NCBI GenBank assembly: GCA_005882895.1
Contig: VBBD01000025.1
Location: 1 to 32,414 of the forward strand
Origin: Candidatus Bathyarchaeota archaeon
Lineage (GTDB): Archaea > Thermoproteota > Bathyarchaeia > 40CM-2-53-6
Reading direction: 5' to 3'
Length of the DNA stretch: 32,414 bases
Positions 1-32,414 of the stretch are shown piece after piece. Both the position numbers and the translations under genes were made by a program. The stretch's first letter is position 1; every line of letters starts with the position of its first letter. Below the pieces are notes generated by a model, which was given only the letters and a program-made list of their open reading frames with translations, ran no database searches and was not told the DNA's origin.

Positions 1-1466
1 TGACAATAGCTCATCAACTCGATGCGCAAGTACCTCCCTTTCCCGGGATACTCCATGGCATACCTATCCTCTTGAAGGATAACATCGACACACACGACCA
101 AATGCAGACGGCAGCAGGATCACTAGCCCTAGTCGGAACTCCCGCCCTACAAGATTCGACCGTCGCCGCACATCTTCGTGCCGCCGGTGCAATAATTTTA
201 GGCAAAACCAACCTGAGCGAGTGGGCCAACTTCCGCTCCTTCTTCTCCTCCAGCGGCTGGTCTGGACGTGGAGGGCAGTGCAACAACCCCTACGCAATCG
301 ACCGCAACCCGTGCGGCTCCAGTTCGGGGTCCGGGGCAGCAACTTCCGGAAACCTGACCACGGTTTCCATCGGTACTGAGACTGACGGCAGCATCGTCTG
401 CCCGGCGAACGCTAACGGAGTCGTAGGCATCAAACCAACTGTTGGCCTTGTTAGCCGAGCCGGTGTCATCCCCATCTCGCACACACAGGACACCGTTGGA
501 CCCCACGCTCGAACAGTTGCCGACGCAGCAACCGTATTGACCGCTATTGTGCAGAGAACTCCCGACCCGCGCGACCCTGCTACCGGCACCAGCCCGCTCG
601 GCATGCTCGGCCAACCAAGACCTGCTCTGCCGGCTGACTATCGGGCATTCTTGAACCCCAAAGGCCTCCGAGGCGCCAGAATAGGAGTTGTCCGAGACTT
701 CGAAGGGTTCAGCCCCCATGCCGATGCAATCTTCGACTCAGCAGTTACCGCGATTGGGAGTGCCGGAGCGACCCTGGTAGACCCTGTGTCTTTCCCCCAC
801 CTCGCCGATATCAACAGCGGCCTCGCAGAGTTCACCGTACTCCTCTTCGACTTCAAGATAGACATAGCAAACTATCTCAGGACTCGAATAGGCGTACCTG
901 TCGCCAGCCCGACACTTCAAGCCCTGATCGACTTCAACAGTGCCAACGCCACCCAAGAGATGCCCTTCTTCGCACAGGAAATATTCGACCTGGCCAATCT
1001 GTTCAGCTCAGACCCGAGCGCCATACAACCCCTCGGGTTGTCATACAACGACTCGCTAGCCATTGACCAGAAGATTGGAGCGACGGAGGGAATAGACCAG
1101 CTGTTGAAAGACAACAACCTTGACGCACTAATCGCCGGGACCGACAGCCCAGCCTGGCCCACCGACCTAATCAATAGCGACCATTTCACCTTCGGAACCT
1201 CGTCGCCGTGTGCTATCGTAGGCTATCCTATCATCAACGTCCCAGCAGGCATGACCTTCGGCGTCCCAGTCGGCATCTCCTTCATGGGCACCGCTTTCAG
1301 CGAACCCACACTGATCAAGCTCGCCTCAGGCTTCGAAGCTGTCACACAGGCACGGCAGAAGCCACAGTTCCTGCAGACCCTACCGTTCAGCGGCCCATCA
1401 CCGTTCAAAGTGAGAGGACGCGGACTCCTGCCGAAGAGAAATACCCCACTAGTCAGCGGACTTTAA
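1..1466 (+). CDS. Amidase signature family hydrolase, 5' truncated
   Basis: The reading frame is open through the left edge; in-frame residues before the first possible TTG (72) include an HGIPILLKDNID segment, so the gene starts outside the window. It belongs to the amidase signature family (Ser-cisSer-Lys triad). The Lys of LLKDN is the likely catalytic base, the Gly/Ser loop CGSSSGSG lies near codon 81 counted from base 72, and the nucleophile Ser is in TDGSI near codon 107. The C-terminal part contains the usual late motif with FGVPVGISFMG. Enzymes of this family hydrolyse amides; GatA is a relative, but nothing here suggests a GatCAB operon, so a free amidase or peptide amidase is more likely. 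The substrate cannot be told. Confidence 0.9.
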   Translation, partial: TIAHQLDAQVPPFPGILHGIPILLKDNIDTHDQMQTAAGSLALVGTPALQDSTVAAHLRAAGAIILGKTNLSEWANFRSFFSSSGWSGRGGQCNNPYAIDRNPCGSSSGSGAATSGNLTTVSIGTETDGSIVCPANANGVVGIKPTVGLVSRAGVIPISHTQDTVGPHARTVADAATVLTAIVQRTPDPRDPATGTSPLGMLGQPRPALPADYRAFLNPKGLRGARIGVVRDFEGFSPHADAIFDSAVTAIGSAGATLVDPVSFPHLADINSGLAEFTVLLFDFKIDIANYLRTRIGVPVASPTLQALIDFNSANATQEMPFFAQEIFDLANLFSSDPSAIQPLGLSYNDSLAIDQKIGATEGIDQLLKDNNLDALIAGTDSPAWPTDLINSDHFTFGTSSPCAIVGYPIINVPAGMTFGVPVGISFMGTAFSEPTLIKLASGFEAVTQARQKPQFLQTLPFSGPSPFKVRGRGLLPKRNTPLVSGL

Positions 1467-1481
1467 GCGCTCGTTCACCAA

Positions 1482-1493
1482 CCCCCTTTTTTC
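1482..1493 (+). terminator. C5-T6 terminator after amidase
   Basis: A C-run followed by six T lies 16 bases after the amidase stop. T-rich tracts terminate archaeal transcription. The same C5T6 arrangement recurs after the CHRD gene at about 7059-7069. Confidence 0.5.
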
Positions 1494-1629
1494 TATTGCC
1501 AACCAGCGGAGCTCATCGAGACCATCTAGTCATCGGCATGACTTCTCTGCTCGCTTCCAACTAGACGCGTCGAAGTGGAGAGGACTGATATAGTCCGGAC
1601 ATGGATCTCCCTGAAAGAGTCGTGAGTAA

Positions 1630-1974
1630 TTGTTCTCCGAGAAAGAATTGGCCTATCTGAAATCTCAGCCACTGGCTAGAATCGGGACCTCGTCAAAATC
1701 CGGAAGGCCGGATGTTGCCGCGGTCAGCTTCGACACCGACGGCGAGTACATCTACGTGAGCGGCCGGGACGTCACGAACACCATGAAATACAAGAATGTC
1801 TTGGAGAATCCTAGAGTCTCGTTCGTTGTTGACGATCTGAAGACGATGAAACCTTGGGCTCCGCGGGGGATCAAGTTACAAGGAAAAGCTGACATCGTCA
1901 AGCATACTGGCTACATGGGTCCTGGAACTTACATTCGAATAAAGCCTGTGAATAAACGAAGCTGGAATATCTAG
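1630..1974 (+). CDS. PPOX-class (pyridoxamine 5'-phosphate oxidase fold) oxidoreductase, probably F420- or flavin-dependent
   Basis: 114 residues forming one split-barrel domain. Visible family features are the N-terminal FSEKELAYLKSQPLARIGT, the strand GRPDVAAVSFDTDGEYIYVSG, the NPRVSFVVDD segment and the C-terminal RIKPVNKRSWNI, which resembles the end of the short PPOX-class F420-dependent proteins. Such proteins reduce small substrates with F420H2 or bind FMN. The TTG start is forced by a TAA immediately upstream in frame. A TATA-like GATATAG lies about 40 bases upstream. Single gene, convergent with the beta-propeller gene. Cofactor assignment is by family resemblance only. Confidence 0.8.
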   Translation: MFSEKELAYLKSQPLARIGTSSKSGRPDVAAVSFDTDGEYIYVSGRDVTNTMKYKNVLENPRVSFVVDDLKTMKPWAPRGIKLQGKADIVKHTGYMGPGTYIRIKPVNKRSWNI

Positions 1975-2095
1975 CAGCTCAACTAGTTCTCAATTTTTCA
2001 GGCACGTGTCGTGCAGACTGAGGGCATGAGAGTCCAGTCTCGATAAGACGAAAGAGGAGAAAAACGAGGGGATTTCCGGGGGTCCGTTTGTACTG

Positions 2096-3991
2096 TTATG
2101 CGAGGCTGACTGAGCCTAGTTCTGAGAGATCTGAGAGGCTGTTCATCTGGACCTTGTCGTTTGAGATAGTGTATAGCACGTTTCCAATGTAGAGTGTTCT
2201 GGTGATGAAGAGGTTGTTGTCCTGCCATGTCGGTAGTTGGCCGTTTTGCAGTTGTGTAATTCCGCCCTTGAAGATGATGCCGTTGTCAGGTGTGATGTTG
2301 AAGACGTAGGCTCCTTGCCAGATCGGCTGGTACGAGTACCAGTACGTTGTATCCTGGGGTTGCGCGGTCACCTCGACCGGAATCACGAGGAGGTTGAGTG
2401 TCTTGTCGAAGAGGACTGCTTTGTGGTCGTTGATTGCCGGTGAGCTGGTTCCGGGACCGCCAATCAAGTATCTGCTAGTCTCCGTTGGCTGGTTGGGATC
2501 TGTGACGTTGAAAAGGCTGATCTTGAGACCAGTGAACCGGACCGCATTCTCCCAAGTGACGTCAGTACCCGACTGGCCAATGCCGATAAGATGGGTCTCA
2601 TCGTACGGTTGTAGGTAATCTGAGACGCCGGTTACATTGAGCTGGCCCAGCACCTTGGGCCGAGCGGGGTCTTGGAGGCCAATGACGAAGAGCGGGTCTG
2701 TTCGCTTGTATGTGACAAGGTAGGCTTTGTCGCCCATGAACCGAGCAGAATAGATCTGCGCGCCTGGCGATAGTCCCTCTAGCTTTCCGGTGCTGTGGAG
2801 GCCCTTGTCGAAAACATAGACGTTTGTCTCTTGCTGGCTGACTGGTGCGTATGCGAGTGGCATGGGGCCGCCGCTCTGGCTGCAGCAGTTGGTTGTTGCA
2901 ATTCGGAGGTATCCATTGTACTCGTCCATGGAGAATTGGTTCAGAACGTGTCCGGGAACGGTTCCTGTGGCTTGGTAGTTGATTACGAGACCGTCGATGC
3001 TGATACGGTGCACTATCGTCTGCTGGCTCTGACTCCACACCGGTTGGGTGAGATAGATGTCGTGAAGAGAAACGTAGATCGTGCTAGTCGTTCCGATCAA
3101 ATAGATCTTTGCGACAGGACTGGGGTTGTTCTGTGTCGTGTCGAATCCGACCATTGTGGTGAAGCTGTAGCCTTGGTCGACAACGTCCGAGTGATAGACT
3201 TGCGTAGGCGTGGCCTTTACCACTTGACCATTGACGATTTGCTCTGGGAGCAAGATCTCGCCGTAGCAGAAGACTGGTTCTGTTGCTACAAGATAGACGT
3301 CGTTTCCAATTAGTCGAGCGCCGGCTAAGGTCCCGTTTACCTCAACCCTTGTCGTAATCACCGGATTGGAACGGTTGCTGATGTCAAATACAAAGAGCGA
3401 AGTGGTGCCTGAGAATTGAATAGGGTATATCTTTGCAATGTTGCCGGGTTGAGAAGCACCTGTGCCTAGTGCAGGAAGAGGTCCGCCTCCGGTATAGTAC
3501 GGATATGAGTGTCCTGGAATCTCGCTTACGATGACAAGCCTATTGCCGACCACAAATATTCCTTGCACAGTCCCACTAACATTGACTCTGGAGAGAAGTC
3601 TGGCATCAGTTGTCGGATAGGCCTGGACGATGGCGACGGTGTTGTTTGTCATTGTATAGACGTACTGGCCGTCGTTCTTGACATTGTCGAGCTCATCAAC
3701 GCCAGACACCTGCTGATTCGTCTCAGAATGGGTGGGACTTTGGCTTGAAGCACTGTTCGAAGCGAGGCCGAAGACTGATGTTGTTGGGCCGGTAGTAAGG
3801 GCGCCCCGATTGTAGAACATAGGGGTCGAGCTGCTACAGCCATTTGTGTGAATGAACTCTCGCAGGTCTTGGTATGAAGTGAACGGGATCATTGCGTGCG
3901 CTGTCGGGGCTGTGAGGTAGACTGAGACTGGGATGAGGGTGAGGCTGGTTAGGATGAGCAGGTATGCTACTGTTGCTCTGCGGAGTATCAT
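2096..3991 (-). CDS. Secreted beta-propeller domain protein (COG4880-like)
   Basis: 631 residues. The N-terminus has a basic start (MILRRA), a hydrophobic core of about 22 residues and an AHA site near residue 33, a clear Sec signal. The rest is beta-rich with recurrent blade-like segments (DGQYVYTMTNNTVAIVQAYP, GDKAYLVTYKRTDPLFVIGLQDPARPKVLGQL), matching the archaeal family of secreted proteins with a C-terminal beta-propeller distantly related to WD40. The sequence SGVDELDNVKNDGQYVY is typical of the family. It is probably exported or anchored at the cell surface; the ligand or activity is unknown. It diverges from the winged-helix gene at 4138 across a 16-bp palindrome. Confidence 0.85.
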   Translation of the reverse strand: MILRRATVAYLLILTSLTLIPVSVYLTAPTAHAMIPFTSYQDLREFIHTNGCSSSTPMFYNRGALTTGPTTSVFGLASNSASSQSPTHSETNQQVSGVDELDNVKNDGQYVYTMTNNTVAIVQAYPTTDARLLSRVNVSGTVQGIFVVGNRLVIVSEIPGHSYPYYTGGGPLPALGTGASQPGNIAKIYPIQFSGTTSLFVFDISNRSNPVITTRVEVNGTLAGARLIGNDVYLVATEPVFCYGEILLPEQIVNGQVVKATPTQVYHSDVVDQGYSFTTMVGFDTTQNNPSPVAKIYLIGTTSTIYVSLHDIYLTQPVWSQSQQTIVHRISIDGLVINYQATGTVPGHVLNQFSMDEYNGYLRIATTNCCSQSGGPMPLAYAPVSQQETNVYVFDKGLHSTGKLEGLSPGAQIYSARFMGDKAYLVTYKRTDPLFVIGLQDPARPKVLGQLNVTGVSDYLQPYDETHLIGIGQSGTDVTWENAVRFTGLKISLFNVTDPNQPTETSRYLIGGPGTSSPAINDHKAVLFDKTLNLLVIPVEVTAQPQDTTYWYSYQPIWQGAYVFNITPDNGIIFKGGITQLQNGQLPTWQDNNLFITRTLYIGNVLYTISNDKVQMNSLSDLSELGSVSLA

Positions 3992-4050
3992 AGTTGTTCG
4001 TCACATGGTAGGGTCGCGCGTGGGCTTAATCCCAGTGTTTAGAACATGCT

Positions 4051-4066
4051 GTTCGGAAATCCGAAC
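4051..4066. promoter_or_regulatory. Palindromic operator candidate between divergent genes
   Basis: GTTCGGA-AA-TCCGAAC is a perfect 7-bp inverted repeat with a 2-base spacer. It lies 60 bases upstream of the beta-propeller start and 72 bases upstream of the membrane winged-helix start. The position suits an operator bound by a dimeric helix-turn-helix protein, possibly the one encoded next to it; that link is inference. Confidence 0.5.
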
Positions 4067-4137
4067 GCCCTCGTAGCTGAAGGGTAAGCTTGTATTGAAC
4101 CAAGGCTTTCTCTCACGCTCTGGAGATTTGGTACACT

Positions 4138-4584
4138 TTGGCGGAGGAACGGGAGAAGATTATCGAGTCCGAGTTGAAGGGCGTGACTTTGCGTGTCTAC
4201 TGGCACATTCTGGGGTCAAAGAAACAAGTTGTCGGTGTCAGAGCCGTCCAGAGAGCGTTGGGGTTGAGCAGTCCAAGTGTCGCCTTGCATCATCTGGAGA
4301 AACTGAGGGGTCTGGGCTTATTGGAGAAGGACTCGACCGGCGAATATCATCTGATCGAGCAGGTGAAGATCGGGGTCTTGCAGAACTTTGTCGGAGTCTT
4401 GGGATTCATGCTTCCCCGATACTTGTTCTACTCGACCATGTTCACTGTAATGCTGGCACTCTACCCGATCATCTACCGGCCAGACCTCTCCACCCACAAC
4501 ATCATGGCGTTCGTATTTGGCCTATCAGCCATTGCGGTCTCGTGGAGTGAAACCTGGCGAGCGTGGAAGTTGAAGCCGTTCTGA
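4138..4584 (+). CDS. Membrane-bound winged helix-turn-helix regulator
   Basis: 148 residues. Residues 10-75 form a winged helix: ELKGVTLRVYWHIL, then VRAVQRALGLSSPSVALHHLEKLRGLGLLEKD as recognition region, then GEYHLIE as wing. Two hydrophobic helices follow, about 85-107 and 118-138, so the DNA-binding domain should sit in the cytoplasm tethered to the membrane. The start is TTG at 4138. The next gene (4672) encodes a small two-helix membrane protein on the same strand 87 bases later, and the pair probably works together. The divergent partner is the secreted beta-propeller gene with a palindrome between them. Signal and targets are unknown. Confidence 0.8.
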   Translation: MAEEREKIIESELKGVTLRVYWHILGSKKQVVGVRAVQRALGLSSPSVALHHLEKLRGLGLLEKDSTGEYHLIEQVKIGVLQNFVGVLGFMLPRYLFYSTMFTVMLALYPIIYRPDLSTHNIMAFVFGLSAIAVSWSETWRAWKLKPF

Positions 4585-4671
4585 TAACGGATCGGGTTGT
4601 TCTAACCTGTGGGATTATGCGGAGCCTAGGCCCATGATTACTATGAGAAGAGCCGCGGAGAGGGTTCGGTA

Positions 4672-4998
4672 TTGAGACTTGGGAGAAGAAGTAGAGCTGG
4701 ACTTAGCCTGACGTTGGGCGTGCTTATCGGCCTCGGCCTCGTCCTTCTGCCTGGGATTCTGGCACCTCAGGCTCAGATTTCGGCAACATCCGGATCCAAT
4801 TCTAGATGGACTTTCTCAACTCAATCAGCGCAACCAGGTAACCGTGGGAATCAGACCACTGGGACCTCCATCAGTATTACAGCGGGTTCAATGCTGACCC
4901 TCATCAGCCTCGTCCTGTTTCCTGCCATCACTCTGTCATTTCTAGCACGATATTGGATGTTGAAACAGGCGAAAGACCGCCTAAGTTCAGAGGACTAG
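4672..4998 (+). CDS. Small membrane protein with extracytoplasmic loop, partner of the membrane winged-helix protein
   Basis: 108 residues starting with TTG. A basic N-terminus (RLGRRSRAG) precedes a first membrane helix at about 10-32. A polar Ser/Thr/Gln/Asn-rich loop of about 45 residues follows, then a second helix at about 72-92 and a charged tail. The topology predicts both ends inside and the loop outside. No enzyme motif is visible. Its place directly behind the membrane-tethered winged-helix gene suggests a sensor or anchoring role, which is inference. Its stop overlaps the convergent zinc-ribbon gene by a few bases. Confidence 0.65.
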   Translation: MRLGRRSRAGLSLTLGVLIGLGLVLLPGILAPQAQISATSGSNSRWTFSTQSAQPGNRGNQTTGTSISITAGSMLTLISLVLFPAITLSFLARYWMLKQAKDRLSSED

Positions 4999-5147
4999 TT
5001 GAGTCGTTTAGTTCTGGCGCATTCTGGGCATATGGGAATGTTCGCGTAGCTGTTAGTGGTTGGTTTTCCGCAGAATCTGCACGGCTGGGCGATGGTCTCA
5101 GTGGGTGTGTGTGACGTTTTCTCGCCTTTGTCGATCTGTTCGCTCAA
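4995..5147 (-). CDS. Small zinc-ribbon protein, 50 aa
   Basis: Short frame reading MSEQIDKG... with two CxxC knuckles: PCRFCGK (C23, C26) and ICPECAR (C40, C43), 13 residues apart, followed by a basic tail RTKRLN. The spacing is that of a one-zinc ribbon. The start is TTG at 5147, or GTG three bases further upstream. No other domain fits in 50 residues, so it is a nucleic-acid or protein-binding adaptor at most. The regular coding pattern with all four cysteines supports a real gene. Function unknown. Confidence 0.6.
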   Translation of the reverse strand: MSEQIDKGEKTSHTPTETIAQPCRFCGKPTTNSYANIPICPECARTKRLN

Positions 5148-5150
5148 CAC

Positions 5151-5556
5151 TCTTCGGTTCCCAGGCTCATTGTCTGACCGTCGTAACGTAAAAATCGCAT
5201 GTGTACATGTGAATACTTGATCATACTATTTTTCTCGGAAAAGATAGTTGGGTGAACACTTAGGCTTCGGGGGTGATGGATGATGGTCCGTAGAGGGTGG
5301 AACGCGGGAAAATCACCACCACCTGGGGTCACCATCAAAAGAATGTTTAGAAAAAGAAAAATCACATTGGAGGTGGAAAGATGTTCGTAGAGCCATAGGT
5401 CTGGGTATTCGCTACGCTTGCGGGGGTAGGGGACGTCCGTCGCAAAGCGTGGTAGTCCGAAGAAGAACTGCATAACCCTCCTCTTGCGCTCTCCCGGTTA
5501 CAATTCCATTTTGTGCAAGCAGAATCGATTTCTCGACAATACCAGTAGTTGATGCA
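5151..5556. other. Gene-free stretch
   Basis: About 400 bases without a convincing coding frame. Frames in this interval on the minus strand are low in typical coding features and lack recognisable motifs. There are A-rich blocks near 5338-5362 and a purine-rich GGAGGTGG at 5371-5378 that is not followed by a long frame. No clear RNA gene seen. Confidence 0.4.
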
Positions 5557-6309
5557 ATGTCGTCCAGACCTCTACTACTTCTCGGCAACATAGCCGCGAT
5601 AATCGTGACCATAGCCGCTTTTCTCCAGGCACTATCATGGCCCATCGCGGGCGTGCTGATACTTGTCTCTCTTGTATTTCCATTGCTGGCCAACATCAGC
5701 CCGCCCAGAGGATCTATGACTTCACACCCAACTCCGAAGATTCCAGCGACAACCCGTCACTCACAGATTGAGACCAAGAGTCCACAACACGGGCCCCCTG
5801 AGAAACACACCACTCCAAACTATCAATCGTCGGCAAAAATCGATCAAAGACCATCACCGAAACCGGAGCCAGTCGGAACACTCGGACCGAGAGCTGGCCC
5901 TAAACTAACCGCTTCTACGATCACTGCACCCAAACTTGGGATACCAAATGTTGAACCCGCGCCAAGACCCCCGGCTGTAAAGCTGGGACCTGATTTCAAC
6001 CCGACAATTGCCAAGGGCGACTATACAGAGTACGAGGTTGAACTAGACGCCGGAAAGGATTTCACAGGCGAGGTCACGGCGTCTGGCCTCGTCAATGTCT
6101 ATCTCCTTGATGACGATAATCTGGACAACCTAGATCAGGGCGAAGAATTCTGGAGCGAGACAGGCGAGGAAGGCGTTGAAAATGCGAAACTGGAATTTAC
6201 GGCACCCTCGAAGGGAAAATGGTTCTTCGTCGTGGAGAATGCAGACGACCGAGCCCTCTCTGCCACGGTGAAGATCCAGAAGGGAACAGCTTCCACAGCG
6301 CCAGCCTAG
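5557..6309 (+). CDS. Membrane-anchored protein with Pro-rich linker and C-terminal PPC-like beta domain
   Basis: 250 residues, ATG start. Two hydrophobic helices at about 5-22 and 25-46 form an N-terminal hairpin anchor. Residues 50-148 are a low-complexity linker rich in Pro, Ser, Thr and Lys. Residues 150-245 form a beta domain: GDYTEYEVELDAGKDFTGEV, NVYLLDDDNLDNLDQGEEFW, APSKGKWFFVVENADDRALSATVKI. This resembles bacterial and archaeal pre-peptidase C-terminal-like domains, which are usually extracellular. The acidic Asp-rich stretch near 188-196 could bind calcium. No enzyme domain is attached. Function unknown. Confidence 0.7.
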   Translation: MSSRPLLLLGNIAAIIVTIAAFLQALSWPIAGVLILVSLVFPLLANISPPRGSMTSHPTPKIPATTRHSQIETKSPQHGPPEKHTTPNYQSSAKIDQRPSPKPEPVGTLGPRAGPKLTASTITAPKLGIPNVEPAPRPPAVKLGPDFNPTIAKGDYTEYEVELDAGKDFTGEVTASGLVNVYLLDDDNLDNLDQGEEFWSETGEEGVENAKLEFTAPSKGKWFFVVENADDRALSATVKIQKGTASTAPA

Positions 6310-6455
6310 TAGTCCATAGTCCACCGGCCCGAGAGATTGGCTTAGTCCGAGGATTCTATGAACATCCCTCTCTATCCGCGGCTGTCTCGGAATCTCATTT
6401 CTAGAAAATCATAAATCCTGATGCAGAAAGATACGAGAGCCACGGAGGTTTTAGT

Positions 6456-7031
6456 TTGAAAAAAATGTTGTCGATTGCTCTTCTCGTCTCTCTAGCGATC
6501 TTCGTAGTCACGGTCCAAGTAGCTCCTGCTCTTGCCGAACATCAAGGGCATGAAACGTCAGACGAACACAATGAAATCCATCAGGTTACATTCCACATCG
6601 ACCTTACTGGGAGCCAGCAGGTAGGGCCGGTAACCACTGACGCTTTTGGAATGGCGACGGTAAGGCTCCTTGACAATGGCGCCGCGATAGAGTTCCGAGT
6701 GATAGTCTGCGACATCTTCAACGTCACAATGGCACACATTCACGTTGGCGCCGTAGGAGAAAACGGGCCGCCAATCATTCCTTTCATCCATGACGTCCTC
6801 TTCTCATCGCCACACGGTTGCAAGACCCTCGCTGAAGGAACCCGGACAGCCACAGACCTCAACACCAAAATCAGCCCATCGATTACCAGCTGGAACGACT
6901 TCGTCAAAGCCCTCCTCGCGGGAAACACCTACGTCAATGTCCACACAACAGCCAACACGGGTGGTGAGATCAGAGGCCAGCTAGTACACGAGCACGAGAG
7001 CGAGAACGAGAACAACCAAGGTGACGATTAA
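6456..7031 (+). CDS. Secreted CHRD-domain protein
   Basis: 191 residues. A signal peptide spans residues 1-27 (Lys-rich start, hydrophobic core, ALA site). The body from about 42 to 178 is a CHRD domain: FHIDLTGSQQVGPVTT, GMATVRLLD, IEFRVIVCDI, MAHIHVG and the end motif YVNVHTTANTGGEIRGQL are the family signature. A His-rich segment follows the signal and an acidic Glu/Asn-rich tail ends it. CHRD domains are extracellular immunoglobulin-like folds of unclear role in microbes. TTG at 6456 is preferred over ATG at 6465 because GGAGGT at 6444-6449 is 6 bases upstream of it. Confidence 0.88.
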   Translation: MKKMLSIALLVSLAIFVVTVQVAPALAEHQGHETSDEHNEIHQVTFHIDLTGSQQVGPVTTDAFGMATVRLLDNGAAIEFRVIVCDIFNVTMAHIHVGAVGENGPPIIPFIHDVLFSSPHGCKTLAEGTRTATDLNTKISPSITSWNDFVKALLAGNTYVNVHTTANTGGEIRGQLVHEHESENENNQGDD

Positions 7032-7060
7032 CCCTAGGAACCCCACCTCGCCAACTATCC

Positions 7061-7069
7061 CCCTTTTTT
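7061..7069 (+). terminator. C-run/T6 terminator after CHRD gene
   Basis: CCC followed by six T, part of a C5T6 element 30 bases after the CHRD stop and just before the convergent winged-helix gene. Confidence 0.45.
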
Positions 7070-7094
7070 GCAGGCCTACGCACTAGCCCTGCGA

Positions 7095-7358
7095 TCAGCC
7101 TAGTTTTTCCTGCCCGTACTGTGTCAGAGTCCACCGGTTTCCCCGTCCAACAGCCGCGGAGGAGACGACTCTTTGCTTCAGAAGAAGTTTCAGGTGATGA
7201 CTCACACAGCTCTCAGTCAGACCAGCTTTCTCGCTAATTTCGATGACTCGTGTTTTTCCCTTCTCCATGGCTTCGATGATTTTGGATCTGGACGCTAGTC
7301 CTCGGTTGACGTTTCTCATTCCGGAGATGTGAGCTCGTGGATGGTAGGGCGGTGTCAC
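7095..7358 (-). CDS. ArsR-like winged helix-turn-helix protein, co-transcribed with PolD large subunit
   Basis: 87 residues. A compact winged helix: RSKIIEAMEKGKTRVIEISEKAGLTESCVSHHLKLLLKQRVVSS with recognition helix around SCVSHHLKLL, then a wing ending NRWTLTQYGQEKL. No metal-binding cysteines of the classical ArsR type are arranged for sensing. The GTG start lies 15 bases after the stop of the PolD gene on the same strand, so the two are probably one transcript. A later ATG (7319, MRNVNRG) is an alternative start and would remove a weakly conserved-looking leader. The target is unknown; autoregulation or control of replication genes is possible. Confidence 0.75.
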   Translation of the reverse strand: MTPPYHPRAHISGMRNVNRGLASRSKIIEAMEKGKTRVIEISEKAGLTESCVSHHLKLLLKQRVVSSAAVGRGNRWTLTQYGQEKLG

Positions 7359-7373
7359 GCTTGAGGCCCTTTT

Positions 7374-10300
7374 CTAGGCGAAATCTCCCACCAAGAGCTT
7401 TGTCTGCGTCCTGTCTTCCTCAGCTGGTCTGAACGTCTCGTCCAATTCAACTTTGATCAGGTCAAGTCGCTGTCTGTAGTAATCACCGACACTGTACCGT
7501 TTGACCATATCAAAGGCAACTTGGAGATATTTCTCGACCCCTGCTTTGAATACGGTAGGTCCCAACTTGCCTCCGCATTTCACGCAGACTCCTTTCAAGG
7601 GTGCTCGGCGTGGTTTCCAATTGCACTTTGAGCACCGACATCTCTGCGACGTGAACGTTCGCAAGTTCCCTACCAAATCTCGTAGAATATGGGTTCCGAG
7701 GACTTTCCTAGCAACTTCTTCTCCTCTCACCGCCACGATCTTGTCCGCAAGATCGAGTTGCTCCTTGACTTTATCCAGCATCGTCGGTAGTTCCTTGTAC
7801 GCGCTAGTCAATCGCGCCCGGTCTAGATCTTCTGTTGGGTGTGTGAACCCAATGTTCCAGTTGCCCGACAAAGACTCCCGGGCGTTGTTCAGGGTCGGGA
7901 CAAGATCCTCGATCTCCTTGGGGCTCGCTCCGACTAGTGTTTTCTCGTAGAAAGCGATGGGGAAAGTGGTGACTGTTTCGATGTTGAACGCTTGCCGTGC
8001 GACTTCGGTCGCGTTTAGTAATGGAGCGAGCAACAGCGGGGCGTCCATCAAACCCCCAATCCTATCTGGGAGGTATTCTCTAGAGAAGTTCAATAGTACA
8101 TCGAGCAATAGCGATACGGAGTCTTCGTCTCCATCGCAGTCTCGCCGTTTTGCAGCGTGGTATAACGGGTGGGCATAACACACGCTCGCTTTGGTGAATC
8201 CGACGATTCTTGCCACTGCGCCGACGGATGTATGAGGCGATAACCCGACGACCAGATGCCCGATTAGGTCTTCCTTTTTCGATGCCTTGTAGAGCTTGTC
8301 CATTCCGTAGTACGAATTGAGCAGGTCGTCTAGGAACCTGGTTACTTTCAACAGGTACTCGCCGCAAGCTTCCGAGACGACAAGGTCCTGTATCTCCAGA
8401 GCGCACAACTGTCTCGGGTCAGAGAGCTCGCGCCCATCCATGTCCTGCGTGTACCCTATCTCGCGGGCTTTCTCCAGGCTCAGCCCGATTTCTCCTGGTC
8501 TGAACTGGGTTAGCACCGCGTTCGACGCGTCAAACCGGAGGGTTCCATCTTTGAACACGGAGACATCTGATTTTGCACGTAACAATGCCTTCTCCACAGG
8601 CTCGGGCATTCGGGTTTTGTTGATCAAACCTTTCACTCCTTTCACCGATCCTTCGATTTTTCCCAGTCTCAACCTCCCAACTGCCTCGTCCAGCATTTCG
8701 ACCAGGTTTACGTTGACGCTCCGATAGGCGACGAGGGAACCGTTGCAAGTGGAAGACGAATCATGCGATGTTTGGCCGCACTCGGGACAGTTCGTACTCA
8801 TCTTCGTCTCTCGTCCGCAGACTGGACACTTGAGTTTCGATTCCCAGCGACCGCATTGTTGACATGATCGATCCACCAGGTCCAATGTCACTACGGATTT
8901 CCTCGATGCCTCTATCAAGTCACGGCGAGGGCCTCCGGCTTGGCCCGTTGGAAATAGCCCGTGGACCCGTGGGGTCATGATCCTCTCCTTGGCCTTTTCC
9001 GGGCGGCCCATGCGTGCGCCGACAAAGATGGGCGCCTTGTTCTTTATTGGAAATCCTGCCAGCAAGCTCAGCGCTTCAAGAGAGCTTGCTCCCTTGACCT
9101 GAGTTGCTGGGGCTTCGAGGTTCAAAATCGTCCGAAGAACCAGTGCATCATCGTCTCGAAGCTGGATGGCACCCGCCACCATCTTGTGCGGCATTCGAGC
9201 CTGTTCCAGAATGTCCTTCAACTTCTCATCGTAGGGCAGAACGCAGGAATCGTCAAGGTAGTGGATGAGTTTCTCGCGGAGATAGTATACGTCTTGGATC
9301 GTCACGAGGCTCCAGAAGTGGGTGTATGCTGGATGCAGAGGAATTCCGAGGCTCTGGGATAATCCAATCGCCTCACGGGCTCGCGGTTTGACAGCGAACG
9401 GGTTGTAAGCGAATTCCTTCAATCGCTCTGCTGAGATATTCAGCAATTGCTGTGCTTTGTTTCTGTTTTCCGGTTCGTGGAGCTTCTCCTCCAGCAACTG
9501 CGCCCACCACGACTCGACAAACCCCGACGGGACTAGCGCTCGATTATTCTCGAGAAACTCCCCATATCCCACCATCAAGTCGCCTAGGAATAGTATCTTC
9601 TGAATCTTGTCCCGCAGTGCTTTGGCTTCTTGAGGCGAGTCTATCCTCATTACTGAGCCATCGATGAGCTTCACGACAGGAGGCTCGATGCTATCGACCG
9701 CATTGACGATCCCTGCCTTCCCTGGCCTTTCCAGTCTCATCTGGACCCCAACTGCGAGAAAGCCGCCGAGAATCTCCATGGTGGCTGGGTGGACGCCAAC
9801 TGATGCCATGCCAGTGTTTCGCGAGCGGCCGTATCGTATTCTGAAACCTCCAGCTGCTCCCGGGAAGGCGAATATTGGTCGTCCGCCGACAACGTCCTCC
9901 ATGAACATGAACTCTTTCGCCTCTTCTCCCTCTGATGACGAGGTCTTCATCATAGCCAGCCATCCCCAGCCCTCCAGTCCTAGCTTCTCAACGATCTTCA
10001 GAACCTTGGTTGATCGTCCGAGCAGTCCGTCATTTACTACTCGCAGTGCCCCGCCTCGGACCCGGTTTGTCTCAATGCGCATCAGATTCCGGTTGACCGA
10101 TACCTCGACGGGGTCTGTCTCCACACCGTTCGGCTCAACGGTTAGACGCATGATCGCGTCTTTGAGGACGCTGTCCGGGTTCCGGTATTGAAACCGGGCG
10201 ATCGATCGCTCGTAGAGGCGTAGCTCTTCAACGAATCTCATCGCTTCCTGTTCCGACGCGTGATACGGGGGAATATTCAGTTGCCGACGGACGTAATCGG

Positions 10301-10826
10301 CGACGATCATTGTCAAACCCATCTCTGTCCCACCGGCCGACCGCATCGGGCCGGCGAAGTATACGGCTAGGTGCTTTGATCCATCCACGTTTGTTCGGAT
10401 CTTGACGTCGTGGATTCCTTGGATCGGCGCTACTGTCACCGCCTCATCCAAAACTGCTAGCGCCGTACGGATTGCTTGTTCCGCCGCCTCCTCAGCCTCA
10501 AGGCTCCCGAAATGGCCCAGAACAATGTCCTCGCTTATTTTCAGCGCTGTCTCTTCGCGCGAGATTAGTTTACTCAGTTCTCGGATTCTGGCCGCGACCC
10601 CGAGTGGTCCGACGGATTTCTCGACGCGCTCAGCAAGATCATAGGTCGTTTGTGATTCGACTTTCCATGAAGGGTCGAGTCCTTTCGACCGGGCCTCCGA
10701 GGCTATCGCGTACTGCCGGTTGTATTCTTCCTCTATTCTCTTCGCATAAACATGGTTGGGCCGATTCTCTAGAACTTGCACAGCGAGACTTCGACTACCG
10801 GCTACCGTAAAAGGATTAATTGTCAA
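7374..10826 (-). CDS. polC: DNA polymerase II (family D) large subunit DP2
   Basis: 1150 residues, the normal intein-free length for archaeal DP2, the catalytic polymerase subunit of the replicative D-family enzyme. The N-terminal YAKRIEEEYNRQYAIASEARSKG and the block VYFAGPMRSAGGTEMGLTMIVADYVR (about residues 153-178) are family hallmarks. The catalytic two-barrel motif DCDGDED is at 896-902, with Asp898 and Asp900 as likely metal ligands. Zinc clusters start at Cys655 (CQQCG... CPVCG... CPECG) and Cys1063 (CRCSKC... CVKCG). The TTG start is the only usual start codon after the upstream stop. The DP1 exonuclease subunit is not in this window. Divergent from the ParB-like gene. Confidence 0.97.
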   Translation of the reverse strand: MTINPFTVAGSRSLAVQVLENRPNHVYAKRIEEEYNRQYAIASEARSKGLDPSWKVESQTTYDLAERVEKSVGPLGVAARIRELSKLISREETALKISEDIVLGHFGSLEAEEAAEQAIRTALAVLDEAVTVAPIQGIHDVKIRTNVDGSKHLAVYFAGPMRSAGGTEMGLTMIVADYVRRQLNIPPYHASEQEAMRFVEELRLYERSIARFQYRNPDSVLKDAIMRLTVEPNGVETDPVEVSVNRNLMRIETNRVRGGALRVVNDGLLGRSTKVLKIVEKLGLEGWGWLAMMKTSSSEGEEAKEFMFMEDVVGGRPIFAFPGAAGGFRIRYGRSRNTGMASVGVHPATMEILGGFLAVGVQMRLERPGKAGIVNAVDSIEPPVVKLIDGSVMRIDSPQEAKALRDKIQKILFLGDLMVGYGEFLENNRALVPSGFVESWWAQLLEEKLHEPENRNKAQQLLNISAERLKEFAYNPFAVKPRAREAIGLSQSLGIPLHPAYTHFWSLVTIQDVYYLREKLIHYLDDSCVLPYDEKLKDILEQARMPHKMVAGAIQLRDDDALVLRTILNLEAPATQVKGASSLEALSLLAGFPIKNKAPIFVGARMGRPEKAKERIMTPRVHGLFPTGQAGGPRRDLIEASRKSVVTLDLVDRSCQQCGRWESKLKCPVCGRETKMSTNCPECGQTSHDSSSTCNGSLVAYRSVNVNLVEMLDEAVGRLRLGKIEGSVKGVKGLINKTRMPEPVEKALLRAKSDVSVFKDGTLRFDASNAVLTQFRPGEIGLSLEKAREIGYTQDMDGRELSDPRQLCALEIQDLVVSEACGEYLLKVTRFLDDLLNSYYGMDKLYKASKKEDLIGHLVVGLSPHTSVGAVARIVGFTKASVCYAHPLYHAAKRRDCDGDEDSVSLLLDVLLNFSREYLPDRIGGLMDAPLLLAPLLNATEVARQAFNIETVTTFPIAFYEKTLVGASPKEIEDLVPTLNNARESLSGNWNIGFTHPTEDLDRARLTSAYKELPTMLDKVKEQLDLADKIVAVRGEEVARKVLGTHILRDLVGNLRTFTSQRCRCSKCNWKPRRAPLKGVCVKCGGKLGPTVFKAGVEKYLQVAFDMVKRYSVGDYYRQRLDLIKVELDETFRPAEEDRTQTKLLVGDFA

Positions 10827-10919
10827 TTTCCTATTGAGATAACCGAAACTGTTCCTAGGTCAGGTGATTATGCCGATTTCTAAGAGCGAATCTTAAGAGT
10901 CAGATGCGGATAACCTGAG

Positions 10920-11432
10920 ATGCGACACGCGATGAGTGATCGTTCGCGAGTCGGGAACACGGGAAGACGTTCTGCCTGGGATAACAGAACATCGGTACGT
11001 CGGCTTCACGGTATCGAATATCGAATGCTCGAGGATTCAGATGACATCCATGATTTCGTCAACACCGAGGTACGGAAAGAGCTGGACGCAGATTTCGAGA
11101 GCATGGGCGAAGATCCCCGACATGACGCTCTGCTCAACTCGCTGGCGAAGCGGAAATGGAAGTTGGAAATTGTCGGTGTTGACGAGGTTCGGATGAATCC
11201 TTTGATCCTGAACTCCGCTGACCTCAAGACTGGTCGAAAGTTCGTGGAGCGATTGAGAGAACGTCGATTGGAGCTTCGTAAGGCCTTGGAGGCAGGTGGA
11301 GCGGTTCTCTGGCCGATAGTTCTCCTGCGCGAAGAACGGCTGCTTGTCGATGGATACTGCCGCCATTCAACCCTTCAGGAAATGAATATTCCCGAGGCAT
11401 ACAGCTACGTAGGACGCTTCGTCGACAAGTGA
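10920..11432 (+). CDS. ParB-like nuclease-domain protein
   Basis: 170 residues, ATG start. The C-terminal third has the ParB/sulfiredoxin-like pattern WPIVLLREERLLVDGYCRHSTLQEMNI (about 136-162), equivalent to the family's 'LIVDGHHRYxALxE' box. The N-terminal half is charged and contains RRLHGIEYRMLED and a helical KFVERLRERRLELRKALEAGG. ParB-fold proteins bind CTP or cut nucleic acid, but no helix-turn-helix segregation domain is attached, so chromosome partitioning is not implied. It lies between PolD and the protease/Y-family polymerase pair, diverging from PolD across a 90-base gap with a TATA-like CTTAAGAG. Confidence 0.65.
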   Translation: MRHAMSDRSRVGNTGRRSAWDNRTSVRRLHGIEYRMLEDSDDIHDFVNTEVRKELDADFESMGEDPRHDALLNSLAKRKWKLEIVGVDEVRMNPLILNSADLKTGRKFVERLRERRLELRKALEAGGAVLWPIVLLREERLLVDGYCRHSTLQEMNIPEAYSYVGRFVDK

Positions 11433-11545
11433 ACCGATTAATCTGAATAGGGTGTGGTCGCACTTCGAACTCGAATCGTACAACCCTGTCCGCACGACTC
11501 GATTTCACGTATCAACGGACCATCACGCGTTGCTCTGAAGCTTAT

Positions 11546-11956
11546 TTGCCAGGAACACACCTTGGTTTATTGTTGGTTCAACTCGTGTCCATTGCGTTCA
11601 CCAGCGCGCTGGTCAAAGGCGAAAAAGGACAGAGGGATATGCAAAGAATTCCAATTGACACTGGGGCTTTCTTCACGATTCTGCCCTCCGAAGTCCTCTT
11701 CGAGGTAGGGGCATACCCTGAGGACTTGAAAGCAAGACTCGAACTTGAACGAGGAGATTCTCTAGAAGCCCGGGTCTATTCTGTCGTCGTTGCCGCTCAG
11801 GGACGAGAGGACGTAACCCTCGCCGTCACATTCGAAGGTGCTCAGCCAGTCCTGGGCGCAAAGTTTCTGGAAGATCTTGGCCTGAACGTCGATTCTGAAT
11901 CTGGCCTATTGGAGCCATCGAGGCCTCATGGCTTCGCTTTCAACTACGAACCTTAG
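11546..11956 (+). CDS. Retropepsin-like clan AA aspartic protease domain protein
   Basis: 136 residues from TTG 11546; a start at one of the TTG codons closer to VQLVSIAF is equally possible. The diagnostic segment is RIPIDTGAFFTILP (near residues 33-46), the Asp-Thr-Gly active site of clan AA proteases, followed by the beta-rich LELERGDSLEARVYSVVVAAQG and the second hydrophobic pair PVLGAKFLEDLGL. One Asp per chain implies a homodimeric active site. Archaeal members of this family are small, soluble and of unknown substrate. It ends 3 bases before the Y-family polymerase start, so they form one transcription unit. Confidence 0.75.
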   Translation: MPGTHLGLLLVQLVSIAFTSALVKGEKGQRDMQRIPIDTGAFFTILPSEVLFEVGAYPEDLKARLELERGDSLEARVYSVVVAAQGREDVTLAVTFEGAQPVLGAKFLEDLGLNVDSESGLLEPSRPHGFAFNYEP

Positions 11957-11959
11957 AAA

Positions 11960-13042
11960 ATGTCTTCTAGCACTCGTGCCAGGGTCATACTGCACTGTGA
12001 CTTGGACGCTTTCTATCCCTCCTGCGAGATCCACCGGGACCCTTCACTGAAGGGCAAGCCATTGATCGTGGGCGCGGACCCGAAGAATGGCAAAGGGCGC
12101 GGCGTTGTCACATCTTGCTCGTATGAGGCGAGGAAGTTTGGCGTTCGATCCGGAATGCCGATTAGTATGGCCTGGAAGCTATGCCCTCAAGGCATCTATG
12201 TGCCACCAGACTTTGAACTCTATGGTGAAACCTCGGAAAGAGTGATGGATATCATGCGTGGCTTTGCGGATATTTTCGAACAGACCAGCATCGACGAGGC
12301 ATACATGGACGTCAGCAAGAGATGCAAAACCTACGATGACGCAAAAGTTCTAGCCTACAATCTGAAAGCGACTCTGAAGGAACGAGAAGGTCTCACTGTA
12401 AGCGTTGGGATCTCCCCTAGTAAGTCGATCTCTAAGATGGCCTCGGACCTGCAGAAACCAGACGGGCTTACCCTTGTTCAACCAGAAGAGGTCGACAAGT
12501 TTCTCGAGCCGTTACCCGTCAATAAGATCAGCGGAGTAGGCAAGAAGACAACTGAATTTCTCCAAAACAAAGGAATCGAGACTATTGGTCAGTTGCGCGA
12601 AGTAGAGGCGAAAAAGCTCACGGACTGGTTTGGAAAAGGCGGGGTGTGGCTCTGGGCCATAGCGAACGGGATCGAGGAGACACCCGTGGAAGAGCGCGGA
12701 CTACGGAAATCAATTAGTGTGGAACAAACATTCGAGAAGGACATTCAAAACAAGACCATGGTCCGGGACGCATTAGAGTCTCTAAGTCACGAGGTTCATG
12801 ACAGACTCTTAGGTGAAGGCTTGTGGTATCGTACTGTTGGGATCAAGGTGCGGTTCGAAGGGTTCGTAACGTTTACTCGCGAAAAAACCCATACCGGGTA
12901 TGTAGACGACTTGGGAGTCATTCGAGAATATGTCACACTGCTGTTCAGAGAGTTCGAGAAGGACAGGAGAAAGATGAGGCTTGTTGGAGTCAGGCTATCT
13001 GATCTCAAGCCGGCCGAGGGGAAACAGGTCAAACTCGTTTAG
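11960..13042 (+). CDS. dinB: Y-family DNA polymerase IV (DinB/Dpo4)
   Basis: 360 residues, full length for the family, which copies damaged DNA. The palm carboxylates are in HCDLDAFYPSCE (Asp14; Tyr19 at the steric-gate position) and SIDEAYMDVS (Asp112, Glu113). Finger residues SYEARKFGVRSGMP follow the first motif. The helix-hairpin-helix thumb is at KISGVGKKTTEFLQNKGIETIGQL, and the little finger runs from about 245 with SISVEQTFEKDI. The C-terminus ends GKQVKLV without an obvious PCNA-binding box. ATG start; 3 bases after the protease gene, an association worth noting. Confidence 0.95.
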   Translation: MSSSTRARVILHCDLDAFYPSCEIHRDPSLKGKPLIVGADPKNGKGRGVVTSCSYEARKFGVRSGMPISMAWKLCPQGIYVPPDFELYGETSERVMDIMRGFADIFEQTSIDEAYMDVSKRCKTYDDAKVLAYNLKATLKEREGLTVSVGISPSKSISKMASDLQKPDGLTLVQPEEVDKFLEPLPVNKISGVGKKTTEFLQNKGIETIGQLREVEAKKLTDWFGKGGVWLWAIANGIEETPVEERGLRKSISVEQTFEKDIQNKTMVRDALESLSHEVHDRLLGEGLWYRTVGIKVRFEGFVTFTREKTHTGYVDDLGVIREYVTLLFREFEKDRRKMRLVGVRLSDLKPAEGKQVKLV

Positions 13043-13073
13043 TGTTAGTTTTCAACTGAAACAAATTAGGAAT

Positions 13074-13095
13074 GAGGCCCCTCGGAAGAGGCCTC
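13074..13095. terminator. Bidirectional hairpin between convergent genes
   Basis: GAGGC-CC-CTC, loop GGAA, GAG-GCCTC: an 8-bp stem with a two-base bulge and a GNRA loop. It sits between the stops of dinB (13042) and the minus-strand zinc-finger gene (13118). Confidence 0.45.
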
Positions 13096-13117
13096 GATTG
13101 GACCCGAAACGTTCGTC

Positions 13118-13318
13118 CTATGCAGTGAGGGGTCTCTCCTTGAGCTGCGGCACTTCGAAGAATGGCGCAAGGGTCGCCTTCACTGCCCGTTGGGCCTCAA
13201 CGCCGAGTTGTTCGAAGCCCTTTCCACAGAACGGGCAGTTCTCGAACTCACCACGGTTAGCTTGTTTGGCGAACCATTCTCCACAGTGCCAACACTTCAC
13301 TACTGCTGTAACGCACAT
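13118..13318 (-). CDS. Small zinc-finger protein
   Basis: 66 residues. Two CxxC knuckles, KCWHCGEWF and NCPFCGKGF, with 15 residues between the pairs, form a one-zinc ribbon. The remainder is a short helix EQLGVEAQRAVKATLAPFF. The start (GTG or ATG frame MCVTAVVK) is 5 bases after the stop of the predicted membrane transporter on the same strand, so the two are co-transcribed. The role is unknown; it may be a regulator or adaptor of the transporter. Confidence 0.65.
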   Translation of the reverse strand: MCVTAVVKCWHCGEWFAKQANRGEFENCPFCGKGFEQLGVEAQRAVKATLAPFFEVPQLKERPLTA

Positions 13319-13323
13319 GCCTT

Positions 13324-14022
13324 CTACTTCACCTCCCTCAGGACGCGTCCTAGTTCGAGCCTTCTTCCGAGTTGGGATTTAAGGGCGACGATGACCGCAA
13401 AGGCTCCAAGAGTTGCCACCGTGCGCTCAATGAACATCAGGGGTGTAACGCCAATCCAAAAGTCTCCCGTGAGGTTGAGAAGCGATATGCTCAAGACGTT
13501 CAAACTTACTTGTTCAGACATTGCAGTGTAAAGGGCAAGCAGCCCTATCCGATAGGGGTGTTTGGCCCTTAATGCGGCCGGTAGTGAGATCATCACTAAA
13601 GTGTATGGCGCCAACCAGAAGAGCGTCCCTCCTTTCGAGAAGATAATGTAGTAAACAGCCCCTGCTAGAACGTATGCCCACGGAGCAATTGGTCCCCATT
13701 CGTAGTGGAAGGCTATGCTCCCCAGTGCGACGGCGAGTAGTGGGATCAAAAGTCCTGGCAACCCGAAGACGTGAAAGAAACTTGTCTGTATGAATGCTGA
13801 CCCGAGGCTACCCACGAAGGCAGCGGCCGTCGCAAGAACTGGTCTCAGCAGAAAGGCTATGATCGGGAGCATCACGATTTCAAGCGTTATGAATCCAGGA
13901 CCACCGATGAACGGGGTAAGTGCGAAGAAAGCGGAAACAATGTAGACTGCAGCGAGAGTGGAAGTCAGCGCAAGTTCTATCGTCGTGACGCGAGTCTGAT
14001 CTAATCTATTTCGAGTTTCCAT
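13324..14022 (-). CDS. Multi-pass membrane protein, probable ECF-type transporter S component
   Basis: 232 residues from the ATG at 14022 (METRNRLD). The frame stays open further upstream, but into the structured leader, so the later ATG is chosen. Six hydrophobic segments are visible. The first half, ALTSTLAAVYIVSAFFALTPFIGGPG followed by EIVMLPIIAFLLRPVLATAAAFVGSLGSAF, has the look of substrate-binding S components of energy-coupling-factor vitamin or metal transporters. No ATPase or EcfT gene is nearby, as is usual for group II systems. Substrate unknown. A leader with alternative hairpins precedes it. Downstream is a zinc-finger gene. Confidence 0.6.
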   Translation of the reverse strand: METRNRLDQTRVTTIELALTSTLAAVYIVSAFFALTPFIGGPGFITLEIVMLPIIAFLLRPVLATAAAFVGSLGSAFIQTSFFHVFGLPGLLIPLLAVALGSIAFHYEWGPIAPWAYVLAGAVYYIIFSKGGTLFWLAPYTLVMISLPAALRAKHPYRIGLLALYTAMSEQVSLNVLSISLLNLTGDFWIGVTPLMFIERTVATLGAFAVIVALKSQLGRRLELGRVLREVK

Positions 14023-14056
14023 TCTTGCCCCCCGACTCCGGGATTTGTTCGAGGCG

Positions 14057-14101
14057 CAACGGGTGGGAGGCCCCACTCACGCGCCCGTTGATTCCAACGG
14101 G
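14057..14101 (-). promoter_or_regulatory. Leader RNA with mutually exclusive hairpins
   Basis: Read on the minus strand: CCCGTTG (14101-14095), four bases, CAACGGG (14090-14084), a GTGGG/CCCAC hairpin, then a second CCCGTTG (14063-14057). The middle heptamer can pair perfectly with either outer copy. CTTAAAA around 14116-14122 is a plausible TATA box about 20-25 bases upstream, so transcription would begin near the first arm. The ATG follows 35 bases after the last arm with a G-run before it. This is attenuator or riboswitch-like architecture; no known riboswitch class was recognised. Confidence 0.5.
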
Positions 14102-14167
14102 TAGGGTGACGCTGTTTTAAGACTTACGAGAAGTTCCTGGCAATCAGCTCACATAGGCCCAAGTCTT

Positions 14168-14596
14168 CTAGGACGATCTAACTAATTCAGGGCTGAAGGC
14201 TTTCGTAAGCGTGATCAGTCTATCGTAGGCTATCCGGTGCCGGAGAGTAATCTTCTCCGGTTTTCCTTCCTTCGGCGTAATCACGATAAGGCCAGTTCCC
14301 AGTAGGCCTGGTCTCTTGAGTTCTATTCGGCTAATCTGGTCCTTTTCTATCTCGAACTCTTTCATCCGTTCGAGATCTATTATCGTCTCGGCGCTCTCTT
14401 CTGAAGAGAGTTTTGGCATCAGCTCGCCATGGATAAAGCCAGCCAACGTGCCACCCAAGACTCCACCACCATTCGCGCCGAGGTCTATGCCAATTAGTCT
14501 GCTCGTTGTGAAGTAAATTCCATATCCGATGTGGGTCAGGCTCCTCGCGAGGAAACCGCCCGCGAACCCGCCGAGAAGCACTTCACTATTCTCCAT
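14168..14596 (-). CDS. Hypothetical protein with Gly-rich segments and PH-like C-terminal part
   Basis: 142 residues. The N-terminal half contains two Gly-rich, weakly hydrophobic stretches (LLGGFAGGFLARSLTHIGYGIYF and GANGGGVLGGTLAGF), which could insert as helical hairpins or pack as a glycine zipper. Between them is the phrase YFTTSRLIGID, and the C-terminal part ISRIELKRPGLLGTGLIVITPKEGKPEKITL is beta-rich. This pattern resembles bacterial PH/GRAM-like domains interrupted by a Gly-zipper. No catalytic motif is seen. It stands alone on the minus strand. Confidence 0.55.
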   Translation of the reverse strand: MENSEVLLGGFAGGFLARSLTHIGYGIYFTTSRLIGIDLGANGGGVLGGTLAGFIHGELMPKLSSEESAETIIDLERMKEFEIEKDQISRIELKRPGLLGTGLIVITPKEGKPEKITLRHRIAYDRLITLTKAFSPELVRSS

Positions 14597-14787
14597 ACCT
14601 TAGGCCCTGGAACTACGCTTGCCGATTCTCGCTGATAAGAAAATCGTTCCCGGACCGGAGCATTTGTCCGATTAGGTTATGGAGGCCCGAGTTCAGAATC
14701 TTCTGGTTGTTAGGATGTGTTGGCAATCGGGTCGCTCGCTGGACGCGCGAAATAAAGGAGGGAGTTTCCGAACGGGTCTCTACCCGA

Positions 14788-14955
14788 TTAGGCCTGTATT
14801 GTTGCTTCCACGGAGACAGCCCGTGCTAGGGCCTGTTCTGGAGTAAGATCCATGCTATGGGTGTCTTTTGCGTGAAGCTGGACGTGTTTCACTAGCTCAT
14901 CGTCAGATGGGGTCCGGAGCATGAAGCCGCAGTCGCAAGTTACTTGTTTCGCCAT
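14788..14955 (-). CDS. DUF1059 small metal-binding protein
   Basis: 55 residues from ATG 14955. It shows the DUF1059 pattern: MAKQVTCDCGFMLRTPSDDELVKHVQLHAKDTH, with Cys7, Cys9 and two downstream His as possible metal ligands, then DLTPEQALARAVSVEATI. Members are small soluble proteins found in soil archaea and bacteria with no assigned reaction. The open frame extends further upstream, but that part overlaps the neighbouring gene and looks unlike the family. Confidence 0.8.
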   Translation of the reverse strand: MAKQVTCDCGFMLRTPSDDELVKHVQLHAKDTHSMDLTPEQALARAVSVEATIQA

Positions 14956-15034
14956 ATTTGCTCGCCCTGGCTCGTTCGTAGTCGTCCCTAATAAAATGGC
15001 CATTATCGGTCTAGATGGGAGTTGTAGCTTTGCG

Positions 15035-15343
15035 TCAGCGACGTGGTCTGACAGAGGGCCAGTTATCGGCAACTATTCCTCGGGGAGTCTCCTTTACCCA
15101 GTCAGGGATAATCACGGCTCGGAGAAGCTCTTGCACGGAAATTCCTCGATCTATTGCAGCGCCGGTTAAGACGCGATAGTTCTCGTCGCGAAGCGACATC
15201 ATGAACTTTGTCAAAATAATACCACCTACTATCGCCGCCGCCCCTAATAGAGTCATGTTCCGAGTCCTCCATATTTGCAGCGTCTTCAACCTCGACAACT
15301 CAAGAGAAGAGAATCGTGATTCTCTACGAGGAGCGATATCCAC
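15035..15343 (-). CDS. Small membrane-anchored hypothetical protein
   Basis: Up to 102 residues; a shorter form begins at ATG 15256 (MTLLGAAAIVGG). One membrane helix (LLGAAAIVGGIILTKFMM) is followed by a soluble part with a helix-like RDENYRVLTGAAIDRGISVQELLRAVIIPDW. That stretch resembles ribbon-helix-helix or short DNA-binding proteins, where 'VQxLLRxVIIPxW' phrases occur, but the match is weak. It lies upstream of the DUF1059 gene on the same strand, about 80 bases away. Confidence 0.45.
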   Translation of the reverse strand: MDIAPRRESRFSSLELSRLKTLQIWRTRNMTLLGAAAIVGGIILTKFMMSLRDENYRVLTGAAIDRGISVQELLRAVIIPDWVKETPRGIVADNWPSVRPRR

Positions 15344-15462
15344 ATGCCGACAGCACAGGATTACTATGCGGTTTTTACTCCCAAGATCCTATTGGACAAG
15401 TTACTGGTCGCTCTGGAATAGGCTAATAATCGTGATCTGACGAGGTAGTTTTCGAATACCCC

Positions 15463-15843
15463 ATGAGGCTGAGCAAGCTATCCTATGTGACCCTTTGGGC
15501 AGTTCACTTCGACAAGGTCAAGGCTCTTTACAAGGAAACTCTCGGTCTTCCGGTTGCCCAGGAGAATGAGAACTTCGTCATGTTCGACACTAAGGGGTCT
15601 CGGCTCGCGTTCCACCGGCTCACCAAGGCCCCGCCCCTCTCCCGCTCAACAATCGAAGTCCACCTGGAGGTTAACGATGTCGATGAAGTCTACTCGTCTC
15701 TCAAGTCTAAGGGCGTGAAGTTCGATGAGCCTCCGGCGAACCGGCCCTGGGGTACCCGGTCAGCAGGTTTCAAAGACCCTGAAGGTTACGTCGTGGAGAT
15801 CGTAGGACCCTTGAGACCAGGCGAGCCCTCGAAGGGCACCTAG
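15463..15843 (+). CDS. VOC-superfamily (glyoxalase/bleomycin-resistance-like) protein
   Basis: 126 residues, ATG start. A paired beta-alpha-beta-beta-beta fold: LSYVTLWAVHFDKVKALYKETLGLPV, then NFVMFDTKGSRLAFHRL, a second module IEVHLEVNDVDEVYSSLKSKGVKF, and the closing GFKDPEGYVVEIVGP. The final Glu (VVEIV) is the usual metal ligand, with His54 or His66 region as partner. Family members isomerise, open or bind small molecules at a metal centre; substrate unknown. Convergent with the basic protein at 15855, 11 bases away. Confidence 0.88.
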   Translation: MRLSKLSYVTLWAVHFDKVKALYKETLGLPVAQENENFVMFDTKGSRLAFHRLTKAPPLSRSTIEVHLEVNDVDEVYSSLKSKGVKFDEPPANRPWGTRSAGFKDPEGYVVEIVGPLRPGEPSKGT

Positions 15844-15854
15844 ACATCCTAGCT

Positions 15855-16229
15855 TTACTCGTGCTTAAGTTTCGGCTTGGTCTTCTTTTTCTTCGGCGTC
15901 AGAGCTGGTGTTTGTGGGAACAAGTACGGGGTCGTTTGAGCCCCAGTCGGTGGCGAGCCTACATGCTCCATGGGATGCAATACGTGCTTCTCCGGCGGCG
16001 TGACCTCTAGGACCCCACTCTGGCTTAGGACTCTGTAGTGGTTTAGGCCTTGGTGGTGGAGGAACTTGTGTAGTAGTAGTTTGACCTGTTTGGTCTTTGC
16101 CCCCTCGATCTGGAGCTGCGTGCCCTTGGTTCTCATTTTGCCCTCGACCTTCGATTTCAGGAACTGGGTTGCTTCGCTCGCTCGGTCATGCAATTCTTTC
16201 AGCTCGACTGTCAGCACGGGTTTCGGCAT
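15855..16229 (-). CDS. Basic protein, possibly eL22-like ribosomal protein
   Basis: 124 residues, ATG start. Residues 1-78 form an alpha/beta core: VLTVELKELHDRASEATQFL, KSKVEGKMRTKGTQLQIEG, KTKQVKLLLHKFLHHQGL, NHYRVLSQSGVLEV. The order and spacing resemble eukaryotic ribosomal protein eL22 ('FLQERIKVNGK...KITVTS...[20 protein letters not shown]...YELRYF'), though identity is low. The C-terminal 45 residues are Pro- and His-containing and end in a Lys-rich tail (PKKKKTKPKLKHE), typical of RNA-binding extensions. The role is inference; it could be an unrelated nucleic-acid-binding protein. Confidence 0.55.
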   Translation of the reverse strand: MPKPVLTVELKELHDRASEATQFLKSKVEGKMRTKGTQLQIEGAKTKQVKLLLHKFLHHQGLNHYRVLSQSGVLEVTPPEKHVLHPMEHVGSPPTGAQTTPYLFPQTPALTPKKKKTKPKLKHE

Positions 16230-16864
16230 GCTAAATCATACTGGGAGTCTTGGCCGTTTAAGACTAGAGCATATTCTATCGCATACGACCCCGGATATCA
16301 CCCATTTTAACCCCTGATTCCGAATCTGAGCCCACGATTTCTAGAACATGATCTTCCACGCTTATCCCTAGGGGAATCCGTGGGGATCGAAAAAGGCAAA
16401 ACAGGCCGATAACATGCCCGTCTCAAAGAAACAAACGCAAGTCTGGTTCAGACAAGAAATGGGTCATGGAAAAAATGACCCAGATCGTGTTGAATGTCCC
16501 GCGACGCAAGAGTGGTTGAAGGGAAACCTCTGATCCAGGAAATCGCCCATTATCAGCCCTGATCGCGATTCTAGGACCCCTCCAAACTCTCCCCTGAGAA
16601 TCGTTCGGGTTTGGCTGAAATAATGGCGAGTTTCGCCTTGCGATCTAAGCATGGATTACGCTTTGAATCCTGAGACTCGCCCAGAATCGATGCCAGACAG
16701 CGAGTCACTACCCCCAAGAAAAAGGGGGTATTAGCCAAGCATCTCGCGACGCACAAGCGCTTTCCCCGTTCTTTGTTCCCACTATTGTTCCGTGAGAAGG
16801 TTGGGCGAGCATTATAGCTACAATCTTCCCTTCGGTATCTTGTGATTGATGCTGTAGTGTCCGC
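16230..16864. other. Gene-free stretch with several hairpins
   Basis: 635 bases without a convincing gene. It contains GTCTG-GTT-CAGAC (16441-16453) immediately followed by GGGTCAT-loop-ATGACCC (16461-16481), and TACCCCC-loop-GGGGGTA (16709-16730). The nonamer CGCGACGCA occurs twice (about 16500 and 16746). Frames across it lack coding character. It could hold an unrecognised RNA gene or decayed sequence. Confidence 0.4.
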
Positions 16865-17087
16865 ATGCTCAAGACCAAGATAGTCGCCTTCCTCGGCCTG
16901 GCCCTAACGCTCTCGTCTCTCCTCCTAGGTTCCCGGACACTCGGCTACCAGCGAGCAGCGAGCAGTCCTCAGCCTACAGCTCGGCGGCCTATTCCTTGTC
17001 CTAGGTGGATTCTTGCGGTTATTCGACAACCATCCCCTCGAGAACGCTCTCGCAGGGCTCTACGATCTCGAAGCCCTGACAAGCTAG
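16865..17087 (+). pseudogene. Small two-helix membrane protein gene, frameshifted by a 7-bp tandem duplication
   Basis: The ATG frame reads MLKTKIVAFLGLALTLSSLLLGSRTLGYQRA, a clear membrane helix, and then turns into Arg/Pro/Ser-rich sequence. AGCGAGC is present twice in tandem at 16950-16963 exactly at the change. With one copy removed the frame continues VLSLQLGGLFLVLGGFLRLF and ends DLEALTS at 17085-17087, giving a 71-residue protein with two helices. The unduplicated form is therefore likely the original. As it stands the gene is broken, or switchable if the repeat slips. Function unknown. Confidence 0.6.
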
Positions 17088-17103
17088 AAGCCTTCTGGTT
17101 TTT

Positions 17104-17553
17104 CTAAGGTTCGTCCTTGTAGAACTTCGCCAGGTCCAGCGATTCCCGTGTCTGCTTCTCCAACTCTTCCATCGTCGGGTACACTGCCCTGTAGACCTCC
17201 AGAACACCCTTCTTCGATCTCACATGCACCAAGTACGTTGGATAAGCGGCATGCCGAAACACTCTCTTGCTCTCCCAGGACTCTGTCCGGTCGTCCTCTG
17301 TATAGCGAACATGAACGTTCGCGAAATGCACCATTCCGCCCAGATCCGAGTTCATTCTTTCCGCAAGCTCCCGAAACAGGGGCTTCTGTTCCATACAACC
17401 TGAACACCCATCCCTAGTGAGCGCGGTCACATAGACAACGCCCAACTCTTTCACGAGAGCTCCAACCGCCCCGTCATCAGGTAATCCCTTCAACCGTTGA
17501 AAATCGATCACTTCTACACTTTTGTCAGAAATGACCTGGCTAGAAACCGTCAA
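17104..17553 (-). CDS. Thioredoxin-fold protein with CxxC
   Basis: 149 residues from TTG 17553. A thioredoxin-like beta-alpha-beta unit precedes DGCSGCMEQKPLFRELAERM, with the redox pair Cys50 and Cys53. The later strand FANVHVRYTEDD and the segment HAAYPTYLVHV carry the cis-Pro of the fold (AYPTY). It has no signal peptide, so it should act in the cytoplasm. Unlike thioredoxin, the active site is CSGC rather than CGPC and a 40-residue helical tail follows. Probable disulfide oxidoreductase; partner unknown. Confidence 0.8.
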   Translation of the reverse strand: MTVSSQVISDKSVEVIDFQRLKGLPDDGAVGALVKELGVVYVTALTRDGCSGCMEQKPLFRELAERMNSDLGGMVHFANVHVRYTEDDRTESWESKRVFRHAAYPTYLVHVRSKKGVLEVYRAVYPTMEELEKQTRESLDLAKFYKDEP

Positions 17554-17647
17554 TGCGATCCTCTTGAAAACCAGTCAGATGTTCAATATAAGAATAAACT
17601 CCGTAGCCATCGCGGTTTCGCGGACAAAAGAGGGATGTGGTCCCTGT

Positions 17648-18448
17648 TTAGGGACCAGAACTTACCCAGGTCACCGAAAAGCTAGTGTTGTCGCTGGACG
17701 GGTTCGAGGGTGAGGCTTTCGTCGCGCCGCCGCTGGTCACCATTGTTATCTTTTGAACATTCGAGCCGAACGTTCCATAGGCTGCCGTGGTCACACCAAT
17801 CGTCGCATAGCAAGTGCTGCCGACTCCTGTACTATCGAGTCCGAATTTGACTGTCCCGAAGTTTGCAAGCGGGAGGATACCACCGCTACTCGAGGGTGCC
17901 TCAGCGATCCATTCTGCTGAGGACTGTCGTGCCCGGTGAACCGTTGACGAAGTGCTAAAGCTCTGGCCCGTCGTAATGTCAGAAATGCTGACGGTGAATT
18001 TTCCGTTGCCCAACGCATGTGCTTCTGCAGATATCACGTCCCCAGGATGAACAGAGATGCCGTTGATGAGAAACGATGGGTGCGGGAAGAATTCGTACCA
18101 AGCATAGTATGTGGGGACGCCGTTCTGGCAGTCAGAATCGGTACCTGTCTGTTCTACAGTGCCTGAGCTGTACCCGTCGATTCCGACCCAGAAGCTAGAG
18201 TATTGGTTAGTGCTCGGACAATTGCCCTGTATCGTCGGGACCACCCATGATCCCTTTGCGTCGCTGACGGATCCGGCAGAGCCTGTCACTGCGAATCCGC
18301 TCCAGTTGGTGCTGCTAACGCTTCCGTCGTGAATGCGTGGTGCGACTATTATCGATGGTGTTGGGAGAGCCGCGGCAAAGCTGATAGTTGATAGGAAGAC
18401 AATAGCGAATGCTGCAAGGGTTGTTGTGAAGAAATGTCGCATTGACAT
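17648..18448 (-). CDS. Secreted G1-family (eqolisin) glutamic peptidase
   Basis: 266 residues. The signal peptide is at 1-28. The mature part begins with STNWSGFAVTG, the family's opening strand, then GSWVVPTIQ, SSFWVGIDGYSSGTVEQTGTD with the catalytic Gln100, YAWYEFFP, and SAEWIAEAP with the catalytic Glu (179 or 183). These are the hallmarks of acid glutamic peptidases, which are active at low pH outside the cell. No propeptide longer than about 15 residues is apparent. It implies an acidic habitat or compartment. It is the first intact gene after the broken F420-type gene. Confidence 0.9.
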   Translation of the reverse strand: MSMRHFFTTTLAAFAIVFLSTISFAAALPTPSIIVAPRIHDGSVSSTNWSGFAVTGSAGSVSDAKGSWVVPTIQGNCPSTNQYSSFWVGIDGYSSGTVEQTGTDSDCQNGVPTYYAWYEFFPHPSFLINGISVHPGDVISAEAHALGNGKFTVSISDITTGQSFSTSSTVHRARQSSAEWIAEAPSSSGGILPLANFGTVKFGLDSTGVGSTCYATIGVTTAAYGTFGSNVQKITMVTSGGATKASPSNPSSDNTSFSVTWVSSGP

Positions 18449-18577
18449 TTTTCTCGAACATTTTCTGCGAAAGCGGAATCAAAATAAGCCTTGTGGGAAT
18501 CTCTTCCGGCTATTCTCGCGAGCGCCAAAATAACCCTGTTAGGAGGATCTATATTCCAGAGGCGAGGCCTGGGTGAG

Positions 18578-18915
18578 CTATTTCTGCAGGACTCCGGGTT
18601 CGGGGCGGAGTTCAACGATGAGTCCATCGCTCCATTGGTACTTTGCATCCATAAGCTCGGTCACCTTCTTAGCCAGTTCGGGCTCTTCAGACGAATCGAT
18701 AATTCGGCCCAGCCCCACGTACTTGTCGCTATCCACTTCGAACGAGATTCCGGGGTGGTTCTTGATGTTTCGAACCCAATGCGCCTCATCCGGTATTACG
18801 AGACGAGATAGAATCGTCCCTGATGTCGGATGTACCAGATTTCTATTCTGTGAGGTGCCTTAGTCTTCCAGCCTTCAGTAGTGAGATATAGAAACTGGTG
18901 GTTGTGGTCCTTCAG
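18578..18915 (-). pseudogene. F420H2-dependent nitroreductase-like (DUF385 family) gene with frameshift
   Basis: The first frame reads LKDHNHQFLYLTTEGWKTK and continues through PHRIEIWYIRHQGRFYLVS to a TAA. The next frame resumes with IPDEAHWVRNIKNHPGISFEV and ends ELRPEPGVLQK at 18578-18580. Joined, they match the deazaflavin-dependent nitroreductase pattern (LTTxGxKTG, GRFYLVS, AHWVRNI). One missing base around 18793-18803 explains the break and keeps the normal spacing. No ATG, GTG or TTG precedes the conserved start; CTG at 18915 stands 7 bases after GAGGGGG, a good ribosome site. It follows the RidA gene on the same strand. An assembly error is possible. Confidence 0.65.
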
Positions 18916-18948
18916 GGAGCGACCCCCTCTGTGAAGTAACGCTAATGG

Positions 18949-19341
18949 TTACTTCTTCTGCTTGTCAGGAACATAAGCTAGGCCCTGAACCTCTACTTTC
19001 ATCCCAAAGAGCAGGTCGCCGGCCTGGACAGTTGTCCTCGCGGGCCTCGGATCACTGAAGAAACTGGAGTAGACTTCGTTCATCCCAGAATACTCAGCTA
19101 GATCCTTGAGGTAGACTGTTGTCTGGAGGACACAGTCCATGTTGGACCCCGCTGCCTCCATGATCCTCTGGAAGTTCTCCAGAGTAGCTTTCGTCTGGGC
19201 TCTGATATCTCCGGGAATCACTTTCCCGTTCTTGTCGATTGGTCCTTGCCCTGAAACAAACAATAATTCTCCAAACCTGAGCGCAGGCGAGAACGGAAGA
19301 CCAAGCGGCGCAGGGCCCGTTTTCACAGCTTCCCTCTTCAT
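18949..19341 (-). CDS. ridA: RidA/YjgF/L-PSP family enamine-imine deaminase
   Basis: 130 residues from ATG 19341. Family motifs are PFSPALRFGELLFVSGQGPID, QTKATLENFQRIMEAAGSNMDCVLQTTVYLKDL and the Arg-containing PARTTVQAGDL, whose Arg binds the carboxylate of imine intermediates. RidA hydrolyses reactive enamines such as 2-aminoacrylate that leave threonine/serine dehydratases. It diverges from the dehydratase gene at 19413 with only 71 bases between starts, so the pair is functionally coherent. The longer open frame upstream overlaps this promoter region and is rejected as the start. Confidence 0.88.
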   Translation of the reverse strand: MKREAVKTGPAPLGLPFSPALRFGELLFVSGQGPIDKNGKVIPGDIRAQTKATLENFQRIMEAAGSNMDCVLQTTVYLKDLAEYSGMNEVYSSFFSDPRPARTTVQAGDLLFGMKVEVQGLAYVPDKQKK

Positions 19342-19412
19342 ACGAATCGACAAGGCGGCATCGTATCTTTGATGTTTAAGAGTTGAGAGATAATACCGAA
19401 TAACTGCCAGAC

Positions 19413-20399
19413 ATGCTGGAAAAGACAGTTTCAAGCCCAGAGATCCTCGGCCCGATACCCCTGAAACTTATCGAAGAGGCCAGAGAACGGATAAAGGACA
19501 CGGTTCTACGCACTCCCCTCGTCCGCTTAAATGTTGACGCTGCGCCAGCAGATATCTTTCTGAAGCTGGAGAATCTGCAGCCCACTGGCTCCTTCAAGGT
19601 CCGAGGGGCGAGCAACGCGATTGCCCTCGCTGGTCCAGAGGCAGAGAAACGTGGAGTATACACCTGCAGTGCGGGAAACATGGCCCAGGCACTCGCCTGG
19701 CAAGCTCGCAAAAACCAGATTCCTTGCACAGTAATCGTCCCAGACAATGCTCCAGAGACGAAGCTGGAAGCAATCAGAAGGTTCGGCGCAAAGATCATCC
19801 AAGCATCGTTTGACGAAGTCTGGAAGGTCGTCGTGACTCACCGGTATCCTCCTCTCGACGGCTCCGTGTTCATTCACCCGTTTGCAGACATTCGAATGAT
19901 GGCTGGGAACGGAACCGCAGGTCTAGAGGTCCTCGAAGATCTACCTGATGTCGAGTCGGTTGTCATACCGTTTGGAGGTGGAGGACTTTCCGTAGGGATC
20001 GCGTCAGCAATCCGCGCGAAGAGTCCTCAGACTCGAGTCTTCGCTGTGGAGCCAGAAACCGCAGCACCATTGTCCGCGTCTTTCGCTGCTGGCTCAGCCC
20101 AAGAGATCGAGAGAATCCCCAGTTTCGTTGACGGTATCGGTGGAAAGAGTGTTCTTCCCGAGATGTATGAGCGAGCAAGAAATCTGCTTGTGCCACTGGT
20201 AGTTTCTCTCTCGGAGATTGCCGCAGCCATCAAGCTCTTGGTAGAGCGCAACAGGATCGTTGCAGAAGGCGCTGGAGCAGCATCCGTTGCTGCCGCTATG
20301 ACAGGCAAGGCGGGTTCTGGAAAAATTGTCTGCATCGTGTCTGGCGGCAATATTGACTCTTCAAAGCTGGCGAAGATTCTTGCCGGCGGTGTCCCTTAA
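19413..20399 (+). CDS. ilvA: PLP-dependent threonine/serine dehydratase
   Basis: 328 residues, ATG start. A fold-type II PLP enzyme. Lys62 in PTGSFKVRGASN forms the Schiff base; VIPFGGGGLSVG is the phosphate-binding Gly loop; VCIVSGGNID near the C-terminus contacts the pyridine nitrogen. It lacks the ACT regulatory domains of biosynthetic IlvA, so it resembles the short catabolic form or serine racemase. It makes 2-oxobutyrate from threonine, releasing enamines that the divergent RidA would clear. TTTAAG at 19375-19380 is a likely TATA element, giving a nearly leaderless message. Confidence 0.9.
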   Translation: MLEKTVSSPEILGPIPLKLIEEARERIKDTVLRTPLVRLNVDAAPADIFLKLENLQPTGSFKVRGASNAIALAGPEAEKRGVYTCSAGNMAQALAWQARKNQIPCTVIVPDNAPETKLEAIRRFGAKIIQASFDEVWKVVVTHRYPPLDGSVFIHPFADIRMMAGNGTAGLEVLEDLPDVESVVIPFGGGGLSVGIASAIRAKSPQTRVFAVEPETAAPLSASFAAGSAQEIERIPSFVDGIGGKSVLPEMYERARNLLVPLVVSLSEIAAAIKLLVERNRIVAEGAGAASVAAAMTGKAGSGKIVCIVSGGNIDSSKLAKILAGGVP

Positions 20400-21032
20400 T
20401 TATTGGGTCACGAGCTTCAGAACATATGACCCGAGGACTTTACTCGCCAAGATTACGAGAATTCCCAAAACTACCATTTTCATTGCTGACTTGGCCGCTG
20501 ATTGTTTCAGGGTTACTCCTCGAAATGCTCCGAGTAAGAAGAGCAAGATGACTCCGATGATTATTGATGCTGTTACGGCATATGTTTCCGGGAAGAGTAC
20601 CAGGGGAAACAGCAATACCAGTGAGGCAAGTGCGGAAGTGATAGCTGTGACTATCCCGGAGCCTAGCGCTCTCCGATTGATCTTTCCCAACAATCGATGG
20701 ATTTTTGGATGCTCCGTTGTAAGGGGGACATGTTTCTTCTTGTTGCCGTTTGTTTGTCTTGACCGCTGGCGATTTGTCCGTGTTATCGCCTCCAACAACT
20801 GTGTCTTCTTTTCGTGCGTTTCGGACAAATAGGTTGCCGCAAAAACAGATAACGCACCCGCTACTGCTCCCCCTACACCCGTTGCGAAGATCTGAACGGG
20901 GATCAGCGCTGCGGACCCCGCGGCTGATATGATTCCGAGAACGGAGAAGAGGCCATCTATGGAGCCGAAGACGAGTTCAGCGCTTCGACTTCCTGTCTCT
21001 TGAACTACTAGCTCTGTGCTCTGTACTGCCAG
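20400..21032 (-). CDS. VIT1/CCC1 family iron/manganese transporter, unusual start
   Basis: About 210 residues. The conserved N-terminal helix SAELVFGSIDGLFSVLGIISAAG and the segment FAAT(Y)LSE are those of the VIT1/CCC1 metal transporters. A charged cytoplasmic stretch (SETHEKKTQLLEAITRTN...) and three more helices follow (GSGIVTAITSALASLVLLFPL, AVTASIIIGVILLFLLGAF, KMVVLGILVILASKVLG). The family moves Fe2+ or Mn2+ out of the cytoplasm. No ATG, GTG or TTG exists before the conserved region; the first, TTG at 20828, would delete the first helices. CTG at 21032 is the best candidate. It follows cmk on the same strand. A 5' frameshift is the alternative. Confidence 0.75.
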   Translation of the reverse strand: MAVQSTELVVQETGSRSAELVFGSIDGLFSVLGIISAAGSAALIPVQIFATGVGGAVAGALSVFAATYLSETHEKKTQLLEAITRTNRQRSRQTNGNKKKHVPLTTEHPKIHRLLGKINRRALGSGIVTAITSALASLVLLFPLVLFPETYAVTASIIIGVILLFLLGAFRGVTLKQSAAKSAMKMVVLGILVILASKVLGSYVLKLVTQ

Positions 21033-21040
21033 GAGGGGTC

Positions 21041-21079
21041 ATCCCCGAAGGGGAATGCATGGCCATGACTGGATTCCCC
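21041..21079 (-). promoter_or_regulatory. Possible switch hairpins before the VIT1 gene
   Basis: On the minus strand GGGGAAT (21079-21073), ATTCCCC (21056-21050) and GGGGAT (21046-21041) occur in order. The middle arm can pair with the first (7 bp) or, through a stable C(UUCG)G-type loop, with the last, which contains the purine-rich sequence before the proposed CTG start. This would allow translation control. Confidence 0.35.
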
Positions 21080-21183
21080 GGCATGAGCATGTTGTTACTA
21101 GACGATGGCCTCCATAGAGAATCCCGCTTGGGCTATCCGGATATTGTCTCAGCGGAGCTCCTACGTTGCCGTGGTCGGTGTCG

Positions 21184-21780
21184 TTACGAGGGATTAGTGC
21201 CCGCAGGAATAGGCTGGGGTCCCGGATTCTTCTCTAAGCTCTTTCCCATCTTCGCGTTCTTTGCCGTGAGAGCTGCGGCAAGTAGGATCTTTGCTGTATC
21301 CTCAATCGAGCCAAAACTCGTATCCAAGATTAGATGATATATTGACCAGTCATCAACGCTGAACCCGTAATGTTTCCGATATCTCTCAGCTTGCAACCCT
21401 TCCCTGTGCAATGTTTGCCTCCGTGCCTCCTCCAGACTAACGCGGTCTCGTGCCGCAATTCTCTCCAACCTCACGACTAAAGGCGCAGTCAATAGGACCC
21501 TCAGGTCAGAGATCTCCTTCAAAACCCACCCGGCGAGTTGTCCATCGACCACGACGTCACCCCTTTCCGCCTCTGCCATTGTTCTTTCGTCTACCAACCG
21601 GTCGATACTCGGATCCGCGGCAGCCAGTTCCTGAAATTTTTCCAGCAGGACCTGTCGCTCCTCTGCCAGCTTTCTGAACATTAACCCAGCCGACACGTGG
21701 CGGAGACCAAGTGATCCAGCCAGCTTCGCCGCGTATGTAGACTTACCAGACCCGTGCGGCCCGCTAAGGGTCACAATCAA
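21184..21780 (-). CDS. cmk: Cytidylate kinase
   Basis: 198 residues. P-loop SGPHGSGKST at 6-15, then the archaeal CMK features AGLMFRKLAEER, DGQLAGWVLKE and the lid RIAARDRVSLEEARRQTLHREGLQAERYRKHYG. It phosphorylates CMP and dCMP with ATP. The tail after about residue 172 (KNAKMGKSLEKNPGPQPIPAG) is an extra unstructured extension. The TTG start overlaps the eL34 stop as TTGA, so it is translationally coupled in the uL15-secY-adkA-EMC3-eL34-cmk operon. Confidence 0.93.
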   Translation of the reverse strand: MIVTLSGPHGSGKSTYAAKLAGSLGLRHVSAGLMFRKLAEERQVLLEKFQELAAADPSIDRLVDERTMAEAERGDVVVDGQLAGWVLKEISDLRVLLTAPLVVRLERIAARDRVSLEEARRQTLHREGLQAERYRKHYGFSVDDWSIYHLILDTSFGSIEDTAKILLAAALTAKNAKMGKSLEKNPGPQPIPAGTNPS

Positions 21781-22049
21781 TCGATGGAACCTGACGCGCG
21801 AGCAACTCGTCTAATCTCAAATGCCAAACAGTTCCCGCACAGTACTCCACTAAACGGACGCGAGGGAACACGCGAGCTCTTTGCCACTCCTACCGGTCTC
21901 CCCGTTACCACTCCATGTAACTCTGCTCCGCATCGCGAGCATTGCGCGCTCCTGTGCGCCTTTGCTTCAAAATGGATAGAACGAATTCCAGACGGTAGAG
22001 TAAGCACTTTCTTTCGGCGCCCGCGAGTCCTCTGCGATGGGCGCGTCAA
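21777..22049 (-). CDS. rpl34e: Large ribosomal subunit protein eL34
   Basis: 90 residues, the standard archaeal length. It shows the basic N-terminus TRPSQRTRGRRKK, the CSRCGAELHGV zinc knuckle and the second pair region CGNCLAF, plus the SSRVPSRPFSGVLC segment typical of eL34. Start TTG overlaps the upstream EMC3-like stop as TTGA, and its own stop overlaps cmk the same way. Its presence excludes lineages that lost eL34. Confidence 0.93.
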   Translation of the reverse strand: MTRPSQRTRGRRKKVLTLPSGIRSIHFEAKAHRSAQCSRCGAELHGVVTGRPVGVAKSSRVPSRPFSGVLCGNCLAFEIRRVARASGSID

Positions 22050-22600
22050 CTAGAATCTCCCGTTGTTGGAGTCATCGAGAACGAAGATTGGACTCCAAAT
22101 AGCCTTGAAAGTGGGATGCTCAGAGTAAACGAGCAGATAAGATACCAGTAGAACAGGGACAGTACTGAAAACATGCCATTGGCCGTTGCTGTGGTGAATG
22201 GGAGGACGAGCGGTGCGTATGCTACCGGGATCGAGCCGATCGCCCTTACTACGGTGTAGTAGATCAAGAGAAAAGGAATGATCGTTATCGGGTATGTCTT
22301 AAACTGCTCGAAGGTCGATCGCGAGCTCATCTTCATCATAGCCGACTGACGTCTCATAAGTTTCTCGAGCGCTTTCTCGTCTCCATCTTTCTTGGCTTTC
22401 CGCACTGCACTGGTCCAGGCCATGTATTCCCGTCTTGAGTTTGCAATCATCTTGTAGTTCACAAGGAACCTGTTAGCGGACATAGTAATCAGCGAGAGAA
22501 CGATCGCTGCACCGAGCACTAGGAGTGTCGCAGAGGGCGGATGACTATATTGACGGAGAGGGGCTGCTAGCGTGTTGAGAATGTCGTCGATAAAGTTCAT
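22046..22600 (-). CDS. EMC3/TMCO1-like (DUF106) membrane insertase
   Basis: 184 residues, an archaeal member of the Oxa1 superfamily. A first membrane helix (ATLLVLGAAIVLSLITMSANRFL) is followed by the charged cytoplasmic coiled coil (KMIANSRREYMAWTSAVRKAKKDGDEKALEKLMRRQSAMM) and then further helices from TYPITIIPFLLIYYTVV onward. It should help insert membrane proteins next to SecY. ATG overlaps the adkA stop as ATGA. The order secY-adkA-EMC3 is widely conserved in archaea. Confidence 0.9.
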   Translation of the reverse strand: MNFIDDILNTLAAPLRQYSHPPSATLLVLGAAIVLSLITMSANRFLVNYKMIANSRREYMAWTSAVRKAKKDGDEKALEKLMRRQSAMMKMSSRSTFEQFKTYPITIIPFLLIYYTVVRAIGSIPVAYAPLVLPFTTATANGMFSVLSLFYWYLICSFTLSIPLSRLFGVQSSFSMTPTTGDSS

Positions 22601-23187
22601 TGCAGGGTCCGCTTCCGGATTAGCGCTAATAGGTCCTCCGCCGCTCTTCTCTGATGCCCATCAGGATTCAGAACGATTTGGATGGGCGCACCGGCAAGAA
22701 CAGCGTTGGCGCTGGCCATGTATCTTGACCATTCCAGGTCGGTCCGGGCCTCGTCTACTGTCTTGCTATCTCTCTCACGCGTTCTGTCCGCATTCCTTCT
22801 CCTCGCAATATCCTCAGGATCCGCTTCGATCAAAATGATTAGGCCAGGATCAAGCGCTTCCAGGACTCTTCGCGGCGTTCCCGGCCAGATTCCATCCTTG
22901 GTCCTGACGAACATGTGAGTGTCAACCACGAGGGCTGATTTACCACCGGTTTTTCCAATCTCGCGCGCAGCTTGCTCCTGGACTTTCGCTTGGAGCTCGA
23001 GGTCCTGGCGGCGCATATGGTCCCGATGAACGGTCTTTCCACGTTTCTTGAACAGCTCGTTCATCACGTTTCCAAAGTTCACTATCTTCAGAGGGATGTT
23101 CTTTTCGTGTGCAACTGTTTCCAGTTCCTGTAGAACTGTAGTTTTGCCAACCCCGGGTATGCCTGCTACGATGATGGTGCGAGACAC
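22597..23187 (-). CDS. adkA: Archaeal-type adenylate kinase
   Basis: 196 residues. The P-loop AGIPGVGKTT is at 8-17, followed by the AdkA-specific KIVNFGNVMNELFKKRGK..HRDHMRR and VVDTHMFVRTKDGIWPGTP, and EADPEDIARRR near the lid. It interconverts ATP+AMP and 2 ADP. The GTG start is 9 bases after the secY stop. This AdkA is structurally distinct from bacterial Adk and is normally encoded beside secY. Confidence 0.95.
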   Translation of the reverse strand: MSRTIIVAGIPGVGKTTVLQELETVAHEKNIPLKIVNFGNVMNELFKKRGKTVHRDHMRRQDLELQAKVQEQAAREIGKTGGKSALVVDTHMFVRTKDGIWPGTPRRVLEALDPGLIILIEADPEDIARRRNADRTRERDSKTVDEARTDLEWSRYMASANAVLAGAPIQIVLNPDGHQRRAAEDLLALIRKRTLQ

Positions 23188-23196
23188 GTTCTTGGC

Positions 23197-24696
23197 TCAC
23201 TGTCCGAGGAATCCCTTGACTCCAGGGTATATTTCCGTGATTCTCTCTTTGACTAGTATCTCGTAGTATTGTTCGATGATGCCTACTGTCAGTAGAATCC
23301 CTGTTCCAGTGCCGAAGGCGCCAAGGAAGTCAGCGCCCGCCGCTATGGTTCCTATGACAATTCCTCCGATGATGGTTACGGTTGGTATGTAGCGGTCGAG
23401 GATCTGTCTTATCGTAGTGCCAGAGCGTCTGAATCCTTCTACTTGCATTCCAGAGTCGATCAGCTGTTTTGCGACTGTCTTCGAATCCATTCCGCCCACC
23501 TCCACCCATGTAACGGCGAAGAAGACGCAGGCTAGCACGAAGATCCCCATGTATACTGCCGCTCTAATAGGATCCTGAAGAACGACGGTAATGGATCTAG
23601 GAGCGAACGTGTAGTATGCGAGTCCCTTGCTGGGGACGAGTTGCGCATTGGTCGAGCTGGTAGGTACGAAACAGCCGGGGAATAGGCTGAGCCAGAAGTT
23701 TAGCCCCGTGCTGGAACACGTTGGATTGTATCTCTGGAAGAGGAGTTGTCCGATGAAAAAGATGTTTCCGAAAAGGGCGGCGGCGAAGATGACGGGTATG
23801 TTAGACACGTAGAAGAACTTGATTGGGAAGCGTCCTCTGAAGCCTCGGTATCTGGCGTATGAGACTGGGACCTCGACTCGCAGGCCGTTCAGATAGATTA
23901 TGAGGATGAACACGCCGAGGGTTGTGAATAGTCCGACCATGTCTGGGAGCCCGCTTCCTCCCCTGTACAGTGCGCTTTGCCATGCGGAGAAGCTGCCGGG
24001 GTTTGAGAGTACCGGCCCGATCGACTGGGCGAAGGCGAAGATGGCGCCGAAGTATTTCCCATCCGCGACCGGTGATATCGGCCCGATCGTGCTCCATACG
24101 ATCGAGAGGCAGACTCCTGCGGCTATGAAGAGGCTGATTCCGCTTCCGAAACCCCAGTTTTTCTGCAGCATCTCGTCAAGAAGTATGATCACGACTCCTG
24201 CGACCACTAGCTGGACGAGGATTAGGAATTGAGCCTGCAGACTAGGCGTGATAAGTTGTCCCGCTGAGTTTTGTACGTTGTAGGCTCCGCCTATCAGGAA
24301 CGCTATTCCCTCGAAGATGGTCATGAATACTGACAGTACTTTGCTAGCGCCTGTGAATAGTGCTCTGTCAGCCGGGTTTGTGAAGTCCACGTTGATCATC
24401 TTCGATCCGGAGAGCACTTGCAGGATTAGACCGGCTGTGACTATTGGCCCGATTCCGAGCTCGACTAGTGTCCCGCGGTTGGATGCGAAGATGACTCGTA
24501 GGGGCCCGAACTGGTCGTTAATGTTCCCAGTATGGGTGATTCCGTAGATAGGCGTCTCCGCCATTATCAGATAGACGACTAGCGTGACCGCGGTCCAGAT
24601 CAGCTTCTCGGTGAAGCCAACTTCTCTCTGGGGTGATTTGACTCCTGGGAGAATTCTGGTCAGGGGTTGGAATAGCTCGATAAACCTGACCGTTAG
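23197..24696 (-). CDS. secY: Protein translocase subunit SecY
   Basis: About 499 residues, ten membrane helices, channel subunit of the Sec translocon. The N-terminal cytoplasmic signature FIELFQPLTRILPGVKSP and EKLIWTAVTLVVYLIM precedes ETPIYGI and the plug region; the C-terminal EGFRRSG..IRQILDRYIPT loop is the ribosome-binding site. The coding frame runs to the uL15 stop at 24700-24702 with no ATG, GTG or TTG upstream of the conserved part; the first usual start, ATG at 24564, would cut off helix 1. Candidate starts are non-canonical (CTA, ACG, ATC, or CTG 24663). Same operon as uL15. Confidence 0.93.
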   Translation of the reverse strand, partial: LTVRFIELFQPLTRILPGVKSPQREVGFTEKLIWTAVTLVVYLIMAETPIYGITHTGNINDQFGPLRVIFASNRGTLVELGIGPIVTAGLILQVLSGSKMINVDFTNPADRALFTGASKVLSVFMTIFEGIAFLIGGAYNVQNSAGQLITPSLQAQFLILVQLVVAGVVIILLDEMLQKNWGFGSGISLFIAAGVCLSIVWSTIGPISPVADGKYFGAIFAFAQSIGPVLSNPGSFSAWQSALYRGGSGLPDMVGLFTTLGVFILIIYLNGLRVEVPVSYARYRGFRGRFPIKFFYVSNIPVIFAAALFGNIFFIGQLLFQRYNPTCSSTGLNFWLSLFPGCFVPTSSTNAQLVPSKGLAYYTFAPRSITVVLQDPIRAAVYMGIFVLACVFFAVTWVEVGGMDSKTVAKQLIDSGMQVEGFRRSGTTIRQILDRYIPTVTIIGGIVIGTIAAGADFLGAFGTGTGILLTVGIIEQYYEILVKERITEIYPGVKGFLGQ

Positions 24697-24699
24697 TGA

Positions 24700-25146
24700 T
24701 CAGTCCTGTTTGTTCTTTGTTGGGAGGACGATTTCTCCGCCTGCCCTTCCGATCTTCTCTTGGGCACGTTCGGAGGTCTTTGAAACAATTATTCTTAGCG
24801 GCTGGCTTATGCCGCCATTTCCCAATAGTTTCTGGTAGCCGGCCTTTCCAAGGTCAACCTCGACCATGTTGCCGGCTCGTTTGGCGGAGCCCTCTTCTAT
24901 CAGTCGGTCTAACTGGAGAACGAGGTCGCCCACGTTGATCGCGTTGGTGACTTTTTGCCTAACGGGGTGGAAGCCTCTGCTTCCCATCTGCAGGTCGTAG
25001 CGTATGACTGCGGACCATTTGTGGCGTTTCCAGCCCGCATTGCCATGACCGCCGAGCATTCCTGAGTCTCGGTGTTGGCCCGATCGTCCCCATCCGTGGC
25101 ATCTAGAGCCTCTGAGCTTCCGTGTTTTTCTCTTTGCTGTGGTCAT
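24700..25146 (-). CDS. rpl15: Large ribosomal subunit protein uL15
   Basis: 148 residues from ATG 25146. The N-terminal motif KTRKLRGSRCHGWGRSGQHR and the Gly-rich SGMLGGHGNAG are diagnostic of archaeal uL15; the C-terminal half with VDLGKAGYQKLLGNGGISQPL is the family's conserved domain. The open frame extends further upstream but without resemblance to the family. It is the first gene of the operon here; uL30, usually just upstream in archaea, is absent. A perfect 16-bp palindrome lies 32 bases upstream. Confidence 0.95.
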   Translation of the reverse strand: MTTAKRKTRKLRGSRCHGWGRSGQHRDSGMLGGHGNAGWKRHKWSAVIRYDLQMGSRGFHPVRQKVTNAINVGDLVLQLDRLIEEGSAKRAGNMVEVDLGKAGYQKLLGNGGISQPLRIIVSKTSERAQEKIGRAGGEIVLPTKNKQD

Positions 25147-25177
25147 GTCGGGGTTCACGTGTATGATTTCTTGGCTG

Positions 25178-25193
25178 CTAGAGCATGCTCTAG
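25178..25193. promoter_or_regulatory. 16-bp perfect palindrome upstream of uL15-secY operon
   Basis: CTAGAGCATGCTCTAG is fully symmetric and lies 32-47 bases upstream of the uL15 ATG, around where a promoter or operator should be. It could bind a dimeric regulator or fold into a small hairpin in a longer leader. Confidence 0.4.
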
Positions 25194-25332
25194 TCTGAGC
25201 GTTTGTGGGGACCGGTCGCGGCGGAATTAAACGTTTTTCCAGTACTCTTGATCCAGACGCGATTTGGGTGGATGCGGGGAAAGCCAATTAGGGCCTTGCA
25301 TCTGCTCCGTTGCGTTGCGGGACTTTGGCATT

Positions 25333-25446
25333 GCGGGAGTTGCCAAGCCAGGTCAAAGAGACCCTTGGAGAATGGGTCGTGGAAGCGCAGGCCTGAGGCG
25401 CCTGTCCCGTAGGGGTTCGTGGGTTCGAATCCCACCTCCCGCACCA
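25333..25446 (+). tRNA. tRNA-Leu(GAG) with D-arm intron
   Basis: Acceptor arms GCGGGAG/CTCCCGC with discriminator A and an encoded CCA. Long variable arm CCC-GTA-GGGG, T arm GTGGG-TTCGAAT-CCCAC. Anticodon arm CAGGC-CTGAGGC-GCCTG gives anticodon GAG (Leu). The D arm GCC...GGC is interrupted: the genome reads TCAAAG, 26 extra bases, then GCGCAGG. Removing them leaves 85 bases, normal for class II tRNA-Leu. It is transcribed away from the uL15 operon. Confidence 0.95.
25359..25384 (+). other. 26-nt non-canonical intron in tRNA-Leu D stem
   Basis: The intron carries a perfect GACCC/GGGTC hairpin starting one base after the 5' junction (AG|A). The 3' bulge would be AA|G. The central helix TCAA/GTGG makes three of four pairs, so the BHB is relaxed. 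The mature sequence restores the GCC/GGC D stem. Confidence 0.8.
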
Positions 25447-25759
25447 ACAAACAATCAACCGACAGCTTTTCGTTCCTTCGGGCTTTCGTCTTTCCCCGCT
25501 CTGGCACACGGGGACTCTGCAAAAGTTATACGAATTTCTTTTCGGGATCCTCTTTCTGTCTGGGTGGGATTTCGGGCTTGTTTTTTCGAGACGGGTTCGT
25601 TATCGGCTTGTCCGGGATTTCTTGATCCCCGTGGAATCCCCGAGTGATAAGCGTGGGAGTGTATGTTCTGAAAATCGCCTGCTTGTAATCGGGATCTGGG
25701 CTGATTATCAGCTTATCCTAGCTGATAAGCCCAGAAGTTGCGGATTTTATTCCTGCCTT
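25447..25759. other. Gene-free stretch
   Basis: 313 bases between tRNA-Leu and the minus-strand hypothetical gene. A T6 run at about 25581-25586 could end tRNA transcription. The right end contains a strong hairpin (25696-25734). No coding frame with recognisable features. Confidence 0.4.
25696..25734 (-). terminator. Long hairpin downstream of hypothetical gene
   Basis: CTGGGC-TGA-TTATCAGC, loop of 8, GCTGATAA-GCCCAG: 14 base pairs with one three-base bulge, 26 bases after the stop of the 25760-26110 gene. Intrinsic hairpins of this strength are not needed for archaeal termination, so a processed RNA 3' end is also possible. Confidence 0.5.
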
Positions 25760-26110
25760 TTAGGTCTCTGATCTTTTAGCGGGCTCAGCGAAGGTTGGAT
25801 ACATGAAACCGGTTGGAGGTTTTTGTTCCGGTTTCTTTTCGAAGACTTGTTTCTTGATAACGAACATTTCATTCTCCATGGATTCAAGGCTCATACTCCT
25901 CAGAATTGCGTCCTTGTACCAGATCAACTGACCTGCAAGACGGGTCCACCTGATTCTCTCGCTTGCTGGAGCGCGCTTGGACTTTGCCATCCTAGAAGCC
26001 TCGTCAATCAGATCCCTTAACGCCGCGATCATATTATGCCTCTCGGACTGGCGCCACTTGGACATCAATGGATACGGATCTTTCTCGACATCATAGGGGG
26101 GATCCGACAT
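25760..26110 (-). CDS. Hypothetical protein, 116 aa
   Basis: No family recognised. It is soluble and mostly helical: KWRQSERHNMIAALRDLIDEASRMAKSKRAPASERIRWTRLAGQLIWYKDAILRSM looks like two amphipathic helices with basic faces. The C-terminal 35 residues are Lys/Pro-rich and probably disordered (FEKKPEQKPPTGFMYPTFAEP). ATG start, standing alone on the minus strand. The amino-acid composition and length support a real gene; the frame ends just before a strong hairpin. Confidence 0.5.
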   Translation of the reverse strand: MSDPPYDVEKDPYPLMSKWRQSERHNMIAALRDLIDEASRMAKSKRAPASERIRWTRLAGQLIWYKDAILRSMSLESMENEMFVIKKQVFEKKPEQKPPTGFMYPTFAEPAKRSET

Positions 26111-26351
26111 TTCTCAAAAACCCTAGGACTGAATCCTCTCAACAAGTATATTCACAAGAGAGCGATGCGAAGACTCGGGCCGAAAGAGATGCATCAAACA
26201 CACCGAAGAAAACATGCTCGTCACAGCTGACTCTTAGATTGGCGTCGGGAGTGGCATATGAGCTGGAACCTGTGGTTCACGCTCTGCACGATAATTCTTG
26301 TTCATCCCACTCAAGAATGCATTTTAGACTGAATGGGATTGGCCCAGCAAT

Positions 26352-26828
26352 GTGAGAGATGTAGAGGGAGCGCTTAGATTCACTTCAAGAGAGCCCTGGC
26401 GGAAGTGGCTTGAAAAAAACCATGCCACCAAAATTGCCGCGCTGTTAGTAATCTACAAGCGTCCCCCGAAGAACGAAAGATTTCCATCTCGCCATGCTCG
26501 CGAGGAGGCTCTGTGTTTCGGTTGGATTGATGGATGGTACAAACGCTTAGATGATGAAAGATGGGTGATACGGTATTCTCCGAGACGAAAGGGGTCCAAC
26601 TGGTCGAAGTATAACATAGCGAGGGCCTGGAAGCTAATGAACGAAGGGAAGATGACCCCTGCGGGGATTGCGAGGCTCCCCCCTGATGTCCTCCGAGTCT
26701 GGGAGAGACACAGGCCTCCAGTAGTCATCACCGACCGAGGTGGCGGGATAAACCCGCAGTGGGAGATTAGATTCTCGGATGGAAAGAAATATCTTTCCAA
26801 GATTAAGATGCCAGCATTGGCCCCTTGA
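26352..26828 (+). CDS. YdeI/OmpD-associated family protein (COG4430-like)
   Basis: 158 residues, GTG start. The core motif EEALCFGWIDGWYKRLDDERWVIRYSPRRKGSNWSKYN (about 49-86) is diagnostic of the YdeI family, followed by ARAWKLMNEGKMTPAGIA. Bacterial members are stress- or envelope-associated without a firm biochemical role. The protein has no signal peptide or membrane helix. It may have come from bacteria, as this family is mainly bacterial; base composition does not stand out. Confidence 0.8.
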   Translation: MRDVEGALRFTSREPWRKWLEKNHATKIAALLVIYKRPPKNERFPSRHAREEALCFGWIDGWYKRLDDERWVIRYSPRRKGSNWSKYNIARAWKLMNEGKMTPAGIARLPPDVLRVWERHRPPVVITDRGGGINPQWEIRFSDGKKYLSKIKMPALAP

Positions 26829-26987
26829 CGGAAGAAGGGCCTACCAGTTCGTGCCACCGCCGGGATTACTGCTCCTCTGCGAAAAAATTGTGGACACGCG
26901 GCGCTGTGTTACATGTCGAGCTGCAGGCGGGTGTAATGGCGCCGGGAGTGGGATTTGAACCCACGCGGCCCGCAAGGACCACAGGCT

Positions 26988-27003
26988 GACAGGAGCCTAT
27001 CTT
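26988..27003 (-). other. 16-nt intron at canonical position 37/38 of tRNA-Ser
   Basis: Junctions AA|A and TC|A. The central helix CTGG/CCTG has three pairs and one U-U mismatch; the outer helix is the anticodon stem. Sixteen bases is short for an archaeal tRNA intron, leaving only a 2-bp internal helix AG/CT. Confidence 0.7.
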
Positions 27004-27011
27004 TTCCAGGC

Positions 27012-27036
27012 CTAGGCCCACCTTTCTCGGAGTGGA
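27012..27036 (-). other. 25-nt intron at position 29/30 of tRNA-Ser
   Basis: Junctions AG|T and AG|G lie in three-base bulges. The central helix GGGC/GCCT makes four pairs (one G-U) and the intron hairpin is CCACT/GGTGG. The outer helix is weak, so this is an HBh'-type relaxed motif. Position 29/30 is inside the anticodon stem. Confidence 0.75.
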
Positions 27037-27089
27037 CTGCCCTGTACCAGGCTCAGGAATCCCGGCTAGCCTAAGCCCGTTTACGAGGA

Positions 27090-27304
27090 GCTATTTTCCC
27101 CTTTGGGAAAGAAACCGAAAACAGCTGCTGAAACTTCGACCGTTCGAGAAGTAAGAACTAGAGTGGCGGTGGGTGCGGGCCAGCCGTCAACCCTTAACGG
27201 GCGAATGGCAGTGTCCGCGCCCGGGGGACGCCACCCTTGAATCGGCCAAGTCGTGAGATACGATTCTAAGCCTCGCGTAACCGACCAACACACACGGTCG
27301 TTAC
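27090..27304. ncRNA. Hairpin-rich gene-free block, candidate structured RNA
   Basis: At least four good stems in 215 bases: TTTCCC/GGGAAA (27095-27110); ACTTC/GAAGT around 27133-27152; a compound stem GTGGCG/CGCCAC (27163-27168 with 27229-27234) enclosing GGGTGCGG/CCGCGCCC (27171-27178 with 27215-27222) and GCCA/TGGC; and GTAAC-GACC/GGTC-GTTAC (27277-27304). No coding frame is convincing. The strand is not determined; the region borders tRNA-Ser on the minus side. RNase P RNA and SRP RNA signatures were not found. Confidence 0.4.
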
Positions 27305-27330
27305 TACGAAGTATCCCCCTCGCAGGCACG

Positions 27331-27338
27331 ATTTTAAG
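27331..27338 (+). promoter_or_regulatory. TATA box of the AN1-protease gene
   Basis: ATTTTAAG lies 28 bases before the ATG at 27367, which fits a leaderless archaeal transcript. Confidence 0.55.
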
Positions 27339-27366
27339 TGGGCAAGCAGACAATCACTGAACAGTC

Positions 27367-28215
27367 ATGGAACGCTGCGCCGTCTGCGGGGCGGAAGAAT
27401 TCATCCCCTACGTGTGCAGATACTGCGGCCGTACACATTGCGTCTACCACCGACTCCCCGAGAACCACGAATGCCCCAACATCCAACAAGCACGAGCACC
27501 AAGACCCATCATTCGAGTCGAGCGACGCTCGTCGGGGACAAACCTGAGACTGATCAGGGCCCCAAAGCTATCCTCAGTATCGAGCCGAGAACTCTACGCG
27601 CTGACCGCAGCTCTTCTGGTCCTTAGTCTCAGCTTCTCCATGAGGTACGTGTTCGGCGGCCTAAGACCAGTTGAGATTCTAGAAATTTTCTTCCTCACTA
27701 TCCTAGTGATAGGAACAGGCTTCCTGGGACACGAGCTGGCCCACAAGTTCAGTGCTCAACGGTACGGATGCTGGGCAGAGTTCAAGCTATGGACTGTCGG
27801 CGCAATCATGGCCCTATTGTTCGCTGTCATTTCCCAGGGCAACTTCATCTTCGCTGCCCCCGGGGCGGTCTACATCGCCTCCCGCTCCAGTTACTTCGGC
27901 GAAGGAATCGATCGGAAGGCCAACGGAGTAATATCGCTCGTCGGACCCTTGGTCAACATCGCAGCCGCCGCGATATTCGGGCTAGCCCTCGTGGTCTCCA
28001 CAACCCTCGGTTTCGGAGACATCGTAATTGGCAATAGTTTCTATTTTCTTCAGAAAGGAGTCCAGATCAATCTCCTGTTAGGTGCATTCAACATGATTCC
28101 CTTCTTCATACTCGATGGTCAGAAGGTCTTCACCTGGGACCGAAGAGTCTGGGCTGCTGTCGCAATTCCGTTGTGGATAGCAGCAGTCGCCGTCTCAGTG
28201 CCCCGTATTCTCTGA
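27367..28215 (+). CDS. Site-2-protease-like M50 membrane metalloprotease with N-terminal AN1 zinc finger
   Basis: 282 residues, ATG start. Residues 4-36 match the AN1 zinc finger exactly: C4, C7, C17, C20, C25, H28, H34, C36. A short linker leads to at least five membrane helices. HELAH at 122-126 is the HExxH zinc site of M50 proteases, and NMIPFFILDGQKVF near 240 provides the Asp third ligand (LDG). Such enzymes cut membrane-anchored proteins inside the bilayer. The AN1 finger may recruit substrates or partners in the cytoplasm. It is convergent with the zinc-ribbon gene, overlapping by 21 bases. Confidence 0.92.
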   Translation: MERCAVCGAEEFIPYVCRYCGRTHCVYHRLPENHECPNIQQARAPRPIIRVERRSSGTNLRLIRAPKLSSVSSRELYALTAALLVLSLSFSMRYVFGGLRPVEILEIFFLTILVIGTGFLGHELAHKFSAQRYGCWAEFKLWTVGAIMALLFAVISQGNFIFAAPGAVYIASRSSYFGEGIDRKANGVISLVGPLVNIAAAAIFGLALVVSTTLGFGDIVIGNSFYFLQKGVQINLLLGAFNMIPFFILDGQKVFTWDRRVWAAVAIPLWIAAVAVSVPRIL

Positions 28216-28374
28216 GCTGGTTCTAAACCTCAACACGCTTTGTCCAAAGAATCGGTATTGCTGGCCACACTTTGAGCATACAACTTCATTTTCCTGATCA
28301 GGACTAACCTCGACCGTAATCTCGTCTCCACAATTGCAGACGAAGGTAACCTTGTTTGCGCTCAAGCTTGTCAA
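28195..28374 (-). CDS. Small zinc-ribbon protein downstream of cbf5
   Basis: 59 residues from TTG 28374. Cysteines CNCG and CSKCG, 19 residues apart, can bind one zinc; the second half FFGQSVLRFRTSSENTGH is basic and aromatic. The chosen TTG overlaps the cbf5 stop as TTGA, the same coupling seen in the secY operon; a longer frame from 28416 would overlap cbf5 by 46 bases. Genetic coupling suggests a role near Cbf5 or RNA metabolism, which is inference. Confidence 0.65.
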   Translation of the reverse strand: MTSLSANKVTFVCNCGDEITVEVSPDQENEVVCSKCGQQYRFFGQSVLRFRTSSENTGH

Positions 28375-29431
28375 TTGAACTGGGTTACCACGGAACGACG
28401 ATGCTTCGGTTTCCACAGCTTGGGATAGGTGTCAGTCGGCATGATCACCCTAACCGTCTTAGCGGCGAGCCCGCGCTCGTCCTTCATCATCTGTTCGGTT
28501 CCGATGAGCGCTCTTGATAATGCGACGAGTTCTCCTTTGAGCGTAAAAAGCGCGATCGCGGTCTTGGGGCGTATTCCCTCGCTTAGCTTCACTATCCCAG
28601 GAACAGCAAGGTCAGCACCGTGACATATTGAACTGACAGCGGAGTCGCGAATGTAGATTCGCGGAACATACTCGAATGCGTCCTCCATCGGTCTAACGAT
28701 TTGTCGGAACATCCCTTCTCTCTCTTCTGGGGAGGCCTGAGAGAGTTTGAGTATATCGTAGAGAGAGTGTATGTCCCCTTCAGTGAAGGATCCGGATCTT
28801 GTTCTGCGGAGTTCTCGCATGTGAGCGCCTACTTCGAGAACTTCCCCGACGTCGTAAACTAGTTTCCGGATGTAGGTTCCTGCTTGACAGGCGACGCGGA
28901 ATAGAACCTGTCTTCCATCAATTTCCACATCGTCGATGGAGTAGATTGTTCTTTTCCGGACTTCCCTCTTGACCGCGGCTCTTACTGGGGGTTTCTGGAA
29001 TATGTCGCCGACAAATTCTTCCAGTACGCCGCGGAGTTTGGTCTGGTCGACGTCGCCGTGCATTGTCATGATGCAGACGTACTCTTTCCCAGTGAGGAGG
29101 AATGCCTGGATCGTCTTGGTAGCGTCTTCTAGTGCTAGTGGAAGAACGCCGGTGACCATTGGATTACTCCGGCCCTAATTGGGACCTCTAGAGTTCCACC
29201 GTGGCCAGCGTGGTTCAACCGAAGGAGACGTTTGACCCATGCGACGACTTCGTGGCTTGATGGGCCTGAGGGCTTATCCAGGTTGATCAGACCGAATCGG
29301 ATGTGCTGTTCAATCGTCCTCTTCTCTGGCGGACAGCCTAAGGCCGGGTCTGTTTCCTCGTCGAGCTTGATGAGCAATTTCTGTGACTTGTTCCAGGGAG
29401 CCTGTTGTGACAACCGATCTTTCTCCACCAC
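28371..29431 (-). CDS. cbf5: tRNA/rRNA pseudouridine synthase Cbf5, interrupted by a 23-nt intron
   Basis: Catalytic subunit of archaeal H/ACA RNPs. Exon 1 (29431-29188, GTG start) ends with HAGHGGTL; exon 2 (29164-28371) begins PMVTGVLPLALEDATK. Unspliced, exon 1 runs into VPIRAG... and exon 2 has an in-frame TAG before it. Removing 29165-29187 gives GGTLDPMVTGVLP with the catalytic Asp82, exactly the family motif, in a protein of 345 residues. Other signatures are INLDKPSGPSSHEVVAWVK, CQAGTYIRKLVYDVG and MRELRRTRSG; the C-terminal PUA domain covers about 255-335. cbf5 pre-mRNA introns cut by the tRNA endonuclease are known in some Crenarchaeota. Confidence 0.95.
29165..29187 (-). other. 23-nt BHB intron in cbf5 mRNA
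   Basis: On the transcript: outer helix TGGA/TCCA, central helix CTCT/GGAG (extendable by A-T), bulges AG|A and TA|A cut after the second base, and intron hairpin GG-CCC/GGG-CC with loop AATTA and one bulged T. Both cuts are canonical BHB positions and together regenerate a GAT codon for the catalytic Asp. Confidence 0.88.
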
Positions 29432-29528
29432 TGATGGAGCATTTTCTGATTCTTAAACTGTCGTAGACGATGTAATCGTCCGCAAGCTACGGTTGGATTA
29501 GGATCCGCTGATCGCAGTCTGGTTCTTA

Positions 29529-29825
29529 CTAGGCTGCTACGCTGATCTCTTTGATTGTGACTATCTCTTTTAGGTAGTTCGTCTTCTTCGCCTTTTCCGC
29601 TACTTTGGCAACGTCCTCGTCAGCTGCGCCCTTCTTGATCTCGATGGTCTCCGGGGTCGGTTCAACGTGTTTGACGTTGGTTCGACGGCGACGGACTCCG
29701 TTCACTTTCTTGGGTCCAGTGATTAGAACAAAGTTCTTGTCGATAACATCGACTATGACGCATTTGCGGCCGGCCTCTCTTCCGTTGAGTTTGACGCAGA
29801 CTCGTCCGACTTCTATCGTTGGCAC
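29529..29825 (-). CDS. rpl14e: Large ribosomal subunit protein eL14
   Basis: 98 residues, GTG start. The family core is VGRVCVKLNGREAGRKCVIVDVIDKNFVLITGPK, a KOW-like beta barrel, followed by the basic VNGVRRRRTNVKHVEPTPE. In many archaea eL14 and cbf5 follow cmk directly; here they stand apart, 7 kb from the secY-cmk block, but still adjacent to each other. The gap to cbf5 is 97 bases. Confidence 0.94.
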   Translation of the reverse strand: MPTIEVGRVCVKLNGREAGRKCVIVDVIDKNFVLITGPKKVNGVRRRRTNVKHVEPTPETIEIKKGAADEDVAKVAEKAKKTNYLKEIVTIKEISVAA

Positions 29826-29948
29826 AGTCTCACTTCTAGGAGCTTTGTCACTCGCCGATGGAATACGTCATTTAAGGTTTCGTTGTAATGCGTACTCCGG
29901 CAAGCGCATCCAACCGTGTTCCGGTGAAAAAAAGTGTTCTCGGCGGCT

Positions 29949-30371
29949 CTAGTGCCTGAGCGTTGGGCGCGACCTTGCTACGATCTCTCTTGCGGCTATG
30001 ACCTGGCGCGGATACTCTTTTCCTCTTCCCGAGAGTCTCTTGTCCGCCTTGTGGGCCTCAAGTTTGGATGTGATGTAGTTGACGGCTTTGTGAATGTCGA
30101 ATTGTTTGCAGCTGAAAATGTCCATGAACGCATGCTTGTTGTCCGGGAAGGTGTGAATACTGATGTGGCTCTCGGCAATGATCACGAAGCCACTGATCCC
30201 CCATTCTGTCGGATTCCCTTTCGGTTTGTATACGAACACATATGGCGCCGTGATCTTGTGCATGTCGATAACATCCGGAAGCTCGTCTAGGAGATCGTAG
30301 ATGTAAGAAAGGTCGGAGAGCTTTTCAGGATTACACTCCGACAAATCAAGTGTAAGATGAGGCCCGAACAT
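29949..30371 (-). CDS. speD: S-adenosylmethionine decarboxylase proenzyme
   Basis: 140 residues from ATG 30371; the frame extends upstream but into promoter and A/T-rich repeats. The self-cleavage site is IIAESHISIHTFPD: Glu67-Ser68 is cleaved to leave a pyruvoyl group on Ser68, with His73 assisting and Cys88 (DIFSCKQ) as proton donor. This is the short class 1B enzyme. It makes decarboxylated AdoMet, the aminopropyl donor for spermidine or agmatine-derived polyamines. A seven-T run on the coding strand 16-22 bases after the stop is a likely terminator. Confidence 0.93.
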   Translation of the reverse strand: MFGPHLTLDLSECNPEKLSDLSYIYDLLDELPDVIDMHKITAPYVFVYKPKGNPTEWGISGFVIIAESHISIHTFPDNKHAFMDIFSCKQFDIHKAVNYITSKLEAHKADKRLSGRGKEYPRQVIAAREIVARSRPTLRH

Positions 30372-30436
30372 TTCTGGAATTGATTTCTCTTTCTCGCGAA
30401 TTTTTTTCGGATGAATGGCCAACAAGGCGCGTGACG

Positions 30437-30444
30437 TATTTAAG
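30437..30444 (-). promoter_or_regulatory. TATA box of speD
   Basis: CTTAAATA on the minus strand, 66-73 bases before the speD ATG. Initiation about 25 bases downstream would give a leader of roughly 40 bases. Confidence 0.5.
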
Positions 30445-30483
30445 AATTGTTTACACATCGACCGAGTTCGTCGGTAAATTTTT

Positions 30484-30551
30484 CCGGTGAGAAAAAAATC
30501 CGCTGTCGTAGAAAATTTTCGTTGTACGAACTTTTTCACCGGTGAAAAAAG
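30484..30551. repeat. Repeated CCGGTGA(A/G)AAAAA element, one copy palindromic
   Basis: CCGGTGAGAAAAAAAT at 30484-30499 and the near-perfect palindrome CTTTTTCACCGGTGAAAAAAG at 30531-30551. A third copy, CCGGTGAAAAAAAG, is at 29921-29934 after speD. The two here lie between the divergent speD and rps13 promoters, suggesting a shared operator; they also fill most of this 350-base gene-free gap. Confidence 0.5.
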
Positions 30552-30676
30552 TTTGCAACCGAAACGGAAACTTGGAGTTGAGAAGGCAAGATCACTTGGC
30601 GAGATCCAAAACGGATCAGACACGAACTTGCTAAGCGCTTGTTTCGTGAGGCGCAAAGCTGTCGCAAAGTCGAAAC

Positions 30677-30687
30677 GTTAAATTAAG
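30677..30687 (+). promoter_or_regulatory. TATA box of rps13-rps4
   Basis: GTTAAATTAAG, 37-47 bases before the rps13 ATG; a start about 25 bases downstream leaves a very short leader. Confidence 0.55.
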
Positions 30688-30723
30688 CGATGAGGTAGGT
30701 TTCCTCTTCCTCGTGTAAGCGCG

Positions 30724-31224
30724 ATGTCAAGAGAGTTTAGGCTCATCCTCCGTGTACTCGGAGCGGATGTGGATGGGACCAAGAAGGTGCCGTTCGGGCT
30801 GAGCAGGATACGAGGAGTTGGGCCAAATTTCGCCCAGGCTGTCGTGAAAGTAGCTCGAATCAGCCCTGAGGCGAGGATAGGGAGTCTAAGCGAGGCGGAG
30901 ATTGCAAGATTAGAAGACGTCATCAAGGATCCGGCGAAACACGGGATACCCTCACGATTGTTTAATCGCAGAAAGGATATCGAGAGTGGCCGAGACATGC
31001 ATCTTGTTGGGCCGGATCTCGCGCTCAGAAACAAGGCCGATATCGATTTGATGAAAGATATCAAGAGCTGGAAGGGCATTCGACACTCCCTTGGATTGAA
31101 AGTGAGAGGCCAGCGAACAAGAACTACTGGACGCTCAGGGAAAGCTGTGGGAGTCAAGAAGAAAGTTCTCATGGAAGCGGCACGAGCGGCAGCGACAGGG
31201 AAGAAGGAAGAGAAGAAGGACTAG
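30724..31224 (+). CDS. rps13: Small ribosomal subunit protein uS13
   Basis: 166 residues, ATG start. The archaeal N-terminus FRLILRVLGADVDGTKKVPFGLSRIRGVGPNFAQ, the helix-hairpin-helix region, and the C-terminal SWKGIRHSLGLKVRGQRTRTTGRSGKAVGVKKK are all typical. It contacts tRNA and the 50S head bridge. The tail is Lys/Ala-rich. Followed by rps4 after 3 bases, the usual archaeal order. Confidence 0.97.
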   Translation: MSREFRLILRVLGADVDGTKKVPFGLSRIRGVGPNFAQAVVKVARISPEARIGSLSEAEIARLEDVIKDPAKHGIPSRLFNRRKDIESGRDMHLVGPDLALRNKADIDLMKDIKSWKGIRHSLGLKVRGQRTRTTGRSGKAVGVKKKVLMEAARAAATGKKEEKKD

Positions 31225-31227
31225 TAC

Positions 31228-31914
31228 TTGGGAGACCCGAGAAAGCCGAGAAAGACTTACGAGACTCCTCGTCATCCGTGGCGAAAGGAACAGCTCGAAG
31301 CGGAGCTCCATCTCCTTGGTGAGTACGGTCTCAGAAACAAGCGGGAGCTCAGGCGTCACGAGACGATGCTCTCGAAGATACGCGGGATAGCAAGATCTCT
31401 CCTCGGCGGGTCCGAAGAACAAAAGTCCCAGATTGAAACTCAGTACCTTAGACGCCTCGCACGGCTTGGAATCCTACCGGAATCTGCGAGCGTCGATAAC
31501 ATTCTCGATCTCAACGTCAAGGACTTGATGGAGAGACGCCTCCAAACAATCGTTTACCGGTCAGGACTGGCAAAGAGTATTCACCAGGCACGCCAGTTCG
31601 TCAGCCACGGGCACATTAGTATCGCAAACGAGATTGTGTCAGTGCCAAGCTACATTGTCAAACGCGATGAGGAGTCCAGAATCGCCTTCGATCAGAGAAG
31701 TCCACTGACGAATGCTCAGCACCCCGCGCGAGCCGCGCCGGGAGGAAAGAGGCTTGCTAGGGTTATAGAAGAAGCGCCCATAGTCGCACCGGTTATGCCC
31801 GCTCTCCCGGTGGTTTCACCGGAGATCAAGGAAGAAGTTCAGGCGGAACAGCCCCTCGAACTAGTTGAGCCAGATGAGGAACTGGCAGCTGAGCCCGAAC
31901 CCGAGAAAAAGTAA
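31228..31914 (+). CDS. rps4: Small ribosomal subunit protein uS4
   Basis: 228 residues, TTG start. GDPRKPRKTYETPRHPWRKEQLEAEL is the archaeal N-terminus; the S4 RNA-binding domain is RRLQTIVYRSGLAKSIHQARQFVSHGHISIANEIVSVPSYIV (about 103-145). The last 55 residues are an Ala/Pro/Glu-rich acidic extension ending EPEPEKK, longer than in most archaea. uS11 and RNA polymerase subunit D, often next, are not found in the remaining 500 bases. Confidence 0.97.
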   Translation: MGDPRKPRKTYETPRHPWRKEQLEAELHLLGEYGLRNKRELRRHETMLSKIRGIARSLLGGSEEQKSQIETQYLRRLARLGILPESASVDNILDLNVKDLMERRLQTIVYRSGLAKSIHQARQFVSHGHISIANEIVSVPSYIVKRDEESRIAFDQRSPLTNAQHPARAAPGGKRLARVIEEAPIVAPVMPALPVVSPEIKEEVQAEQPLELVEPDEELAAEPEPEKK

Positions 31915-31962
31915 CAAGCCACTTAAGCTGAGCACTCACTCCATCCGAGACTAGTTTAGCTC

Positions 31963-32414
31963 ATGATCTTCTCGGCAGGTATAATCCTGGTTGCAGGCGG
32001 AATCTGTGCCTGCGCACCGCTCTTCAAACGCGTCTCACAGGCGCTCGGACGCGCGCTCTCCATTCTAGGGTTCGCTGTCGGCATACTGGTGCTCATAGTC
32101 GCGGTCGACTATGCCCTCGGCCTGGGACTTCTCTCGGGCGCGATTTCTGACGCTGTTGCGTCGACGAGTTCTCCCTATCTGAAATATTTCTTGCCGGCCA
32201 TGATTCTGCTAGGGATTCTACTCATCTCACGCCCTATTCGAAACGTTCGCTGGGCCTCGCTTCTCTCCCTAGCGTTGGGGTTGCTGATAGCATACTTTCT
32301 CAGAACACTTCTCCCATCCCTATTTACAAGCACCACGGTTCTCGTGGTTGTCTTCCTCATAGCAACTCTGGCAATTTACGTTCTGTTGAGGTTCGTCGAG
32401 GACATCTTTGAATT
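31963..32414 (+). CDS. Multi-helix membrane protein, 3' truncated
   Basis: ATG 31963 opens a frame that reaches the right edge (150 residues). It reads MIFSAGIILVAGGICACAP, then ALSILGFAVGILVLIVAVDYALGLGLL, FLPAMILLGILLISRP, WASLLSLALGLLIAYFL and TTVLVVVFLIATLAIYVLLRFVEDIFE: five hydrophobic helices with short loops and positive charges after helices 1 and 3. No catalytic motif or known family recognised. It begins 48 bases after rps4 and may be co-transcribed. Confidence 0.65.
   Translation, partial: MIFSAGIILVAGGICACAPLFKRVSQALGRALSILGFAVGILVLIVAVDYALGLGLLSGAISDAVASTSSPYLKYFLPAMILLGILLISRPIRNVRWASLLSLALGLLIAYFLRTLLPSLFTSTTVLVVVFLIATLAIYVLLRFVEDIFE

Follow-up and report, generated by a model that had tools for sequence, protein, structure and literature searches.

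Earlier work on the intron of the archaeal cbf5 pre-mRNA is said to include Watanabe 2002 and Yoshinari 2006. In the tRNAs and rRNAs of the archaea, the exons separated by bulge-helix-bulge (BHB) introns are ligated by RtcB. These introns are, like that of cbf5, bordered by a BHB and cleaved by the tRNA-splicing endonuclease EndA, according to the portions of the sources available here (PMC7714728, PMC6379350). The cbf5 intron differs from them in that its host is a protein-coding message, and in being too short to hold a homing-endonuclease frame. In Haloferax volcanii, the BHB of the HVO_1309 5' UTR is processed by the action of EndA on an mRNA, as proposed for cbf5, although this BHB is found in an untranslated leader, whereas the cbf5 intron lies inside the reading frame (PMC7714728, available portion).

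The available text of the 2009 survey defines the cbf5 intron as lying between the first and second bases of the catalytic Asp codon, and reports lengths of 16-44 bp in the Desulfurococcales and Sulfolobales only, with 0 bp for the Thermoproteales, Cenarchaeum, Nitrosopumilus, and Korarchaeum, placing the gain in the ancestor of the Desulfurococcales and Sulfolobales (Yokobori 2009, PMC2738675). Splicing was shown by cDNA in Aeropyrum and Sulfolobus (PMC2738675, same text), and the accessible parts of three papers (PMC2738675, PMC7714728, PMC4810243) describe the archaeal cbf5 intron as a crenarchaeal matter. No report of a cbf5 intron outside the Crenarchaeota was found in the partial literature consulted, which excluded subscription journals and bioRxiv.

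The window analysed here is a stretch of 32,414 nucleotides from a Candidatus Bathyarchaeota archaeon (contig VBBD01000025.1), a lineage of soil Bathyarchaeia according to the GTDB scan, and it contains a cbf5 gene interrupted by 23 nt. In comparison with the available description of the intron of the Desulfurococcales and Sulfolobales (PMC2738675), the gene and phase are the same, the length falls within 16-44 bp, both are found in lineages with two EndA genes, and the BHB is often relaxed; the host is outside the listed orders, and the intron is known here from the sequence, and there from cDNA. The insert matches the known cbf5 pre-mRNA intron in site, phase, size, and structure, and so belongs to an already known kind; it is almost certainly a cbf5 BHB intron, spliced by an alpha-plus-beta EndA and RtcB, the same as the crenarchaeal one. 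What is new, on the comparative reading presented below, is the range, which covers most of the sampled Bathyarchaeia, the Caldarchaeales, many other families of the Thermoproteota, and 13 of 115 Asgard genomes.

The interrupted cbf5 gene in the window and its relatives

The gene is found on the minus strand, downstream from rpl14e (29529-29825, same strand), and its two reading frames join at the GGTLDP motif. The last bases of exon 1 are ...GGT GGA ACT CTA G, up to 29188, and exon 2 starts with AT CCA ATG GTC, from 29164 on:

28371..29164, minus strand: cbf5 exon 2, from base 2 of the Asp codon to the stop (ORF list; NCBIfam Cbf5 profile TIGR00425, positions 71-322, E 4.7e-91)
29165..29187, minus strand: BHB intron, 23 nt (sequence; same-site insert in 49/56 class-level loci, own included; covariation)
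29188..29413, minus strand: cbf5 exon 1, 75 codons and base 1 of the Asp codon (TIGR00425, positions 3-69, E 4.6e-25); probable TTG start, taken from the exon-1 ends of relatives, with the upstream GTG at 29431 possible

The single residue missing from both profile matches is the catalytic Asp, which is restored by the excision of the 23 nt (29165-29187), giving GGTLDPMVTGVLP, so that the intron is located between the first and second bases of this codon. The letters alone leave a one-base uncertainty in the splice site, given that A29187 and A29164 are the same letter, and the limits were set at 29165-29187 because the BHB geometry and the published convention choose them. The first-pass annotation, which had described two frames meeting at GGTLDP and the removal of 23 nt to restore the Asp, was right to the base, in agreement with NCBIfam. 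Its numbering of this residue as Asp82 holds only for the GTG start at 29431. The frames of the relatives show (M/V/L)SQ.APW, and the TTG at 29413 is probably the start, which would make the catalytic residue Asp76.

No Rfam family was matched within the window at the gathering cut-off, as expected for a 23-nt intron. Group I and group II introns were considered and rejected, given that 23 nt is too short for a ribozyme core and no Rfam family was found in the window. The only tRNA gene reported by ARAGORN within the window is a tRNA-Leu (GAG), at 25365-25442.

A class-level search for the TruB_N family in 61 genomes (the own genome plus 60 relatives) gave a match in 56, and all 56 loci were read. 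An insert of 17-34 nt is present at the same base in 49 of these loci, including the window's own, with Cbf5 maintained on both sides, while the other seven have no intron, which indicates that it is dispensable in some lineages. Within the window's genus, the insert (22-23 nt) is found in all 18 genomes, again counting the own. The best GTDB-scan matches, among the best 80 of at least 576 relatives, were the soil archaea records Bathyarchaeota BA_21 and Crenarchaeota 13_1_40CM_3_52_17, each 92% identical in exon 2.

These loci bear on the possibility of an assembly error or a decaying pseudogene, which might be suspected in a draft genome that is 86.6% complete. The same insert site in 18/18 genomes of the genus refutes this for practical purposes, exon 2 is 50-59% identical to that of the window across 17 other loci of the class, and PF01509 is matched only once in the own genome, all of which leaves an error or pseudogene scarcely credible. 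The claim that a BHB intron interrupts cbf5 at its catalytic motif is, by contrast, strongly supported by its position, the 18 genomes of the genus, and the covariation described below.

Pairing across the junction and the splicing machinery

The RNA of the junction (43 nt) folds at -15.6 kcal/mol (z -2.2), with 9 of 200 shuffles as good, so that the fold energy alone would be only modest evidence for a BHB. The elements of this fold are as follows:

29195..29198, minus strand: outer helix, exon-1 strand UGGA (fold)
29190..29193, minus strand: central helix, 5' (exon) strand CUCU (fold; 98.9% of cells paired in 132 distinct junctions)
29187..29189, minus strand: 5' bulge AG|A (fold; AGA in 111/132 distinct junctions)
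29182..29186, minus strand: inner helix, 5' strand GGUCC (fold; inner positions 1-3 covary)
29171..29175, minus strand: inner helix, 3' strand GGGCC (fold; inner positions 1-3 covary)
29167..29170, minus strand: central helix, 3' (intron) strand GGAG (fold; paired as its partner)
29164..29166, minus strand: 3' bulge UA|A (only AA unpaired in the fold; TAA in 18/132 and AAA in 59/132 junctions)
29160..29163, minus strand: outer helix, exon-2 strand UCCA (fold; faces UGGA 29195-29198)

The inner helix closes a 6-nt loop. The Asp codon dictates the last A of the 3' bulge, which therefore counts as no evidence. Facing this bulge is one additional A (29194), paired with U29166 in the minimum-energy fold, which makes the outer side a relaxed BHB. 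The helices named in the first-pass annotation (CUCU/GGAG, UGGA/UCCA, and an intron hairpin) are all present in the fold.

The same annotation had proposed a covariance comparison with the cbf5 of relatives, and this bore the pairing out. A total of 280 loci were collected, of which 148 had an insert by pattern, representing 132 distinct junctions. Ten loci gave no junction by pattern, including L057 and L058, which are EndA loci. Reading by hand identified L198, L208, L210, and L254 (from the same genome as L117) as intron-bearing, and L170, L258, and L280 as intronless, and all seven are outside the 132, which do include two probable contaminants (L252 and L253). Excision restores an Asp codon in 132/132 distinct junctions (GAT in 100, GAC in 32). 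The central helix has standard pairs in 98.9% of the cells, compared with 39-64% in controls with the partner displaced by 1-3 bases, and the first three inner positions are paired in 94% of the cells, compared with 16-50% when displaced; six junctions have only three of the four central pairs. Regularity is lowest on the outer side, where all four pairs of the fixed register form in 60/132 junctions.

Compensatory change is seen in central pair 2, at the third base of the Thr codon, which is C-G in 85 junctions, T-A in 37, A-T in eight, and T-G in two, that is, a standard pair in 132/132, whereas 2000 permutations averaged 93.2 and never exceeded 103. The 132 sequences are related, and the counts are thus not independent events, although the types of change recur across distant groups. 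The preceding Leu codon, which provides the A of the bulge, is CTA in 108/132 intron-bearing junctions versus 12/112 intronless ones, an excess which indicates that codon choice in the gene yields to the splice signal. It is these comparative data, rather than the fold, that are decisive against chance, and fold and covariation together place a BHB or relaxed BHB at the exon-intron borders.

The own genome encodes two EndA genes (G000:C14 and C18) and an RtcB (E 3.2e-170). The first EndA is closest to the solved chains 3p1z_B, 3ajv_B, 2cv8_A, and 2zyz_B, which are presumably mostly crenarchaeal EndA, and it retains the Tyr, His, and Lys that we take to be the catalytic set, while the second is without the His. 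The host would thus have a hetero-oligomeric (alpha plus beta) EndA, with two genes the products of which are predicted to assemble.

In the proposed process, the exon-intron junctions, for which both the pairing and the frame are observed, would pair into the (relaxed) BHB, the two-gene endonuclease would cut both bulges, each between its second and third bases, and RtcB would then ligate the exons, as expected from established knowledge of these enzymes. Splicing would, in this case, take place in the host organism itself, and active Cbf5 would be made only after the exons are joined.

The type of EndA was considered as a predictor of the intron in 67 genomes (32 intron-bearing, 22 intronless Thermoproteota, 10 intronless Asgard, and three euryarchaeal). 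At least two EndA matches were recovered in 30 of the 32 intron-bearing genomes, with one match in G024 and G374, and with G064 counted as having two even though its second match is below the Pfam cut-off. The same was true of all 22 intronless Thermoproteota and eight of the 10 intronless Asgard genomes, whereas one euryarchaeal genome had a single match and the other two had both matches in one frame. Given that intronless genomes also have two EndA genes, this predictor was rejected; the two-gene type may permit the intron, but it does not predict it.

Intron length and in-frame stop codons

The cbf5 introns found here range from 13 to 76 nt in length, in all three residues modulo 3. The intron of the window, which the first-pass annotation had called very short, is certainly short at 23 nt, although ordinary for cbf5, whether by the survey or by the present range. 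Introns of 13 nt (L187, L194, L204, L208) and 14 nt (L196, L205, L209, L210) are below the published minimum of 16 bp, with very little of the inner hairpin remaining, and most of them belong to the section of the tree in which Pelearchaeum (L107) is placed. The 76-nt intron of L206 is far over the published maximum of 44 bp.

In 28 of 131 distinct intron sequences (L007, L011, L262, and L269, for example), the length is a multiple of three (3n), and all 28 have a stop in the exon-1 frame, compared with 41 of the 103 others (p 6e-10, with kinship ignored). In the other two frames of the same 28 introns, a stop is present in seven cases each, and an average of 29% contain a stop after their interiors are shuffled. 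As 19 of the 28 came via tables that flag stops, a possible bias, a stop-blind subset was used, in which stops were found in nine of nine 3n introns and 17 of 56 others (p 1e-4, again with kinship ignored). No stop-free, in-frame insert was found at the site among the intact-frame rows, as judged by eye from the row lengths; the longer spans of L105 and three haloarchaeal rows are due to an insert upstream of an intact GTLDP. A similar stop pattern is found in the tiny introns of a ciliate. This rule suggests selection against a full-length enzyme with an insert in the active-site loop, produced from the unspliced message, and it raises the functional question of whether the translation of unspliced messages matters in a cell that has no nucleus. 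It may also be speculated that the intron is an expression gate, with the unspliced message being a deliberate dead end. The idea of a negative regulator was also voiced by the authors of the 2009 survey, in its available text (PMC2738675).

The lengths and stops also bear on a reading without splicing, in which the ribosome would frameshift at the 23 nt or jump over them, or each half would yield a protein of its own. There is an ATG (29159) near the start of exon 2, which forms an open frame alone, and the available text of the 2009 paper states that the first cases were read by others as frameshifts (PMC2738675). Lengths of 13-76 nt in all residues modulo 3 mean that no fixed shift would work, however, the catalytic Asp is in neither half, the exon-intron pairs covary, and the 3n inserts found always have stops, which makes the absence of splicing highly improbable in comparison with a spliced BHB intron. 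If the counts given below hold, many archaeal genomes probably have cbf5 wrongly annotated, either as two genes or as a frameshift.

Taxonomic range and age of the intron

The first-pass annotation had located the known cases in the cbf5 of some Crenarchaeota, in agreement with the Desulfurococcales and Sulfolobales of the survey's available text (PMC2738675), and had proposed that a lineage bearing DNA polymerase D would extend this range. The large subunit DP2 of this polymerase is encoded in the window (7377-10826, 1150 aa, three Pfam domains), the lineage is Bathyarchaeia, and the range has proved far wider than supposed.

In the phylum sample, 300 genomes were drawn evenly, and 287 matched the junction profile. 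Split matches, or single matches with an internal stop, were counted by eye as intron-bearing, which gave 30 of 45 Bathyarchaeia and 110 of 242 others, that is, 140/287, partly from the match patterns. When 20 single-match genomes were searched again, 19 had no insert and one (G318) was cut at the end of a contig. Of 42 genomes searched again for reading, 41 had been chosen as probable carriers, and the junction is an intron in 41; the exception, L170, is intronless, and is the one that had not been chosen in this way. Carriers include Candidatus Pelearchaeum (L107) of the Caldarchaeales, two Thermofilaceae-like genomes (L198 and L254, the latter from a record named Thermofilaceae), and L205, which we take to be Caldiarchaeum subterraneum. 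The named Methanomethylicales records (L109, L111, L127) are intronless, as are, presumably, the ammonia oxidizers, Thermoproteaceae, Pyrodictiaceae, and Ignicoccus, in agreement with the 2009 table.

In the Asgard phylum, 119 genomes were searched, 115 matched, and 13 of these carry the insert, with all 13 junctions read and two suspected contaminants excluded. The carriers include the named Jordarchaeia and Freyarchaeota records (L072, L075, L081, L082; four of four), LC30 (L136), and the group formed by L243, L245, and L247, while the named Loki-, Heimdall-, and Wukongarchaeota records (L105, L134, L120) are intronless. In two other Asgard bins (L252 in G411, L253 in G442), a second, intron-bearing cbf5 is found on a short contig beside an intact one, which probably represents contamination of the bin.

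In the Methanosarcina phylum, 57 of 60 genomes matched, and the split pattern was found in none (three rows read, the others by table), nor was there an insert in the euryarchaeal GTDB-scan records with the junction read, among the matches listed. Three loci with a haloarchaeal-type Cbf5 (L312 in G520, L313 in G514, L314 in G526) have a protein insert of ~11-12 residues, located upstream of the active-site motif, which is not an intron.

A gain in the ancestor of the Desulfurococcales and Sulfolobales does not account for the carriers found here. If these counts hold, the intron is present in approximately half of the Thermoproteota sampled and in several Asgard lineages, and the published date of its gain looks too recent. 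The counts would also provide a natural experiment, with many losses at one site, for asking what maintains an intron within a core gene of a prokaryote. The history of the intron was reconstructed on a free Cbf5 tree (142 rows) and on one (140 rows, leaving out L252 and L130) in which the Euryarchaeota, Asgard, and Thermoproteota were each held together. The presence of the intron changes at least 21 times on the former and 19 times on the latter, in a reconstruction that represents one gene with weak deep support. Under parsimony, weighting each gain at 1.5 losses or more favours an intron already present in the TACK+Asgard ancestor.

The intron of the window may share its descent with the cbf5 intron of the crenarchaea. 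As a tentative joint reading, the intron may be older than the radiation of the Thermoproteota, and perhaps than the TACK-Asgard split, with repeated losses thereafter; it would be kept by selection as a gate tying Cbf5 to the tRNA-splicing enzymes, with the in-frame introns armed with stops against a poisoned enzyme made from the unspliced message. If this is true, few conserved intron positions known from protein genes would be as old as that of cbf5.

Many gains at a hot spot, with the exon GGNACCCTAG already half a BHB and the shared position due to convergence rather than descent, would be a doubtful alternative. The two-rate model, for example, has approximately equal rates of gain and loss, and under its four settings the probability of the intron in the TACK+Asgard ancestor is low (0.005-0.38), although the same models give 0.69-0.97 for the ancestor of the Thermoproteota. 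When only losses are allowed, the fit (lnL -68.9) is poorer than that of the two-rate model (-64.8), although the root is then also obliged to carry the intron, and better than when only gains are allowed (-73.5). The Asgard carriers are found in separate places in the tree, whereas the intronless Bathyarchaeia are mostly nested among carriers. The exact phase is shared by 132/132 distinct junctions, and the CTA found in only 12/112 intronless genes makes the exon half-site look like the result of the intron, and not its cause.

The horizontal transfer of intron-bearing cbf5 genes between lineages is unlikely. The pair L072/L075 and the pair L082/L241 occupy two places in the tree, both with introns, even though L072, L075, and L082 are named Jordarchaeia and L241 is a close relative, which may reflect either transfer or tree error, and some deep groups do not match the taxonomy. 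The weak deep support means that misplacement may explain the remainder, however, and the genes cluster by lineage both within the Bathyarchaeia and within the group of L107, L201, L205, and L271.
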